From: Gemmatimonadota bacterium
GTDB lineage: Bacteria > Gemmatimonadota > Gemmatimonadetes > Gemmatimonadales > Gemmatimonadaceae
Direction: 5' to 3'
NCBI GenBank assembly: GCA_021299375.1
Contig: JAJTGR010000055.1
Location: 1-64,000, forward strand
DNA length: 64,000 nt
Positions 1 to 64,000 of this stretch are shown one piece after another. How positions within the stretch are numbered: the first letter of the stretch is position 1; each line of letters opens with the position of its first letter. The notes below the pieces were generated by a model that was not told where the DNA came from, did not search any database, and worked only from the letters and a program-made list of their open reading frames with translations. A program made the translations under genes and the position numbers.

Positions 1-77
1 CCTCCGTGGGAGGGGCCCGTGTCGTATCGACCAGGTCGCCGCCTCCCGTGTGGTGTCGGGAGGGGCGGCGGTGTGCG

Positions 78-218
78 TCACATGCTGACGACGGTGCGGC
101 CCTGCTCCCGGATGCTAAGTACGACAAGAATCGCCGTAACAAGAAGCGTTACGCCGAGGGGAAGCAGGCTAATGAGTCGCGCCGAGGCCAGCTGCATCGC
201 GGTCATACGTAGGAGCAT
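78..218 (-). CDS. Small single-pass membrane protein (46 aa), hypothetical
   Basis: An ATG-to-TGA frame of 46 codons with a GGGAG Shine-Dalgarno-like sequence seven bases ahead of the ATG. The product starts MLLRMTAMQ and has one strongly hydrophobic stretch at about residues 15-36 (LISLLPLGVTLLVTAILVV), then a short polar tail with IREQGR, the layout of a single-pass inner-membrane miniprotein. It is transcribed away from the VapBC genes, so the roughly 80 bases between them could hold divergent promoters. No family is recognised. It could be a real small protein or a decayed N-terminus of a larger membrane protein. The ribosome site and clean hydrophobic helix favour a real gene, but length alone makes this uncertain. 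Confidence 0.4.
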   Translation of the reverse strand: MLLRMTAMQLASARLISLLPLGVTLLVTAILVVLSIREQGRTVVSM

Positions 219-268
219 CGGCCGGCTCCCGCCGAAAATCAAGCGCCGGCACGCATTTTGTCGTCTTG

Positions 269-295
269 TTGACTTAAAGAAGCGTCAGCATACTT
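269..295 (+). promoter_or_regulatory. Candidate promoter of the VapBC operon, possibly leaderless
   Basis: TTGACT at 269-274 resembles a -35 box, and ATACTT at 290-295 is a weak -10 match at a 15-base spacing. The vapB ATG follows within six bases and has no Shine-Dalgarno sequence before it, so a leaderless transcript is possible. The spacing is short, so this is tentative. Confidence 0.25.
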
Positions 296-300
296 CTTCC

Positions 301-561
301 ATGGCCATCAACATCAAGAGTGCCGAAGCCGAACGGCTGGTGCGCGAGCTCGCCGAGCTGACCAACGAAAGCATCACCGACGCCATCCACCACGCCGTGC
401 GCGAACGGCTCACGCGGGAGCGTCTGCGGCGCATGGGCGCCGTGGAGCGGTCGTGGGCGCGGATCGAGCGCATTCAGGAGCGCATCCACGCCACCCCGCT
501 GGTGGAGGGGCGCACCATGGAAGAATTGCTCGCCTACGACGAGCGGGGGGTGCCGAGATGA
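301..561 (+). CDS. vapB: VapB-type antitoxin
   Basis: An 86-aa protein beginning MAINIKSAEAERLVRELAEL, the N-terminus of the Rv0623/VapB30-type antitoxin family. In that family a short N-terminal DNA-binding segment and helices are followed by a charged tail that wraps the toxin. The basic, Arg-rich middle and acidic C-terminus (TMEELLAYDERG) fit. The stop overlaps the vapC start in ATGA, the usual antitoxin-first arrangement, so the pair is co-translated. The expected job is to neutralise VapC and autorepress the operon. The same frame is open upstream, but the family N-terminus starts at this ATG, which has no ribosome site. Confidence 0.85.
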   Translation: MAINIKSAEAERLVRELAELTNESITDAIHHAVRERLTRERLRRMGAVERSWARIERIQERIHATPLVEGRTMEELLAYDERGVPR

Positions 562-950
562 TCCTGTCCACATCGGCGCTGGTGGCCCTGTGGCGCAATA
601 CGGCCGACGCGCCGCTGCTGCATGCCGCCATCGTTCGCGACCCGGTGCGGGCCATCTCGGCGGCGTCGGTGGTGGAGGCGGCCATGGTGCTGCTGGCCGA
701 GCGACAGGGCGGGAGCGACCTCGAGCTGGATGCGCTGCTGCGCGAGCTCGAGGTGCTGGTGGTGCCGTTCGCGGAGTCGCAGGCGCACCGGGCACGCGAA
801 GCCGCCCGCACCTACGGGCGCGGGCGGCATGTGGCGGCGCTGACGATGGGCGACTGCTTCGCCTATGCGCTGGCGAGCGAGATGGGGGAGCCGCTGCTCG
901 CGGTCGGCGACCCGTTCACGCACACCGACATCGAACGGGTGGCCTACTGA
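558..950 (+). CDS. vapC: VapC-type PIN-domain toxin with altered active site
   Basis: A 130-aa PIN-domain protein of the VapC30/Rv0624 type; family members are Mg-dependent ribonucleases that cleave structured RNA such as tRNA. Conserved landmarks are the acidic residue in ISAASVVEAA (E40), the GDCFAYALA motif (D99) and the FTHTDI tail (D124). The opening motif should read MIxDTSAL, but here it is MILSTSAL: the first metal-binding Asp at position 4 is Ser (codon tcc). The final motif is GDPF rather than the usual G(N/D)DF. The toxin may therefore be catalytically weak or inactive, or may bind metal differently. Its start overlaps the vapB stop by four bases. Confidence 0.88.
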   Translation: MILSTSALVALWRNTADAPLLHAAIVRDPVRAISAASVVEAAMVLLAERQGGSDLELDALLRELEVLVVPFAESQAHRAREAARTYGRGRHVAALTMGDCFAYALASEMGEPLLAVGDPFTHTDIERVAY

Positions 951-966
951 CGGAGCGGGTCACGAC

Positions 967-2613
967 TCACTTCTTGGTCGTGATGACGATGGCGCCGTGG
1001 GCCCCCTTCGGGCCGTAGAGCTTCTCGGCGGCGGCGCCCTTGATGACCTCGATGCGTTCGATGCGGTCGGGCGGCAGCGTGCGCAAGACGCTTTCATCGG
1101 CGGGCACGCCGTCGAGCATCACGACACCCTCGAACTTCTGCTTCGCCGGCTCCCAGCGCACGCTGTCGCCGCCTCGCAGCAGCACGCGGGTGCTGTCGCC
1201 GGAGCCGTCCTGGCGCAGCATGACCACGTCGCGCATCCTCACCCGGACACCGGTGCTGTCGGTCCGCGCGGCCAGCCCCGCCGCCGTCGTGGCCACCCGC
1301 AGCGCGGTCGCGGTGCTGTCGATGCTCCGGATTTCCATCGAGACCACCGGGGGGCTGCCGGCCGGGGCCGCCGCGCTCTCATTCGTGGCCGTGCGTGTGC
1401 GCAGGCGGATAGCCTGCACCCCCCGCGGTTCCTTCACGATCTCGATCGCGGCCAGGCGCTCGGCAGGGAGCGCCTTGGCGTCGGACTCGCTCACGGCGCG
1501 CCCATCGATGAAGTAGCGCCGCTCGGTCGGTGTACCAATGCGCTCGAGCCGCTGCGTGGCTGCCGCCACGTCCATCCCTTCAAGCTCGGCGCTGGTGGGC
1601 AGTTCGCTGCCGCAAGCGGCCACGGCGGCCGCCGTGGCCACCACAAGAGCGAGGGTGCGACGGGGGCCGCGGAACATGGGCGGGCGAGCGGTCATGGTGT
1701 GCAATCTCCGTTCGAGGTGGGACGCGCGATAGGAAAACGCCGGGGCACTCTGCAGACGGCGGCGGAGCGGGGGAGCAGCAGACAATTCGATGAGCAACTG
1801 GCCATAGCGCCGCGGCGACGCCCCGCGGGCCAGCAGACGCGCGTCGCAGTCGAGTTCGATGGCGAGACGCAGGCGGGCCAGCATGAACCAGCTTGCGGGA
1901 TTCCACGGCATAGCGGCCGCGGCCAGGCAGCCGGCCAGCAGCAGCAGCGGATCGCGCGCCTCTACATGCGCGCGTTCGTGCAGCACCACCAGACGCTGCT
2001 CCTCGTCGCTGCGGGCCAGCAGCCAGCGGGGCACGATGATCTGCGCGGAACGGGCCCCGATGACGAGCGGACCCAGGTCGTCGCTCACCCGCACGGACAC
2101 GTCGTGTACCGTGCGCTGCTCGGCGCTGGCCACGAGGCGGCGATGCCGTCGATAGGTGGCGGCCAGCGCCAATCCCACCACGAGCATCGAGGTGGGCCAG
2201 AGCAGCACCAGGGCGAGTTGCACGGGCATCGGCGCCTGGCGCGCGAGGTCGGCGGTAAGGCGCGACGTGCGGTAGGTCAGCACACCCATTCCGTGGGTGG
2301 CCATCCCCGCGAAACCGGCGGCGCGCTCCCACCCCTCACGCCACGGCGCCGGGGTAGCCACCGGCGCCGCGAGCGTCGTGGCCGTCGCAACCGATGCGGC
2401 CACCGGCAACGAGGACGCTACGCGCCGCCATGGTTGGGTGAACGACAATCCCACAGCGAACAGGAGGGCCACGCTCCAGATCACGCGCACGGGAAACGTG
2501 CCCGACACCAGGCGCTGCACGAGCAGCGCAGCGGCAGCCAACAGCGCCGAGACGAGGGCGGCGGCCGCCATCCACGACGCAACCAGCGGCGCCAGTTCAG
2601 CGAGGCTGGGCAT
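967..2613 (-). CDS. M56 (BlaR1/MecR1-type) membrane metallopeptidase with TonB-plug-like C-terminus
   Basis: A 548-aa protein with several N-terminal hydrophobic segments (about residues 10-60 and 130-155), a cytosolic M56 zinc-protease region carrying HERAH (H212-H216) followed by the downstream glutamate region (ELDCDARLL), and another hydrophobic segment near residues 310-325. The C-terminal, presumably periplasmic, part holds two repeats resembling TonB-receptor plug segments: YFIDGRAV followed by IEIVKEP, and VMLDGVPADE followed by IEVIKG and LYGPKGAHGAIVI. M56 sensors cleave their cognate BlaI repressor when a signal arrives. The gene follows blaI with a TGATG overlap, so the two are co-translated. 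No beta-lactamase lies nearby, so the regulated target is unknown. Confidence 0.9.
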   Translation of the reverse strand: MPSLAELAPLVASWMAAAALVSALLAAAALLVQRLVSGTFPVRVIWSVALLFAVGLSFTQPWRRVASSLPVAASVATATTLAAPVATPAPWREGWERAAGFAGMATHGMGVLTYRTSRLTADLARQAPMPVQLALVLLWPTSMLVVGLALAATYRRHRRLVASAEQRTVHDVSVRVSDDLGPLVIGARSAQIIVPRWLLARSDEEQRLVVLHERAHVEARDPLLLLAGCLAAAAMPWNPASWFMLARLRLAIELDCDARLLARGASPRRYGQLLIELSAAPPLRRRLQSAPAFSYRASHLERRLHTMTARPPMFRGPRRTLALVVATAAAVAACGSELPTSAELEGMDVAAATQRLERIGTPTERRYFIDGRAVSESDAKALPAERLAAIEIVKEPRGVQAIRLRTRTATNESAAAPAGSPPVVSMEIRSIDSTATALRVATTAAGLAARTDSTGVRVRMRDVVMLRQDGSGDSTRVLLRGGDSVRWEPAKQKFEGVVMLDGVPADESVLRTLPPDRIERIEVIKGAAAEKLYGPKGAHGAIVITTKK

Positions 2614-2999
2614 CAGCCGTTGCCTCCATGGTCGTCGCCGAGGCGCTCGGCGAGGAGGGCGCGCATGCGTTCGAGCTCGTCGCGACTCAGATCCCGGTCA
2701 GAAACGAGCTGGGCGAAGAGTCGCTCGGAGGACCCCTGGAAGATGGCGTCCCTGATACGGGAGATCGCGCTCCGGCCGGCCCGGTCGGCGGGCACGGTGG
2801 GGAAGTAGCGATAGGCCCGCCCCTCGGGTTCGTGGCGCACGTAGCCCTTGTCCTCGAGGAGCTGCAGCGCCGACAGCACCGAGGTGTAGGCGAGGTCTTC
2901 GTCGAGCTGTTCGCGCACCTCGGCGACCGTGGCCGACGAGAGGCGCCAGAGCACCGACATGACGGCCAGTTCGCGGGGCGGGAAGTGATAATCGGTCAT
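2613..2999 (-). CDS. blaI: BlaI/MecI/CopY-family transcriptional repressor
   Basis: A 128-aa winged-helix repressor. The N-terminal half contains the typical sequence PPRELAVMSVLW, then LAYTSVLSALQLLEDKGYVRHEPEGRAYRYFP split over the recognition helix and wing. The C-terminal part (LFAQLVSDRDLSRDELERMRALL) is the dimerisation helix region. Family members bind dyads in the promoter of their own operon and are inactivated by cleavage by the paired M56 peptidase, encoded immediately downstream with overlapping codons. A consensus TTGACA -35 box and repeated CAGTAGGA elements lie upstream, so autoregulation is likely. Confidence 0.93.
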   Translation of the reverse strand: MTDYHFPPRELAVMSVLWRLSSATVAEVREQLDEDLAYTSVLSALQLLEDKGYVRHEPEGRAYRYFPTVPADRAGRSAISRIRDAIFQGSSERLFAQLVSDRDLSRDELERMRALLAERLGDDHGGNG

Positions 3000-3010
3000 G
3001 GCGGGCTCAA

Positions 3011-3089
3011 GTACGGAAAGGTCGGTACGGAAACATCAGTAGGATGCAGTGCGGTATGATTTTTGTCAACGGGTTTTTCAGTAGGACGC
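3011..3089 (-). promoter_or_regulatory. blaI promoter with candidate repressor-binding repeats
   Basis: Read on the minus strand, a perfect TTGACA (plus-strand 3064-3069) sits about 70 bases before the blaI ATG. A 12-bp element appears twice in direct orientation with one mismatch (TCAGTAGGAYGC on the plus strand, 3036-3047 and 3078-3089), one copy upstream of the -35 and one over the expected -10/+1 region. A second pair, GTACGGAAA at 3011-3019 and 3025-3033, lies in the leader. Pairs of repeats flanking a promoter are what an autoregulated BlaI operon would show, although the motif is not the canonical BlaI dyad. Confidence 0.45.
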
Positions 3090-3413
3090 GGGCCCGCCTT
3101 GCGACACGGGGGCCGGGAGCCCCTCGGAATCGGTCGTCCAGCGCGACCCATCGCTGGCCGCCACCCCACGCCGGCGCCAGCCATCGGGCAGGGGTACCGG
3201 GAGGGCCAGGAGCGCATCCTGCGGACCGGTGAGCAGCGCAAAGTCGAGCGGGCGCTTGCCGGCGACCGTCGCGCGGCAGCGCCAGCCACCGTTCCAGCCC
3301 CGATGGAAGTCCAACGCCAGCTCCACCGGGCCGAGGCGCTCCTCGAAGGCCAAGCGAATGAGCTCGCGCAGCACCGGTTGGTGCCCCGCGAGCTCGGTCA
3401 CTTCCGCAAACAC
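3078..3413 (-). CDS. Hypothetical protein (111 aa)
   Basis: No family is recognised. The GTG start lies seven bases downstream of the isomerase-like gene on the same strand, suggesting an operon. The product starts MFAEVTELAGHQPVLRELIR and is rich in Arg, Gly and Leu, with no signal peptide or transmembrane segment. The stretch RLGPVELALDFHRGWNGGW followed by RCRATVAGKRPLDFALLTG reads like a small alpha/beta protein. It overlaps no other convincing gene. Its stop codon falls inside one of the repeat elements upstream of blaI. Confidence 0.5.
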   Translation of the reverse strand: MFAEVTELAGHQPVLRELIRLAFEERLGPVELALDFHRGWNGGWRCRATVAGKRPLDFALLTGPQDALLALPVPLPDGWRRRGVAASDGSRWTTDSEGLPAPVSQGGPASY

Positions 3414-3420
3414 GCGCCGG

Positions 3421-4311
3421 TCACACCGTGCAGGTAATCACCGCTTCGCGCAGCGAGGTCATGCCGTCGCGCTTGGGGATGAACTCGTGGGCGAACACGC
3501 CGCCGAACCCGGTGCCCGCGATGTACTCGGCGATGCCGCGATAGTTGAGCTCCTGCGCGCCGTCGATCTCGTTGCGCCCCGGGACACCCGCCGTGTGGAA
3601 GTGCGCGATCCACGGCAGGTTGGCCTTGATGGTGGCAAGGACATCGCCTTCCATGACTTGCATGTGGTAGATGTCGTACAGCAACCGGAAGTTCGGGCTG
3701 TTCACGCCCTTGGCCACCTCGACGGCCCACGCGGTGTGGTCGGCGTGATAGTCCTTGTGGTCGACCTTGCTGTTGAGCATTTCCATGCAGAGCACCACGC
3801 CGTGCTGCGCGGCCACCGGCATGAGTCGCGCCAGCCCGGTGATGCAGTTGGCGATGCCATCGCCATCGGAGAGCCCGGCGCGATTGCCGCTGAACACCAC
3901 GATCTTCTTCACCCCGGCGGCGGCGGCCTTGGGGATGTAGGCCTGCCCATCGGCCACGAGCTTGTCGTGGTGATCGAGGCGGTTGAAGCCCACGGGAATG
4001 CTGCCCCAGCTGTTGCCCATGGTGCACGCGAGGCCGAACTGCGCCGGCACGGCCCACTCCTCGGGGCCCAGCAGGTCCACCCCCACGAGCCCCATGGGTT
4101 TCACGGCCGCGCACAGCTCGGCAATGGGGGTGCGCGCAAAGCACCAGCGTGCCACGGACTGCCGCAGACGGCCGGCATGCGGGGACACCGCTGCGGCGTC
4201 GGCCGCCTGTGGCAGTAGCATGGTGCCACTCGCTCCCGCGACCGTGGCCGCGCCCAACGACTTGACCGCATCGCGGCGGGTCATCCCTTTCGACCGTTCG
4301 TCACGTCGCAT
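3421..4311 (-). CDS. Tat-exported TIM-barrel sugar isomerase/epimerase (hydroxypyruvate isomerase-like)
   Basis: A 296-aa protein with an N-terminal twin-arginine signal (TRRDAVKSLGAATVAGASG), then an AP endonuclease-2/xylose-isomerase-like TIM barrel. Conserved features include a metal-site glutamate in VVLCMEMLNS, the Asp-Tyr-His segment LLYDIYHMQVMEGD, the His in IAHFHTAGVPGRNEID and the late glutamate in FAHEFIP. These match hydroxypyruvate isomerase (Hyi)-like proteins, which interconvert small hydroxy-aldehydes and ketones. Export suggests a periplasmic carbohydrate role. The start could be the ATG at 4284, which begins MTRRDAVK; neither start has a clear ribosome site. Confidence 0.85.
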   Translation of the reverse strand: MRRDERSKGMTRRDAVKSLGAATVAGASGTMLLPQAADAAAVSPHAGRLRQSVARWCFARTPIAELCAAVKPMGLVGVDLLGPEEWAVPAQFGLACTMGNSWGSIPVGFNRLDHHDKLVADGQAYIPKAAAAGVKKIVVFSGNRAGLSDGDGIANCITGLARLMPVAAQHGVVLCMEMLNSKVDHKDYHADHTAWAVEVAKGVNSPNFRLLYDIYHMQVMEGDVLATIKANLPWIAHFHTAGVPGRNEIDGAQELNYRGIAEYIAGTGFGGVFAHEFIPKRDGMTSLREAVITCTV

Positions 4312-4365
4312 CTCGCCCGTCTCGACTTCGGGGTGGTGTACCGTGAGCCCAGCGCGTGCAGCCCA

Positions 4366-5400
4366 CTATTGCAGTTGGATGTACAGCGGCACCGGCCAGA
4401 GCCGCAAGATGGACTCGCGCGACGTGGCCGGCTTGTCGTTCTTGGGCTTGGTGAACTGCTTCCAGCCGGCGAACTGTACGGGCTCCTTCTTGATGTAGCT
4501 GTAGTACGAGTCGCGCTTGAGCCACGGTGCGCCGAACCCGTCCATCTGCATCACGAACTGCACCCGGGGGTCGAGCCGGATGTCCTTGTAGTTCGTGACG
4601 CCCTTCTGCGTGAAGCGGTGCACGACCAGCACCTTGGGCGGCAGGTTGTGCTTCTCCACCAGATTGGCGAGGAACCGAATGGCGTAGTTGATGTCGGCGG
4701 CGTCGTACGAGCCCACCCGTTTGCCGGGAATGCCGCCGCTGCGCTTCATGGCGAACTCGGGGTCGATGCCGAGGTGCACATCGGGGCGCATGAGGAACTT
4801 CTCGATCCACGGCAGCTCCTCCTCGAGGGTGCTCTGCCCGATCTGCAGGTCCACGAAGAGCAGCGCGTTGCGGCTCTTCGCCCAGCCGTACACCTTTTCG
4901 ATGAGGGTGCTGTCCATGCGCGTACGGTACTTGCCGCTGGGGCCCGGATGCGGGTTGGCCACCATGGCGATGAGGTGCAGCGCAGGCTGCACCGGATGCG
5001 CCGGATCGAGCCTGTTCCACTCCGCCACTTCGGCGTCGAGCTTGCGCAGCATCTCGCCGGTCTCGAACTCGCCAAGGATGCCCATGCGCGTGCTGAGCGG
5101 ATTGCCGTAGAAGGCAATGATACGCTTCGCCGGCAGGATGGACCCGGGCAACGGCGCCGGCATCCTTGGGGGCCAGAGCGAGTCGAGGTCGCTGCCGGTG
5201 TTGCGGAAGGCGAGATGCCGATCGCCCGACTGCGACCCCAGGGCGCCCGCAGGGCGCGTGCGCGTCGTATCGGAGGGGCTCGCTTTGGCCGCCGGAGCAC
5301 GCGCGGTGCCCCCGGTTTTCGGTTGGGCGGCCAGCGGAAGGGCAACGGTGGCAGTGAGCAGCGCAGTCGCTGCGGACAGCACGGAAAGACGCATCGGCAT
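4366..5400 (-). CDS. Conserved secreted protein, TIM-barrel-like, function unknown
   Basis: A 344-aa protein with signal peptide MPMRLSVLSAATALLTATVA and Ala cleavage region LPLAAQ. After a low-complexity linker, the mature part contains IIAFYGNPLSTRMGILGEF, VQPALHLIAMVANPHPG, LLFVDLQIGQ, DVHLGIDPEFAM, YDAADINYAI, PPKVLVVHRF and VQFVMQMDGFG. These ordered beta-strand-like motifs with acidic ends suggest a glycoside-hydrolase-like barrel. From memory, similar secreted or lipoprotein sequences occur in actinobacteria, with no assigned reaction. It lies downstream of no clear partner; the SDR gene is transcribed divergently 123 bases away. The frame is open further upstream, but the signal peptide fixes the start. 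Confidence 0.8.
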   Translation of the reverse strand: MPMRLSVLSAATALLTATVALPLAAQPKTGGTARAPAAKASPSDTTRTRPAGALGSQSGDRHLAFRNTGSDLDSLWPPRMPAPLPGSILPAKRIIAFYGNPLSTRMGILGEFETGEMLRKLDAEVAEWNRLDPAHPVQPALHLIAMVANPHPGPSGKYRTRMDSTLIEKVYGWAKSRNALLFVDLQIGQSTLEEELPWIEKFLMRPDVHLGIDPEFAMKRSGGIPGKRVGSYDAADINYAIRFLANLVEKHNLPPKVLVVHRFTQKGVTNYKDIRLDPRVQFVMQMDGFGAPWLKRDSYYSYIKKEPVQFAGWKQFTKPKNDKPATSRESILRLWPVPLYIQLQ

Positions 5401-5523
5401 CGGAGACGAATTGGAAAGGCGCGCGACCGGCGCGCAGAGTACCGGAGTGTAACCAGCGGTCCGAAGCACACCAAGCGAAACGCGGCGCTGGTTGCCGCTC
5501 CCCTGGTACGGTAGGATAGCGGT

Positions 5524-6303
5524 ATGCAGATCTCTTTCGACAACCGCGTGGCCATCGTGACTGGCGGCGCCAACGGTATTGGTCTGGCGACCGCCACACG
5601 ACTCGCCGACAGCGGTGCACAGGTGGCCATCTGGGACCGCGTGCCCGCGGCGGGTGAACGCGCTGCCGCTGCACTTGCCGCGGCTGGTCATGATGTGCTG
5701 TTCGTGGTGACCGACGTTACTGATCGGGCGAGCGTTGATGCCGCCGTGGCGGCGACGCTGGCGCGGTTCGGGGGCATTGATATTCTCATCAACAACGCCG
5801 GAATCACGCGGGACGCCCAGCTGGTGAAGGTAAAGGATGGCGCCGTGGTGGGTGGCATGCGCGAGGCCGACTTCGACGCGGTCGTGGCTGTGAATCTCAA
5901 GGGCGTCTACACCTGCACGCAGGCCGTGGTGCCGCACCTGCTCACGCGCGGCGGCGGCCGCATCGTGAATGCGTCATCGGTGGTGGCACGCAACGGCAAT
6001 TTCGGGCAGACCAATTACGTGGCCACCAAGGCGGGGGTCATTGGCATGACGCAGGTGTGGGCGCGCGAGTTGGGGCGCCGCGGTATTACCGTCAACGCCG
6101 TTGCGCCGGGGTTCATCGCCACCGACATGACGGCCAGCATGCCGGCGACGGTGCTCGACGCCATGAAAGCGCACACGCCGGTGGGACGATTGGGCTCGCC
6201 CGACGATGTCGCCAACGCGTACTGCTTTCTGGTGAGCGACGCGGCGGCCTTCATCAACGGTGCCATTCTGGCCGTGGACGGCGGGCTCGTGATCGGCACC
6301 TGA
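5524..6303 (+). CDS. SDR oxidoreductase, 3-oxoacyl-ACP / acetoacetyl-CoA reductase type (FabG/PhaB-like)
   Basis: A 259-aa short-chain dehydrogenase. The nucleotide-binding TGGANGIG is near residue 14, NNAG near residue 90, the catalytic Ser in VNASSVVARNG, and the YxxxK motif in NYVATKAGVIGMT. The C-terminal segment AVAPGFIATDMT and the ending FINGAILAVDGGLVIGT are typical of FabG/PhaB reductases that use NADPH to reduce 3-oxoacyl thioesters. No fatty-acid or polyhydroxyalkanoate genes adjoin it, so the substrate cannot be fixed. It is transcribed alone, divergent from the secreted-protein gene. Confidence 0.9.
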   Translation: MQISFDNRVAIVTGGANGIGLATATRLADSGAQVAIWDRVPAAGERAAAALAAAGHDVLFVVTDVTDRASVDAAVAATLARFGGIDILINNAGITRDAQLVKVKDGAVVGGMREADFDAVVAVNLKGVYTCTQAVVPHLLTRGGGRIVNASSVVARNGNFGQTNYVATKAGVIGMTQVWARELGRRGITVNAVAPGFIATDMTASMPATVLDAMKAHTPVGRLGSPDDVANAYCFLVSDAAAFINGAILAVDGGLVIGT

Positions 6304-6360
6304 GATCGGGCCGCAGCATGCCGGCCTCCCCCGCACGGGCTGCCGTTGCTTCGTGTGGGT

Positions 6361-7104
6361 TCAGCCCGGGCGCTTGCGGCGGGTGGGTGCTGGTGGTTCG
6401 GTCCTGGGCGCGGGATACTGCATACGCTGCAGTACCGACGCCGCACGGCGGCTGGCGATGCTGCCGCGTGGTGACCACCGCCGCGGGGCGGGCAGGATCG
6501 CCGCCATGCGGGCCGCCTCGTCGCGCGTGAGTGTGGCCGCGCTCTTGCCGAAGTGCACCCGTGCGCCCGCCTCGGCGCCGAACTGGTTCGGCCCCCACTC
6601 GGCGAGGTTGAGGTACAGGTCGAGGATGCGTTCCTTGCTCAGGATGAGCTCCAGCCAGAGCGTGAGGTAGGCCTCGAGCCCCTTCCGTACGAAGGAGCGG
6701 CCGTTCCACAGGAAGATGTTCTTTGCCACCTGCTGGGTGAGTGTGCTGGCCCCACGCAACCGACCGCCGCGCCGGCGCCGTTCGAGCGCGTTCTCGATCT
6801 CCACGAAGTCGATGCCGTGGTGCAGGTAGAACCGGTCGTCCTCCGAGGCCAGCACCGCCCGGCGCAGGTTGGCTGACATCTGCGTGCGGGGCACGGGGTG
6901 ATGCTCGGGCCAGATGGGCCGCTCACCCTTCACGAGCCGATCGGTGACCCGCGCGAGCATCACCGCCGTGACCGGCGGATTGACCAGGGAGAACAGGGCG
7001 ATGAGGGGCACGGGGGCGAGCGCCGCGATGAGCCCCACGACGCCCACACGACGCACCCAGCGGCGCCACCCGGACGTCAGCGTCGGCCAGCGGAGGCGGC
7101 CCAT
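6361..7104 (-). CDS. mtgA: Monofunctional biosynthetic peptidoglycan transglycosylase
   Basis: A 247-aa GT51-family enzyme that polymerises lipid II into glycan strands at the inner membrane. After one transmembrane helix (about residues 20-42) come the GT51 motifs in order: LASEDDRFYLHHGID with the catalytic Glu, GASTLTQQVAKN, then RKGLEAYLTLWLE with the second catalytic region and KERILDLYLNLAEWG. There is no transpeptidase domain, so it is MtgA rather than a bifunctional PBP. The ATG overlaps the stop of the acyltransferase gene in TGATG, so the two envelope genes are co-translated. Confidence 0.94.
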   Translation of the reverse strand: MGRLRWPTLTSGWRRWVRRVGVVGLIAALAPVPLIALFSLVNPPVTAVMLARVTDRLVKGERPIWPEHHPVPRTQMSANLRRAVLASEDDRFYLHHGIDFVEIENALERRRRGGRLRGASTLTQQVAKNIFLWNGRSFVRKGLEAYLTLWLELILSKERILDLYLNLAEWGPNQFGAEAGARVHFGKSAATLTRDEAARMAAILPAPRRWSPRGSIASRRAASVLQRMQYPAPRTEPPAPTRRKRPG

Positions 7105-8081
7105 CAGGGTTCGCCCAAGTGGGGGGGCGTGTCGGGTGGCTGACGCCGCCACCGGCGATGCTGCCAGAAGTACTGCTCCGGGTACCCCCGGATCTTGTCT
7201 TCGAGCATCTGGGTGAAGCGCAGCACGATGGCATCGATATCGGCCTCGCGATCACCCGTGCGCGCAACCACGACCGGTTCTACGTACACGGCGTAGCGGC
7301 CGCTCGGCTGGCGCACCACGGCGATGAACAGCACGGGGGCATCGAACCGCAGCGCGAACACGGCCGGCCCACGCGGCGTCTTGGCGGGGCGCCCGAAAAA
7401 AGGGACGAACGTGCTGGCCAGCCCGAGGGCATCATGATCGCTCACGAACGCCACCGCGCGATTGTCGCGCAGCGACCGCGGGGTGCGGCGCACCGCATCC
7501 CGATCGTGAATGACCTCCATGCCGATACGCTGCCGCGTCTCATTCACGTAGGCTTCGAAGATCGGATTGGCCATGCCGCGGGCCACCACGTCGAGCGGGA
7601 CGCCGCGTGCGGCAAAATACGCACCGCCGAACTCCCAGTTGCCGAGGTGCCCCGTCACCAGGATCGTGCCCTTGCCCAGAGCCTGCGCGGCTTCGACATG
7701 CTCCCACCCCACCACGCGCTCCACCCGAGCAAGGATTTCCTCTCGCGAGGTGCCGGGGAGCACGGCCGTCTCGATGGACGTGCGCCCGAGGCTTTCGTAC
7801 GACCGGCCGGCGAGGTCGCGGACGGTGTCGGGGGAAAGCGCTGGAAACGCGGCCGCGATCTGCCGTTCCACCACGCCTCGGCGGATGCCGAGCGGTTTGT
7901 ACGCCAGGCGTGCGAGCCGCCCGCCGAGCCAGCTGGCGGCGCGCCACCCCACGAGGTGCAGTGCCGCCACGGCGGCGCGGGTGCCGTAGTACTCGAGCCG
8001 GTGCGAGAAAGTCGGAACGCGCGGGGCGGTGGCATCACTCATGCGAGCGGGAATGTAACCGGTCAAGGCACGGCGCTGCAT
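7104..8081 (-). CDS. LpxL/HtrB-family lysophospholipid / lipid A acyltransferase
   Basis: A 325-aa membrane-associated acyltransferase. The H-x4-D/E active-site region appears as TGHLGNWEFGG, the family's usual HxGNWE form. The downstream blocks VVARGMANPIFEAYVNETR, VAFVSDHDA and FFGRPAKTPRGPA match LpxL/LpxM (HtrB) enzymes that add secondary acyl chains to lipid A, or related lysophospholipid acyltransferases. Its downstream neighbour is mtgA, overlapping by two bases, which supports an envelope role. The first ATG has AGGTGA four bases before it and is preferred; an internal ATG at 8042 is the alternative. Confidence 0.88.
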   Translation of the reverse strand: MQRRALTGYIPARMSDATAPRVPTFSHRLEYYGTRAAVAALHLVGWRAASWLGGRLARLAYKPLGIRRGVVERQIAAAFPALSPDTVRDLAGRSYESLGRTSIETAVLPGTSREEILARVERVVGWEHVEAAQALGKGTILVTGHLGNWEFGGAYFAARGVPLDVVARGMANPIFEAYVNETRQRIGMEVIHDRDAVRRTPRSLRDNRAVAFVSDHDALGLASTFVPFFGRPAKTPRGPAVFALRFDAPVLFIAVVRQPSGRYAVYVEPVVVARTGDREADIDAIVLRFTQMLEDKIRGYPEQYFWQHRRWRRQPPDTPPHLGEP

Positions 8082-8091
8082 ATTTCACCTG

Positions 8092-8997
8092 ATGACCACG
8101 TCGACCGCTCCGGTGTCTTCCTCAGCGTCCTCGCAGCGCCTGGCGCAGCTCGGGTTGGTGGTCAACGCGCTGCTGGCCGTCGTGAAGCTGGTGGCCGGAC
8201 TACTGGGCAATGCCTACGCGCTGGTCGCCGACGCGATCGAGAGTTCGACCGACATGATCGGGTCGCTGGTGGTGTGGAGCGGCCTGCGCATTGCCAGTCG
8301 CGATCCCGACGAGCGGTATCCGTTTGGGTACGGGCGCGCCGAGGCACTGGCCGGGGCCGTGGTCGCGGCGCTGATGCTCGGGGCGGCAATCGGCATCGCC
8401 ATCGAGGCGGCGCAGGAGATCCGTACGCCGCATCATGCACCGGCCCCATGGACGCTGGGCGTACTGGCGCTGGTGATCGTGGTCAAGGAGATCCTGGCCA
8501 AGCGAGTGCTGGCCGCCAGCGAGGCCTCGGGCAGCACGGCGGTGGCGGCCGATGCCTGGCATCATCGGGCGGACGCCATCACGTCGGCGGCGGCCTTCAT
8601 CGGTATCGCGGTGGCCATCATCGGCGGGCCGGGCTGGGAGCCGGCCGACGACTGGGCGGCGCTGGTGGCGGCGGCGGTCATTGCGGTGAACGGCGGGCTC
8701 ATTCTGCGCACCGCCGCGCACGACCTGATGGATCGCGCCCCCGGCACGGCGCTGCAGGATGCGGTGTCGTCGGCGGCGCTGGCAACCGCGGGGGTGCTGG
8801 CCATCGAAAAACTGAAGATCCGCAAGTCGGGGACGGCCTTCTACGTCGACCTGCACGTGCAGGCGGATCCCCAGCTGTCGCTGCTTGACGCGCACATTCT
8901 GTCGGGGCGCGTGAAGGGTGCCATCCGGAAGCGGGTGCCGGCCGCTGCCGGCGTCCTCATTCACATGGAACCGTACGAACCGTTGGAGGAGTCATGA
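8092..8997 (+). CDS. Cation diffusion facilitator (CDF) family transporter
   Basis: A 301-aa inner-membrane exporter of divalent metals (Zn, Co, Fe or Mn) driven by proton exchange. It has the CDF hallmark in transmembrane helix 2, LVADAIESSTDMIGS, with Asp residues four apart, and in helix 5, DAWHHRADAITSAA, providing the HxxxD half of the metal site. About six hydrophobic segments are followed by a C-terminal cytoplasmic domain (FYVDLHVQADPQLSLLDAH) that regulates transport. It heads an operon: the next gene starts inside its stop codon (ATGA). Confidence 0.92.
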   Translation: MTTSTAPVSSSASSQRLAQLGLVVNALLAVVKLVAGLLGNAYALVADAIESSTDMIGSLVVWSGLRIASRDPDERYPFGYGRAEALAGAVVAALMLGAAIGIAIEAAQEIRTPHHAPAPWTLGVLALVIVVKEILAKRVLAASEASGSTAVAADAWHHRADAITSAAAFIGIAVAIIGGPGWEPADDWAALVAAAVIAVNGGLILRTAAHDLMDRAPGTALQDAVSSAALATAGVLAIEKLKIRKSGTAFYVDLHVQADPQLSLLDAHILSGRVKGAIRKRVPAAAGVLIHMEPYEPLEES

Positions 8998-9445
8998 GCA
9001 CCATCCCCGTCTTCCGGGCGCTCGACCCTGCTGAATGTGAAGCGCTGCTCGTGTCGCAGCACGTCGGCCGGCTGGCGTTCACCTTCCGTGACCGGGTCGA
9101 CATCGAACCCATTCACTACGTGTACCGGCACGGGTGCATCATCGGGCGCACGCAGCTTGGGACCAAGGTGAACGTGCTGGCCCACCATCCCTGGGTCGCG
9201 TTCGAGGTGGATCACGTCGAGGGGCTGTTCACGTGGCGCAGCGTGGTCGTTCATGGACGCATGGAGTTCCCCGATCCCGACGGGGCCCCGACCGATCGGG
9301 AACGCTTTGCCCGCGGGGTGGAGGCGTTCCGCACCCTCGTGCCCGGGGCGTTCACCAAGCAGGACCCCACGCCCGACCGTGACCTGGTGTTCATGCTGCC
9401 GGTGGCCGACATGCGTGGACGCGGTGCCCGTCAGGATCCGGGCTG

Positions 9446-9446
<1 letters not shown>
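8994..9446 (+). CDS. Pyridoxamine 5'-phosphate oxidase-like flavin-binding protein (Nim-like)
   Basis: A 150-aa split beta-barrel protein of the PNPOx-like/NimA group. The sequence begins with an N-terminal helix (ALDPAECEALL), then HVGRLAFTF, IEPIHYVYRHGCIIGRT, VAFEVDHVEGLFTWRSVVVHGRM. Family members bind FMN, F420 or heme and reduce small substrates, including nitroimidazoles; the exact reaction cannot be told from sequence. It overlaps the CDF gene upstream and the PPK2 gene downstream (TGATG), so it is translated as part of a four-gene unit. Confidence 0.87.
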
Positions 9447-10259
<813 letters not shown>

Positions 10260-10273
<14 letters not shown>

Positions 10274-13200
10274 GGCTGGACGCTGGCCCACATGGAAAGG
10301 GGGCCACTGGGCGGCGGTCATCGGCGGGGTGCTGGCGTCGGGGTGGCTGACCGCCGCACTGCCAGCCCAGTCGTCCATCGTACCGGATCTGTCCCAGGTC
10401 GCGCCGGCCGGTCACGTGCTGCAGACGCTCTCGGAGCGTCGCTTTGACGCGGCTGCGGGGCTGCGCGCGTCCACGGCGTTTGCCATGGTCTTCGATACGG
10501 CGGGCGTCCCGTGGATTGGCGGGGACGACGGCCTGTTCGTCTATGCCGGCGGGCAGTGGCGTCGCGATGCGCTTCCGCCGGAGTTCGAGAGTCAGGAAGT
10601 GCGTTCACTGCTGTTCACTGCCGACGGCACCCAGTGGATCGGCACTCGGCGCGGCCTGCTGCGGCGAGCCGGGGGCGACTCGCTGGTGGTCTTCCGCGAC
10701 GGGGCAGGCCTCCTGGGGTCGGTGGTGTACAGCCTCAGCCTCACGACCGCCATCGACGGCACCGAGCGCGTCGTCGCTGGCACGGCGCGCGGCGTGTCGT
10801 ATTTCGACGGGACGCGCATGGTGCCGCTCGTCATGCCGAGTGGCTTCGAACCGATCGGGGCCATGGTGGCGTCGGCGGAGGGGCCCGACGGGCAGGCCGA
10901 GCTGTGGGTGGCGAATTCGCTCGGTGGTGTCGGGCGATTCCAGCGCGGCCAGTGGACCGTGTTCGGCTCGGGGCGAGGGCTGCGGACGCCCGATGCGCAG
11001 TTCCTGCTGCCGGCGCCTGGTGATTCGCTCGGTCGCCTCTACGTGGCGGGGTCGGACGGGGTGTTCGTGCTGCGCCGTACCAACGGAGTGGACACGTTCG
11101 TGCGAGTCGCTGGAGCGCCGCGCAACGCCACCCGGCTGGCCTGGGTGCCACGCGCTGACGGCACCCGCGAGCTGTGGGTTGGTGGGCTCAGGGGCCGGGT
11201 GTCGCTCCTGCGCGGCGGGCAATGGCGCGAGGTTCGCACGGCCAGTGCCGTGCGACACGGCACGGTCACGCTGCTCACGACGGTCGCCGGCCATGGTGGC
11301 GGCGTGGCCGTCTATGTCTCCTCGCGCGGCGGGTACCTGTCGCGCCTGTCGTACAGCATTGCCGGTGCCCTGCCGCTGACCACGTCCGACGATCCCGGCT
11401 ATGTCACGGCCCTGCATGCCGATCGCGGTGCATATGGGCGGGACGACCTATGGATCGCCACGCAGGAGCTCGGGCTCCGACACTTTGCTGCGAGCGGTGC
11501 CGTGTCCGTCTATCCGTTCGGTACGCGGTCGTCGAGCGGCCCCGTGTCGCAGCTGACGCGGGTCTCGCTCGCGCCGCCCACTCGCACGGATTCCCTGCGT
11601 GACGGCGAACTCGTGGTCGTTGCCAGGGGCGTGCCCTGGCGGTTCACCGGCGCAGGGTTCGCCCCTTTTGCCGACGGACTGGCGGGAGCCGACGTGCGCG
11701 AAGTACGGCGGCTGCCGTTGCCCGATGGATCCCACGCGCTGCTGGCGGCGACCGCGAGCGGACTGCGGCAGTGGGATGGCGAACGCTGGCGCCCGGCGTT
11801 CCCGACGGTCCGGGGTGACGTGACGGGGCTTGGCGCCGGAATCGAGCGCACCCGTCGGGTGTTGTACGCGGGGGGGCCGCATCAGGTGCTCGTCGTCGAT
11901 ACGGGGGCCGCACGGGTGGAACCGATCCCCGACATCGGCAGTGTCGGGGTGGGTACGGGGGTGGTGCGTCGTCTCTGCACGGTCGAGGCACCCGGTGGAG
12001 GGGTGGTGATCGCGCACGACAGTGAGCGGGGGCTCTTCTGGCGGCCGGCGGCCCCCGCGCAACGGTGGCAGCTGCTCCCGCCGCAGATCCGTCGCGACCT
12101 GCTGACCGCGGGCGTGACCGACATGGTGTGCCTGCCCAACGGACGCGTGGCCGTGAGCACCTTTTCGCGCATCCTCGTGGTCGAGGTGGGCGACGGGGCG
12201 CCTGCCTCCTGGCGTCTGGTCGCGCAGGTGTCCGACGCCGATGGTCTGCCGTCGAGTGTGACCGTGACGGTGGCCGAAAGTGGCACACCGGGGGTGCTCT
12301 GGGTCGGCACCGAACTCGGCGTCGGCGTGGTGAACGTGGCACAGGCGGTTACGTTGCCGCGCGCGCGACTGCTGCTGCGCGTGACCTCGGTTACCGGCTC
12401 ACGACTCGTGCCGGACGGAACGATGCTCACGGCGAGGGAGAACGACCTGCAGGTGGACCCGCTGCTGCTGGCGTTTCACCGGGAAGAGGACACGCGCATC
12501 CGCCTGCGGCTGCGACCCACCGGCGGCTGGGGATTGGCAGCCGGTGTGTCCGATACCACGGGCAGTGAGTGGCTGGAAGGTTCCACCCGCATGTTCCGCA
12601 ACCTGCAGCCGGGCGCGTACGTGGTGAGTGCGTGGGCCATCGACTGGGCGGGGCGCGAGTATGGGCCCGTGTACCAGGCCTTCTCCATTCGCACGCCGCT
12701 GTGGCGGACCCCGGGGGCACTGCTGGCCTACGTCGTGGGCATCGTCTTCGTGCTGACGGCGGCGTACCGGTGGCGTGTGCAACTCATTCGTGATGGCAAC
12801 GAGCAGCGGCTGGCCATTGAACGCCGCGCCCGCGACAGCGAGCGACGTTTCCGGGCGATCTTCGAGCAGGCGCTGGATGGGCACCTGCTGCTGGAGGATG
12901 GCCGGGTGCAGGCAGCCAACGCGGTGGCGGCCCGGCTGTTCGGCGCTGATACCCCCGGCGCGCTGGAGCAGCGGCGCCTCGCCGAGTTGCTGGCGGTCGA
13001 GGGCAACGTGCCGTCGTCAATCACCCCGCGGGAGGCGAGCATTGCCCGCGCCGACGAGGCGATCCCCGTGCAGTACACGGTGACCGACGTCCCGTCGGCC
13101 TCGCGGATGCTGCAGCACGTGGTGGTGCGCGACCTGACCGAGGTGCGCAAGGCGGAGGCAGAGCGCGCCTGGTTCGAGGCCCAGGTGCGGGAGGCTCAGA

Positions 13201-14468
13201 AGCTCGAGTCGCTCGGTACGCTGGCCGGGGGGGTCGCTCACGACTTCAACAACCTGCTCGGGGTCATTCGCGGCAACGCGGAGCTGGCGCGCACGGCCGT
13301 GCGCCAAGGGCGCAGCAACGACGACAACCTGAGCGCCATTCTCGATGCCAGCGACCGGGCGCGCGACATCGTGCGGCAGATCCTGACGTTCAGTCGGCGG
13401 TCGACACCCACCCGCGAATACGTGAACCTGTCACGCCTCGTGCTCGACCTGCAGCCGCTGCTGCGCCGCATGGTGCCGCGCACCGTGCACCTGGTGGTCG
13501 AGGGGGCCGACCGGCAACAGCTGGTGATGGGCGACCCGACGCAGTTGCAGCAGTTGCTGCTCAACCTCGTGTCGAACGCCGAGTATGCGATGCGCTCGCG
13601 TACCGATGGGGTGCTGACCATTGCCGTGTCGGGGCGCACGGTGCCGACGTGGCAGGCGGCCCCCACGGGCGATGTGGTGGTGCTGCAGGTGCGCGATACC
13701 GGCGACGGCATGAGCGCCGATGTGCGGGCGCGCATCTTCGAGCCGTTCTTTACCACCAAGCCCACGGGGGAGGGCACCGGCCTCGGCATGGCGGTGGTGC
13801 ATGGCATCGTGGTGTCGCATCAAGGGCGCGCCGAGGTGATGAGTGAGCCGGGGCAGGGCACCACGTTCGAGCTGCGTTTCCCTCGCGCGGTGATCGAGGG
13901 GTTGTGGGACGAGGATACCGATCCCACGGCGTTGCTCGAACCGGAGGATGCCGCGGCGGAAGTGGTGGCGGTGCGCGGGGCGCGCGAGTCCGTGGTGGCC
14001 GACGAGATGGCCCCTGCGATGCCCACCCATGCCGATGCGGGTGTGCGCACCGGTGGCGGAGGCGACGTGCGGCACCGCGGCGCGCCGGCAGCCGCGACCA
14101 TCGTGGTGGTGGATGACGAGCCGGCGGTGGCGCGGGTGGTGGAGCGGGCCCTGCAGCACCACGGGTGTGTGGTGCGGGTATTCCTCAATCCCGAGCCGGC
14201 GCTGGCGTTCATTCGCGAGCAGCCCTCGGCGGTCGATCTGCTGATCACCGACCAGACCATGCCCGGGATGACGGGGGACATGCTGGCCGAGGCCGTGCAT
14301 GCGCTGCGCGGGGACCTGCCGGTGTTGATCGTCACCGGGTTCAGTCATCGGCTCGCGCCCGAACGGGTGGCGGCGGCCCGGGCGCACCGGGTTCTGGTCA
14401 AGCCCGTGGAGCTGGAGACGCTGAAGCAGGCGGTCGATGAGGCACTGGCGTCGGCGGGTCGCCGCTAG
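10260..14468 (+). CDS. Hybrid two-component sensor kinase with beta-propeller sensor and C-terminal receiver
   Basis: About 1402 aa. A signal peptide (WAAVIGGVLASGWLTAALPAQ) precedes a periplasmic sensor made of repeating propeller blades (e.g. GVPWIGGDDGLFVY, GTQWIGTRRGLLR, LWVGTELGVGVV), then a Y_Y_Y-type Ig fold and a transmembrane helix near residue 835 (GALLAYVVGIVFVL). A PAS domain, a HisKA domain with LAGGVAHDFNNLL (H994), a HATPase with DTGDGM and GEGTGLGMAVVHGIV, and a receiver with phospho-acceptor Asp in LLITDQTMPG (D1331) and VLVKPV follow. The architecture resembles the hybrid polysaccharide sensors of Bacteroidetes, but no DNA-binding output is present. GTG starts at 10248 or 10260 both overlap ppk2. 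Confidence 0.9.
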
Positions 14469-14479
14469 GCACACGCGGC

Positions 14480-14504
14480 CCCGCCGCTCACGCTAGGCGG
14501 CGGG
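14480..14504. terminator. Hairpin between convergent genes
   Basis: CCCGCCGC pairs perfectly with GCGGCGGG across a nine-base loop. It lies between the ends of the convergent kinase and CsgG-like genes, its right arm overlapping the last codons of the latter. There is no clear T-run, so it is a possible bidirectional terminator only. Confidence 0.35.
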
Positions 14505-15275
14505 CGGCCATTTCTTCTTGATCAGCTTGTTCACGCCACCGTTGATCTTCTCCTTGGCCTTCTGCTCGGTGTTGCGGGAGGCGCGACGCTTGATCTCGTC
14601 GGCGGTGAGCTTGACGAAGGTGCTGTTGGGGTATTTGGCCACGACCGGCGCGATCTTGAGAGTGGCGGCGCCGTAGTCGCCCACGTCGGCGAGGTTCATG
14701 GCGTTGGAGAGCCGGACCATGGCCTCGAGTTCGTCGACGCGGTTGGATTGCTGCCGGGCCTCGAGCTTCGCCTCATCCTCCGGGGAGAGGGCGATATCGA
14801 GATCCTTCACGAGCTGGCGGGTGAGGCGTTTCTGAAGGTCGAAGAAGTCCTCCTGCTTGCCGGTGACCTTGGCCGACTTGACGATGGCACCGGTTTCGAC
14901 GCGCACGATGCGGGTATCGATGCGGATCTGCGGATCGACGGCGGCAAGGGAACCGATGACGATGTACTGGGCGCCGGCGAGGCGGCCTACCCTCACGGCG
15001 GTGGTGGAGTCGAAGTAGCGCGAGCGCTGGGCGTCGATCTCCTTGGTGACATCGGCGAGGCGCTGGCGCTCGAGCAGCTGGATGTCGTCGACGGCGGCGA
15101 GGTCGGTCGTCATCATGGCCGCCATGCCCTGGCCGAGGTGGTCGTAGTCGGCCTTGCCGGTGTTGTTGTCGAAGTTGAGGACCGCGACGGTCTTCCTGGC
15201 CGGGGGGTCGGCGGCGCCGACGGCGCTCGGGACGAAGCCGAGGGCGGTCAGCCACAGCAGCAGAAGGGTGGGCAT
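14493..15275 (-). CDS. CsgG/FlgO-like secreted protein
   Basis: A 260-aa protein with signal peptide MPTLLLLWLTALGFVPSAVG. Residues 28-160 match the CsgG/FlgO/LpoB alpha-beta fold: TVAVLNFDNNTG, LGQGMAAMMTTDLA, IQLLERQRLADVTKEI, GRLAGAQYIVIGSLAAVD, RIVRVETGAIVKSAKVTGK. The C-terminal part is helical with a tetratricopeptide-like stretch (LADVGDYGAATLKIAPVVAKYP). No lipobox Cys is present, so it is probably periplasmic rather than a curli-type outer-membrane lipoprotein pore. It is transcribed alone. Related proteins scaffold curli secretion, flagella or penicillin-binding-protein activation; the role here is open. Confidence 0.82.
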   Translation of the reverse strand: MPTLLLLWLTALGFVPSAVGAADPPARKTVAVLNFDNNTGKADYDHLGQGMAAMMTTDLAAVDDIQLLERQRLADVTKEIDAQRSRYFDSTTAVRVGRLAGAQYIVIGSLAAVDPQIRIDTRIVRVETGAIVKSAKVTGKQEDFFDLQKRLTRQLVKDLDIALSPEDEAKLEARQQSNRVDELEAMVRLSNAMNLADVGDYGAATLKIAPVVAKYPNSTFVKLTADEIKRRASRNTEQKAKEKINGGVNKLIKKKWPPAA

Positions 15276-15411
15276 ACCATCAAGGTGGGGGCGTGCAGGC
15301 GGTTGTCAAACGGGTTGGGGATGTGGTGCGAGGGGGCGATGCGGGGGGCTGGTACCGGGCGTGGCAGCGGGTTACGTTATTCGGTCTGTACGCGGCGCGT
15401 GTAGGCTGCGA

Positions 15412-15485
15412 CGGGACGTAGCGCAGCCCGGTAGCGCACCTGAATGGGGTTCAGGGGGTCGCGGGTTCGAATCCCGCCGTCCCGA
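15412..15485 (+). tRNA. tRNA-Pro (anticodon GGG)
   Basis: A complete 74-nt cloverleaf: acceptor CGGGACG/CGTCCCG, D-arm GCGC/GCGC, anticodon stem CCTGA/TCAGG with loop ATGGGGT (anticodon GGG at 15446-15448), and T-arm GCGGG/CCCGC with TTCGAAT loop. The 3' CCA is not encoded. The 3' 35 nucleotides are repeated 4.9 kb downstream, marking this gene as an integration site. Confidence 0.95.
15451..15485 (+). repeat. attL: Attachment-site repeat, left copy (tRNA-Pro 3' end)
   Basis: 35 bp running from the 3' side of the anticodon stem through the T-arm to the discriminator base. It matches 20390-20424 except at 15459 (T here, G in the other copy). Confidence 0.75.
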
Positions 15486-15530
15486 CTAGTCATAAAGCTC
15501 GCAGAAAAAATAAGTTAGCGACTTCCTCCG

Positions 15531-15558
15531 GCCCCGAGGCGCCATGCGTTCTCGGGGC
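15531..15558. terminator. Hairpin downstream of tRNA-Pro
   Basis: GCCCCGAG pairs with CTCGGGGC across a 12-base loop, 45 bases after the tRNA. Only G- and T-containing sequence without a clean T-run follows. It may end the tRNA transcript or lie in the insert boundary. Confidence 0.35.
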
Positions 15559-15684
15559 TGGGGTACGTTTGGGGGACGATCCTGAGCGTCCCCCAAGAAA
15601 GTGCGCGGCGTCGCTGCCCCGCCGATCTGCCGTGTCGACGGGTCACGGGCGGTTCGTAGCAGTGTGCCTGATGTTCTGTTATTG

Positions 15685-15720
15685 TATAGTTATCTGCAAC
15701 TGTGCGTCCTTATCGCACAG
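15685..15720 (+). promoter_or_regulatory. Candidate promoter and operator of the AbiEi-Fic gene
   Basis: TATAGT at 15685-15690 is a good -10 box in an AT-rich patch; the -35 is weak. Just downstream, CTGTGCG (15700-15706) and CGCACAG (15714-15720) form a perfect inverted repeat with a seven-base spacer, ending 33 bases before the ATG. AbiEi-type winged helices autorepress by binding inverted repeats in their own promoters, so this palindrome is a reasonable operator for the encoded fusion protein. Confidence 0.45.
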
Positions 15721-15753
15721 AAATCTTCCTGAGCTCCGGTCACCGGCTCGCTA

Positions 15754-17262
15754 ATGCCGAAAAATCGTCGTACGCCGCTGCCCGCATGGCCGACTGTCTT
15801 TCTGAGCTCGGCAGACATCAGTGCGCGCGTGCGCCGGGACGTGGCGGCCGGTCGGCTCCGTGAGATCGGCCTGCGCGTCTATACCACCAACATGGACGAA
15901 CCGCTCGAGGCGGTTGTGCGCCGTCACCTGTGGCGCATCGTGAGTCTCCTCGCACCAAAGGCGACGATCAGTGCCCGCACGGCGCTCGAGGCTCGTCCAG
16001 CTGAGGATGGCAGCGTGTTCTTGACGGGCCCGGCACGCTACGAGCGGAACCTGCCGGGCCTTCGCATTCGCATGAGCAAGGGGCCGGCGGCTCAAGAAGA
16101 TGACCGTCCTTTTGTGGACGGGTTGACGCTCGCGTCGGTACCGCGCGCCCTGCTCGAAGTATTGCTGCCGGGACGCAAACGGACATCATCCGTCCCTCGT
16201 GTCATGACGGACCAGGAGGTCGAGGAATGGCTGGAGAAATTCTGGCAGAGCGGAGGGGAGGCGGCCCTCAATCGCCTGCGGGACGACGCGCGCCGCTTGG
16301 CTCCCGCTCTTCTCGCTGAAGAAGCACTGAAGAAACTCGACCGACTGGTCGGCGTCATCCTTGGCTCGCGGGCGGGCACACCGACCGTTCCGACCGCCAT
16401 CGCCCGCTTGGCCGGACGGCCCTACGATCACGACCGCGAACTGCTCTTCCACACGCTCTTTGCGGCGCTGCGCGGGCACGCTGCCGAATCACAAGAGTCG
16501 GTCGATCCCAATGCGTCGCCGACCGCGTTCCGCACCGTCGCGTTCTTCGATGCCTACTTCTCCAACTTCATCGAGGGAACAGAGTTCGAGGTCGACGAGG
16601 CACGTGAGATCGTCTTCAACGGCGTCATCCCCACGGCGCGCCCTGCTGACGCGCACGACGTTCTGGGGACCTTCGCCATCGTGGGGGACGCGACATGGAT
16701 GCGTCATAGCACGCTGCAGCACGACGACTTTGCGAGTTTTCGCGAACGGCTGCGGGAGGCGCATGCGCGTATCCTTCGAGAACGCCCGGACAAGCGCCCT
16801 GGCCAATTCAAGCTGGTGGCGAATCGGGCCGGCGATACACGATTCGTCGAGCCGGATCTGGTCGAGGGGACCTTGCTACGTGGCTTCGAGATTGCCCGAG
16901 CCCTCGACACGCCGTTCCAACGGGCATCCATGCTCATGTTCATGCTGTCGGAGATCCACCCGTTCGATGACGGCAACGGGCGTGTGGCGAGGGCCTTCAT
17001 GAATGCCGAGCTCGTGGCAGAGAACCAGACACGCATGATCATCCCATCTGTCTTTCGGGATGATTATCTGACGGGCCTGCGTGTGCTTTCCAGGCAGCAT
17101 GAGCCCGCTCCCTTCCTTGCCACGCTCGCATTTGCGCAGCGGGTGGTAGCGAGAATTGACTGGTCGTCGTACAGCGCGGCGGAGTCTGCGCTACGCCGTG
17201 TGCACGCGTTCGAGCGTCCGGCGTCGGACATCAAACTTCGGTTGCCCGAGCAACGCGTCTGA
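15754..17262 (+). CDS. AbiEi-like winged-helix domain fused to Fic domain (AMP-transferase-type)
   Basis: 502 aa. Residues 15-150 read like an AbiEi antitoxin/transcriptional regulator: a winged helix (ADISARVRRDVAAGRLREIG), then ISARTALEARPAEDGSVFLTG and VDGLTLASVPRALLEVLLP. Residues 250-490 are a Fic domain with the complete active motif HPFDDGNGRVAR (from H402) and, ahead of it, SNFIEG (270-275), which fits the [S/T]xxxE[G/N] inhibitory motif of self-inhibited Fic proteins. Fic enzymes transfer AMP or other nucleotide phosphates to target proteins. The fusion joins a type IV toxin-antitoxin-style regulator with a toxin-like enzyme, next to an integration site. Defence or growth control is inferred, not shown. 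Confidence 0.85.
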   Translation: MPKNRRTPLPAWPTVFLSSADISARVRRDVAAGRLREIGLRVYTTNMDEPLEAVVRRHLWRIVSLLAPKATISARTALEARPAEDGSVFLTGPARYERNLPGLRIRMSKGPAAQEDDRPFVDGLTLASVPRALLEVLLPGRKRTSSVPRVMTDQEVEEWLEKFWQSGGEAALNRLRDDARRLAPALLAEEALKKLDRLVGVILGSRAGTPTVPTAIARLAGRPYDHDRELLFHTLFAALRGHAAESQESVDPNASPTAFRTVAFFDAYFSNFIEGTEFEVDEAREIVFNGVIPTARPADAHDVLGTFAIVGDATWMRHSTLQHDDFASFRERLREAHARILRERPDKRPGQFKLVANRAGDTRFVEPDLVEGTLLRGFEIARALDTPFQRASMLMFMLSEIHPFDDGNGRVARAFMNAELVAENQTRMIIPSVFRDDYLTGLRVLSRQHEPAPFLATLAFAQRVVARIDWSSYSAAESALRRVHAFERPASDIKLRLPEQRV

Positions 17263-17473
17263 CCGAGTGTTGTGATAGTGCTCGGCTGAACTGCCCCAGG
17301 TTGGTGGAGAGTCCTCCTCGCGATGGGGAAACGCCACGCTCGGCGACACGCGCAGGATACTCGAGTCCGCTCACGCGGCTCGCGAATGTCGTCCACCGGT
17401 AAGGTCGTCCGCTCCGGTGGCATTGATACAGTATGATGACGCGTCCTGACCTCGGCCTTGGCTCCAACGTCGA

Positions 17474-18004
17474 TTGCCTAACGTGATCGAAGGGTACGCC
17501 CCCACTGACGATGTCGCCCCGCGTCACGCGGACCGGCTTGAACGTCTCTACCGGGACTACGAGCCGCTGGTCCGACAGGTGGCCCGCCGGGGGACCGACT
17601 CCGAGGATGACGCCGACGATGTCGTGCAGGAAGTATTCCTCGCGCTGCCTGTCGCTCTCGGCAAGTACGAAGAGCACGGTCGCTTCGACGCGTGGCTTTC
17701 CCGACTGACCATGCGCGTGGCGCTGATGCGCCGTCGCGCCCACCTGCGCGCTGAACGACGTGTCGACGATACGGCGGCCCAGCAAGCGCCGCCCCACGAC
17801 GCCGCGATCCTTGCGCGCCTGGCCCTCGCGAAGGCGCTTGAGGAGCTGCCGGAGCACGCGAGGGCGGTGGTACGTCTCCGCGAGATCGAAGGCCTGTCGC
17901 ATGAGGAAATCGCCGGCCGACTCGGCATCTCGCGTAACGCCTCGGAAGTCCGCCTGCATCGGGCCATGAAGCAACTCCGTGACCTCCTTTCTGACTCTCG
18001 GTGA
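17474..18004 (+). CDS. ECF-type RNA polymerase sigma factor
   Basis: A 176-aa sigma-70-family factor. Region 2 is LERLYRDYEPLVRQVARR, then EDDADDVVQEVFLALPVAL, and FDAWLSRLTMRVALMRRRA; region 4 is ALEELPEHARAVVRLREIEGLSHEEIAGRLGISRNASEVRLHRAMKQL split over its helix-turn-helix. It directs transcription of a specific regulon when freed from its anti-sigma factor, encoded five bases downstream. The start is a TTG, with a GTG at 17483 as an alternative. The 211-base gap after the Fic gene suggests its own promoter. Confidence 0.92.
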   Translation: MPNVIEGYAPTDDVAPRHADRLERLYRDYEPLVRQVARRGTDSEDDADDVVQEVFLALPVALGKYEEHGRFDAWLSRLTMRVALMRRRAHLRAERRVDDTAAQQAPPHDAAILARLALAKALEELPEHARAVVRLREIEGLSHEEIAGRLGISRNASEVRLHRAMKQLRDLLSDSR

Positions 18005-18008
18005 CCCT

Positions 18009-20132
18009 ATGAACAGCTCGATGGTGCACCCGTCCGTGACTGACCTGCTCGCCGTGGCTGAGGGGACGCCGATGCGAGATCGAACGTCGGTCCTCGATCA
18101 CGCAGCCGAATGTGAAGGCTGCGGCGCCCTCCTCATCGCGCTCGCGCCTGACCCGAATGCGTTCGCCACCAACACAGGTCCCACGCCTTCACCGCGCGAG
18201 AAGACAACCCCGCAGCACCTCGCGACGTTCGACAGGTCGAGGAGCGCACGACGTCGTCGTGTCACTGCGTGGCTGGCTGCCGCGGCCTCCGTCGCGGCGA
18301 TTGTCACGGCCGCAATCACCACGCGCCCCGTGAGCGCCACGACGGCGGTGGGGACATTGCAGTTTTCGCCGGCACAGCCCATTCCCGGAGAGCGGATTGA
18401 AGTGGTGTTTCGCGGGGGCCTGCTCGGGAGCCAGCCGCGGCTTCGTCTTCGGGCCGACATTCGGACGCGGGACGAAGACTATCCCGAATGGACACTGCCG
18501 AAGCGCGTCGTCGCAAACCTCGTGCGCCGATCTGACGGAACGTACCGCGGGGATTTCATCCTACCGCGCGATGCGCGATATGCCGTGTTCGTTGTGGAGG
18601 ATACCATCGGGAGTGCGGTCGATGCCAACGGCGGTCGGTTGTGGGAGCTCTTCGCGTACGACTCCACTCGCACGCGCCCGACGCTGCAGGCGCTGCTCCA
18701 GAAGGCGCACGTGTTCTATGCTCGCAATCGTGCCGTTTCGCATGAGGCGGCGCGCCTGATGCGCACGCAGTACCCAGATTCGCCCAAGGCCCGCGAGACG
18801 GCGCTGTTGTACGAACAGGAACTGGTCGGTCCTGTTGGGCGGGATAGCGTGCAGGCGCTTGAACGATCCGCGTTTCGTACGCTCGATGTGCGTCTCAGGT
18901 CGGTGCGTGATGCAAGTGAAGACGTGGTGGCCGGCATGCTGCAATACGCTGAGACGGTCGACGACTCGCTCGCAGTCAAGTATTGGTCCACACGTCTTGA
19001 GAACGATCATCCCAAGTCACGCGTGCTCGCCATGGGGAGAATGTGGAAGGCGCTGCAGGGGACCAGCGAGCGCGATGAGCGGTTGCGTCGTCTCGACACC
19101 CTCTGGAACACCGACACCATCAACCGCGCTGCGCTGTCGCTCCAGGGCTTCGTGATCGCCAGTCAATCGCGGGACGCGAGCGCCTTGAAGACGTGGGGGG
19201 AGCGACTCCTGCCGTTTGGCCCACCCGGGTACTTTGAGTCGCCCATCGGTGGAGCATACGCGGAAACCCCGGCGCTGGCGGGTACAGGGGCAGCCATGAT
19301 GCGGAATCAGTTGGCGCGGTTTGGCGTCGTGTCGGACAGTACCCGCCCACTTGGCCTGACGGTCGCGCAAGCCCAGCGTGAACACTCGCAGTTCGTGGCC
19401 AGTACACTGCTCTCGCTCGGACGCGCGCTGCGCAACGTCGGCCGCGAGGCCGCGGCCGCCGACACGCTGGCAGTGGCAACGCGAATGACCTGGCGAAGCG
19501 ACCTGTATGGTGAGCTGAGCGACCTGCACCTTGCGATTGGCGACACCATCCAGTCGGCGCGGGCAGCCGCATTTGCCTCAGCCGACCCCTCGATTTCCGC
19601 CAAGCAACGTGACGGGTGGCGTGCTCGTTTCGCGCGCTTTGAGAAGAGCGGCGAGTGGGCCGTGTGGGAGCGGGCGGCGAGCGACAGCATGCGCGCCAGG
19701 CTGGCAGCGAACGGCGTCCGTCGGCACTTACCGGGCATTGTGCGGCTCGTCGACGCAGAAGGGAAGGAGCAGAGTCTCGAGTCCCTCGTTGGCGGCCAGC
19801 CCACCGTCTTTGCGTTCTGGTCGCGGTGGTGCGGAGGCTCCCTGCAGGAGCTCCCCGAACTGCAACGTGTCAGTGGAGAACTCGCCCGAATCGGCGTGCG
19901 TCTGGTGGCCGTGACCACGGACAACGTCGACGCCTCGCTGATGGCATGGATGCGCGAGCGCCGATATTCCTTTCCGGTTTTTCAGGACAAGCGGGGTGAG
20001 GCGGGGGCCGCCTTCCAGCCCTACGGCACGCCCGACCACATTCTGGTCGACGGAGCCGGCGTCGTACGCTTCGAGCGACTGAGGGCTCGGGAGCTTCCGG
20101 CGTATGGTGCACTGCTGGCGGGGGGACAGTGA
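18009..20132 (+). CDS. Membrane anti-sigma factor fused to a thioredoxin/TlpA-like domain
   Basis: About 707 aa. The N-terminal 45 residues have an anti-sigma zinc-finger pattern (HAAECEGCGALL, HxxxCxxC). A transmembrane helix (VTAWLAAAASVAAIVTAAIT) follows at about residues 83-105, then a roughly 470-aa exported region with a beta-rich part (FSPAQPIPGERIEVVFRGG) and helical repeats. The C-terminal 150 residues match the TlpA/thioredoxin fold (LVGGQPTVFAFWSRWCGGS, VRLVAVTTDN, YGTPDHILVDGAGVV). The usual WCxxC is WCGGS (C608, S611), so only one active-site Cys remains. Following the sigma-factor gene by four bases, it should hold that sigma factor at the membrane. An ATG at 17979 would extend the N-terminus by ten residues. 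Confidence 0.82.
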   Translation: MNSSMVHPSVTDLLAVAEGTPMRDRTSVLDHAAECEGCGALLIALAPDPNAFATNTGPTPSPREKTTPQHLATFDRSRSARRRRVTAWLAAAASVAAIVTAAITTRPVSATTAVGTLQFSPAQPIPGERIEVVFRGGLLGSQPRLRLRADIRTRDEDYPEWTLPKRVVANLVRRSDGTYRGDFILPRDARYAVFVVEDTIGSAVDANGGRLWELFAYDSTRTRPTLQALLQKAHVFYARNRAVSHEAARLMRTQYPDSPKARETALLYEQELVGPVGRDSVQALERSAFRTLDVRLRSVRDASEDVVAGMLQYAETVDDSLAVKYWSTRLENDHPKSRVLAMGRMWKALQGTSERDERLRRLDTLWNTDTINRAALSLQGFVIASQSRDASALKTWGERLLPFGPPGYFESPIGGAYAETPALAGTGAAMMRNQLARFGVVSDSTRPLGLTVAQAQREHSQFVASTLLSLGRALRNVGREAAAADTLAVATRMTWRSDLYGELSDLHLAIGDTIQSARAAAFASADPSISAKQRDGWRARFARFEKSGEWAVWERAASDSMRARLAANGVRRHLPGIVRLVDAEGKEQSLESLVGGQPTVFAFWSRWCGGSLQELPELQRVSGELARIGVRLVAVTTDNVDASLMAWMRERRYSFPVFQDKRGEAGAAFQPYGTPDHILVDGAGVVRFERLRARELPAYGALLAGGQ

Positions 20133-20389
20133 GGTCCGTCGATGTCCTCCGCCTCGCGGTGGCATCCGCCCCACCGCCTTGAGGTTGGCGACCAGCCCGG
20201 CGCGGGGCTTGCCCTCGGCCTGCGAGCCTTCTCATGCTGAACAGTGTATGACGTCGCGTGCGACGTGGCGTACCGTCCACGCTGCGTTCATGCGCTGGCG
20301 ACCCCCTGAATGCATCGTACAACGCTACTCAGGGGGCCGCTAACGCCCTCTGGCGCCGTGGTTTGCGCGCTGAACCTTGAGTAGGGGGG
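20133..20389. other. Non-coding end of the insert
   Basis: No convincing gene. CCCCCTGA (20302-20309) and TCAGGGGG (20329-20336) form an eight-base inverted repeat with a 19-base spacer; TCAGGGGG is also the first eight bases of the 35-bp attachment repeat that begins 53 bases later. It could be a terminator for the upstream gene or recombinase-recognition sequence. Confidence 0.4.
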
Positions 20390-20424
20390 TCAGGGGGGCG
20401 CGGGTTCGAATCCCGCCGTCCCGA
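20390..20424 (+). repeat. attR: Attachment-site repeat, right copy
   Basis: Identical to the last 35 bases of tRNA-Pro at 34 positions. The sequence just upstream does not fold into the rest of a tRNA, so this is a displaced 3' end and not a second tRNA gene. Confidence 0.75.
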
Positions 20425-20818
20425 TTGGAGATAGAGCAAGACAACACAAGTGGTCGTGTTCGGTCGCCGTATCCCGGATCTTCTTCCGGACATGGCGACC
20501 GTTTGCGTTTCGGTACCCACGGCAGTCCGACCCGGGCCCATGAATGCCGTCCCAGCGGCGTTTCGAGCGACCGCGGTCGCCGCTGTCCGCGGAAAGGCCG
20601 GGCCGTCGGCGTCGTCGCCACCGCAGGGCCCGTGGCCAGGCGGATATGGCCCGACGCACCCCGTTCCGGTCGGTCTCGTCCCGGGAACGGAACCGCCCGC
20701 AAGTCGGGACACGGCGAGGCGGGCCCCCGCCCGTGCTGTGAGCTGTCCGTCAGGATCCAGGCCCGAGATTGACCGGTGCATCGGCTGCAACCTGCCGCTC
20801 CCCACCTGCTCAACCCGC
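20425..20818. other. Scar-like region without recognisable genes
   Basis: Open frames exist on both strands but all read as Arg/Pro/Ala-rich translations of GC-rich DNA with no family motif. It separates the right attachment repeat from a chimeric gene remnant and is probably degraded sequence. Confidence 0.5.
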
Positions 20819-21385
20819 ATGAACGCCAAGACACTGTTCGCCGGGCTCGCCGTCCTGCCCCTCCTGTCCGCATGCCGAAAGGCCGACTCGGGCGAGGCGG
20901 AATCCGCCCGCTTCCTCGCCACCACCCCCGTGGTGATCGACACCTCGTACGAGAAGCAGTATGTGGCGCAGATCCGCTCCATCCGGAACATCGAAATCCG
21001 GGCGCAGGAGAAGGGATTCCTCGAGGAGATACCGATCGATGAGGGGCGCACCGTCCGGGCCGGACAGCTGCTCTTCCGCATCATGCCCAAGGTCTATGGG
21101 GCCGAGCTGCAGAAGGCGGTGGTGCAGGCTACGCGCAACAGCCGAATATTCGCGTACGTCGACGTGTCCGAGTCCGAGTCCCTCGATAACAAGACCAACG
21201 TGGCGGGGCGTGGCAGTCCGCGGGTGCAGCACACCACGTATCGCGGGGGCTTGGGTGACATCACCGGCGCCGGGCTCGGACTTCCGATTGCCGCATGGAT
21301 TGCCGATGCCCATGGCGGCACGTTGACGCTCGCGGCGAGCGGTCCAGACGGATCCACCTTCGAACTGGTGTTGCCGGGGGGATGA
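20819..21385 (+). pseudogene. Chimeric remnant: RND efflux adaptor N-terminus joined to a histidine-kinase C-terminus
   Basis: 188 codons in one open frame. Residues 1-100 are a lipoprotein-type efflux periplasmic adaptor: lipobox LLSAC, then VVIDTSYEKQYVAQIRSIRN, IEIRAQEKGFLEEI, DEGRTVRAGQLLFRIMP and VYGAELQKA. The central hairpin and lipoyl halves are missing; residues 108-124 (SRIFAYVDVSESESLDN) match a part that lies much later in intact adaptors. Residues 147-188 (GAGLGLPIAAWIADAHGG, then GSTFELVLPGG) are the ATP-binding end of a histidine kinase. At least two deletions or fusions are needed to explain this. No adaptor or kinase function is expected. It could still be translated because the frame is intact. 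Confidence 0.75.
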
Positions 21386-21655
21386 CGCATCCCACCATGG
21401 GGGCGTCGGGCTGTTCCTGCCATCGCCGGCGCGACGGTCAGGCTGCGCCAGCGCGGATGATGGTCATCTCCACCGAGGCTGACCGCGCCCGTTCCACGGC
21501 GCGGTCCGCTCCGGCGTTTCACGACCCGATCTATCCCGAGCATTCCCCGGCTCCGGCGTGTGCGGCGGGTCGGGACGGCAGACGGCCGGGTGCTGCGACA
21601 TGAAAGGCCGTTGGCGATCTTCGCCGACGGGCTTGCGGTCGGGGTAGATTGCCGC
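21386..21655. other. Intergenic region, nothing recognised
   Basis: No gene, hairpin or repeat stands out between the chimeric remnant and the Big2 lipoprotein gene. Confidence 0.4.
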
Positions 21656-23089
21656 ATGCGTCGCGACCGCCTCTGGTATGCTCACGTGCTGATCGGACTG
21701 CCCCTTTCGGCCTGCGGTGGCAGCGGCAACCCCACCGTCGCGCCACCCACGCCACCCACGACGCCGCCGGCTGCGTCGGCGCTGGCGTCGATCACCGTGT
21801 CGCTCGACCGCAGCACGCTCGTGGCCGGTCAGACGGCGCAGGCGTCGGCCACCGGGCGCGACCGCAACGGCCAGCCGATCGCGATCGGTACCGTTGCCTG
21901 GAGTTCGAGCGCCCCCGCAGTCGCCACGGTGGCGTCGTCCGGCCTCGTCACCGCGGTCGCGGCAGGCAGCGCCACGATCTCGGCCAGCGCGGGTGGCCTC
22001 ACCGCGTCGGCGAGCCTTTCGGTCACCGCGGCGCCCGTACTCACGACGCTCTCGCTGCGGGTGGCCAATCCGTCGCTGGTGTCAGGCACCTCCATCACGG
22101 CGCAGGTGCATGGCATCGACCAGTTCGGGGCGCCGATCGCGACTGGCCCACTGACTTGGAATTCCTCGGCCCCCGCGGTGGCGCGGGTGTCGGAGAGCGG
22201 GGAGATCACGGGCATCCTTGCTGGTCCGGCCACCATCACGGCCCGTGCCGGCACGGGAGCGAACGTGGTACAGGGCACCGTGGCGCTCGTGGTGTCCCAC
22301 GGGCCCGCTGTGCGCATCGCCATCACGCAGAACGCCGAGGGCGCGCTCAACGGCGGGGCGTTCACCACGCCGCCGGTGGTGCAGGTGCAGGACGCGGCGG
22401 GCAACACGGTCCTCAGCAACAGTTCCACCACGGTCACCGCATCGGTGTCGGGCGCGTCATTGCTGGGCGTGACGACACGCACCGTGACCGATGGCGTGGC
22501 CACCTTCGTGGGCCTGGGCGTACGCGGCACCACCGGCGCGAGCGCGACCTTGCTGTTCCGGGCAGGGAGCTTTCCGCCCTTCGCGCAGGTGGTCACGATC
22601 CAGCCCTTCACGTTCGGCAGCGGGACGCGCATGGTGAGCACCGACGTGCCGCCAGGGCGGTATCGCAGCGTCAACGCGGCCACCGGCTCGTGCTACTGGG
22701 CGCGACTCCGCAACACCGCCGGGACGGCGGCGTCGATCATCGCGAACGACATCGGCGCCGGGCCCCGTCTGGTGGAGATCGTGGCCAGCGACGTGGCGTT
22801 CGAGTCCAATCGCTGCGGCCCGTGGACCGAAGTCACCGGGCCGGTCACGACGAGCGTGACGGCGCCCTTCGGCGATGGCGTGTATCTCGTGGGCGTCGAC
22901 ATTCAGCCCGGCGTATGGCGTTCCGATGGTACCGGCACGAACTGCTATTGGGCGCGCCTGCGCAACGTGCGCGGTGAGGGGGACGTGATCGAGAACGTCA
23001 CCGGGACGTCGCCAACCCTCGTCGCCATCGGCCCGTCCGACCTCGCATTCAAGGTGAGTCGCTGTGGCAACTGGACCCGTGTCCCCTAG
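21656..23089 (+). CDS. Lipoprotein with two Big2 Ig-like domains and duplicated C-terminal module
   Basis: About 477 aa. The lipoprotein signal ends LPLSAC. Two bacterial Ig-like group 2 domains follow (ITVSLDRSTLVAGQTAQ to SASLSVTAAP, and LSLRVANPSLVSGTSITAQ to TVALVVSHGP), each with the SSAPAVATV- or SSAPAVARV-type core. An Ig-like filamin/invasin-type segment (VVQVQDAAGNTV) comes next. The last 140 residues hold two copies of a module with PGRYRS or PGVWRSDG, CYWARLRN, and SDVAFESNRCGPW or SDLAFKVSRCGNW; each copy has a pair of Cys that could form a disulfide. It is probably a cell-surface lipoprotein; the ligand is unknown. The downstream tspO gene overlaps its end by 26 bases. Confidence 0.85.
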   Translation: MRRDRLWYAHVLIGLPLSACGGSGNPTVAPPTPPTTPPAASALASITVSLDRSTLVAGQTAQASATGRDRNGQPIAIGTVAWSSSAPAVATVASSGLVTAVAAGSATISASAGGLTASASLSVTAAPVLTTLSLRVANPSLVSGTSITAQVHGIDQFGAPIATGPLTWNSSAPAVARVSESGEITGILAGPATITARAGTGANVVQGTVALVVSHGPAVRIAITQNAEGALNGGAFTTPPVVQVQDAAGNTVLSNSSTTVTASVSGASLLGVTTRTVTDGVATFVGLGVRGTTGASATLLFRAGSFPPFAQVVTIQPFTFGSGTRMVSTDVPPGRYRSVNAATGSCYWARLRNTAGTAASIIANDIGAGPRLVEIVASDVAFESNRCGPWTEVTGPVTTSVTAPFGDGVYLVGVDIQPGVWRSDGTGTNCYWARLRNVRGEGDVIENVTGTSPTLVAIGPSDLAFKVSRCGNWTRVP

Positions 23090-23591
23090 CGCGGTGCCGC
23101 CGTCGGAGGGCCGGTCACCCGTCGCCCGCCCGCTGTTGGGCGCGTTCGCCGTGACCTTCACGGCAGCGTACGCCGCCTCGTTCGCGTCGCGCACCTCCGG
23201 CGCGTTCTACGCGGTGCTCGACAAGCCGGCGTGGGCGCCGCCGCCGTGGCTGTTCGCCCCGGCGTGGGGCACGCTGTACGTACTCATGGCGCTGGCGGCG
23301 TTCCGCGTCTGGCGCGCCACGGGCCTCACGGCGGCACGCGGGGCGCTGGCCCTCTATGGCGGTCAGCTGGTGCTCAACGCGCTGTGGACATGGTTGTTCT
23401 TCGTGTGGCGTGACGGCCCGTGGGCCACCGCCGAGGTGGTGGTGCTGTGGAGTGCGATCCTGGCCACGCTGGTCGCCTTCTGGCGACACGACCGCCTCGC
23501 GGGGCTCCTGCTCCTACCGTACCTCGGCTGGGTGTCGTTCGCGACCGCGCTGACCATCGCCGTATGGCAGCGCAATCCGACGCTGCTTTGA
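23064..23591 (+). CDS. tspO: TspO/MBR (peripheral benzodiazepine receptor) family protein
   Basis: A 175-aa inner-membrane protein with five hydrophobic helices. The signature features are WAPPPWLFAPAWGTLYVLMALAAFRVWR, split around helices 1 and 2, the Trp-rich NALWTWLFFVWRDGPW, and PYLGWVSFATALTIAVWQRN. TspO binds tetrapyrroles and modulates porphyrin levels or stress responses. Start choice: the ATG lies inside the end of the lipoprotein gene in another frame. Presence of tspO alone does not show phototrophy. Confidence 0.93.
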   Translation: MATGPVSPSAVPPSEGRSPVARPLLGAFAVTFTAAYAASFASRTSGAFYAVLDKPAWAPPPWLFAPAWGTLYVLMALAAFRVWRATGLTAARGALALYGGQLVLNALWTWLFFVWRDGPWATAEVVVLWSAILATLVAFWRHDRLAGLLLLPYLGWVSFATALTIAVWQRNPTLL

Positions 23592-23594
23592 GCG

Positions 23595-25514
23595 TCAGCC
23601 CGGTCGCTTGACGCTGCGCAAGGCTGGGGCGGGCGGCAGGCCGGTCACCTCGAGAATCTCGCTGGCATCGAGTGTCTCGCGCGTGAGCAGCGCCGCGGCG
23701 AGCCTGTCGAGTGCCGGGCGATGTACCGTGAGCTGGTGTGTGGCCTCGGCGTGGCACTCGGCGATGATGCGCTGCACCTCGGCGTCGATGGCCTCGGCCG
23801 TCTGTTCGCTGTACGGGTGTGGCCCCGGGAACCCCGCCACCGTGCCCAGATAGGGATTTTCGCGTGGTGCGAGCTGCACCATGCCGAGCGCCGTGCTCAT
23901 GCCCCAGCGCGTGACCATGTTGCGCGCGAGCTGGGTGACCTGTTCGATGTCGTTCTCGGCGCCGGTGGTCTTCGTGCCGTACACCAGCTCTTCAGCGGCC
24001 CGCCCCCCCAACGCCCCAATGATGCGGGCGCGCAGGTAGCCCTCGGGGTAGTTGTACCGATCGCTGTCGGGGCGCTGATAGGTGACGCCCAGCGCCTGTC
24101 CGCGTGGCACGATGGACACCCGCTGCACGGGGTCGGCGCCAGATACGACGAGGCCGAGGATGGCGTGACCACCCTCATGATAGGCGATGCGCTCACGGTC
24201 TTCGGGGCTCAGCAGCAACGGGCGTTCAGGGCCGAGGATGATCTTCTCGAGCGCGTCGAGAAAATCCTTCTGCGTGACATGATCCTGTTCGCGGCGCGCG
24301 GCGAGGAGCGCGGCTTCGTTGACCAGATTGCGGATGTCGGCGCCGGACAGGCCCGGGGTGTCGGCGGCGAGAGTGGCGAGCCGCACATCGGGGGCGAGGG
24401 GGACGCCGCGCGTGTGTACCGCCAGAATGGCTTCGCGCCCGGTCTTGTCGGGGAGGTTCACGACCACGCGTCGGTCGAAACGCCCCGGACGCAGCAATGC
24501 CTTGTCGAGCAGGTCGGGCTGGTTGGTGGCCGCCAGCACGATGATTCCCTGACGGCTGGAGAAGCCATCCATCTCGGTGAGGATCTGGTTGAGCGTCTGT
24601 TCCTGCTCGCTCGTGCCGCCAATGGAGAACTGCCCACGCGCGCGGCCTACGGTGTCCAGTTCGTCGATGAAAAGGATGGCGGGTGCATTCTCGCGCGCCT
24701 GTCTGAAGAGGTCGCGCACGCGCGCCGCGCCCACGCCCACGATCATTTCCACGAACTCGGCGGCACTCATGGAGAAGAAGGGAACACCAGCCTCCCCGGC
24801 GACAGCCTTGGCGAGCAACGTCTTGCCCGTACCCGGCGCACCGACGAGCAGGACACCCTTGGGCGCGGTGCCACCGAGTCGTGTGTACTTCCCGGGGTCG
24901 CGAAGGAAGTCGACGACCTCCTTGAGCTCGTTCTCCGCTTCGTCAATGCCGGCGACGTCGTCGAAGGTGACCTTGGTGTCGCTGGTGGTGTCAAAGCGGC
25001 GCGCCGTGCTGCGGCCGAAGCCCTGAAGGCCGGCGCCCATGTCCGGTTGTCGCGCGAGGCGGCGGAAGAACCAGAGATAGACGCCGATGAAGAGCAGCGT
25101 CGGCACCAGGCTGAACAGCATGCCGACGAAGGAGGTCTTTTCCTGCGTGGAGACGACGCGGATCTCCACGCCCTTGGCGGCGAGCAGCGCTTCGAGACCG
25201 GGGTCGGCGAAGGCGGGGACGGTGGTGGTGAAGGTGGTGACGCTGCGCGGTGTGGTGGCGGTGGTATCGCGCTGGTCCTTCCATTGCACTGGGCGTATGA
25301 AGCGGCCGGCGATGACGTCGCCGCGGGCGTCGATGGATGCGACGTTGCCGTTGGCGACCTCCTGGCGAAAGCGAGACCAGGGCAGCGTGGTGGCCTCGTC
25401 CTTCGGTGCGCAATACTGCACGAGCAGGATGTTCGCGACCACGACGCCGAGGAACAACAGCCACGCTCGGCGCGGGACCTTGGGGGTGTCGGGGGGCGGT
25501 GCCGTCGGTGCCAT
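23595..25514 (-). CDS. ftsH: ATP-dependent zinc metalloprotease FtsH
   Basis: About 639 aa. Two transmembrane helices ([17 protein letters not shown] and [21 protein letters not shown]) flank a periplasmic segment of some 110 residues. The AAA module has [20 protein letters not shown], Walker A GAPGTGKT, Walker [10 protein letters not shown], and the [16 protein letters not shown]. The M41 peptidase has the zinc site HEGGH, and [18 protein letters not shown] supplies the third ligand. It degrades membrane proteins and some cytosolic regulators. The ATG at 25514 is preferred, as upstream alternatives are TTG or GTG. It is transcribed alone, converging on tspO. Confidence 0.96.
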
Positions 25515-25802
25515 GCGGAGAAACTGGCGCGCGCTCACGGCGGGGCGCAATCAGTGAAACCCTTGTGTCCGGCGTCGGGCCGTCGAGAGGGGCCGGGGAG
25601 GGGTGAGTGAACGCGATTGGGCCGCGGGTCTGGCCGATGCAGCCGGAAACGATACGGATCCTGAACGACGCTCGGGGGCGTATCCGAGCCGTTTCCGTCC
25701 CGTGCTGGTCGATCCGTGGCCGCCTGCCATTCGTGAGGAGAGCGACCCGCCGGGATGGTATCGCGCGGTTCTCCTCCGTCCCCTCTCACTCTGGAGCGCT
25801 CC

Positions 25803-27383
25803 GTGCTTCGCCCGCTGACCATGGCCGCTGCGGCAGCCACGCTCGCGCCGCTGCCACTCACGACCCTGCACGCGCAGGCGAGACCCGCCGCGGCAACGGG
25901 TGCGGTCGTCACGAAGTCGTTCGGCGAGCGTGGAGCCGGGCCCCACGCGTCGCTGGTCGTTCGCAACGCCACGGTGATTCCCGGTCACGGCGGTCCGCCG
26001 GCCGGCCCCTACGACATCCGCATCGAAGGGAACATGATCACGTCGTTTCACCTGCGGCCGGCCAACACGGCAGTCACGCAGGCCGTCCGGGCCGCCGGCG
26101 CTGGCGTGACGATGATCGAGCATCACTACGGCTACGCGGAGTCGTCGCTGGACGGCCACACGCAGGACTTTCCGCCGACGTACGCGTACGACAACGAGAA
26201 TGCCCGCTTCCGTGAGGCCGAGCGGGTCTGGACGTATGCCAACAAGGAGCGGCTGCTGAACGCCGTCGCCGACTCGCTCGTGAAGTGTGGCGTGACCATG
26301 CTGCCCACGCGGGTGGTGTACGAGGCCAATCGCGACCTGCTGCGCAGCACGTCGCTGCCGTGGACGGATCGATACACGCATCAGGTGCTCTGGAATTGGA
26401 ATCTTCCCAATCCGGCCTTTCACGGCGCGTATCACGACGACTGGACCAGCGACGACGAGTACAACTGGACGTACGCCTACCGTCTGAAGGGCGATCTGAC
26501 CTACGAGTTCAACAAGCGGGGCGGGTGGGTGGCCTTCGGGACCGACGACAACGACATCTGGGCGACGCCGGGCTTCTCCACCGTGCGCGAGCTGCAGCTG
26601 CAGCGCGAAACGGGCATGAGAACGCTCGACGTACTCATGTCGGCCACCTACAACTCGGCCCGTACCTTGGGCGAGCCGCTGCTGGGCCTGGTGCGCCCGG
26701 GGTACAAGGCCGACCCGCTGATCGTCGACGGGAACCCGGCGGCCAACCTCAAGGTCCTCTACTCGTTCGGGGACCTCACCCTCGACCGGAACGGCGCCAT
26801 GATCCGCACCCGGGGTATCGTGCACACCAGCAAGGACGGGGTCGTGCTCGAGAACGCGAAGCTGATGCAGGAGGTGGAGCGTCTGGTGCAAGCATCGCGC
26901 AGACGGGCACCGGCTGCAGACCCGGTCCGCGATCCGTTCAAGGTGTCTGGCGGGCGGAACTCACGCCCGTCACGCCAGGAGATCTCGCGTCGCCTCGGCC
27001 GGGGCGCGCACCCCGGCCAGGGCAAACGCGAGGTCGATCTCGTCGCGCAGCAGCCCCAGCACGCGGCGCGCGCCCGTTTCGCCCTCCACCGCCAGCCCCC
27101 AGAGCAGCGGCCTGCCCAGCAGCACGGCGTGGGCACCCATGGCGAGCGCCTTGAGCACGTCGGTGCCACGGCGGATCCCGCCGTCCACGAGGAGCGTACC
27201 GCGACCCGCCATGGCGTCGGCCACCTCAGGGAGCGCGCGCGCGGTCGGCACCGCCGTGTCCAGCTGACGGCCCCCATGGTTGGAGACGATCACGCCACGG
27301 GCGCCGTGCTCGAGTGCCAGCCGGGCGTCGTCGCCGCGCACCACGCCCTTCACATAAATGGGCAACGTGGTGATGGACTGTAG
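25803..27383 (+). pseudogene. Secreted amidohydrolase with internal deletion and lost stop codon
   Basis: A signal peptide (MLRPLTMAAAAATLAPLPLTTLHAQA) and the opening of an amidohydrolase (SLVVRNATVIPGHGGPPAGPYDIRIEGNMIT) are followed at once by what is normally the C-terminal half of the barrel (GVTMIEHHYG, WTYANKERLLNAVADSL, VAFGTDDND, ELQLQRETGM). The stretch that should carry the HxH zinc ligands, the carbamylated Lys and the next His is missing, roughly 200 residues by comparison with the family as I recall it. The usual end (GIVHTSKDGVVLENAKLM) lacks a stop, so the frame runs about 410 bases into the convergent gene. It is probably inactive. The start is GTG, with an ATG at 25821. Confidence 0.7.
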
Positions 27384-28046
27384 CCACGCCAGGTCGCGCC
27401 ATGCGATGCCGGCATCCCAGTGGTTGGCGATGAACGTCGCCAGCGCCGAGGCAGCGCTGTGCCGGCTGGCGAGCGCGTCGCGCATGTTCACGCCAAGGTT
27501 GGGCGCCTCGAACTCGGCGGGCACATGAAAACCGTTGAGGAGATCGCGCTCGCGCCGCCCGAGGATGGGGGTGTCCACCGTGAGCACCAGCCCGGTGCAC
27601 CCTGCACGCTCGGCGCGCCGCACGAGGTCGGCCGTGATACCACGGTCGCGGTAGATGTACAACTGAAACCAGAGGAGCCCCGTGGTTGCTGCGCGCACAG
27701 CTTCGATGGTGCGGTTGGAGAGCGTGGACAGGATCATGCCGCAACCGCTGGCACACGTGGCTCGCGCCGTGGCCACTTCGCCCTCGGGGGTGGCCATCTG
27801 TTGAAAGGCCATCGGGGCGACGATCACCGGCCAATCCAGGGCGTGGCCAGCCACTTGCACGGACAGCGACCGGTCGGACACATCGCGAAGGACGCGGTAG
27901 CGCACCTGAATATCATCCCACGCGGTGCGCGAGGCACGGAGCAGGATCTCGTCGTTGGCGCCACCGGCGTAGTAGTCGTAGACCATGCGCGGCAGCCGTT
28001 CCGCCGCCGCGGCTTCGTAGGCCTGCAGATTGACCAGGGGCGTCAT
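26970..28046 (-). CDS. FMN-dependent alpha-hydroxy-acid oxidase/dehydrogenase (LldD/glycolate oxidase-like)
   Basis: A 358-aa TIM-barrel flavoprotein. MVYDYYAGGANDE opens the fold, VIVAPMAFQQM and LSTLSNRTIE bind FMN, LLWFQLYIYRD and LTVDTPILGRRERD follow, and the active-site block is IYVKGVVRGDDA with SNHGGRQLD (catalytic His), then VDGGIRRGTDVLKALAMGA. It oxidises a 2-hydroxy acid such as lactate, glycolate or mandelate; no permease or regulator nearby fixes the substrate. The start could be the GTG one codon upstream (28049). It lacks a transmembrane anchor. Confidence 0.93.
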   Translation of the reverse strand: MTPLVNLQAYEAAAAERLPRMVYDYYAGGANDEILLRASRTAWDDIQVRYRVLRDVSDRSLSVQVAGHALDWPVIVAPMAFQQMATPEGEVATARATCASGCGMILSTLSNRTIEAVRAATTGLLWFQLYIYRDRGITADLVRRAERAGCTGLVLTVDTPILGRRERDLLNGFHVPAEFEAPNLGVNMRDALASRHSAASALATFIANHWDAGIAWRDLAWLQSITTLPIYVKGVVRGDDARLALEHGARGVIVSNHGGRQLDTAVPTARALPEVADAMAGRGTLLVDGGIRRGTDVLKALAMGAHAVLLGRPLLWGLAVEGETGARRVLGLLRDEIDLAFALAGVRAPAEATRDLLA

Positions 28047-28447
28047 CACGGAACCCGTGTCCCGTGCGCAATGACCGTCGGGACGTCAGGTAACGTCCCG
28101 ACGGGTCGGAGTGGGTTGGCCTGCACTGCGCTGAGGCCTTTCGTCTTCCTCGTCGACCCGGTGCCGACCTGATCGGTGTGCCCCATGGCGGGGGCGGGCC
28201 TGACGGTGGCAGCGCCCATGGTCTCCGTCGGGGCACTGCCGGACGGTCGCCCCCACGTGCGCATCGCCTCGGGGGTGGCGTAGCCGCGCAACCTGGCCGG
28301 CACACCGGTGTCGGTGCCGCGGCACTGCCGGGCACCGCTCCGGCGCTGCTTCCGAGACGTGGTCTGCAATGTGGTCTGCCGTGTGGTCTGCAACGTGGTC
28401 TGCCATGCGTTGGCGCGAACCGGCACCGTGCGGAGGGAGGGAGTCAT
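28046..28447 (-). CDS. Doubtful ORF upstream of the hydroxy-acid oxidase
   Basis: 133 codons ending in a TGATG overlap with the oxidase start, which would allow translational coupling. The product is low-complexity and Thr/Arg-rich, with QTT-type repeats encoded by a 12-bp tandem repeat, no ribosome site and no family. The overlap may be coincidence; the region could simply be the oxidase promoter and leader. Confidence 0.2.
   Translation of the reverse strand: MTPSLRTVPVRANAWQTTLQTTRQTTLQTTSRKQRRSGARQCRGTDTGVPARLRGYATPEAMRTWGRPSGSAPTETMGAATVRPAPAMGHTDQVGTGSTRKTKGLSAVQANPLRPVGTLPDVPTVIAHGTRVP
28359..28406. repeat. Four tandem copies of a 12-bp unit
   Basis: GTGGTCTGCAAT, GTGGTCTGCCGT, GTGGTCTGCAAC and GTGGTCTGCCAT are contiguous; copies alternate between CAA and CCR endings. 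It lies between divergent genes, in the roughly 480-base gap between the oxidase and the small hypothetical gene, and could be a slippage-prone repeat or an array of binding sites. Confidence 0.7.
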
Positions 28448-28527
28448 CGGGATATCTTACGGTGCAACGAACCGCGCCGCGAAGGTGGCCATCGTCGCGC
28501 CTTGCTCACCGTCTGTCCGGTCTTCCC

Positions 28528-28893
28528 ATGCTCACGCTGTCCCGCCTTCGTGACCGGTTCGTCGAGGATTCCCGCCCGGGCGGGCCCGGGGCGGCGCCGG
28601 CACTGGCCCGCGCGCTCGAGCTGATTGGCTGGGGCTCCGTACGCGAGCCATCGCCAGCGGAGCTGGCCGACCATCTCCTCCTGCTGCTCGACGACTGCGT
28701 ACACGGTCACGGCGACGTGGCCGCCCTCGCACACGCCATCGCGCAGGCGCTGCGGGACACGGGGCCACTGCTCGACGGCGGGCTGCCGCCGGTGGACGCG
28801 TATGTGCCGGCAGCCGACGAACTGCTGCAGCGGTACATTGCCGACGAGGGGCGCCCGCGTCGGCCGCCTGCCTTCCTCCCCGATCTGTCCTGA
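28528..28893 (+). CDS. Hypothetical protein (121 aa)
   Basis: Starts MLTLSRLRDRFVEDSRPG and is mostly helical, with Leu-rich runs (ELADHLLLLLDDCVHGHGDVAALAHAIAQAL) and no signal peptide or transmembrane helix. No family is recognised. It lies 40 bases upstream of the M20 peptidase gene on the same strand and may be co-transcribed. Its composition is that of a normal protein rather than a shadow frame. Confidence 0.5.
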   Translation: MLTLSRLRDRFVEDSRPGGPGAAPALARALELIGWGSVREPSPAELADHLLLLLDDCVHGHGDVAALAHAIAQALRDTGPLLDGGLPPVDAYVPAADELLQRYIADEGRPRRPPAFLPDLS

Positions 28894-28933
28894 TCGCCAC
28901 CATCCGTTTCCGCTTCAGCTTGGGAGCTCCGTC

Positions 28934-30388
28934 ATGCGTCACGTCCGTCTCCTCGCGGCCCTCATGGCCGCGTCGCTCACTGGCGCCGGCACGGCGCTGG
29001 CAGCCCAGCCGGCCAGCGCGGTCTTCAAGGCGGGTCAGCTCACGCCGCACCAGCAGCTGGCGCGCGAGATCTACAAGGAGCTTGTCGAGATCAACACGGG
29101 TGTGGAGACGGGGAACATCACCACCGCCGCCCGCGCCATGGCGGCGCGCTTCAAGGCGGCGGGCGTCCCCGAGGCCGACATCTTCGTGGGCGGTCCGCAG
29201 CCTGCCAAGCACAACGTCGTGGCGCGCATCCGCGGCAAGGGCGGCGCCGGTACCCCGAAACCGCTGCTCCTGCTGGCGCACATCGATGTGGTCGAGGCGC
29301 TCAAGGCCGACTGGTCGCCCGACCTCGATCCGTTCGTGTTCACGGAAAAGGACGGCTACTACTACGGACGCGGCACCGCCGACGACAAGGCGATGGCGTC
29401 GATCTTCGTGGCCAACGTGTTCCGCATGAAGCAGGAAGGTTTTGTGCCCGATCGCGACATCATCATCGCGCTCACCGCGGACGAGGAAAGCGGTCCGTTC
29501 AACGGGGTGGACTGGCTGCTCAAGAACCATCGCGCGCTGGTCGATGCCGCGGTGGTGATCAATGAGGGGGGCGGCGGGACGTTGCGGAATGGCACGCCGC
29601 TGTTCAACGGCGTACAAGCCGCCGAGAAGATCACGACCAACATCACACTGCGCGTCACAAACGCCGGCGGGCATTCGTCAGTGCCGCGCCGTGACAACGC
29701 CATCACGTCCCTGGCCGACGCCCTGGCCAAGGTGGGGCGCCATCAGTTCACCGTGAAACTCAACGAGGTCACGCGGGCCTTCTTCACCGAGACGGCCAAG
29801 CTCGAGACGCCGGCGATGGGCAAGGCCATGGCTGCCCTCGTCGCCAACCCGGCCGACGTCGCGGCCATTGCCACCGTGACCGCCGATCCGCGCTACAACG
29901 CCATGCTGCGCACCACCTGCGTTGCCACGGAACTCAAGGGTGGCCACGCCACCAACGCCCTGCCGCAGCTTGCCGAGGCGAACGTGAACTGCCGCATTCT
30001 TCCCTCGGAGACGGCGACCGAGGTCCGGGACGCCCTGGCCGTGACCATCGGCGACACCACGGTGCAGGTGCTCATCCGCTCGCAGCGTCCATCCACGCCT
30101 GCCTCGGCGTTGCTCCCCGACGTGATGCAGCACGTCACGCGCATCACCGCCGAGCTGTGGGGAGCAATGCCGATCATTCCGACCATGAGCACCGGCGCCA
30201 CCGACTCGCGGTTCTTCCGCGCGCTCGGTGTACCGGCGTTCGGCGTGTCGGGATTGTTCAGCGACCCGACGGTGGATGCCCGCGCGCACGGCCGAGACGA
30301 ACGCATGGCGGTGAAGAGCTACTACGAGGGGCAGGAGTTCCTCTACCGGCTCACCAAGGCGCTGAGTACCACGCCGGTGCGGCAGTAG
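28934..30388 (+). CDS. Secreted M20/M28-clan metallopeptidase
   Basis: A 484-aa protein with signal peptide MRHVRLLAALMAASLTGAG and Ala-rich cleavage site (ALAAQP). Zinc-ligand motifs of the M20 family appear in order: LLLLAHIDVVEA with its His and Asp, YGRGTADDKAMAS with the bridging Asp, TADEESGPFNGVDW with the catalytic and liganding Glu pair, and the dimerisation part (TNAGGHSSVPRRDNAI). ATDSRFFRALGVPAFGVSG supplies the last part of the site. It cleaves small peptides or acyl amino acids in the periplasm. ATG chosen from the signal peptide. Confidence 0.9.
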   Translation: MRHVRLLAALMAASLTGAGTALAAQPASAVFKAGQLTPHQQLAREIYKELVEINTGVETGNITTAARAMAARFKAAGVPEADIFVGGPQPAKHNVVARIRGKGGAGTPKPLLLLAHIDVVEALKADWSPDLDPFVFTEKDGYYYGRGTADDKAMASIFVANVFRMKQEGFVPDRDIIIALTADEESGPFNGVDWLLKNHRALVDAAVVINEGGGGTLRNGTPLFNGVQAAEKITTNITLRVTNAGGHSSVPRRDNAITSLADALAKVGRHQFTVKLNEVTRAFFTETAKLETPAMGKAMAALVANPADVAAIATVTADPRYNAMLRTTCVATELKGGHATNALPQLAEANVNCRILPSETATEVRDALAVTIGDTTVQVLIRSQRPSTPASALLPDVMQHVTRITAELWGAMPIIPTMSTGATDSRFFRALGVPAFGVSGLFSDPTVDARAHGRDERMAVKSYYEGQEFLYRLTKALSTTPVRQ

Positions 30389-30409
30389 CACGACCTCGGA
30401 CGGCCGCGG

Positions 30410-30841
30410 TTACTGCAGGGCGTCGAGCGCCTCGCGCGTGATGACGGGGATGGGCGTGGGCCGCCGTGTCTGCCGATCGACGTACACGTGCACGAAATGC
30501 CCGCTGGCGCTGGCCTCCACGTCCTCGTTGCGGAACACGCCGAGCTCATAGCGAACGCTGGACGTTCCGAGGCGTCCGACGCGCAAGCCGACGGTGACCC
30601 GATCGGGGAACGCGATCGGGGCGTGGTAGCAGCACCCGGTTTCCACCACCAGCGCGATGACGTCGCTTGTGGTGATGGCGAGCAGCCCCTGGTCGATGAG
30701 CCAGCGGTTGACCGCCGTGTCGAAGAAGCTGTAGTAGACCACGTTGTTGACGTGCCCGTACGCGTCGTTATCCATCCAGCGGGTGTCGAATGACTGGAGG
30801 TGACGGAACTGCGCGCGGGTTGCTCGGTCGGCAGGCGGCAT
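30410..30841 (-). CDS. Acyl-CoA thioesterase, hotdog fold (YbgC/4HBT-like)
   Basis: A 143-aa hotdog-fold enzyme. The active-site helix region is RWMDNDAYGHVNNVVYYSFFD, with the conserved Asp and the HVNN motif, and the beta-strands GLRVGRLGTSSVRYELGVF and SASGHFVHVYVD follow. It hydrolyses short- or medium-chain acyl-CoA; the precise substrate is not apparent. It ends 22 bases from the M20 gene (convergent) and begins next to the end of the NqrB/RnfD-like gene, with only nine bases between, so it may be the last gene of that operon. Confidence 0.88.
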   Translation of the reverse strand: MPPADRATRAQFRHLQSFDTRWMDNDAYGHVNNVVYYSFFDTAVNRWLIDQGLLAITTSDVIALVVETGCCYHAPIAFPDRVTVGLRVGRLGTSSVRYELGVFRNEDVEASASGHFVHVYVDRQTRRPTPIPVITREALDALQ

Positions 30842-30850
30842 CGGGAAATG

Positions 30851-31672
30851 TTACCGCGCAGGCGCTCTGCGTGCGCGCACTCGGCGCCACTTGCGCCCTC
30901 CCTCCCAGAGATTGGCGACGAGCAGCCCGCCGAGCAGGAAGTACACGGCGCCCACGCTCAGGTACAGCAGGAACCCGGCAAGGGCCGCGATGGCGCCGTA
31001 GTGCAGTTGCTCACGCGGGTGCGGCGGGGAGGTCGGTGGGTCGGTGGCCATGAAGCCGGCGAAGAACAGTGCCATGTGCACGTCCGGCGCCCGGTACAGC
31101 TCGGCCACTCGAGCGGGGTCACCGAGGTAGGCGGCCACCGTGGCCAGCGTGAAGTGCACACCGAGGAAGGCGAGTGCCAGGGTCAGCTTGTTCAGGCGCC
31201 ACGTCATGAAGGCCGCGGTGACCAGCACGAGTGCGATCCAGGCGGTGGGCAACTCCGGCAGGGCGCCCCACCAGTTCTGGCCCGTGTCGAAAGCGAAGTA
31301 GCTGGCGACCAACCCGGCAGCGGCCGGATTGAGCACGTTCGCACGCTTCACGCGGAGCAGGTGCTTGGCCACGATGCCGAGCGCGCCCGTCGCGGCGGCC
31401 ACGCGCCAGCCCACGTAGGGACTGAGGACCAGTCCGACAAGCCAACCGGTCAGCAGGGCACCATCCGGGAGGCTCCAGCTGCCGTCGCGCCAGCGCAGCA
31501 ACGGGAGGTCGAGCAGCATGGCGACGAGGATGGCGGCGGCAAGCGGCGGCAGCACGAGGGCCCACCCGGCGACGTGCGCGGATGGTAGCGTGAGCAGCAG
31601 CAGGATGCCGGCGAACAGTCCCTTGGGCGAGCGTACCCAGCGCCGCAGGTGGGCGGCGTCAGGGCGAAACAT
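30851..31672 (-). CDS. NqrB/RnfD-like membrane electron-transport protein
   Basis: A 273-aa protein with about eight hydrophobic segments of the NqrB/RnfD type. LPDGALLTGWLVGLVLSPYVG and RANVLNPAAAGLVASYF match conserved loops, and FAGFMATDPPTSPP is the family's conserved region. The SGAT flavinylation motif of canonical NqrB and RnfD is not present, so it may hold non-covalent flavin or none. It overlaps apbE by 14 bases and lies two genes after the FMN-binding protein, so all three should work together in moving electrons across the membrane. No other Nqr or Rnf subunits are present. Confidence 0.82.
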   Translation of the reverse strand: MFRPDAAHLRRWVRSPKGLFAGILLLLTLPSAHVAGWALVLPPLAAAILVAMLLDLPLLRWRDGSWSLPDGALLTGWLVGLVLSPYVGWRVAAATGALGIVAKHLLRVKRANVLNPAAAGLVASYFAFDTGQNWWGALPELPTAWIALVLVTAAFMTWRLNKLTLALAFLGVHFTLATVAAYLGDPARVAELYRAPDVHMALFFAGFMATDPPTSPPHPREQLHYGAIAALAGFLLYLSVGAVYFLLGGLLVANLWEGGRKWRRVRARRAPAR

Positions 31673-32663
31673 GTGGTGCCACCTGGTAGGGCAGGAGCGC
31701 AGCGTCGTCCGTGATCCACTCCCACGTGCCATGTGACGAGCAGGCGGTGGTGTGCCGCGCGCCCGCGGCGTCGATGCAGAGCCCTTGGGCGTGCTCCCGG
31801 TCCAGCAGGGCCAGGCCCGCCCCGGGGCCAAGGACAAATGCCGCGGTGGCCAGCGCATCGGCCAATGCGGTCAGAGGGGCGAGGACAGTCACACTTGCCG
31901 CCGATTGCGCCGATCGACCGGTGCGCGGATCGAGCAGATGATGGCCACCGTCGGCGCGGCGCCGCTGGTCGGTACCGCTGGTGCAGACCGCGACGTTCGA
32001 CACGGTCACCCGTGCAGCCAGGCATCCCGTGTTCAGGGGGTCACGAATGCCGATGCGCCAGGGGCTGCCCAGGGGGCTCTGGCCGCGGGCATACAGATCG
32101 CCGCCCGCATTGATCGTGAGGTGTGGGAGATCGGCGAGGTCCCGTGCGGCCAGGTCAATGGCGAAGCCCTTGGCGATACCGCCCAGATCGAGCGTGAGTG
32201 GGCACCTGAAAGCAACCGCGCGACGGTCGGGGTCGAGCACGAGGTCGCGCCACGTCCCGCCGTCTCGGGCTTCCGCAGCCCCAGGCGGCAGTCGTTCACC
32301 GGTGCGCCAGTGTCGGTCAAAGCCATGCGCCTGCAGCGCGGCACCGAGCGTGGGGTCGAAGGCCCCGTCGGTGGCCGCCGCGACCGCAATCGCCAGCTGC
32401 AGCAACTCGAAGAGCAGGGGACGTACCGGAATGAACGACGGCCAGGCCGAGGCGGTACGCGAGAGCCGCGCGAGCTCACTCGCAGGATCGAACCGGGAAC
32501 AGGTGGCCTCGACTTCATCGAACCAACGAAAGGCGTGTCGCGCGCGGGACAACAGCGCGGCGTCGCTGACGGACGACGCCGTGGCCTCGGCAATCTGGAT
32601 GGATACGGCCGTATCCATGGCCGCCGCGACGTGCTCGACGAATCGCAGGGGGGGGCGCGTCAC
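31659..32663 (-). CDS. apbE: FAD:protein FMN transferase (ApbE)
   Basis: A 334-aa flavin transferase. AMDTAVSIQIAEATA opens the fold, TDGAFDPTLGAAL and LDLGGIAKGFAIDLAARDLADL carry the FAD-binding region, INAGGDLYARG and VSNVAVCTSGTDQRR follow, and the metal-site loop is HHLLDPRTGRSAQSAASVTVLAPLTALADALATA. It attaches FMN covalently to a Thr in target proteins outside the cytoplasm. Its target is very probably the adjacent FMN-binding protein. There is no lipoprotein signal at this GTG start, which overlaps the upstream stop as GTGA; export or a different start may need checking. Confidence 0.93.
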   Translation of the reverse strand: MTRPPLRFVEHVAAAMDTAVSIQIAEATASSVSDAALLSRARHAFRWFDEVEATCSRFDPASELARLSRTASAWPSFIPVRPLLFELLQLAIAVAAATDGAFDPTLGAALQAHGFDRHWRTGERLPPGAAEARDGGTWRDLVLDPDRRAVAFRCPLTLDLGGIAKGFAIDLAARDLADLPHLTINAGGDLYARGQSPLGSPWRIGIRDPLNTGCLAARVTVSNVAVCTSGTDQRRRADGGHHLLDPRTGRSAQSAASVTVLAPLTALADALATAAFVLGPGAGLALLDREHAQGLCIDAAGARHTTACSSHGTWEWITDDAALLPYQVAPHVSP

Positions 32664-33472
32664 TTCGCCTTCTTCAGGGCTTCGACCGCGGCATAGTAGA
32701 AGGCGTTGGCGCTCTCGGTCGCGCCGGAGACGTTGTCGACCTCGGCGCTCTGCCGGGCCACCACTTGGCCCTGCAAGTGGGCGATCCACGAGCACGAGTA
32801 GCGCGTGAGGCACTGGCTGATGGCCGCCGCGGTGATACGCCCTTTCTCGACGAGCACCGTCGCCTCGATGTCGCCGTGCCGCGAGGTGCCCCAGCCAGAC
32901 CATGTGCCGTCACGCCATCCGGCGGGTGCCGCCGTGGCTTGGGCTTTCGCCGCCGCGCCGGCGGCGGCCGTGTCGGACGGGGGCAGCGCGGTCGGCGGGC
33001 TGGCGAGTGCGACGGGTGTGGTGGGGGGCGCCGCCGATGCGGCGGCGGCCGGGGCTGGCGTCAGGACTGGTGCGCTGACCGTTGGCGGCGTCGTGGCGAC
33101 CGGTGGTGAGGTTGCGTCGGTGGCGGCAGGTCGCTCGGCGGCGCGAACGGACGGACGCTCCGTCGACACGGGTGTGACGCCAGTGGCCGCACGAGGCGTG
33201 GGTGGAGTGGCGGTGGAGTCCACCGCGCGGGGCGGCGGCGTGGTTTCCTTGGCCGCTCCGTCGGGCAGCGCCCCGGCCCGCCGACCACGCGGGACGTTTC
33301 GCGCGGCCGCGGCGTCGACGACCGCCCTGGTGCGCACGAACCCCGCCGTGTACGCGGCGAGCACGGCCGCCGCGCCAAGCGTGACGAGGCCCGGCAGCCG
33401 CCGAGCAGGGACGCTGGGCGCGGGCGTTGGACGATCAGAGGCGTCTGGCGGCGTCGGAGCCGATGGCGACAC
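32660..33472 (-). CDS. FMN-binding-domain protein with flavinylation site, membrane-anchored
   Basis: About 270 aa from a GTG start. An N-terminal transmembrane helix (LVTLGAAAVLAAYTAGFV) is followed by a 110-residue Pro/Ala/Thr linker and a C-terminal FMN-binding domain. The flavinylation motif is EVDNVSGATESA (T252 as the likely FMN attachment site), and ISQCLTRYSCSWI provides two Cys five apart (CLTRYSC). The helix would tether a periplasmic flavin domain that swings on the long linker. Its stop overlaps apbE, which should flavinylate it. The frame is open far upstream, but that part reads as noise. Confidence 0.85.
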   Translation of the reverse strand: MSPSAPTPPDASDRPTPAPSVPARRLPGLVTLGAAAVLAAYTAGFVRTRAVVDAAAARNVPRGRRAGALPDGAAKETTPPPRAVDSTATPPTPRAATGVTPVSTERPSVRAAERPAATDATSPPVATTPPTVSAPVLTPAPAAAASAAPPTTPVALASPPTALPPSDTAAAGAAAKAQATAAPAGWRDGTWSGWGTSRHGDIEATVLVEKGRITAAAISQCLTRYSCSWIAHLQGQVVARQSAEVDNVSGATESANAFYYAAVEALKKAK

Positions 33473-34152
33473 GAACCGGGAACAGTGAGGGGACGAGTAC
33501 GGAGGCGGGCGTCGGTGCCGAACGGCCGCCGCGAATATGACGGGCGGCCGCCCCGTCCCGTTGAGGTCGGCCGAACTGGCCGGACAGCTGGGCCGCCGTG
33601 CCCGTCGGCGCCGTCGCCGAACAGGACTCACGCGGGTGAGGCCGTCGGAACCTGGCCGCCCCACGGCGTTGCCGCCTTCTTCGGCGCTTCCGCGTTTGGC
33701 GTGGGTTGGTCTGGCCACATCGCGGTCCCCTGGATATCAGGCCAGGCGGGCGCAACGAGGCGGGCGCCGTGATGCGGGCGCCGTGATGCGGGCGCCGCCT
33801 TCGGCGTCGCGATCAACAACGGGAGCACGGCAGGATCGCCCTGCGCAGCAGGCCACCCATGCGCGCTCCGCGGGTGGCGCACCCGGGGTGATCCGGTGGA
33901 GGGCCTCCCGTCGTGGATCGCCCCCCGCCGGGGGGCAGGACGCCATCGCGCCGGGCACGCACCACCGGGCGCGATTCGCACCGCGCGTGATGCCAGGGTG
34001 GCGCCTGACGCTCCCGACCGCCGGCGGGCGCGCGATTCCGGCCGCCGCCCAACTGTACGCCACCCCACGCGAAACCCCGAAGAGCCCCTCTTTCTACCTG
34101 ACGCCCTTCGCCCTGATGCCTTGGGGGGAACGGCAGCCTGCCTCGGCGAGCC
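33473..34152. other. 680-base gap with no supported gene
   Basis: Open frames on both strands are Arg/Pro/Ala-rich without motifs. A GC-rich 14-bp unit (GCGGGCGCCGTGAT) is repeated in tandem about 2.7 times at 33760-33797. The region should contain the promoter of the flavinylation operon near its left end and the terminator of the DUF5916 gene near its right end; neither is clear. Confidence 0.5.
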
Positions 34153-36552
34153 TCATTGCAGCCGGAAGAGATAACTCAGCTTGGCAAAGAACACGTCGCT
34201 CGCGCGCTGCAGCGTACGTGAGCCATTGGGCTGATCGGCGCGCAGCTGGTCGCCATAGCCGACGAACACCACCGTCCCGGGCGTCGGGAGATACGAGAAC
34301 AGCACGTCCAGCCGCACGCGTGTGCGCTCGAAGGCGGCGGCGCGCCGGAGGCTGCCGTCGCGCTGCCTCAGGTAGATGGGGAGCTCGGTGCGGGAGTCGT
34401 CGCGCAGGGAGTCCTGCTGCACGATCGAGTACTCGCCGATGACGCGAATGAACATCTGGCGGTTGAGCTGGTACTCCGAGCGAAGGCGGGGGGTGTTGCG
34501 CAGGAGTACGCGTGAGCCGTCGGTCTTGCGGTTGAATTGGTCGTAGGCCCACGTTCCCGACAGACGCAGCTGCGCCGTGGGGCGAAGCGTGAGCGTCAGG
34601 CTCGCGATGATGATGTCGGCCGAGCTCCACTCCTGGAAGTTCTCATCCTGCCCCCACGCCACGAACGTGGAGGCGCTGAAGCGCTTGAACTCCGGGGTGC
34701 CGATGGACGCCACCCAGTCGTAGTTCGGCAGCCGCGGTGTACCGGTGTAGGACGCGGTGTCCACGCGCCCCCCGCCGGCCGGCTTGAGCAGCACGTAGTT
34801 GGCGTAGAGGTCGCGATCGTAGCCGAACTCCTCGCGCAGCCACTGGCCACCCACCTGCCAGCCGCCGCGCAACCGGGCGTTCAGGCGCAGGTGCAGCTTG
34901 ACGTCCTGGGCCGCACGGCGATTGACCAGATCGTCATAGCGGTAGCGCGCGTCGGTGTAGAGCTCGGGGCTGACGACCTCGACGAGCGAGCCGGGTGTCG
35001 CGAAGCGGTTCCATCGATGTGTCGCCGAGAGTTGGGACACGCCCGTGCGGGCGATGAAGCCGCTTTGTGCATCGAAACCGGGCGCAATGCCGTTGAACAC
35101 GTAGCGCGAGTAGAAGGCCCGACCATTGCGCGCCAGCTGCACGTCCCACAGCGGGGCGCGCTGCACCGTGCCATCGCGCTGGGTGAAGCTGCTCGCTCCC
35201 TGCGCCTGCAGGCTGTACACCCCGCGCACGAGGCGGCCGTCCAGCCCCAGCACACGATTCCAGTCGGCTCCTTCGGCCTTGTCGGTGTAGACCAGCCCAA
35301 GGCGGCTCTGGGTGCCGAGGTCGCGCTGCAGGCGCAGGATGTTGAAGATCGGCGTCTGCGTACCGCTCGCCGAGGCTTCGCGGTTGTCGATGGCCGACAG
35401 CACACCGATGTCGAACCCCTGATACTTGCCCGTGAGCTTGGTGGCGAACTGCGGCTGCGAGATGCGCCGAGTATAGATCAGGCGATTGGGGGTGGTGAAC
35501 TGCTCCTGACTCTCGAGAAAGAACGGGCGCCGTTCGGGAAAGAACACCGCGTTGCGCGGATCGGCGGCGAACTGCGTGGCGTCCGCTTCGACCTGCGAGA
35601 AATCCGGATTGACCGTGCCCGAGAGCGTGAGGTTGCTGGTGATGCCCCAGCGGGCGCTGCCGCCGACATCCGGACGCTGGGTGGTGTAGCGCCAGTCGGG
35701 TGTCGCGGCGTTCGGCGCGCCGGTGGCACTCGACGTGAGGGTGGGAATGAGGTCGACGGTGAGGCCGCGCTTCAGCTCGCGCAGGCCACCGAGGGTCCCC
35801 GATTGCGCGAGAAAGCTCGCGCTGGCGCGCTTGGCTGGCGTCCACGTCTGTTCGTGACCGGTCGCTTGCACCGTGCGCACGACGTTGAATTGCCAGGTTT
35901 GCACGTCACCCGCGCGGTAGCGCAGGCTCTTGAAGGGAATGGCAAGCTCGACCTCGTAGCCGGTCTCGGTGAGGCGTCCCTTCGATTGCCAGACATAGTC
36001 CGGTGCAAGGTCGGCACTTTCCCTCGCGCGCGCGGTGCCGCCGGAAAAACCGCCACCCTGGGCGGCGCCCGTCTCGGTGAGCACACCATCGCTCTGAATG
36101 CCGAAGGGGTTGACGGCAAACACCATGGCCTGCCGGCTGTCGTTGTACGTGCCAAGAAAGAGCTGGATGTTGTCGTCCTGACTGATGCGGTCGCGATCGG
36201 CCAGCGTCGCGCGCACGGAACCCGGTGGGGCGAAGGCCCGGATCCCGACGTGGAGTGCCGTGCCGCTGTACCATACCAGCACTTCCGTACTGTCCTGGGC
36301 GGTCACGCCATCGGTGGGGAAGAACTGCGAGAATCCCGTCAACACGGCCGCGCTGCGCCAGGTGGGCTCCTCGAGCCGACCATCCACGGTGGGCGCGTCC
36401 TCAGCCCGAGGCAGGGCAACCGCCAGACTCCCACCGCGTCCATCGTAAACGCCGGATCGTGTCGGCGCGGCCGATCGCGCGCCCGCTCCGGAAGCGGTGG
36501 GGATGGGGCGCACGGGTTGCAGCAGCGCCAGGAGTAACAGGGAGGTCACCAC
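34153..36552 (-). CDS. DUF5916-type protein with CBM9-like N-terminal domain and outer-membrane beta-barrel
   Basis: 799 aa with a signal peptide (SLLLLALLQPVRP) from a GTG start. The N-terminal 200 residues match the CBM9-like domain of DUF5916 proteins (PTVDGRLEEPTWRSAAVLTGFSQFFP, LGTYNDSRQAMVFAVNPFG, YEVELAIPFKSLRYR). The block VFFPERRPFFLESQEQF is highly typical of this family. The remaining 500 residues alternate in beta-strand fashion and end in SYLFRLQ with a penultimate aromatic cluster, suggesting an outer-membrane barrel of about 20 strands. The function is unknown; ligand uptake or binding is a guess from the carbohydrate-module similarity. It is transcribed alone. Confidence 0.87.
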   Translation of the reverse strand: MVTSLLLLALLQPVRPIPTASGAGARSAAPTRSGVYDGRGGSLAVALPRAEDAPTVDGRLEEPTWRSAAVLTGFSQFFPTDGVTAQDSTEVLVWYSGTALHVGIRAFAPPGSVRATLADRDRISQDDNIQLFLGTYNDSRQAMVFAVNPFGIQSDGVLTETGAAQGGGFSGGTARARESADLAPDYVWQSKGRLTETGYEVELAIPFKSLRYRAGDVQTWQFNVVRTVQATGHEQTWTPAKRASASFLAQSGTLGGLRELKRGLTVDLIPTLTSSATGAPNAATPDWRYTTQRPDVGGSARWGITSNLTLSGTVNPDFSQVEADATQFAADPRNAVFFPERRPFFLESQEQFTTPNRLIYTRRISQPQFATKLTGKYQGFDIGVLSAIDNREASASGTQTPIFNILRLQRDLGTQSRLGLVYTDKAEGADWNRVLGLDGRLVRGVYSLQAQGASSFTQRDGTVQRAPLWDVQLARNGRAFYSRYVFNGIAPGFDAQSGFIARTGVSQLSATHRWNRFATPGSLVEVVSPELYTDARYRYDDLVNRRAAQDVKLHLRLNARLRGGWQVGGQWLREEFGYDRDLYANYVLLKPAGGGRVDTASYTGTPRLPNYDWVASIGTPEFKRFSASTFVAWGQDENFQEWSSADIIIASLTLTLRPTAQLRLSGTWAYDQFNRKTDGSRVLLRNTPRLRSEYQLNRQMFIRVIGEYSIVQQDSLRDDSRTELPIYLRQRDGSLRRAAAFERTRVRLDVLFSYLPTPGTVVFVGYGDQLRADQPNGSRTLQRASDVFFAKLSYLFRLQ

Positions 36553-36762
36553 AGCAGCGGGGGTGAGGGGGAATGCGTACCTTACGCGCGCGGGGTGCCG
36601 GCCGCTGATCGGGAGGTCCCCACGGCCGCGCCACCTTGGCTAGGGCCGCTTGCTCGCTGTCACGTAGCGTGAACCTCTCCCCATGGCCACGTTACGGATC
36701 GAAGTGTCAACCGTCACAAAGTGGAGCGGTTCAGCATTTCACGTCCACCGGCCGACCTGCGT

Positions 36763-37446
36763 ATGGCCTACCTTCGTTGCACTGAGTGCGGATCCAAGGC
36801 GCTCATCGCGGCTTCCCAGTGCCCGCGGTGTGCGCACCCCTTTGCGTTGCATGATGCGCGCGGCAACCGGGTGAAGCTCACGCGTTGCCGCGGCTGCGGC
36901 ATCATGCATCGTTTCGACGCGTCGTGCCACTGGTGTGGGCCGCTGGCGCCACGATTCCGGGTGTCGCCGCAGCTGGTGCGCGGCGCGGCGGTACTGGCGC
37001 TGGTCGCCGGCGCGGCCGCCGGTGTCTGGCGCACGGGCCCTGCGCTGGAGTCGGCTGCTGACGGCATCGCCAGGGAGTGGTCGACCGCCAGCACACTGCC
37101 GATGGCGGTGGCCCAGCGCGACGTGGCAGGGAGTGCCCCACGCTCGGCGACTGTGGCCGATGCGCCGACGGCGTCAGACACCCTGAGCTACGCCGCCGCT
37201 GCGAACGGAGCGTTGATTGCATCCAGCGACAGTATCGAGTGGACTCCGGCCGTGGCACGCACGTGGGTGAACGTACGCGCGGATGCGAGCCGGGGCGGGG
37301 AAGTGGTCGGTGTCATCAAGCCGGCATCACGCGCCATGCTGGGCACCGACCGGGCCGGCTGGCGTCAGGTCCGTTCTACCGACGTGAGTGGCTGGGTCGA
37401 TCCGCGCCTCTTCGAGCCGGACAGCCTGCGTACGCGCGGTGAGTGA
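36763..37446 (+). CDS. Zinc-ribbon, transmembrane and SH3-domain protein
   Basis: About 227 aa. Two zinc ribbons at the N-terminus use CTEC with CPRC and CRGC with CHWC. A transmembrane helix (VRGAAVLALVAGAAAGVW) and a 95-residue linker precede a C-terminal SH3-like domain (WVNVRADASRGGEVVGVIKPASRAMLG, WRQVRSTDVSGWVDPRLF). The ribbons should be cytosolic and the SH3 domain periplasmic, where such domains bind peptidoglycan. No exact family is known to me. The ATG is chosen because the ribbon begins there. The downstream gspG start overlaps its end. Confidence 0.78.
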   Translation: MAYLRCTECGSKALIAASQCPRCAHPFALHDARGNRVKLTRCRGCGIMHRFDASCHWCGPLAPRFRVSPQLVRGAAVLALVAGAAAGVWRTGPALESAADGIAREWSTASTLPMAVAQRDVAGSAPRSATVADAPTASDTLSYAAAANGALIASSDSIEWTPAVARTWVNVRADASRGGEVVGVIKPASRAMLGTDRAGWRQVRSTDVSGWVDPRLFEPDSLRTRGE

Positions 37447-37879
37447 GCGGCCCCGTGGCGCATCGCGCCGGGGGTTCACGCTGCTCGAGGTACTCGTGGT
37501 GATCGTGGTCATCGCGGTGCTGGCGACCTTCGTCGCGCCGAATCTCTTCCGGAACGTTGACGACGCCAAGGTGGCGACCGCGCGGGCGCAGATCGAGAGC
37601 CTCGCCACGGCGCTCGATACCTACCGTCTCGACAACGGGCGGTACCCCACGACCGCGCAGGGACTCGGCGCCCTGTGGCAGAAGCCGATGATCGACCCGC
37701 CGGCCAATTGGACCGAGCCCTACGTGCGGAAGGCCGTCCCGGACGACCCGTGGGGACGTCCCTATGTGTACGAAGCCCCCGGGCGGGTGAATCCGACCGG
37801 CTTTGACCTGCTGTCCTACGGGGCCGACGGGAAACCAGGCGGGGAGGGCGACAATGCGGATATCCTCAGCTGGAAGTAG
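37439..37879 (+). CDS. gspG: Type II secretion major pseudopilin GspG
   Basis: A 146-aa pseudopilin. The prepilin-peptidase site is RRG|FTLLEVLVV with the conserved Glu at +5, followed by a hydrophobic helix (VIVVIAVLATFVAP). The globular part has the GspG signature: LDTYRLDNGRYPTTAQGLGAL, DPWGRPYVYEAPG, FDLLSYGADGKPGGEGDNADI. In complete systems this protein forms the pseudopilus that pushes substrates through the outer-membrane secretin. No other secretion gene is nearby, so it is an orphan in this window. The GTG start overlaps the end of the SH3 gene (GTGAGTGA). Confidence 0.93.
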   Translation: MSERPRGASRRGFTLLEVLVVIVVIAVLATFVAPNLFRNVDDAKVATARAQIESLATALDTYRLDNGRYPTTAQGLGALWQKPMIDPPANWTEPYVRKAVPDDPWGRPYVYEAPGRVNPTGFDLLSYGADGKPGGEGDNADILSWK

Positions 37880-37884
37880 GCGGA

Positions 37885-37910
37885 CCGGGGATCCCGTCAG
37901 GGATCACCGG
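37885..37910 (+). terminator. Hairpin after gspG
   Basis: CCGG-G-GATCCC pairs with GGGATC-A-CCGG around a GTCA loop, ten base pairs with one mismatch, six bases after the stop. Downstream ACGTTATTGT has few T residues, so termination may be weak or factor-aided. Confidence 0.5.
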
Positions 37911-38029
37911 ACGTTATTGTAGGGAGCGGAGGATCGAACTCCGCGGGTTTCCCGATGTCGATCGTGAAACCTACCAGCAAATGTCTGTGTAGTATGCGGG
38001 AAATCTCTTGTACGCTTGCCTGACCTGCC

Positions 38030-38512
38030 ATGATTTCTGCGACTGCCGAACACGCCTTGCGTGCTGTGTTGTTTCTTGCTCGTCATGAGAGCACCCATGC
38101 CCTGTCGGCCGATGCCATCGCCGCAGAACTCGGGGCCCCGCGCAACTACCTCGCCAAGACGCTGAACGCGCTCGCCAAGGCCGGCATTGTGTACAGCGCG
38201 CGTGGTGCCGCCGGTGGCTTCACGCTGGCCATCGCACCCGACACGCTGACGCTCGCACGCGTCATCAGCCCATTCCGCGATCACGCGCGGGCGCCGGCGT
38301 GCCTCCTGAAGAGCCGCCCCTGCGATCTGGTCAACCCGTGTGCCGTGCATCGGCGCTGGACGTCCATCGTGGGGCATGCGTCCTCGAAGTTCGAGACGAC
38401 GACGGTGGCCGACCTGCTGCATGAGGTGCCGGTCGAACGGCATCCGCCCTCGGTGATGCTGCCCACGGGGCAGGACGACGGCACGGCTCCTCGGCCACCG
38501 CGCTTCGCCTAG
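38030..38512 (+). CDS. Rrf2-family transcriptional regulator with cysteine cluster
   Basis: A 160-aa winged-helix regulator: MISATAEHALRAVLFLARH, then the recognition helix (ELGAPRNYLAKTLNALAKAGIV) and the wing (SARGAAGGFTLA). Three cysteines in the loop CLLKSRPCDLVNPC are in the position where IscR, NsrR and similar proteins hold a [2Fe-2S] or [4Fe-4S] cluster, so redox, iron or nitric-oxide sensing is likely. Its targets are unknown. It is transcribed alone in front of gluQ. The upstream region is AT-richer than its surroundings, but no confident operator could be picked. Confidence 0.92.
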   Translation: MISATAEHALRAVLFLARHESTHALSADAIAAELGAPRNYLAKTLNALAKAGIVYSARGAAGGFTLAIAPDTLTLARVISPFRDHARAPACLLKSRPCDLVNPCAVHRRWTSIVGHASSKFETTTVADLLHEVPVERHPPSVMLPTGQDDGTAPRPPRFA

Positions 38513-38563
38513 CGGCGCGTCGCCGCCTGTTGAAGCGCGCGATGCGGGCGGCTAGCGTCCGGC

Positions 38564-39505
38564 ATGGCTGCAAGGTCCGATTGGCGCTCCCGGATGGTTG
38601 AGGGCCTTCCGCACGATGGCTGGCGCACCCGATTCGCGCCAGCCCCGACGGGCTTTCTGCATCTCGGACATCTGGTGAATGCGCTGCACGTCTGGGGGAT
38701 CGCCCGGGCCTATGGTGGTCAGGTGGTCCTGCGCCTTGAAGATCATGACCGGACGCGCTGGCGCCCCGAGTACGAGGCGGCTCTGCTCGAGGATCTGGAC
38801 TGGCTCGGTCTCGTCCCGGACATGTGGCCGACTCCGTCGTTCCGCGCCGATGCGGTGGGCCATCCGGCGCGCCAGTCCAATCAAACGGCCCGCTATGCGG
38901 CGGCCCTCGTCTCGCTCGAGACGCGGGCCGCGGTGTATGCCTGCCGTTGCACCCGGCGCGACATCGCGATGGCGGTGCCGCATGCCCCCGGCGTGGAGCC
39001 GCGCTACCCGGGCACGTGTCGGACCGCCAACGTACCGCCGGGGGACACCTTCGCGCGCCGCGTGACGCTGGCCCCGGCATCGTTCACGTTCACCGATCTG
39101 CGCCTCGGGCCCCTGACGCAGGCGCCGTGGCAGCAGTGTGGCGATGTACTGGTGCGCGATCGGCACGACCAGTGGACCTACCAGTTCGCGGTGGTCGTCG
39201 ACGACATGACACACGGCATCGATCTGGTCATCCGCGGCGAGGATCTGCTCGCCAGCACCGGGCGGCAGCTGCAGCTCGGGTCGCTGCTCGGGCGCGAGGT
39301 GCCGCCGACGTTCCTGCATCACATGCTGCTCGTGCACGCCGATGGCAGCAAGCTGAGCAAGGCCCGGCACGACACCGCCATTCGCGAGTTGCGGGCGGCT
39401 GGAGCGACGGCCTCCGAGCTGTTCGGTGTCGCGGCGGCGAGGGCCGGGCTGCATGAAACGCCCCGACCCTTGCCGGTCGAGGCGCTGCCCGAACTGTTCC
39501 GGTAG
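38564..39505 (+). CDS. gluQ: Glutamyl-Q tRNA(Asp) synthetase
   Basis: A 313-aa paralogue of the GluRS catalytic core, without the anticodon-binding domain. The class I signature is RFAPAPTGFLHLGHLVNAL, with LRLEDHDRTRW next, then YACRCTRRDI and RYPGTCR for the zinc-binding region and the KMSKS-like loop ADGSKLSKARHD. It attaches glutamate to queuosine at position 34 of tRNA-Asp. At 313 aa it is close to the family length. No queuosine-synthesis gene is nearby. Confidence 0.93.
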   Translation: MAARSDWRSRMVEGLPHDGWRTRFAPAPTGFLHLGHLVNALHVWGIARAYGGQVVLRLEDHDRTRWRPEYEAALLEDLDWLGLVPDMWPTPSFRADAVGHPARQSNQTARYAAALVSLETRAAVYACRCTRRDIAMAVPHAPGVEPRYPGTCRTANVPPGDTFARRVTLAPASFTFTDLRLGPLTQAPWQQCGDVLVRDRHDQWTYQFAVVVDDMTHGIDLVIRGEDLLASTGRQLQLGSLLGREVPPTFLHHMLLVHADGSKLSKARHDTAIRELRAAGATASELFGVAAARAGLHETPRPLPVEALPELFR

Positions 39506-39509
39506 CCGA

Positions 39510-40838
39510 CTACTTCACGCCGAGCAGGCCAAGGACCACCAGCAGCACATATTGCGGGCCCTTGAAGCCGTCGGTGCGGTCGTCGTAGCTCTCGTCGAGT
39601 GAGTGGGCGCCGCGCCCCACGCCACCGCCATCGAGCGTCACAGCAGGCCGGCCCAGGTTCATGGGCACGTTGGCGTCGGTGCTCGAGGTGGTGAGCGGGG
39701 TGTAGATGTTCATCGTGCGGGCTGCCGCGAGCGACGTGCGCACGATGAGGGCCGTGTCCGGCGTGGCGCCGGCGGGGCGGATGCCGATCGTGTCGATCAC
39801 GACATTGAGCGCGGCATTGCTCTTCGGCCAGCGCGCCTTCTCCTCCTGGACAGCCTCCCGCAGCGCCTTCTGCAGGCGGACATCGATCTCGGCCAGCGCT
39901 GCGGCGGACTCGCTGCGCAGGTCGATTTCCATGGTCGCCTCGAAGGGGATGGAGTTGACCGAGGTGCCCCCGGACACCACGCCGACGTTGAACGTCACCT
40001 TCGGCTTGGTACTGGCTTCGAGGTCGGCGATCTTCGCGATGGCACGCCCCATGGCGTGCATCGGGTTGGGCATGCCGAAGGCGCCGTAGCTGTGTCCGCC
40101 GGGCCCCTTGTAGTGCACACGATAGCGGTTGCTGCCAACGCCGCCGTTGGTGATGCCGTACCCCGTGCCATCGACCGAGATGAACAGGTCGATGGAATCC
40201 TTGAGCGGACCGCTGAACAGCGCGCGCGTTCCGCGCAGGTTGCCGGGGCCTTCCTCGCCGACGTTGCCCACCACCAGCAGCCGGCCGGCAAACGGCACCT
40301 TGTGCGTGATGACCTGCTTCGCGACGGCCAGGACCACGGCCAGGCCGCGGCAGTCGTCGCCGATGCCGGGGCCGATGAGCTTCGTGCCGTCCCGCTTCAC
40401 GGAAACATCGGTGCCTTCGGGAAAGACCGTGTCGAGGTGTCCGGCCAGCAGCAGCGTGGGACCAGGGCGCACCCCCTTGATCTCACCGATGACGTTGCCT
40501 TCGCCATCGAGGCGCACATGCTGCACACCGAGGGCCCTGAGCCTCTCCCGGTATGCGGCGGCGCGGGCCTGCTCCTTGAACGGCGGCGCCGGGATCTGAC
40601 AGAGCCCCACCTGCTGGTCGAGCGTCCACGCATTGTCCTGCTGCAGGGCGGCGAAGGCCGCCTTCACGGCGGGGTGTGTCGCCAGCCGGTCGACCGAGGC
40701 TTCGAGGGGGGTCGGCCTGCCGGTGGACCGGGGCGCTTGCTGGGCGCCCACACCGACAGGCAGGAAAGGGGCTGCGCACAGGGCCGCGAGTCCCGGGATC
40801 GCCATCGCGGCCCGGTGGACGAGTACTGCAGAACGCAT
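39510..40838 (-). CDS. Secreted M20-family metallopeptidase
   Basis: A 442-aa protein with a signal peptide (AAMAIPGLAALCAAPFLPVGVGAQ). M20 motifs: LLLAGHLDTVFPEG, IGPGIGDDCRGLAVVL, VVGNVGEEGPGNLRG (Glu pair), YKGPGGHSYGAFG for the dimerisation part, and the final liganding His in GRGAHSLDESYDDRTDG. It resembles PepT/CPG2-like aminotripeptidases and acylaminoacid deacylases. It starts five bases after the second Rieske gene, so it may be co-transcribed with the redox operon, though a functional link is not evident. Confidence 0.9.
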   Translation of the reverse strand: MRSAVLVHRAAMAIPGLAALCAAPFLPVGVGAQQAPRSTGRPTPLEASVDRLATHPAVKAAFAALQQDNAWTLDQQVGLCQIPAPPFKEQARAAAYRERLRALGVQHVRLDGEGNVIGEIKGVRPGPTLLLAGHLDTVFPEGTDVSVKRDGTKLIGPGIGDDCRGLAVVLAVAKQVITHKVPFAGRLLVVGNVGEEGPGNLRGTRALFSGPLKDSIDLFISVDGTGYGITNGGVGSNRYRVHYKGPGGHSYGAFGMPNPMHAMGRAIAKIADLEASTKPKVTFNVGVVSGGTSVNSIPFEATMEIDLRSESAAALAEIDVRLQKALREAVQEEKARWPKSNAALNVVIDTIGIRPAGATPDTALIVRTSLAAARTMNIYTPLTTSSTDANVPMNLGRPAVTLDGGGVGRGAHSLDESYDDRTDGFKGPQYVLLVVLGLLGVK

Positions 40839-40843
40839 GGCGG

Positions 40844-41284
40844 TCAGGTGGAGATCGTGATGGTGCCGGCAGACGCGTTTGAACTCACCGTGAGTTCGAA
40901 CAGCCTCGAGGTGCGCTCACCGCCGGTCCAGGCACCCGTGCCGTTGAACGTTGCACCATGATTGGGACAACGGAAGCCCGAGCCGCTAATCGCGATGACG
41001 GTACCCTGGTGCGGACAGATCATCGAGAAGGCGCGATACGAACTCTCGGTGGCCCGCACCAGGGCGACGGGAGCCGAGATGCCTTGCACCCGGGCAATGC
41101 CGCCCACGACAGCAAGGGCCAGATAGTCCCCCGGGCGCACCGTGACGTTCACCTGACCGAGGCCGGTCGGTTCGCTGCTGTCCGACCCGCAGGCGGCGAG
41201 GAACGAGGAGACGGCCGCCAGGGAGCCGAGGGCCAGGAACTGGCGGCGGGTGCAGTCGAGACAGCCAGAAGGTGTCGAGGTCAT
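40844..41284 (-). CDS. Rieske [2Fe-2S] protein, Tat-exported lipoprotein
   Basis: A 146-aa protein. TRRQFLALGSLAAVSSFLAACGS combines a twin-arginine signal with a lipobox (LAAC), so it should be a folded, membrane-anchored lipoprotein. The cluster-binding motifs are MICPHQGT and FRCPNHGA, each providing one Cys and one His. The fold fits a small stand-alone Rieske domain. Its ATG overlaps the stop of the first Rieske gene (ATGA), so the two are co-translated. It should pass electrons outside the inner membrane; its partners are probably the two membrane proteins upstream. Confidence 0.9.
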   Translation of the reverse strand: MTSTPSGCLDCTRRQFLALGSLAAVSSFLAACGSDSSEPTGLGQVNVTVRPGDYLALAVVGGIARVQGISAPVALVRATESSYRAFSMICPHQGTVIAISGSGFRCPNHGATFNGTGAWTGGERTSRLFELTVSSNASAGTITIST

Positions 41285-41784
41285 GTGAGGGTAACCTTGG
41301 CGGCAGCCCACCCCGCCGGATCGGTGTCACTTTCGAAGGCCACGGCCGGATCGACCACCAGCACGTCGCCTTCACGTACGATCTGCAGCCGGTCCATGTT
41401 GCGCGTGGCCCGCCCACTCACGAAGGTCCCGTTGGGCTGGTACTTGGACTTATGGCGCGGACACTGGAAGCCGGCGTTCTTCGGCATCACCCGCAGGGCC
41501 GTGTTCTGATGCGGACAGGAGAGGGCGAAGGCGAACACGCTGCCGGCCGCCCGGCACAGGATCACTTCGTTCCTGCTGTCGATCGAGACGCCATCGGCGG
41601 CGGGCAGCGGATAGCGAATGGTCCGCCCACCGGCGGGTGATTCCAGCGCCGCCAGCAGCTGGGCCGGCGCTGCCACGGAGAGGCCGGCGATGGCGGACGC
41701 GGCGACCACCGCCTGACGCAGGAAGTCGCGACGGGCAGAGCACCCCGTGCAGGCGGGCTCGCGGTCGGGGGTCATGGATGTCAT
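41281..41784 (-). CDS. Rieske [2Fe-2S] protein, Tat-exported
   Basis: A 167-aa protein. The Tat signal is SARRDFLRQAVVAASAIAGLS; there is no lipobox, but a Cys pair (CTGC) precedes the RR. Cluster motifs are LSCPHQNT and FQCPRHKSKY. The AGWAAAKVTLT end and overall length fit a periplasmic Rieske ferredoxin-like protein. It begins 28 bases after the second membrane-protein gene and overlaps the next Rieske gene. An ATG at 41775 is the alternative start. It differs enough from its neighbour that the two are not a recent duplication. Confidence 0.9.
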   Translation of the reverse strand: MTSMTPDREPACTGCSARRDFLRQAVVAASAIAGLSVAAPAQLLAALESPAGGRTIRYPLPAADGVSIDSRNEVILCRAAGSVFAFALSCPHQNTALRVMPKNAGFQCPRHKSKYQPNGTFVSGRATRNMDRLQIVREGDVLVVDPAVAFESDTDPAGWAAAKVTLT

Positions 41785-41812
41785 GGGAAACCCTGGAGTG
41801 GCAGGAGAAGCA

Positions 41813-42346
41813 TCAGCTGTTCGCGACCAGCACACCGAGCAGCATGATCACGAACCACCCGGCCAGACTGCCCCACGCCCCTCGACGCAGGGTGTTCCAC
41901 GCCGTCGTCATGGCCGGTGTGACGGCTGGTGGCCGTTCGGGTGTGTCGGTGACGGGCTGTACCATGGCGAGGACACGGGACTCGGTACGGCGCATCACGC
42001 TGCCATTGGCCAGCAGGCCAGCGAACGCCGCCATCTTCACCCAGAACACCGGTTGCGTACTGAAGGTCCCGAGATCGGCTGCCGCCAACGCCAGTCCGCT
42101 GACGACGATGACCGCCAGCGAGCCGATCACGACCCCATGAGCGCCGCGCAGTTGGTCGGCCGTCGCGAGCAGGGCCTGCGGATCGGCGATCGTGGTGCGC
42201 AGCACTTGCCGATCGGTGCCAATGGCAATCCCGCCGCCGCCCAGGATCGCGAGCAGATGCATGGCGATCGTCGCGGTCGGCAGCACACCGCTGGCGGCGT
42301 AGTAGTCGGCCCACGGTTGCAGCAGGGTGGTGAGAGTGTCGAGCAT
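41813..42346 (-). CDS. Small four-helix membrane protein with two membrane histidines
   Basis: A 177-aa protein with four hydrophobic helices (about residues 22-42, 70-90, 99-117 and 157-175). Helix 1 carries H30 (IAMHLLAILGG) and helix 2 begins at H70 (RGAHGVVIGSLAV). No family is recognised. Two membrane His could ligate a heme b, though no classical cytochrome motif is seen. It sits between the four-His membrane protein, six bases upstream, and the Rieske genes, so a shared electron-transfer complex is the simplest reading. Alternatively it is a plain structural subunit. Confidence 0.72.
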   Translation of the reverse strand: MLDTLTTLLQPWADYYAASGVLPTATIAMHLLAILGGGGIAIGTDRQVLRTTIADPQALLATADQLRGAHGVVIGSLAVIVVSGLALAAADLGTFSTQPVFWVKMAAFAGLLANGSVMRRTESRVLAMVQPVTDTPERPPAVTPAMTTAWNTLRRGAWGSLAGWFVIMLLGVLVANS

Positions 42347-42352
42347 GGGCGC

Positions 42353-43021
42353 TCAGTTGCCGATGAGCATGATGAGCCAGCTTGCTGTCGACACGCCCAT
42401 CGAGGCCAGCGCGAGATTGCGGTGATCACGGCGCTTGGCCGCCGACTCTTCGGCCTCGTCTGCAAGCCTCGTGCCGGCGTAGGCGAAGCCACCGCTCGCG
42501 GCCGTGAACAGGACGCTGTGGATGATGCGGCGCGTCCGCCCGCTGGGATCCTTGCGGCCCTCCCACAGGTTCCAGCCGCCGGTGAAGGCATTGGCCCCGA
42601 AGAGGACGGCGGCCCCGGTGGCGGCTACAGGATGCACCGATTTGGCCCACTGCGGCGCTGCGTCGTTCTTCGAGAGCAACTGGTCGCCGGACACGTACGA
42701 CGCCGCGAAGAGCGGCAGCATGGCCCAGCTGAGCGCCTTGTGCAGCGCGAGCCGCTTGTAGTACCCGTCGCTGTACTCGACGGCCTTGGCGCGCCGGCGG
42801 GCCACGGTATCCTGCGGCGTCGAGTCGGGCCTGACCAGGCGCATCAGGGCCACTGGACGGACGGTGGGGCCTGCATCCGGCGGTGCCATGCGCCCACTGT
42901 CACCGACCACGGCGATCGGCGCCGTGTCCGGACGCAACGGTGGCGTTGCCGTCGGCGACGCGGCGACGAGGGACTGCCAGCTGATCAACACACTGGCCGC
43001 AGCGGCGGACAGCATCGACAT
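42353..43021 (-). CDS. Cytochrome b561-like membrane protein (four paired histidines)
   Basis: A 222-aa protein from an ATG with GGAG six bases before it. A signal-like N-terminus (SMLSAAAASVLISW) and a Pro-rich stretch precede four helices. Each helix begins near a His: H94 (LALHKALSWAML), H130 (SVHPVAATGAAVL), H168 (IIHSVLFTAAS) and H200 (RRDHRNLALASM). Because helices alternate direction, H94 and H168 lie on one face and H130 and H200 on the other, as in diheme b561 proteins. It heads the operon with a second membrane protein, two Rieske proteins and a peptidase. The heme assignment is inferred from spacing alone. Confidence 0.68.
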   Translation of the reverse strand: MSMLSAAAASVLISWQSLVAASPTATPPLRPDTAPIAVVGDSGRMAPPDAGPTVRPVALMRLVRPDSTPQDTVARRRAKAVEYSDGYYKRLALHKALSWAMLPLFAASYVSGDQLLSKNDAAPQWAKSVHPVAATGAAVLFGANAFTGGWNLWEGRKDPSGRTRRIIHSVLFTAASGGFAYAGTRLADEAEESAAKRRDHRNLALASMGVSTASWLIMLIGN

Positions 43022-43089
43022 GGGCGACTCCGAGTGGCGAGAAAGCAACGCAACTGCGCCGTAATGTACGCGGCGATCATGAACGGTGG

Positions 43090-45351
43090 ATGACGCGTGG
43101 AATTAGATTGCCGGAAATGCTCGGTTCCGCCCCGGTCCTGGTTCGTTATCGGTACGTCGTCCTGCTGCTGTCGGTCGTGCTGGCCGCCACGCGGGCCGGC
43201 GCGCAGCGGGCCACCCGGTGCGACGCGTCGGAGCGTATCCGCCGCGTGCACGTGCAGGGGAGTCCGGCGTTCGACGCCCTGACGCTGTCCGCCAGCATCG
43301 TGACCCATGAGCCGGGGGTGGTCACGCGCCTTTTTCGCATGGGGCGCGCGCCCTGCGTCGATTCGCTCGAAGTGCGGCGCGATGCGCTGCGGTTGGCGGT
43401 CCTGCACCGCCAGGCCGGGTGGTTTCAAGCCGCCGTCACGCCCCGGATCGAGCGAAAGCCGCACGGCGTCACGGTGGTGTTCGTGATCGCCCCCGGGCCC
43501 GAGGCCGTGCTCGACACCGTGCGGATTTCCGGGCTTCCGGCGGCGGCCCCCGGTGGGAGACCGTACGCGGAGGCCCTGTACGCGCTGGAGGGGGAGCGGT
43601 TCGATCGAACGCGTCTGGACACGACCCTCGCCGCCGTGGTCACCCGCCTCCGCGATGCGAGTTACGCGCGGGCCGGCATGCCGCAGAGCCGGGTTGTCAT
43701 CGACAGTGCCACCGGGCAGGTGACGCTCGACCTCGCGTTCGCCCCCGGCCCGTCGATGCGCATCGGTTCCGTGGCCATCGACATCCGCCCGCTGCGTGCC
43801 GGCGATCCGCAGGTCCGTCGCGCCGAGGTGGTACGCCTGGTCGCAATCGACTCGGGCGATCGGTTTCGCGCCAGCGCCATGCTCGACGCCCAACGCGCGC
43901 TCTACCGCTCCGAGGCGTTCCGGCTGGTCGTCATCGACACCGTCACCCGCGCTGGCGCTGCCCGCGACAGTGTGCTCGATCTCCGCATTGCGGTGGCCGA
44001 AGCCCGCACACGCAGTGCGCGCGCCGGGCTTGGGTGGGCCACGCAGGACTGCATCCGCGCCCAGGGACGGATTACCGATCGGGGCTTCCTCGGCGTGGGG
44101 CGGCGCGTGGAACTGTCCGTGCGGGCCTCGAAGCTGGGGGTGGGCGCCCCGACGGACTTCGCGCCCGCGCTGTGCAGCGGTGCCCTGCGGCAGGACCCCT
44201 TCAGCGAGCGGCTCAACTACTATGTCGGGGCGACCCTGTCCAACTCACGGTTCTTCGGGCTCCCGCTTGCGCCTGCCGTCTCACTGTACAGCGAACGGCG
44301 CGGCGAACCGTTCGCCTACCTGCGTGAGACCACCATCGGCGCGCTGGCCGAAGTGTCCCGTCAGTTCACGCCGCGCACCACCGGCACGGCGGGGTTCCAG
44401 TACGAAAATGGCCGCACGGACACCGATCCGGTGGTCTCCTGCACGCGTTTCGGCCAGTGCCGCCCAGAGGAGGTCATCCTGTCGCTCTTCGGCCGCGGCG
44501 TCGGCATCCTGAGCACCTCGGGCACCTATGACCGCACGAATGATGTGGCCAATCCCTCTCGCGGATTTCGGGTGCGCGGTGAGGTGCGTGCCGGCGCGAC
44601 GTATTCGGAACTCGTGTCGTCGCTGCGGTTCTACCGCAGCACGGGTGAAGTCGCCACGTTCGGACGGGCGTTTGGCGGGGTGATCGGCGCGCGCCTCCAG
44701 GCCGCCGGTGCCTTCGCGCCCGGAGCCGAACTGGTGGGGGGCACGCCGCTGCTGCCTCAGCAGGAGCGGCTGTTCGTGGGGGGACAGAACTCGGTGCGCG
44801 GCTATCAGCAGAATCTGCTCGGCCCCATCGTGTACGTGGTGTCCAACGTGCGGGAGTTCACCAACGACGCCGGCGACCGCGAAGTCGAGGTGGTGCCGGG
44901 CGCTGGCTTCACTCGTGCCGTGCCGCGCGGCGGGACCGCGCTGCTGGTCGGCAACCTCGAATGGCGCCGCCCCATGCGATTCCTGTCTGAGCAGGTGCAG
45001 GTGGCGGCCTTCATCGATGCCGGCACACTCTGGGAGACGAGTTCCGACCGCTTTCGCTGGAGCGACCTGCGGGCGACGCCCGGTGTCGGTCTGCGCGTGA
45101 TCACGCCGCTCGGGCCCTTCCGCGTGGACATGGGCTATCGCCCGTACGGACTGCGCTCGGGGCCGGCGCTGTATTTCTCGCCGGCGAGCAGCGACGGTGG
45201 CTCCACGATCTTCTGTGCCAGCCCTCGCACCACCCGCCTCGAGGCCGACTTCGGTGACGTGATCAACTGCCCGTCCACCTTTGCCCCGCCGTCGGCACGC
45301 GGGGTCCTGTCGCGGATCGTGTTTCACTTCGGCCTCGGGCAGGCGTTCTGA
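43090..45351 (+). CDS. tamA: Outer-membrane assembly protein TamA-like (Omp85/BamA superfamily)
   Basis: A 753-aa Omp85 protein. A signal peptide (VVLLLSVVLAATRAGAQ) is followed by about three POTRA domains (VHVQGSPAFDALTLSA, VRISGLPAAAP, IGSVAIDIRPL) and a 16-strand barrel. The barrel has the family's late motif LFVGGQNSVRGYQQN (usual GG...RGY) and ends HFGLGQAF with a terminal Phe. The next gene is tamB with a TGATG overlap, which makes TamA more likely than BamA. TamA and TamB insert or transport outer-membrane components. An ATG nine codons downstream is an alternative start. Confidence 0.92.
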   Translation: MTRGIRLPEMLGSAPVLVRYRYVVLLLSVVLAATRAGAQRATRCDASERIRRVHVQGSPAFDALTLSASIVTHEPGVVTRLFRMGRAPCVDSLEVRRDALRLAVLHRQAGWFQAAVTPRIERKPHGVTVVFVIAPGPEAVLDTVRISGLPAAAPGGRPYAEALYALEGERFDRTRLDTTLAAVVTRLRDASYARAGMPQSRVVIDSATGQVTLDLAFAPGPSMRIGSVAIDIRPLRAGDPQVRRAEVVRLVAIDSGDRFRASAMLDAQRALYRSEAFRLVVIDTVTRAGAARDSVLDLRIAVAEARTRSARAGLGWATQDCIRAQGRITDRGFLGVGRRVELSVRASKLGVGAPTDFAPALCSGALRQDPFSERLNYYVGATLSNSRFFGLPLAPAVSLYSERRGEPFAYLRETTIGALAEVSRQFTPRTTGTAGFQYENGRTDTDPVVSCTRFGQCRPEEVILSLFGRGVGILSTSGTYDRTNDVANPSRGFRVRGEVRAGATYSELVSSLRFYRSTGEVATFGRAFGGVIGARLQAAGAFAPGAELVGGTPLLPQQERLFVGGQNSVRGYQQNLLGPIVYVVSNVREFTNDAGDREVEVVPGAGFTRAVPRGGTALLVGNLEWRRPMRFLSEQVQVAAFIDAGTLWETSSDRFRWSDLRATPGVGLRVITPLGPFRVDMGYRPYGLRSGPALYFSPASSDGGSTIFCASPRTTRLEADFGDVINCPSTFAPPSARGVLSRIVFHFGLGQAF

Positions 45352-48300
45352 TGACTGCCATGTCGCCCCGGCAACGCCGCTTCTGGTGGGTGGCCGCCAT
45401 CCTCCTGGGCATGGGGGCGGGGCTCGGTCTGGGCGTCTTCGCCCTGACCCGCACCGAAGCCGGGCGACGAAGGCTTGCCGCGACGCTCGCCGCGCAGGCC
45501 ACCGGCGTCTTCAACGGGCGCGGGTCGCTGCGCATCGGCGTGCTGCGCGAAATCGGCATGGGGCGCGTCGTGGCCGAGGAGGTCGCGCTGCTGGACACCG
45601 CCGGCGTACCCGTGGTGACGGCTGCACGCGTGGAAGGCACCCTCGACGTGCGTGGCCTGTTCAACCGGGCCATTCACATCCGCTCCCTTGCCCTGCAGGG
45701 GCTGGTCCTCGACCTGCGGCAGGACGTGGCTGGCAGGCCGTGGAACATCGCGTACCTCATCGCGGGGGACACTACGCCGTCGGCCCCGCGCACCCAACCC
45801 GGCTTCGGGGACGATGTGCGGATCGACACGATCGTGCTGACCGACGGCGTCGTGACGACCCGCGCGCCGTGGGCGCCGCATCCCGTATTCACCGGCCGCG
45901 CGCGTGACAGCGTGATCGCCGTGCGGGACAGCCTGCACGATCTCGTGCAAAGCGCCGATGGCAGCTGGTTCGAGCGTCGGCGCATCACGCTTGGCCGAGT
46001 GCGCGCCCGCGACGCGGTCATCGTCGATCGACGCCAGCGCCCCTCCGCCCTGGTGCTCGATACCGTCGTGGGCGTGATCTCCGATCCGCCGATCGCGCTC
46101 CGGCACGCAGAAGGCCGCGTCACCTGGACCCCCGACTCGCTCCGGCTCGACCTGCCGCTGGTGCGGCTGCCATCCTCCACCGCGAGCGCCGTCGGCGCCA
46201 TCACGTGGCGCGAACCTGGCCCGGTGCGCTACGACGTGTTGGTCAAGGCGGACGCCGGGTTGTCCGATCTGACCTGGATGTGGGATGTCCTCCCGGCCGT
46301 GGGGCGTGGGACCGCCACGGTGCGCCTGCGCACACTGGCCGATGCAGACGATGCCGAGTACGCGCTGTCGCGCCTCGATGTGCAGAGCGGACGATCACGG
46401 ATTCGTGGAGCGATCACGGTCACGGTGCGGCCGGCCGAGCTGCTCCTGCACGATGTCGACCTCACCTTTGCGCCGCTGCGCAGCGAGGTGCTGCGGCGGA
46501 TCAGCTACGGGGCGCTGCCGCCTGAGATCGACGGTACACTCACCGGGCGCCTGCTGGCGAAGACGGGGGGGCCGCTCACGCGCTTCAGGCTCGACCGGCT
46601 CGATGCCCGCTTCGTGGACGACGCCGTGCGCGGCGGCGAGGCCGTTTCCGCCGTGCAGGTGCGCGGGATGCTGGCACTGGGTGCCGCGCCGCGGGCGTGG
46701 CGACTCGCCGCCGACGGTATCCGCCTCGACCTGCGCACGGTGCGGGCGCTGAGCCCGACGGCGCCCGTGGTGGATGGTATCGTGACCGGGTCGCTCACGG
46801 TGCGCGAGGCCGATCTGGACGCGGTCGACCTCTCCGACGTCGCGCTGACATGGACCGACGCGGCGGGGAACGCATCCACGGTCCGCGGCGAGGTACGCGC
46901 GCGCTATGCGGCTGAGCCATTGGCAATGCAGGCCGCGCTGACGTTCGACCCGCTGTCGCTGGCGGCGCTCGCGCGTGTGGACACGACGTTCACCCTCCGC
47001 TCGCGGCTGGCCGGGCGGGTGACCATCAACGGGGCCCTCGACTCGCTCGACTGGACGGCTCGGTTGCGGGCGCTGGAGGCGCGCGCGGTGCCGCTGGGGA
47101 CGGCCGCCGATGCGCTGCCGGATGCGGCGCTGGAGCTGACGGGGACGGCGGTGGTGCAGGCCCGCGCGTGGCGTGCAACCGCCGCCGGCGCGCTCCGGGC
47201 GTTCGACCTGCGCACGTGGCTCGGCCGGGAGGACGTGCCCGCTACCGACCTGCAGGGCACGCTGCGACTGGCGGGCGCCGGACCGCTCAACCCGTCGACC
47301 GTGTCCCGCACCGACACGGCGGCCGCGCCAGCGTTCACCAGTGGGGGCGTGGTCGATCTCCGGCAGGTGGCAGGTGACGAGCGGCCGGCGTTCGCGCTGC
47401 TCGGCGAGGCGAGGCTGGACGCGCAGCGGCTGGTGGTGGACTCGGCACTGCTGTCCTTCGGCGGTGTGCGCGCCGAAGTGCGCGGTGCACTGGCGCGCGA
47501 CTCGCTGGGCGTCGACACGCTGCAGGTGGCGGTGCGGACCGACACCCTCGACCTCCTGCGCCCCCAGCTTGAGCGCCTCGCAGGCATGCTGCAACCGATG
47601 GACAGTACCCTGGCGGCGTCGCTGCGCTCGGTCGCGGCCGACACCTTGCGCGGTGATGCGACGGCATCCGGCTACCTGTACGGCAGCCTCACCCACCTCG
47701 ACGCCACGGCCGCCGTGGGCGCGCGCGACCTGCAGGTGGGCGCGATTCGCGCCGACCGCCTGTTCGGTTCGGTCCGGGCGCGCGACGTGTTGCGTGCGCC
47801 CACATTCGAGGGGGCCGCCAACGCCGACGAGGTCACCGGCCTCGGCGCGGTCCGTGTCCAGGCGGCCTCGTTTCGCGTGAGCGACGCCAGCCCGGACAGC
47901 GGGCGACTGGTGCTGGATGTCAGCACCGACGACAATGCCCATCTGGTCGTGCGCGGTGGCTACGCGGCCGAGGGGGCCACCACGCGCGTCCTGCTCGATT
48001 CGCTCCGCCTGTCGTACGATGGCGTCGCCTGGCGCACCGATTCGCTCATCGAGGTGGTGCGCGACACGATCGGCGCACGGCTCGCGCCGTTCACGTTGCG
48101 GTCGAGCGTCGGCGGCCTACTCCGCGGGGAGGCGGATGTGCCACGCACCGGACCGGTGCGCGGTGGGGTGCGGCTCGAACGCTTCCCGGTGGGTGAGCTC
48201 AGTGCGCTGCTGGCGGGTACGCCCCCGCTGACTGGTACCCTCACCGGCCGCGCCGACCTCGGCGGGTCGCGCGCGGCCCCGCGTATCGCATGGGACATTG

Positions 48301-49949
48301 CCGGGGACTCGCTCGGCATGGGGGGGCTCCGCCTGCCGCAGGTGACGTCCACCGGTGACTATGCCGACCGGCGGCTGGTGGCGCGGGCGCAGCTGCGCGA
48401 TTCACTGGGCGGTATGCTGCGCGCCGAGGGGCGGGTCCCGCTGGACCTCGCCATCGCGACGGTGGATACGCGGTTGCTCAGCGATCGGATGGAAGGCGAA
48501 ATCGTGGCGGATTCGCTGCGTCTCGATGCCCTCCCGATCGCCATTGACGGCGTGCGTCGCTTGCGCGGCCGTCTGGCCGGGCAGCTCGCTCTCGACGGGA
48601 CGGTCGACCGTCCGACGGCCCGCGGTATCATGGTGCTGGAGGAGGCTGGCGCCCGCCTCGACGATCTCGGGATCGAACCCTCCGAGGGGCGTCTCGTGCT
48701 GCGCGCCGCCGCCGACTCGCTGATCCTCGAGTCGCTCCGGGTGCGAAGCGGCAGCCGCACGGATACCCTCGGCGCTCGTGGTACGCTGCACTTCGCGGCC
48801 GGCGACTCGGCCCGGGTGGCCGTGCAGGTTTCGGCCCACAACTTCGAGGTCTCCCGCCAGCGCAACGGTACCGATCTCGACATCGGTGGGGTGGTGTCGG
48901 TTCGGGGGGCGGTGCGCCGGCCGGTCGTGAGCGGCAACCTCCTCATCCCGCTGGCGAACCTCGTCGTCGACCCGCTGGGCGCTCGGGCCGCGCTTGACCT
49001 GTCCTCGGCCGGTGCGCGCGAACTGCTCGGGGCCGAGGAGGTGCCGGTGGCGGAGACGGCGGCCCAGTCGCTCGCGGCGCTCGGCCGCGTCCTCACCGTC
49101 ACGAACGCGCGGGTGGAGCTGGGCAACGAAGTGTGGGTCCAGACGCCCGAGGCTCGCGTGAAGCTTTCCGGTGGCCTCGACGTGACCAGGCGCGGCGACG
49201 AATTGGCCCTCGACGGCGAGATTCTCGCCAATCGCGGGCAGTACCGGCTCGATCTCGGCGTGGTCAATCGCAGCTTCAGCGTGGACTCGGGCCGGGTGCG
49301 CTTCTTCGCGAACGCCAAGATCCCGCCAACGCTCGACATCAGTGCCACCAATGTCGTACGCGTCCTGGGTGGCGCGCAGATCCCGGTGCGCGTGCACATT
49401 GGCGGCAACTACGAGGTGCCGGTGCTGACGCTGTCGAGCAGTGATCCCCTGTACGCCAGTGCGCCGGAATCCGAGATCATCTCGCTGCTGATCTTCGGCG
49501 CTCCCACGTTCGCGCTCGATGGCCAGCGCCAGAGCACGGTGCGCGCGGTCACCGGTGTGCTGTTGCCGACGGTCGGCGGCGCCATGGAGGGCGCGCTGCA
49601 ACGGCTGCTGCCGGGCCTCAGTACCCTGCAGGTCACCACGGCGGGTGGGCAAACGCAGGGCAACCTCAATGCCTTCTCGCTGCTCGACAACCTGAGCATC
49701 TCGGCCGGCAAGCAGGTGGGGGAGCGCACGTTCCTGCGCCTCAATACGGGAGTGTGCCGCGGGGCAGGGCAGGCCGACCAGCGCGGCGCGTCGCTGTGGT
49801 ACGGGATCGCGGCGGAGTACCGCGTCGCCCGCAACTGGATGGGGCAGGTGGGCATGGACCCCGGGGCCTCGCCATGCACACGGCTCGGCGGCGACGTGCT
49901 GCCGCGCATGCAGTTCGGTTTCGACCTGTTCCGTGAGTGGATCTGGTGA
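45351..49949 (+). CDS. tamB: Translocation and assembly module protein TamB
   Basis: A 1532-aa protein. An N-terminal membrane anchor (WWVAAILLGMGAGLGLGVFAL) is followed by a very long beta-helical periplasmic body and the conserved C-terminal TamB/DUF490 domain. That domain includes IPPTLDISATNVVRV, then IPVRVHIGGNYEVPVLTLSSSDPLY, ESEIISLLIFGAPTFAL and LQVTTAGGQTQGNLNAF, and it ends FDLFREWIW. TamB bridges the two membranes and works with TamA; related AsmA-like proteins carry phospholipid to the outer membrane. The overlap with tamA implies coupled translation. Confidence 0.95.
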   Translation: MTAMSPRQRRFWWVAAILLGMGAGLGLGVFALTRTEAGRRRLAATLAAQATGVFNGRGSLRIGVLREIGMGRVVAEEVALLDTAGVPVVTAARVEGTLDVRGLFNRAIHIRSLALQGLVLDLRQDVAGRPWNIAYLIAGDTTPSAPRTQPGFGDDVRIDTIVLTDGVVTTRAPWAPHPVFTGRARDSVIAVRDSLHDLVQSADGSWFERRRITLGRVRARDAVIVDRRQRPSALVLDTVVGVISDPPIALRHAEGRVTWTPDSLRLDLPLVRLPSSTASAVGAITWREPGPVRYDVLVKADAGLSDLTWMWDVLPAVGRGTATVRLRTLADADDAEYALSRLDVQSGRSRIRGAITVTVRPAELLLHDVDLTFAPLRSEVLRRISYGALPPEIDGTLTGRLLAKTGGPLTRFRLDRLDARFVDDAVRGGEAVSAVQVRGMLALGAAPRAWRLAADGIRLDLRTVRALSPTAPVVDGIVTGSLTVREADLDAVDLSDVALTWTDAAGNASTVRGEVRARYAAEPLAMQAALTFDPLSLAALARVDTTFTLRSRLAGRVTINGALDSLDWTARLRALEARAVPLGTAADALPDAALELTGTAVVQARAWRATAAGALRAFDLRTWLGREDVPATDLQGTLRLAGAGPLNPSTVSRTDTAAAPAFTSGGVVDLRQVAGDERPAFALLGEARLDAQRLVVDSALLSFGGVRAEVRGALARDSLGVDTLQVAVRTDTLDLLRPQLERLAGMLQPMDSTLAASLRSVAADTLRGDATASGYLYGSLTHLDATAAVGARDLQVGAIRADRLFGSVRARDVLRAPTFEGAANADEVTGLGAVRVQAASFRVSDASPDSGRLVLDVSTDDNAHLVVRGGYAAEGATTRVLLDSLRLSYDGVAWRTDSLIEVVRDTIGARLAPFTLRSSVGGLLRGEADVPRTGPVRGGVRLERFPVGELSALLAGTPPLTGTLTGRADLGGSRAAPRIAWDIAGDSLGMGGLRLPQVTSTGDYADRRLVARAQLRDSLGGMLRAEGRVPLDLAIATVDTRLLSDRMEGEIVADSLRLDALPIAIDGVRRLRGRLAGQLALDGTVDRPTARGIMVLEEAGARLDDLGIEPSEGRLVLRAAADSLILESLRVRSGSRTDTLGARGTLHFAAGDSARVAVQVSAHNFEVSRQRNGTDLDIGGVVSVRGAVRRPVVSGNLLIPLANLVVDPLGARAALDLSSAGARELLGAEEVPVAETAAQSLAALGRVLTVTNARVELGNEVWVQTPEARVKLSGGLDVTRRGDELALDGEILANRGQYRLDLGVVNRSFSVDSGRVRFFANAKIPPTLDISATNVVRVLGGAQIPVRVHIGGNYEVPVLTLSSSDPLYASAPESEIISLLIFGAPTFALDGQRQSTVRAVTGVLLPTVGGAMEGALQRLLPGLSTLQVTTAGGQTQGNLNAFSLLDNLSISAGKQVGERTFLRLNTGVCRGAGQADQRGASLWYGIAAEYRVARNWMGQVGMDPGASPCTRLGGDVLPRMQFGFDLFREWIW

Positions 49950-49978
49950 CGGTGGCGGCGGCGGGGCCGTGCGTCGCG

Positions 49979-51424
49979 CTACGACATGCCACGGCCGGGC
50001 TCGGTGGTGGCCACGGATGCGCCGAGTGATTGCCAACGTCGTTTCACAAAGGCGACGGCGGTGCCGGTGAGCGCACCGAGCGTTGCCGCCATGGTCACGA
50101 GCGGTTCCCGCTTGCCGTCGTCGCCGAGGAGGGCCGAGAGCAGTTCGCCGCGCAGCCGGAGCATGACCGGCGAGGCCACGCGAATGCTGTTGAAGCGGCG
50201 GTCGTAGCGGGCGCCGATGCCTTCGATGAGGGCGGCGGTGCGGGCGAAGTACACCAGTTCGCCGGGGAGCACGATCGGCCAGTTGTAGAGCTCACGAATG
50301 ACGCGATCGGCCACCACCCGCGCCCGTTCCACGGTGGTGTCCTCGCTGTAGGCGATTCCGAGCAGCACGGCAACGAGATCCCGCATGGTCTCCGGCGGCG
50401 TGCCGGGTGCCACCATGCCGAGCGTGGAGAACCCCTGCGCGGTGCCCGCCGCGTCGCGGCGGATGGCGGCGAGGATGGTGTCGAACAGCGCCTTCCGCGT
50501 GGCCACCGGCACGTCGATGACCATGCCGAAGTCGAGCAGGATGATGCGCCCCTGCGCGTCGACCAGCAGGTTGCCGGGGTGCGGGTCGGCATGAAACACG
50601 CCGTCACGCAGCATCATGCGGGCGTAGGTCTCGATGAGCGTCTCGGCGAGCACGTGCGGGCGCACGAGTCCGCGGGCGATCTGGGCGTCGAGCTGGTCGA
50701 TGCGTGTCCCCTCGAGGAACTCGAGCACCAGCACGTCGCGGCGCGTGAGGGCCGTCTCGACCCGCGGAATGCGCAGCCGCGGCTCGTCGGCAAAGCGCTC
50801 GCGCATGCGTAGGCACTGCATCGCCTCGCGCTCGAAGTCCATCTCTTCGCGCACGTGGCGGTCGAACTCGTCGAGTACCACCCGGAACCCCAGCACGTGA
50901 TGGTGCGGCCAGCGCGCGTACAGCGCGTTCACGATCGCCCGCGAGAGCCGCACATCGCGGGTGACGATGGCGTCCACGTGCGGCCGCAGCACCTTGACCA
51001 CCACGTCGCGCCCCTCGTAGCGGGCGCGATGCACCTGCCCGAGCGACCCGGCGGCCAGCGGCACGGGGTCGAGCGCCTGCACGATGGTGTCAGGGTCGGC
51101 CTGCCACGCCGCAGCGAGTGTACGGCGAATGGTGGGCCATGGTACCGGCGGGACCCGGTCGGTGAGGGTAGCGAGCGCACCGAGGTACGGCTCGGGGATA
51201 AGGTCCGCGCGGCTGGCGAAGATCTGCGCCAGCTTCACGAACGTCGGGCCAAGGGTCGCGATCTGGTGCACGATGGCCCGGGCACGACGCTCGTGAAATG
51301 CTGCCGAACGCGGCACGGGCGCGCCCCAGCGAATCCAGCGCCGCTGGTCGCGGAAGAACGACAGCACCAGCGGTACCACGCGCCAGAGAATGACCGCGAG
51401 CCGCGGCAGGTCAGGCCACGGCAT
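49979..51424 (-). CDS. ABC1/UbiB (AarF/ADCK)-family atypical kinase
   Basis: A 481-aa protein of the UbiB/ADCK family. The family's KxGQ motif appears as LGPTFVKLAQIFASRADLIPEPY, with Ala replacing the Gly. LAAGSLGQVHRARYEGRDVVVKVLRP is the nucleotide-binding region, FHADPHPGNLLVD the catalytic loop, and IILLDFGMVIDV the DFG. A hydrophobic C-terminal segment (TMAATLGALTGTAVAFVKR) could anchor it. UbiB proteins are linked to ubiquinone or lipid metabolism, probably as ATPases. It overlaps the SDR gene upstream by 14 bases. Confidence 0.92.
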   Translation of the reverse strand: MPWPDLPRLAVILWRVVPLVLSFFRDQRRWIRWGAPVPRSAAFHERRARAIVHQIATLGPTFVKLAQIFASRADLIPEPYLGALATLTDRVPPVPWPTIRRTLAAAWQADPDTIVQALDPVPLAAGSLGQVHRARYEGRDVVVKVLRPHVDAIVTRDVRLSRAIVNALYARWPHHHVLGFRVVLDEFDRHVREEMDFEREAMQCLRMRERFADEPRLRIPRVETALTRRDVLVLEFLEGTRIDQLDAQIARGLVRPHVLAETLIETYARMMLRDGVFHADPHPGNLLVDAQGRIILLDFGMVIDVPVATRKALFDTILAAIRRDAAGTAQGFSTLGMVAPGTPPETMRDLVAVLLGIAYSEDTTVERARVVADRVIRELYNWPIVLPGELVYFARTAALIEGIGARYDRRFNSIRVASPVMLRLRGELLSALLGDDGKREPLVTMAATLGALTGTAVAFVKRRWQSLGASVATTEPGRGMS

Positions 51425-52346
51425 GAGTCTTCAGGGCGGCGGCAATCGTGGCATCGGCGTCGACCCGGGCCAGCGCGTTGCTCTCGCGCCAGAGGCGCTC
51501 GGCGCGTTCGTCGTCCCGGGCGAGGCGGGAGGGCGTGACCTCGCGGCGCCGCACCCAGTAGCGGGCGTTCCGGCGGGCCGCGTCGGGGGCGGTGGCCAGC
51601 CACACCAGCGTGTCGGCGCCCTGCTCGGGGGTGACGGAGACCACGTCCATGAGCCGCCGCTGCAGGCGCCCCATCCAGCCGTTGTTGGTGGCAAAGCGGG
51701 TGCTGACGACTCCTGGGTGCATGGCCTGCACGATCAGGCGCGACGGGTCCATGCGTCGCGCCAGCGCCCGCGTGAACCAGAGGTTATACAGCTTGGAGTT
51801 GCAGTAGGCCCGCCAGCCGCCGTAGCCGTGCACCAGCTGCAGGTCGTCGAGGTCTACCCGGGCGTTCTGGTGGGCGCGGCTGGATACATTGATGACGCGG
51901 GCCGGTGCCTCGGGGGTACTGGCCGCCAGGAGGGCGGGGAGCAACTCGATCGTGAGAGTGAAGTACGCGAGGTGATTGAGGGCGAAGGTCTGCTCGAGGC
52001 CGTCGATTGTCTCCGCGCGTTCGAGGAACAGGGCCCCGGCGTTGTTGGCGAGCACGTCGATGCGGGGGTGGGCTTCCCGCAACCGTGCGCCAAGCGCCTG
52101 CACGGCGTCCTGCCGTGACAGATCGGCGATCTCCCAGTGGACCGTCCGGCGCCCGGTCTCGCTCATGATGCGGCGCGCGGCGGCCGCCGTCTTGGCTTCG
52201 TTGCGCCCCACCATCACCACCGTCGCGCCCGCCTCAGTCCACGAGCGCGCCGCGGCGCGGCCGATGCCGTCGCTGGCGCCGGTCACGACCATCGTACGCT
52301 GCGCGGACGCGGCCGCATCGGCACGGAGAGAATGGTGGAGGCTCAT
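51411..52346 (-). CDS. Retinol dehydrogenase-like SDR oxidoreductase
   Basis: About 311 aa. VVTGASDGIGRAAARSW binds the nucleotide, NNAGALFLERAETIDGLEQTFALNHLAYF is the characteristic retinol-dehydrogenase/protochlorophyllide-reductase-like block, INVSSRAHQNARVD holds the catalytic Ser, and YCNSKLYNLWF is the YxxxK site. HPGVVSTRF follows. These NADP-dependent enzymes act on hydrophobic alcohols and ketones. The end overlaps the start of the UbiB-like gene, so the two are probably co-transcribed; a shared lipid or quinone substrate is conceivable. Confidence 0.9.
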   Translation of the reverse strand: MSLHHSLRADAAASAQRTMVVTGASDGIGRAAARSWTEAGATVVMVGRNEAKTAAAARRIMSETGRRTVHWEIADLSRQDAVQALGARLREAHPRIDVLANNAGALFLERAETIDGLEQTFALNHLAYFTLTIELLPALLAASTPEAPARVINVSSRAHQNARVDLDDLQLVHGYGGWRAYCNSKLYNLWFTRALARRMDPSRLIVQAMHPGVVSTRFATNNGWMGRLQRRLMDVVSVTPEQGADTLVWLATAPDAARRNARYWVRRREVTPSRLARDDERAERLWRESNALARVDADATIAAALKTHAVA

Positions 52347-52380
52347 GGCGAACAACTAGCGGTCGGGCAGGATACGGAGA

Positions 52381-52419
52381 AGGGGAGGCGGCGCCGCGTG
52401 GTGGCGGCGTGCCTCCCCT
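52381..52419 (-). terminator. Hairpin downstream of the Ig-like lipoprotein gene
   Basis: AGGGGAGGC pairs perfectly with GCCTCCCCT around a 21-base G/C-rich loop. On the minus strand it follows the lipoprotein stop by about 50 bases, with TTCTCC after it. It is a possible terminator for that gene, ahead of the SDR start. Confidence 0.45.
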
Positions 52420-52469
52420 CCGTCGGCGCCGCGCGCGGACGGTGCCGTGCCAGGACCCGCGTGGTCCGG

Positions 52470-53159
52470 TCAGTTCCCGACGGCGGTGATGGTGATCGGG
52501 CCCACCGATCCCGAGGTGGCCGTCGCTGTCTGCAGGCCAAGTTGCGGACCCAGCGTCCAGCGCACGGTGACCTCGCCCAGGGCGTTGGTCACCGCCGACT
52601 GCGGGGACAAGCTGCCGCCGCCCGATGCGATGGTCATGGCGACCGTCTGGCCGGGGATCGGCACGTTGTTGCCGCCGATCACCCGGATGACCAGGGGCAC
52701 CGTCAGGGCCGCGCCGACCTTGGCGGTCTGGTTGTTCCCCTGGGCCACGATCATGTCGTTGGGCAGCACACCGAGCGCGCTCAAGGTCACCGGCTCCACG
52801 CCGGGGGCGCTGCCAACCATGGTCTGGACCTGCGAGGCCGGCCCGAGGGTCCAGCGGGCCTTCACCTCGCCGTTGGCATCACTGATGGCCGTCGCCGGAT
52901 CGACGCTGCCGCCGCCCGCCAGCACGCTGAAGCTGATCGGGATTTTCGGCATGGGGGTGCCGTCGGTGGCCAGCACGCGGAGCACGATGGCGGTCGGCAG
53001 GACGACGCCGGCGGGCGCCATCTGCAGGTGGCCCTGCACGATGGTCAGGCGCGATGCCGCCGGCGCTTCCGTGGGCTTGGTGCACCCGGGAAACGCGAGC
53101 AGGGTCGGAATCGCCGCAAACAGCGCGGCCAGCAGACTGAAGGGGCGAGCGGAACGCAT
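52470..53159 (-). CDS. Lipoprotein with two invasin/Big1-like Ig domains
   Basis: About 229 aa. The signal peptide SLLAALFAAIPTLLAFPGC ends at a lipobox-like Cys. Two repeats of about 95 residues follow: the first runs LTIVQGHLQMAPAGVVLPTAIVLRVLATDG, then ISFSVLAGGGSVDPATAISDANGEVKARWTLG; the second has AKVGAALTVPLVIRVIGG, MTIASGGGSLSPQSAVTNALGEVTVRWTLG. The pattern GGGS...T(N/D)A(L/N)GE...RWTLG is that of bacterial Ig-like group 1 (invasin/intimin-type) domains. It is probably exposed on the cell surface or in the periplasm. It is divergent from deoC. Confidence 0.82.
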   Translation of the reverse strand: MRSARPFSLLAALFAAIPTLLAFPGCTKPTEAPAASRLTIVQGHLQMAPAGVVLPTAIVLRVLATDGTPMPKIPISFSVLAGGGSVDPATAISDANGEVKARWTLGPASQVQTMVGSAPGVEPVTLSALGVLPNDMIVAQGNNQTAKVGAALTVPLVIRVIGGNNVPIPGQTVAMTIASGGGSLSPQSAVTNALGEVTVRWTLGPQLGLQTATATSGSVGPITITAVGN

Positions 53160-53260
53160 AGGTCGATCGGTCAGGGTACTCCTCTCCATGCGTCCAGTAT
53201 CGGCCGCATGGCCCGCTGGGTTGAGCAGGGCGTGCGCCCCTCTTCTAGATTTCCCGGTCC

Positions 53261-54310
53261 ATGTCAGTCACCCCCTTGCACGCTGCCCGGCCGGTCCGCC
53301 CCCAGGACGGGGATGGACTCGAGGCCGTCCGCTGGCCCTCCGGGCTCGACCCCGAGCAGCCGCCGGTCCGGAATCCCGGTACGGCGCTCGATCTGGCGCT
53401 GGTCCGCGGCACCCGGGTCAACCGCAGCGCGGTCGAGCGGCGCGTTGCCTCGCTGCCGGCCCGCCGCACGGTCAAGAAGGAGTGGCAGGCCGCTTGGCTG
53501 CTCCGCGCCATCAGCTGCATGGACCTCACCACCTTGGCCGGTGACGACACCCCCGGCAACGTGCGCCGGCTGTGCGCCAAGGCCCGCCACCCGCTACGCA
53601 CCGACCTGGTGGAGGCGCTCGGGATCGGCGACCTGCACCTCACCGTCGGCGCCGTCTGCGTGTACCACCAGTACGTGGCCACGGCGGTGGAGGCACTGCG
53701 CGGCTCGGGCATCCCGGTCGCGGCGGTGAGCACGGGCTTTCCGGCCGGCCTGTCGCCCTTCGCTCAGCGTCTGGCGGAGATCCACGCCAGCGTGGCGGCG
53801 GGCGCCACGGAAATCGATGTCGTCATCACGCGCGCCCACGTGCTCACCGGCAACTGGGCCGCGCTGTACGATGAGGTCCGCGCCTTCCGCGACGCCTGCG
53901 GCGACGCGCACCTCAAGACCATCCTCGGCGTCGGTGAACTCGCCACACTCACCAACGTGGCGCGGGCGAGCCTGGTCGCCATGATGGCGGGCTCGGACTT
54001 CATCAAGACCAGCACCGGCAAGGAAGCGTCGAATGCCACGCTCCCAGTGGGGCTCGTGATGGCCCGCATGATCCGCGACTACGGTGAACGCACTGGGCAC
54101 GAAGTCGGCTTCAAGCCGGCCGGGGGCATTCGCACGGCCAAGCAGGCCCTGGATTGGCTGATCCTCATGAAGGAAGAGCTTGGCGACCGCTGGTTGCGCC
54201 GACACCTGTTCCGCTTCGGGGCCAGCGGGCTGCTGACCGACGTCGAACGCCAGCTCGAGCATTTCGTAACGGGGCGCTACGCCGCGGCCTACCGCCAACC
54301 GATGGTCTGA
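53261..54310 (+). CDS. deoC: Deoxyribose-phosphate aldolase (DeoC)
   Basis: A 349-aa class I aldolase that splits 2-deoxyribose 5-phosphate into acetaldehyde and glyceraldehyde 3-phosphate. The Schiff-base lysine lies in DFIKTSTGKEASNATLP, and the proton-relay lysine in GFKPAGGIRTAKQAL. VGAVCVYHQYV, VSTGFPAGLSPF and EIDVVITRAHVL give the rest of the barrel. It has a long N-terminal extension of about 80 residues and is longer than most bacterial DeoC enzymes, approaching the eukaryotic form. TTGAGC and TAGATT just upstream, 19 bases apart, might be its promoter. The next gene encodes an aldehyde dehydrogenase that could oxidise the acetaldehyde. Confidence 0.95.
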   Translation: MSVTPLHAARPVRPQDGDGLEAVRWPSGLDPEQPPVRNPGTALDLALVRGTRVNRSAVERRVASLPARRTVKKEWQAAWLLRAISCMDLTTLAGDDTPGNVRRLCAKARHPLRTDLVEALGIGDLHLTVGAVCVYHQYVATAVEALRGSGIPVAAVSTGFPAGLSPFAQRLAEIHASVAAGATEIDVVITRAHVLTGNWAALYDEVRAFRDACGDAHLKTILGVGELATLTNVARASLVAMMAGSDFIKTSTGKEASNATLPVGLVMARMIRDYGERTGHEVGFKPAGGIRTAKQALDWLILMKEELGDRWLRRHLFRFGASGLLTDVERQLEHFVTGRYAAAYRQPMV

Positions 54311-54322
54311 GGAGCTGATCAC

Positions 54323-56752
54323 ATGACCATGACCACGCCTCCCGCCACCGGCATGTCGGTCCGCGAGCTGTTCGACACCATGGGCTACGGCCCCGCGCCA
54401 GAGGGCGATGCGCCCGTGCGCCAGTGGATCGCGCAGCACGGCGGGCGCTTCGGGCATTACATCGGTGGCCAGTGGATCGCCGCCACAGAGCTGTTCGAGG
54501 TGACCGAACCCGCCACCGGTGCCCCGCTGGCCCGCGTCGCACAGGGGACGGCGGCCGACATCGACGCCGCCGTGGTCGCCGCCCGGGCTGCCTTGCCAGC
54601 GTGGCAGGCGCTCGACGATCACGCCCGGGCACGGTGGCTGTACGCCATCGCGCGCGGCATCCAGAAGCATGCGCGCGCGTTCGCGGTGCTGGAGTCGCTC
54701 GACAATGGCAAGCCCATCCGCGAGACGCGGGACATCGACATCCCCCTCGTGGTGCGGCACTTCTACCACCACGCGGGGTGGGCGCAGCTGCTCGAGCGCG
54801 AGTTCCCCGGCCACCATGCGTACGGGGTGGTAGGGCAGGTGATTCCGTGGAACTTCCCGCTGCTCATGCTGGCGTGGAAGGTGGCGCCGGCGCTGGCCGC
54901 CGGGAACACGGTGGTGCTCAAGCCGGCCGAGTTCACGCCGCTCACCGCCATCCGGTTCGCCGAGCTGGTGCACGAGATCGGCCTGCCGCCGGGCGTGTTC
55001 AATCTGGTCACCGGCGACGGGCGCACCGGCGCCGCGCTGGTGGCGCATGAGGACGTGGACAAGATCGCCTTCACCGGCAGCACCGAGGTCGGGCGGGCCA
55101 TTCGCGTGGCCACCGCCGGCAGCGGCAAGGGGCTGTCGCTTGAGCTGGGCGGCAAGAGTCCGTTCATGGTCTTCGAGGATGCCGATCTGGACAGCGTCGT
55201 CGAAGGGGTCGTGGACGCCATCTGGTTCAACCAGGGGCAGGTGTGCTGCGCCGGCGCCCGGCTACTCATCCAAGAAGGGGTCGCCGATCGCCTGCTCGAC
55301 AAGCTGCGCGACCGCATGGAGCAGCTGCGCGTGGGCGCGCCCCTCGACAAAGGGGTGGACATGGGCGCCATCGTGGCACCGGTCCAGCTGGAGCGTATTC
55401 GCCAGCTGTGTGCCACCGGCGTGGCTGAGGGGGCGACCTGCTGGCAACCGTCGTGGTGTGTGCCCGCGCACGGGTCATTCCATCCACCCACGCTGTTCAC
55501 GAACGTCGCGCCGTCGGCCACCATCGCCCAGGTCGAGATCTTCGGCCCGGTCCTGGTGAGCATGACGTTCCGCACCCCGGAGGAGGCGGTCGCGCTGGCC
55601 AACAATACGCCGTTCGGCCTCGCCGCGAGTGTGTGGAGCGAGAACATCAACCTCGCGCTCGACGTCGCGCCGAAGCTCAAGTGCGGTGTGGTGTGGATCA
55701 ACAGCACGAACCTGTTCGACGCGGCGGCGGGGTTCGGCGGTTACCGCGAATCGGGGTTCGGCCGGGAGGGCGGGCGCGAGGGGATGTGGGAGTACCTCCA
55801 GCCCGTGCGCGCGCATGAAGCCGCGCCACTCCCGGTGATCGGTGAGGGCGCCATGCCGGATGCCGGCAGTGACGCCGAGAGAGATGACCCGTCGGCGCCG
55901 GCGATGCCGCCCATTGACCGTACCGCGAAGTTGTTCATCGGCGGCAAGCAGGCCCGCCCCGATTCGGGTTATTCCCGCACCGTGCGGTCACTGCGCGGTG
56001 TCGCCGTGGGTGAGGTCGGGGAGGGCAATCGCAAGGACCTCCGCAATGCCGTCGAGGCCGCGCAGGCGGCGGCCGGCTGGTCGACGCTGACGGGGCATCA
56101 GCGGGCGCAGATCCTGTACTACATCGCCGAGAACCTCTCGGCGCGGGCTGACGAGTTCGCGATGCGAATCGTGAGCATGACCGGGGACGCTCGTGCGGCG
56201 GGGGAGATCGAGGTCGCCGCCGCCATCTCGCGGCTCTTCTCCTACGCGGCGTGGGCGGACAAGCACGATGGGGCGGTGCACGATGTCCCACTGCGCGGCG
56301 TGGCGCTGGCCATGCACGAGCCGATCGGTGTGGTGGGCGTGGCCTGCCCGGATCCGTACCCGCTGCTTGGCCTGGTCTCGCTCCTCGGGCCGCTGCTCGC
56401 CACCGGCAACCGGGTGGTGGCGGTCCCCTCGGAGCGCTTCCCCTTGGCGGCCACGGATTTCTACAGCGTCCTCGAAACCTCGGACCTGCCGGGGGGCGTG
56501 GTGAACCTCGTGACGGGCAGTCGCGATGCCCTGATTCGCACGCTCGCCGACCACGATGGCGTCGAGGCGGTCTGGTACTTCGGCTCGCACACTGGCGCGA
56601 CGGCCGTGGAAACGGCGTCGGCGGCCAACCTCAAGCGGACGTGGACCGAATGGTCGGGACGCGAGTGGCTCGACCCCCGTACCGGCGAGGGGCGCGAGTT
56701 CCTGCGTCGTGCCGTGCAGGTCAAGAACATCTGGATTCCGTACGGCGAGTAA
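54323..56752 (+). CDS. Two-domain aldehyde dehydrogenase (ALDH16-type)
   Basis: 809 aa containing a full aldehyde dehydrogenase (about 20-505) and a second, incomplete copy (about 530-805). The first domain keeps the active site: VIPWNFPLLM, FTGSTEVGRAI, LELGGKSPF (general base Glu) and NQGQVCCAG (catalytic C308). The second has KLFIGGKQARPDSGYSRTVRS, a nucleotide-binding-like half (PIGVVGVACPDPYPLLGLVSLLG) and no catalytic Cys. Two-domain enzymes of this kind form the ALDH16 family, in which bacterial members are active and mammalian ALDH16A1 is not. Located 12 bases after deoC, it probably oxidises the aldolase product acetaldehyde. Confidence 0.93.
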   Translation: MTMTTPPATGMSVRELFDTMGYGPAPEGDAPVRQWIAQHGGRFGHYIGGQWIAATELFEVTEPATGAPLARVAQGTAADIDAAVVAARAALPAWQALDDHARARWLYAIARGIQKHARAFAVLESLDNGKPIRETRDIDIPLVVRHFYHHAGWAQLLEREFPGHHAYGVVGQVIPWNFPLLMLAWKVAPALAAGNTVVLKPAEFTPLTAIRFAELVHEIGLPPGVFNLVTGDGRTGAALVAHEDVDKIAFTGSTEVGRAIRVATAGSGKGLSLELGGKSPFMVFEDADLDSVVEGVVDAIWFNQGQVCCAGARLLIQEGVADRLLDKLRDRMEQLRVGAPLDKGVDMGAIVAPVQLERIRQLCATGVAEGATCWQPSWCVPAHGSFHPPTLFTNVAPSATIAQVEIFGPVLVSMTFRTPEEAVALANNTPFGLAASVWSENINLALDVAPKLKCGVVWINSTNLFDAAAGFGGYRESGFGREGGREGMWEYLQPVRAHEAAPLPVIGEGAMPDAGSDAERDDPSAPAMPPIDRTAKLFIGGKQARPDSGYSRTVRSLRGVAVGEVGEGNRKDLRNAVEAAQAAAGWSTLTGHQRAQILYYIAENLSARADEFAMRIVSMTGDARAAGEIEVAAAISRLFSYAAWADKHDGAVHDVPLRGVALAMHEPIGVVGVACPDPYPLLGLVSLLGPLLATGNRVVAVPSERFPLAATDFYSVLETSDLPGGVVNLVTGSRDALIRTLADHDGVEAVWYFGSHTGATAVETASAANLKRTWTEWSGREWLDPRTGEGREFLRRAVQVKNIWIPYGE

Positions 56753-56806
56753 CACTGGGGCGAACCAAATGACGCCTTGGAGACGCCGCTTCCGATTCTC
56801 TATGTC

Positions 56807-58564
56807 ATGACTCAACACCTCCTGCCTCCGATGATCGACCTCCCCGCCTCGCCCGAGGCTTTCCGCGATGCGGTGTGGGAAGACGTGCTTCCTTACTACG
56901 AGGCGCTTGCCGCCGCACCGCTCGACCCGCCGGACACCACGGTCGAGCCGTGGCTGGCCACGTGGTCACGCCTCGATACCCTCGTTGGGGAGGCGGGCAC
57001 ACTGGCCATGATCGCCTATACCGGGAATACCGCCGACACCGCCGCCGAGCAGGCGTACCTGCGTTTTTCCATGGAGATCTCGCCGCGGCTCGAGGAGCAG
57101 CAGGTGCGCCTCGCGCGCCGGTTGCTCGACCTCGGGTGGAGTCGCCCGGATCTCGAGACCACGCTCCGCCGGTTCCGGACCGACATCGAAATCTTCCGCG
57201 AGGCCAACGTCGCGCGCTTTGCCCAGATCGAGGAGCTGTCGGCCGGCTACCAGAAGATCAGCGGCGGGCTGAGTGTGGACTGGGACGGTGAAGCCAAGAC
57301 CATTCCGCAGCTGCAGCCGTACCTCAAGGCGGCTGAACGCGCCGTGCGGGAACGCGCCTTCCGGCTCGGCGCGCAGGCCTATCTCGCCAAGCGCGACGAA
57401 CTGGCCGATATCTTCGACCGGATGTATGCGCTGCGGGTGGCCGTGGCCCGGGAGGCCGGGTTCGCCGACTACCAGCAGTACTGCTTCGCCACGAAGCATC
57501 GCTTCGACTACACGCCGAGCGATACGGCCCGTTTTCACGAGGCCGTGCAGCAGACGGTCACCCCCGCCGTCGAACGGCTCATGGCGCATCGCCGGCAGGC
57601 GCTCGGGCTCGACGTGCTGCGGCCGTGGGACGTCAGCGTTGATCTGGGTACCTCGACGCCGCTCAAGCCGTTCGCCGATGTCGGTACGTTCGTTAACCGT
57701 GCCCAGTCCATCTTCACGCGGGTCGATCCCGAGCTCGGCGGCCAGTTCGGATTGATGGCCACCGAACAGCTGCTCGACCTCGAAAGCCGCCCCGGCAAGG
57801 CGCCGGGTGGCTACTGCACCGACCTCGCGTTTCGCGGACGGCCCTTCATCTTCATGAATGCCGTCGGGGTGCCGGACGACGTGAACACGCTCGTGCATGA
57901 GGCGGGGCACTGTTTCCATGATTTCGCCACGCACGCCCTGCCGTTCACGTGGCAGCGACGCACGGGGCACGAGGCGGCCGAGCTGGCGTCCATGAGCATG
58001 GAACTGCTGGCCATGCCGTATCTCGTGCAGCCCGACGGCTACTACGCTCCCGAGGAGGCTCGCGTCGCCTGGCTGGAGCATCTCGAGGATGTGCTGGGGG
58101 CCCTGGTGCACATCGCGAGCGTGGATGCCTTTCAGGCCTGGATCTACACCGACCCGGCCGGCGCTGATCGGGACGCCCGCGACGCGAAGTGGCTGGCGCT
58201 GCGCGACCAGTTCGAGCGCGGCGTCGACTGGAACGGCCTCGAACCGGAGCGTCTGGCGCGCTGGTATCGCCAGCTGCACATCTTCGAGCTGCCGTTCTAC
58301 TACATCGAGTACGGCATCGCGCAGCTCGGGGCGTTGCAGGTGTTCCGTAACGCCGTGCACGACGCCGGCAGTGCCGTGGCGGCCTACAAGCGCTTTCTGG
58401 CGCTCGGCGGTACCCGCCCGCTCCCCGAGCTGTACGCGGCGGCGGGAGCGAAGCTGATCTTCGATGCCGAGGCCATGGCCGAACTCGTGGCCTTCACCGA
58501 GGAGCGCATCGAGGCCTTGCGGGCGGGGGCCGAGGCGCCGTTCCGAGGCGTCATTCCGGTCTGA
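56807..58564 (+). CDS. M3-family oligoendopeptidase (PepF-like)
   Basis: About 585 aa. The zinc site is VHEAGHCFHDFATH (HEAGH at residues 364-368), with the downstream glutamate in ELASMSMELLAMPYL. FRGRPFIFMNAVGVPDDVNTL and YYIEYGIAQLGALQVF are typical of M3B oligoendopeptidases that cleave peptides of 7-20 residues in the cytosol. There is no signal peptide. An ATG at 56777 would add ten residues; the second ATG (MTQHLLPP) is preferred because the family's N-terminus starts there. Confidence 0.9.
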   Translation: MTQHLLPPMIDLPASPEAFRDAVWEDVLPYYEALAAAPLDPPDTTVEPWLATWSRLDTLVGEAGTLAMIAYTGNTADTAAEQAYLRFSMEISPRLEEQQVRLARRLLDLGWSRPDLETTLRRFRTDIEIFREANVARFAQIEELSAGYQKISGGLSVDWDGEAKTIPQLQPYLKAAERAVRERAFRLGAQAYLAKRDELADIFDRMYALRVAVAREAGFADYQQYCFATKHRFDYTPSDTARFHEAVQQTVTPAVERLMAHRRQALGLDVLRPWDVSVDLGTSTPLKPFADVGTFVNRAQSIFTRVDPELGGQFGLMATEQLLDLESRPGKAPGGYCTDLAFRGRPFIFMNAVGVPDDVNTLVHEAGHCFHDFATHALPFTWQRRTGHEAAELASMSMELLAMPYLVQPDGYYAPEEARVAWLEHLEDVLGALVHIASVDAFQAWIYTDPAGADRDARDAKWLALRDQFERGVDWNGLEPERLARWYRQLHIFELPFYYIEYGIAQLGALQVFRNAVHDAGSAVAAYKRFLALGGTRPLPELYAAAGAKLIFDAEAMAELVAFTEERIEALRAGAEAPFRGVIPV

Positions 58565-58657
58565 TCGGACGGGTACACCGTCGAGACGAGGCGGTGTCTG
58601 AAACCGGGCATCGCCTCGTGCCGTACACGAGGGCATTCCCTCACTCATGGAGAGACG

Positions 58658-59380
58658 ATGCGTTCGGTTTCGGTGATGATGACACGCGCGGCCACCGCCG
58701 CGGTGCTGATGGTCGGTGCGCTGCGGTTGGAGGCGCAAGTGCCGACGGTGCAGCAGGTGTACGACAAGTACGCGACCGCCGTGGGCGGGCGCGACGCATG
58801 GGCCAAGGTCTCGGGCCGGACGGAGAAGGGCACCACCGACGTGACCTTCGCCGGGATCTCCGGCTCCTACGAACGGCACTCGGCCCTGCCCAACAAGATG
58901 CGCATGATCATCGATCTCGGCGTCGTGAAGATCGATCAGGGCTTCGATGGCGAAAAGGGGTGGGCCGACCAGGGTCAGGGGCTCCAGCGTATGCCCGCCG
59001 ATCAGGAACAGCGGCTGGCCGAAGGGGGGCAGCTGGGTGACGCCTTCCTCGACCCATCACGCCTCGCCAAGGCTGCCGTCGAGGGCAAGGAGACGTTCGA
59101 CGGCTCGGAGGCGTACAAGCTGTCGGTGACCACCAAGGGCGGACAGGAGAGCGTCGAATACTTCGATGTGGCCACCGGGCTGCGCCTCGGCAGCATCGTA
59201 AAGTCGCCGACGGGCGAGCAGAAGGTCACGTATCGCGACTACAAGGATTTCGAGGGCAAGAAGATCGCTACCAAAGTCATCCAGACGAACGCGCAGGGTG
59301 ATATCGTGATCAATATCCAGATCGTGGAGTTCAAGGTTCCCGACGCGTCCCTGTTCAAGGCGCCGGCCGGCTTGCCCTAG
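58658..59380 (+). CDS. Secreted protein, outer-membrane lipoprotein-sorting (LolA/LolB)-like fold
   Basis: A 240-aa protein with signal peptide MMTRAATAAVLMVGALRLEAQ. The mature part begins VPTVQQVYDKYATAVGGRDAWAKV, the opening shared by many periplasmic DUF620/LolA-like beta-sheet proteins, then RMIIDLGVVKIDQGFDGEKGW and a repeating pattern of strands (GSEAYKLSVTTKGGQESVEYFDVATGL, GEQKVTYRDYKDFEG). No lipobox. These proteins are thought to bind hydrophobic ligands in the periplasm; the function here is unproven. A strong hairpin follows 25 bases after the stop. Confidence 0.8.
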   Translation: MRSVSVMMTRAATAAVLMVGALRLEAQVPTVQQVYDKYATAVGGRDAWAKVSGRTEKGTTDVTFAGISGSYERHSALPNKMRMIIDLGVVKIDQGFDGEKGWADQGQGLQRMPADQEQRLAEGGQLGDAFLDPSRLAKAAVEGKETFDGSEAYKLSVTTKGGQESVEYFDVATGLRLGSIVKSPTGEQKVTYRDYKDFEGKKIATKVIQTNAQGDIVINIQIVEFKVPDASLFKAPAGLP

Positions 59381-59404
59381 GCGGTCCAGCGCCGACGAGT
59401 TCCC

Positions 59405-59440
59405 GAGGCCCGGCGTTCGCTCTGCGTCGCCGGGCCTCGT
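59405..59440. terminator. Strong hairpin terminator between convergent genes
   Basis: CGAGGCCCGGCG pairs perfectly over 12 bp with CGCCGGGCCTCG around a 12-base loop. It is located between the LolA-like gene and the photolyase-fusion gene, which converge, so it may serve both. No T-run follows. Confidence 0.7.
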
Positions 59441-59460
59441 TCGTCGCAGGGCGCAGCGAA

Positions 59461-59494
59461 CTCAGCGCCGCGTACTCAGCGCGGCGTACTCAGC
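59461..59494. repeat. 14-bp tandem repeat, 2.4 copies
   Basis: CTCAGCGCCGCGTA, CTCAGCGCGGCGTA and a partial CTCAGC are contiguous, differing at one base. They run into the stop codon of the photolyase-fusion gene. Confidence 0.55.
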
Positions 59495-61874
59495 CGGCCA
59501 GTATGCGCCCTGCGAGCGCCACGCCGCTCAGCCATGCGGCTTCGACGTCGGCGTGTGCACCCTCGGGGCCCTGGGCAAAGTCCCCGGCGGCGCCCAGCCC
59601 AGCGTCTCGATCGAACAGACAGGACACCGACAGGCCCCGAGCCACGCGCGCGTAACGCCATCGGTGTGCGGTGGCATGCACGATGGCACCAGCCACCTGC
59701 AGCCGGGCCCGCAAGGCCTCGGCGATCTCCGCGGCGACCGACGACGCGTCGCGCTCCAGCTGTGCCTCACTCCACTCGGCGGCCGACTGGACAACCCACG
59801 CCTCGCCGCTCGGGCGTCCCGGGCGCGCATTCTGCCGCCAGCCGCTGGCGAGTCGGGGCTCGTTGGCGGCGGTGAGGTGCCCGAAGGTGAGCGCGTCGGT
59901 CACGGCAACCGGAGGCGGCCCATCAAACACCACCATGGTGCTCCAGCAGGGGGCCATGCGCACCGCGCACAACGTCTCGGACATCGCGGCAATCCCACCC
60001 GCCGACGAGCGCACGGCGGAAAGGAGTGCGCCAGCCTGCGGCGCGGGCATGGCCAACAGCACGATGTCGGCCTGATGCCGCCCCCCGTTACCGTCGGTCG
60101 CCTGCCAGCCGGTACCTGATCGTTCGAGCGCAACCACCTGCACCCCGCTCTGGACCGACAGGTCACGCGCCAGATGGCGGGCCAGCCCGTTTATCCCCTC
60201 GCGGCCGATGAACGCATCACCGACCGCCTGCACGATGCCGTCGTGTGCCCACGAGTCGATGTACCGCCCCAGCCGGGCATCCCGCCACGCAAACAGCGGG
60301 GCGCCGTGATCGAAGCGCCATGCCCCCTCGCGCCGCGTGCTGGTGCGCCCGCCCACGCCGCGGCTCTTGTCCAGCACGGTCACGGCGAGGCCGTGGTCGT
60401 GCAGGGTCCGTGCGCAGGCGAGGCCCGCGATGCCGGCCCCGATCACCAGCACCCGCGGTGCCGGCGACAGGGCCGGGCGTTCCACCTGCCGCGCATAGCG
60501 CGCCAGGTCGAGCCGCCTGGCATGTTCCGCCGTGGGGCGCGGACGCACGGTGCCAAGAACGCGCACCGGCGGCGTGAATGGCCGATCGAACTGCCCCAGA
60601 CACCAGAGCAGTCCGCCGTACGAGGCCGGGTCGCGCCCGTCGAGGGCGTAGCGGTGATTGAGGTCGACGAGTCGGTCCCATGCCTGGGCGGCGTCGTCGG
60701 ACCAGAGCGGAATGGCCTTGCCCCACGTCATGCGCACGTTGTTGTGCAGCTCACCGTGGCGCTGCAGCGACGTCTGCGTGGCGTCCCACAGCGTGTCGCC
60801 GCTCCGAGCCCGGGCCAGCGTCTCCCACGACAGGACGGAGCGATGGTCGCGCTCGTGTGCCGCCAGCGTCTCGCGCGCCCACGCCGGCACGGCCTCGAGG
60901 GTGGTGGGCGAGGGATGCCAGTAGCAGAACGCGTAGGCCAACTCGCGCCATACCAGCAGTTCGTCGAGATACTTCTCGGGGCCCTCACCCGGCAGTGTGG
61001 CGCACTCGCGCGCCAGTCGCAGCGGCGACACCATGCCGTAGTGCAGGTAGGCCGACATCCGGCTCACGCCGTCGATGGTGGCGTCGTTGCGCTTGGCCGC
61101 GTAGCGGGCGATCCGGCCGCCTTGCGTGAAGGCCTCCCAGCGCGCGTACCCGGCAGTCGTGCCGCCCTCGGTGTGCGGCACGGGCCCCACGCCGTGGTCG
61201 ATCTCGCACTCGGCCACCAGCGAGGGAATGTCGGCGTCGATGAGGCGCACCGGTTCGTAGGGCAGGTCGCTTGGCGTGAACGCGGGTCCGGCAGGCGATG
61301 CCTCGCGCCACGGTCGCCGCAACCGTTCCTCACGAAGGCGCGCGGTGGCATCGCGGAAAGCAAAGGCCCGCGTGTGGGCCTTCTCCACCAGCGGCATCGG
61401 CACCACGCACGCCGTGTCCACGCTCCAGACGGGGCAGGGGGCGTTGTCGGCCAGACCGTCGGTGAGCCAGTCCAGCGGCGGCACCGGCATCGTCTCGGTG
61501 ACCACCAGAGCGGCCCGCTGCGTGAGCGCCTTGAGCGCCTTCTGGCGGTGCCCCGGGCGCTCGAGGTGGAAGGCGTACCCGATGCTGCGCGCCGCACACT
61601 CGGCCTCGACGTCGCGGGCGCCCTCGAGGATGAACGTATGATGCCGGTCGGAGGCGTAGGGATAGCGCTCAGAGAGCGCATGGTGCACGAACACGGGTAG
61701 CCCCAGAGCCCGTCCGGCCTCCAGCGCCACGTCGAGCGCCGGGTTCTCGTGCGCGCGCACCGCGGTACGCATCCAGTACAGCACGAACTCGCCGCGGGCG
61801 GTGATGCGCGGGTCGGCCGAGTGCGCGGTGATGCGCTCGGCGAGATGGTCGGAAAACGATTCGGGTCGGAGCAC
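59490..61874 (-). CDS. Class II CPD photolyase fused to a renalase-like FAD oxidoreductase
   Basis: 794 aa. Residues 1-470 are a class II deoxyribodipyrimidine photolyase: an alpha/beta antenna-type domain (ARGEFVLYWMRTAVRAHENPALDVALEAGRALG in part), then KRNDATIDGVSRMSAYLHYGMVSP, LDELLVWRELAYAFCYW, GELHNNVRMTWGKAIPLW and YALDGRDPASYGGLLWCLG for the FAD and DNA-binding region. Residues 475-794 are an NAD(P)/FAD oxidoreductase of the renalase type, starting VLVIGAGIAGLACARTL (GAGIAG at 479-484), with LDKSRGVGGRTSTR and WRFDHGAPLFAWRD. The two domains join in one open frame with a short linker. The photolyase repairs UV dimers; the second domain's job in this fusion is unknown. Confidence 0.9.
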   Translation of the reverse strand: MLRPESFSDHLAERITAHSADPRITARGEFVLYWMRTAVRAHENPALDVALEAGRALGLPVFVHHALSERYPYASDRHHTFILEGARDVEAECAARSIGYAFHLERPGHRQKALKALTQRAALVVTETMPVPPLDWLTDGLADNAPCPVWSVDTACVVPMPLVEKAHTRAFAFRDATARLREERLRRPWREASPAGPAFTPSDLPYEPVRLIDADIPSLVAECEIDHGVGPVPHTEGGTTAGYARWEAFTQGGRIARYAAKRNDATIDGVSRMSAYLHYGMVSPLRLARECATLPGEGPEKYLDELLVWRELAYAFCYWHPSPTTLEAVPAWARETLAAHERDHRSVLSWETLARARSGDTLWDATQTSLQRHGELHNNVRMTWGKAIPLWSDDAAQAWDRLVDLNHRYALDGRDPASYGGLLWCLGQFDRPFTPPVRVLGTVRPRPTAEHARRLDLARYARQVERPALSPAPRVLVIGAGIAGLACARTLHDHGLAVTVLDKSRGVGGRTSTRREGAWRFDHGAPLFAWRDARLGRYIDSWAHDGIVQAVGDAFIGREGINGLARHLARDLSVQSGVQVVALERSGTGWQATDGNGGRHQADIVLLAMPAPQAGALLSAVRSSAGGIAAMSETLCAVRMAPCWSTMVVFDGPPPVAVTDALTFGHLTAANEPRLASGWRQNARPGRPSGEAWVVQSAAEWSEAQLERDASSVAAEIAEALRARLQVAGAIVHATAHRWRYARVARGLSVSCLFDRDAGLGAAGDFAQGPEGAHADVEAAWLSGVALAGRILAG

Positions 61875-61920
61875 GCTGGAAAACGCGCGCCGACCCGATC
61901 GTGTGCCACACCCGTGGGGC

Positions 61921-62088
61921 TCAGCTCTTCCGCGTCTTCGCGTGCGGCGGCTCGGGCGGTTCCAACGGCCCGACGCCGTCGGGGTCGAAGTGCTTCTTGT
62001 CGGCGAGCAGGGTCTTGAAGGACCAGACCGTGAGGCTCAGGACACCGATCCAGCTCACGGCCATGAACGCAATGGCGCCACCGGACAT
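61921..62088 (-). CDS. MetS-like small subunit of an NSS-family transporter
   Basis: A 55-aa protein, MSGGAIAFMAVSWIGVLSLTV in its first half, with one transmembrane helix and a charged Pro-rich tail (DKKHFDPDGVGPLEPPEPP). Its ATG lies one base after the stop of the transporter gene. Small one-helix proteins encoded directly beside sodium-dependent NSS transporters, such as MetS of MetPS in Corynebacterium, are required for activity or stability of the transporter. The assignment is by position and topology. Confidence 0.75.
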   Translation of the reverse strand: MSGGAIAFMAVSWIGVLSLTVWSFKTLLADKKHFDPDGVGPLEPPEPPHAKTRKS

Positions 62089-62089
62089 G

Positions 62090-63724
62090 TCAGACCTCCG
62101 CGCGGTTGGTGGGCAGTTCCACGAAGCCCTTGCGGTCATCGTACCCGTTCCGTTTCCAGGCGGTCCGGATGATGAACAGGAACACGATCACGAACGCCAC
62201 GAGAATGCCCCGGGAGATCGTGATGTACGGCATGTCGATGTCGGAGACCGGGTTGCTGCTCCCCGCCGAACGCTGGTTGAGCAGGATCGGGATGGCCTCG
62301 TCCTTGCCCCACCACGTCAGGATGATGAACAGGTAGAGCGGCGTGACGTACGTCATGATGAACTTGAAGATCTTCGGGATGTTGATGTCCGCGCCCATGT
62401 GGATGGACTTCCACGCGTTGTCGGGCTTGAAGATCCAGATGAAGACCACCGTCTCCAGCACGGCCACCAGCACGAGGCCGAAGGTGCCGACCCAGTAGTC
62501 CCACTCGTCGAGGAACCCGTGGCCCAGCCACGTGACGTGCATCATGCCGATGGCCAGGGCGAGCCCGCCGAGCGACCAGGCGACGGTTTCGCGCTTGAAC
62601 CCGAACTCCTCGCGGAAGAACGCCGTGATCGGCGTAAGCATGGCCACCGACGAGGTGATGCCGGCAAAGAACAGGAGGCCGAACCACATCACGCCCAGCA
62701 GGTTGCCAATGGGCAGCGTCTTGTCGATCTGCTGGAACACCACCGGCATGGTCGCGAACCCCAGATCGAACGACCCGCCCTGCGCGATCTGCATGGCGCC
62801 GGCCACGCCGAAGAACGTGACGGCCGCCGGGATGGCGATCGAGCCGCCCAGCACCACCTCTGCCGTCTCGTTGGTCGAGGCGGTGGCGATGCCATTGAGG
62901 GCGATGTCGTCCTTGGTGGAGAGGTATGACGCGTACGCCTGCAGTGAGCCCATGCCCACCGAAAGCGTGAAGAAGATCTGTCCGGCTGCGGCCAGCCAGA
63001 TGCCCGGCTCACCAAGGCGTGAGAGGTCGGGCTTGTAGATGAACTCCAGCCCCTGCAGCGGCGTGGCCCCGATGCCCTCCTGCGGCGGCAGCGTCAGCAC
63101 GACGCCCGCCAGGATGATGGCGAAGATGAACAGGATCGGCATGCCGATCTTGGCCAGCTTCTCGATGCCGCCCGAGATGCCCCGCGAGAGGATGTAGATG
63201 TTGACGGCCAGCGTGAACGTGAAGAAGGCGTACGGCGTCCACGACGCGTGGTACGTCGTACCGCCCTCGGGCGTCAGCCCCTGGAACGACCGCAGGTAGC
63301 CGATCATCCCCTCCTGGGTCGTCTGGCCCCAGTAGTCCTTGGTGGCCGAGAAGATCGCGAACGCGAGCGTCCAGCTTTCGATGTAGGTGTAGTAGATCAT
63401 CACGCCGAGCGGCACGACCATGCCCACCACGCCACAATACTTGGCCAGCGGGTGCTTCCAGATGGCCGCGAACATGCCGGGCAGGTGCCCCTTGCGATAC
63501 CGGCCGCCGTTGCGGCCGACGCCCCACTCGATCCACATGAGGGGGATGCCAAGCAGCAGCAGGGCGATGAAGTACGCGATCATGTACGACCCACCGCCGT
63601 TGGCGGCGGCCTGTCGCGGGAAGCGCAGGAAGTTGCCGAGGCCGACCGCATTGCCCGCCATGGCGAGAATGAGGCCGATGCGACTACCCCATGCTTCGTT
63701 CGAGCCGGAGTTGGACGTGGACAA
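62090..63724 (-). CDS. Sodium-dependent transporter, NSS/SNF family
   Basis: A 544-aa inner-membrane symporter with about twelve helices. The first helix has the sodium and substrate site, WGSRIGLILAMAGNAVGLGNFLRFP, with GGGSYMIAYFIALLLLGIPLMWIEWGVGR next; FTLSVGMGSLQAYASYL and LFFAGITSSVAMLTP follow. NSS proteins import amino acids or similar amines with sodium. A TTG start is chosen because AGGAG lies five bases upstream of it; the frame's upstream ATG has no ribosome site and precedes the helix by an Arg/Pro-rich stretch. A MetS-like small subunit is encoded downstream. Confidence 0.93.
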   Translation of the reverse strand: MSTSNSGSNEAWGSRIGLILAMAGNAVGLGNFLRFPRQAAANGGGSYMIAYFIALLLLGIPLMWIEWGVGRNGGRYRKGHLPGMFAAIWKHPLAKYCGVVGMVVPLGVMIYYTYIESWTLAFAIFSATKDYWGQTTQEGMIGYLRSFQGLTPEGGTTYHASWTPYAFFTFTLAVNIYILSRGISGGIEKLAKIGMPILFIFAIILAGVVLTLPPQEGIGATPLQGLEFIYKPDLSRLGEPGIWLAAAGQIFFTLSVGMGSLQAYASYLSTKDDIALNGIATASTNETAEVVLGGSIAIPAAVTFFGVAGAMQIAQGGSFDLGFATMPVVFQQIDKTLPIGNLLGVMWFGLLFFAGITSSVAMLTPITAFFREEFGFKRETVAWSLGGLALAIGMMHVTWLGHGFLDEWDYWVGTFGLVLVAVLETVVFIWIFKPDNAWKSIHMGADINIPKIFKFIMTYVTPLYLFIILTWWGKDEAIPILLNQRSAGSSNPVSDIDMPYITISRGILVAFVIVFLFIIRTAWKRNGYDDRKGFVELPTNRAEV

Positions 63725-63865
63725 GCAGGCTCCTGTGGGCCAGGGAAGGGGGGGGCGGGCGCCCACCCGAGCGACGGGGCTCGAGCGGGCAGGCGGGAAG
63801 TCTCCCGCGCCGCGCCCCCGATGTCCAGTGCCTCGACGCAGTCCCGTGGTCGCCGCGGCGCCCCG

Positions 63866-64000
63866 TCAACGGCGGACGATGGTCCCGCCTTTCATCACCA
63901 GCCTGACGTGCCGCAGGGCACCGATGGTGTGGAGCGGGTTCCCCTCCACCGCCACCAGGTCGGCCAGCAGCCCCGGGGCGATGCGCCCGAAGTCGGCGTC
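63866..64000 (-). CDS. Amidohydrolase, 3' end only (cut by window edge)
   Basis: The final 44 codons of a minus-strand gene that continues beyond the window. [23 protein letters not shown] and [13 protein letters not shown] are the standard C-terminal motif of imidazolonepropionase-like amidohydrolases (GxIxxGxxADLVxxxxNPL...VxxVxKxG). The same strand order places it 141 bases upstream of the NSS transporter gene. The active site is outside the window, so metal ligands and substrate cannot be judged. Confidence 0.85.

Follow-up and report, generated by a model that had tools for sequence, protein, structure and literature searches.

A recurrent gene set pairing a b561-like membrane protein with exported Rieske proteins in Gemmatimonadota, a candidate membrane-to-periplasm electron-transfer module

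A compact operon in a 64,000-nucleotide stretch of DNA from a Gemmatimonadota bacterium (the window) contains four genes, A to D, that recur together in other genomes, and this gene set is predicted to be, probably, an undescribed electron wire between the membrane and the periplasm. In a more specific reading, to which we give an even chance, A-D constitute a membrane-to-periplasm electron-transfer module, in which A would be a hairpin-swapped diheme b561 and electrons would flow from quinol. The evidence consists of gene order, conservation, the predicted fold and histidine placement of A, the cluster ligands of C and D, and gene linkage. No earlier description of the A-B-C-D gene set was found in the openly licensed literature searched, in keeping with a preliminary description of this DNA, which had suggested that the set could be undescribed.

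The operon is a minus-strand run of five genes (39510-43021), as follows:

42353-43021, minus strand: gene A (ATG at 43021, 222 aa), with a signal-like N-terminus, a linker and a four-helix core
41813-42346, minus strand: gene B, four-helix membrane protein with H30, H70 and K104
41281-41784, minus strand: gene C, Tat-exported Rieske protein with a CPRHKSKY box (Ser115/Tyr117)
40844-41284, minus strand: gene D, Tat-exported Rieske lipoprotein with a CPNHGATF box (Ala111/Phe113)
39510-40838, minus strand: gene E, exported M20 peptidase

The genes are separated by 6 bp (A/B), 28 bp (B/C) and 5 bp (D/E), and the start codon of D overlaps the stop codon of C (ATGA). The tight packing reported in the preliminary description is thus borne out, and its histidine numbering (H94, H130, H168 and H200 in A, H30 and H70 in B) is exact on re-reading of the sequence. 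Its coupling of the M20 peptidase to the set does not extend to the core module, since the M20 gene follows D only in the genus Gemmatimonas.

Protein A is very likely to hold heme and, judged from its sequence, is probably a b561-like protein that carries two hemes and whose two hairpins have changed places compared with b561. The AlphaFold2 model contains four core helices (87-121, 124-155, 162-190 and 194-221), with H94 and H168 near one face and H130 and H200 near the other. The codons of the four proposed heme ligands, and their conservation counted over 49 A sequences, are as follows:

42740-42742, minus strand: H94, paired with H168; kept in 48/49, one gap
42632-42634, minus strand: H130, paired with H200; kept in 47/49, two gaps
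42518-42520, minus strand: H168; kept in 46/49
42422-42424, minus strand: H200; kept in 46/49

Three helix orders of the A profile were tried in a search of PDB sequences. With the hairpins reordered 3-4-1-2, the top match was the diheme cytochrome b561 4o6y (E=0.0024, a modest match), with all four A histidines aligned to its four heme-ligand histidines, and the second was the designed diheme protein 4D2; the E-values were 0.25 for a control order and 2.7 for the natural order. The helix order of A is probably not that of b561, the best match, at modest E-values, requiring the 3-4-1-2 arrangement. The histidine pairs at two faces, their conservation and the swapped-order match together support the diheme-b561 geometry proposed for A in the preliminary description. 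Matches of A to the Pfam b561 models (PF03188 and PF01292) are weak and below cut-off, as is every Pfam score of the A and B proteins of the window, and no significant relation emerged when the profiles of A and B were compared with those of b561 (PF01292), DUF2231 and HemJ sets from Gemmatimonadota. Structure searches with the A and B models (Foldseek and VIA-align) returned mainly designed and generic helical bundles. The A model aligned with 4o6y_B (Z 10.1, rmsd 3.5, 132 residues) at a score not above those of generic bundles. For the designed diheme 4D2 the alignment covered 103 residues (Z 12.4, rmsd 2.1) and for cytochrome b6 126 residues (Z 11.9, rmsd 3.2), neither scoring above the other matches. 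The topology signals of A conflict, its signal-like N-terminus standing against the positive-inside rule.

Protein B has a slightly better than even chance of binding heme. It is predicted by AlphaFold2 to contain helices at 22-50, 56-90, 99-134 and 144-176 and a short N-terminal helix, and H30, H70 and K104 are kept in all of the 40 B sequences counted, bearing out the earlier claim of a second four-helix protein with H30 and H70. Its remote profile matches are to heme or metal membrane families (DUF6644, DUF2214, CopD and UPF0093/HemJ), the window protein itself scoring below the Pfam cut-offs for DUF6644 (23.4 bits vs 27) and DUF2214 (21.7 vs 34.1). In an alignment whose score is not significant, H30 and K104 fall on the conserved His (helix 1) and Lys (helix 3) of HemJ. 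No match to B was found in plasmid records.

Proteins C and D both score above the Pfam Rieske cut-off of 20.3 bits (PF00355; C 30.7, D 37.4), carry all of the Cys2His2 cluster ligands and have twin-arginine signals, and D contains a lipobox (FLAAC), all of which agrees with their initial description as two Tat-exported Rieske proteins, one of them a lipoprotein. C contains the potential-raising Ser/Tyr pair (Ser in 50/54 and Tyr in 43/54 sequences), while D has Ala and Phe in those places, and differing cluster potentials are therefore expected; on these residues the C cluster should be of high potential and the D cluster lower. The effect sizes of these redox-tuning Ser and Tyr residues in Rieske proteins are given in PMC12954380. 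The disulfide Cys of the bc1/b6f Rieske subunits are absent from both proteins (CPHQNT/CPRH in C, CPHQGT/CPNH in D).

Among 200 Gemmatimonadota genomes, A was found in 59, and 57 of those contain C as well. A lies within 4 kb of 52 of the 73 C genes. Of 20 loci, 18 have A directly beside a Rieske gene, and the A-C linkage spans several orders and two phyla, the A-B-C set being also present, patchily, in Acidobacteriota. Two checks set in the preliminary description, on whether the A and B histidines are conserved among homologues and whether the Rieske genes usually occur without the membrane genes, thus did not count against the set: the histidines are invariant or nearly so, most C genes have A nearby, and the linkage of A and B with Rieske genes is conserved. 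Because of this histidine invariance and the strong co-occurrence and linkage of A and C, the neighborhood of A-D is beyond chance. Only A, B, C and D recur, no donor or acceptor gene being found repeatedly beside A across genera. In three Acidobacteriota loci (L055, L057 and L133), the gene immediately upstream of A encodes a lipoprotein that is a monoheme cytochrome c.

The preliminary description had also noted the absence of cytochrome b and c1, which holds for the operon but not for the genome: contig C36 encodes a canonical bc complex, in which a Rieske gene precedes one for a cytochrome b with two CxxCH motifs fused to it, and contains the sole genome match to PF00033 (cytochrome b). 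A role of A-D as a stand-in for a missing bc complex was accordingly rejected, and the module would work beside the canonical complex. In the proposed mechanism, A would be a b561-type cytochrome with two b hemes, one held by H94/H168 near one membrane face and the other by H130/H200 near the opposite face, and B would be a second four-helix protein, probably binding heme b. C would act as a high-potential periplasmic Rieske protein exchanging electrons with the hemes, and D as a lower-potential Rieske lipoprotein that passes electrons to or from C, or to or from whichever periplasmic partner comes next. The four proteins might form a physical complex. In some Acidobacteriota the monoheme cytochrome c lipoprotein may take the place of D. 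The route would thus lead from the quinol pool or another membrane donor through A and C to the lipoprotein carrier, and presumably end at a periplasmic acceptor. A bolder form of this proposal, which we consider improbable, is a new quinol:Rieske oxidoreductase, in which the hairpin-swapped (circularly permuted) diheme b561 replaces cytochrome b, and the high- and low-potential Rieske proteins serve separate steps or paths.

Electron direction is not readable from sequence, and flow could be reversed, with periplasmic dehydrogenases feeding the Rieske proteins, the hemes of A and then the quinone pool. A PQQ-dependent dehydrogenase gene does lie directly upstream of A at L054, but at this locus only, with no dehydrogenase recurring beside the module, and a high-potential cluster such as that predicted for C would be a poor donor to quinone; we consider this direction unlikely. 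The combination of a small predicted heme membrane protein with exported redox proteins, lacking an energy-conserving enzyme and additional to the canonical bc complex, would also suit a supply of membrane electrons to a periplasmic repair or detoxifying reductase in the style of MsrQ-MsrP, the Rieske proteins acting as its soluble carriers and the M20 peptidase perhaps sharing a stress role in Gemmatimonas; since A-D have no reductase gene as a repeated neighbor, we regard this as quite unlikely.

The weak matches of B to CopD and UPF0093/HemJ, including the low-scoring alignment of H30 and K104, raise the question of whether B (perhaps also A) handles heme or copper like the relatives of these proteins, with the Rieske proteins serving that function. 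A DUF305 gene occurs near the set at L131, but copper genes do not recur beside it, the genome encodes its own HemJ, and the four b561-like histidines of A are better suited to electron transfer; such a role seems very unlikely. Least probable of all is that the genes are mere neighbors with no joint function, the Rieske proteins having other partners and A and B lacking heme. It draws on the 21 of 73 C-type Rieske genes without A within 4 kb, some of which adjoin DUF2231 (L120 and L125) or arginine-metabolism genes (L119 and L121-L123), and is opposed by the nearly invariant histidines of A at b561-like positions and by the breadth of the A-C linkage.

In respiration, the known partners of Rieske proteins are cytochrome b and arsenite oxidase. 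The recurrent b561-like/Rieske pairing, if true, would extend the ways in which a Rieske cluster can be coupled to hemes in the membrane, and would suggest a testable role for uncharacterized membrane proteins resembling DUF4079 and DUF6644. Gemmatimonadota, a common phylum of soil and lakes, would thereby gain a respiratory branch beside the bc complex. A hairpin-swapped b561 would likewise clearly exemplify how a symmetric heme bundle can be permuted.

Among known systems, the closest to A are cytochrome b561 (eukaryotic type, PF03188, with 4o6y as a solved structure) and, as an uncharacterized relative, DUF4079 (PF13301). A and cytochrome b561 share a four-helix core and four conserved histidines, paired on alternate helices at opposite faces, but A differs in its probably swapped hairpins, sub-threshold Pfam scores, signal-like N-terminus and Rieske neighbors. 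B is distinguished from HemJ (UPF0093), CopD, DUF6644 and DUF2214 by the additional invariant H70 and by its Rieske neighbors. The DUF2231 protein at L120 and L125 resembles A as a small membrane protein encoded beside a C-type Rieske gene, but has no significant profile relation to it, and its consensus contains two conserved histidine positions rather than four. Like bc1/b6f, the operon links a predicted membrane b-type heme protein to an exported Rieske protein; it differs in lacking cytochrome b or c1, in the b561-like histidine pairing of A, and in having two Rieske proteins, both devoid of the disulfide Cys. In MsrPQ, the membrane heme protein MsrQ feeds electrons to the periplasmic reductase MsrP. 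A-D may follow a common logic, from quinol through a membrane heme to an exported redox protein, but contain no MsrP-like gene, and have Rieske proteins in place of the molybdenum enzyme.

The compact operon proposed in the preliminary description, with genes for two membrane proteins (A and B) and two Rieske proteins (C and D), is confirmed as part of a five-gene minus-strand group at 39510-43021, and the His residue numbers given for the window proteins are correct against the sequence. The genes, from gene calls and sequence, are as follows.

42353-43021, minus strand, gene A, b561-like four-helix membrane protein
41813-42346, minus strand, gene B, second His-bearing four-helix membrane protein
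41281-41784, minus strand, gene C, Tat-exported Rieske protein
41740-41751, Cys pair before the twin arginines of C
40844-41284, minus strand, gene D, Tat-exported Rieske lipoprotein
41252-41263, Cys pair before the twin arginines of D
39510-40838, minus strand, gene E, M20 peptidase

The spacing is tight (A/B 6 bp, B/C 28 bp, C/D an ATGA overlap, D/E 5 bp), so that A-B-C-D-E look like one operon; an outer-membrane-assembly-like gene lies 68 bp upstream in divergent orientation. The M20 peptidase E, which has a signal peptide and had been regarded as coupled to the set, is not core, because in the neighbourhood comparison it follows D only in the genus Gemmatimonas, where the A-B-C-D-E order is kept nearly throughout.

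Across 200 evenly sampled Gemmatimonadota genomes, A is present in 59, C in 66 and both in 57 (hypergeometric 1e-37, a figure that ignores relatedness), and A lies within 4 kb of 52 of the 73 C genes, bearing out the expected tie between the Rieske and membrane genes. B is present in 39 of 61 genomes (the source genome and 60 relatives). A Rieske gene adjoins A in 18 of 20 loci, mostly of different genera, with the arrangements A-B-C(-D), B-A-C-D, A-D, A-C-D and A-B-D. Among Acidobacteriota, A is found in 7 of 297 genomes (one a fragment), often with B and C adjoining. Two loci (L126, L128) contain B without A, yet with C adjoining. Linkage of these genes is thus maintained in several orders and in two phyla, with variable genes on the outer flanks. 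Some Gemmatimonadota (locus L080; genomes G056 and G197) contain two or three A genes; at L080 these lie close together with a single copy each of B, C and D.

The AlphaFold2 model of A begins with a signal-like helix, followed by a disordered linker and a four-helix core predicted with confidence. H94, H130, H168 and H200, the only His residues of the window protein, are kept in 46-48 of 49 A sequences (exceptions mostly alignment gaps), so the lack of conservation that the preliminary description named as a refutation is not observed. They lie near the start of predicted helices 1, 2, 3 and 4 respectively, so that H94 and H168 are at one face and H130 and H200 at the opposite one. This pairing is shared with cytochrome b561 and differs from that of cytochrome b, in which a single pair of helices holds both hemes. 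Conserved polar residues (N144, T147, W150, N151, E154, R156, R162, R165) run from the end of helix 2 into the next loop at the H94/H168 face and form a candidate site for docking or for a substrate. As to the side on which this face lies, the signal-like N-termini point to the outside and a positive loop to the inside.

The weak Pfam match seen most often in A is to the uncharacterised b561 relative DUF4079; it occurs in 21 of 23 members (best 8e-5) and is incomplete in the window protein. Of all PDB sequences, only one reached E<=10 with the natural-order A profile, namely 4o6y, a diheme cytochrome b561 (E=2.7). It aligned as two separate segments, with A H168 and H200 on its H51 and H84, and A H94 and H130 on its H118 and H157, these four being its heme ligands. 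The two-piece match suggests that the A hairpins are swapped relative to b561. When the alignment was rebuilt with helices in the order 3-4-1-2, 4o6y came first in the PDB as one continuous match that covered 126 of 142 positions at E=0.0024 and aligned all four His. The designed diheme bundle 4D2 ranked next (0.0033 and 0.008); the control order 2-3-4-1 reached only E=0.25. DUF4079 matched 12 of 12 swapped members (best 2e-6, nearly full length in the window protein) versus 10 in the control order, and Cytochrom_B561 matched 4 (best 5e-4) versus 1. Circular permutation of A is a possible reading, given matches of modest E-value among three helix orders tested and the ability of a pseudo-twofold four-helix bundle to align in either register; placement of the four His of A as heme ligands is firmer.

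C and D retain all four cluster ligands and have relatives among respiratory Rieske proteins and among the small subunits of arsenite oxidase; both window proteins lack the disulfide Cys that bc Rieske proteins have. C has Ser115 (50/54 sequences) and Tyr117 (43/54), while D has Ala111 (28/30) and Phe113 (27/30). In yeast, the potential drops by 130 mV when the matching Ser is lost and by 65 mV when the Tyr is lost, roughly additively, though the rule is, as the same paper shows, not a strict one (PMC12954380). Judged by these residues and effect sizes, the cluster of C should have a high potential and that of D a lower one.

A Cys pair (C-x2-5-C) immediately precedes the Tat twin arginines of both proteins (CTGCSA before RRDFLR in C, CLDCT before RRQFLA in D) and recurs at loci L109 and L111. 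Of the C-type sequences 40 of 55 have it, and of the D-type 25 of 30. It is also present in other Rieske lipoproteins of the source genome, is absent from the bc Rieske protein of that genome, and occurs in 29 of 34 Rieske proteins versus 0 of 12 other Tat-like proteins. L111 (source genome, C1:157396-158559) is one 526-aa open frame with a Tat lipoprotein signal and two Rieske domains, the first with a D-like box (CPNHGARF). Paralogs of the C type adjoin DUF2231 membrane proteins in place of A and B (L120, L125), or occur without A or B, recurrently beside an arginase-like gene and a gene that matches ArgZ-like domains (L119, L121, L122, L123).

Genes with CxxCH heme motifs, three of them beside A and one in the canonical bc complex, are as follows.

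L055:2172-2726, small lipoprotein-like gene with one CxxCH
L057:7326-7958, small lipoprotein-like gene with one CxxCH
L133:7073-7498, small lipoprotein-like gene with one CxxCH
L099:7724-9494 (source genome, contig C36), canonical cytochrome b fused to a two-CxxCH C-terminal part, immediately preceded by its Rieske gene

The first three, all in Acidobacteriota, lie directly upstream of A at loci where a D gene was looked for and not found, as if a cytochrome c filled the lipoprotein-carrier role. Divergent from A-C, L133:7793-11516 carries genes for a cytochrome with five CxxCH motifs and for a subunit of the iron-sulfur/molybdopterin type, which resemble parts of alternative complex III (our own assignment). 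A canonical bc complex is encoded elsewhere in the source genome, by the Rieske gene and the cytochrome b listed above, so the module is an addition to this complex and not a replacement; further Rieske genes also lie elsewhere in the genome.

In B, H30, H70, K104, D45, D91, N114, W12 and W164 are each present in 40 of 40 sequences, and members have weak Pfam matches to DUF6644 (best 3.6e-7), DUF2214, CopD and UPF0093/HemJ. Profile alignment with HemJ, at a low score, puts H30 and K104 at its conserved His and Lys, and Synechocystis HemJ is described as a b-type heme protein in a title that PMC11662147 cites. Like A, though with less certainty, B probably binds heme; a rival reading is that it handles a cofactor, and the source genome has a HemJ of its own.

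Most likely, membrane electrons, in the simplest case from menaquinol, would enter A and pass through its two hemes to C, B helping or contributing a third heme; D or a small cytochrome c would take them from C and hand them to a periplasmic acceptor. What the analysis shows is the genes, their conservation and linkage, the predicted fold and the ligand positions; the hemes, potentials, direction, donor, acceptor and any complex of the proteins are what we infer. Electrons could instead run in the reverse direction, or the module could supply a periplasmic repair reductase. The genes might also be merely neighbours, a reading to be weighed against their conserved linkage.

The reading of an undescribed electron-transfer set in the preliminary description holds in part, without its peptidase, and takes the sharper form of a conserved b561-like plus Rieske module, no description of which was found in the literature that could be searched. 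Each part of the module is like known electron carriers, and the combination, together with the helix order of A, matches no known complex.
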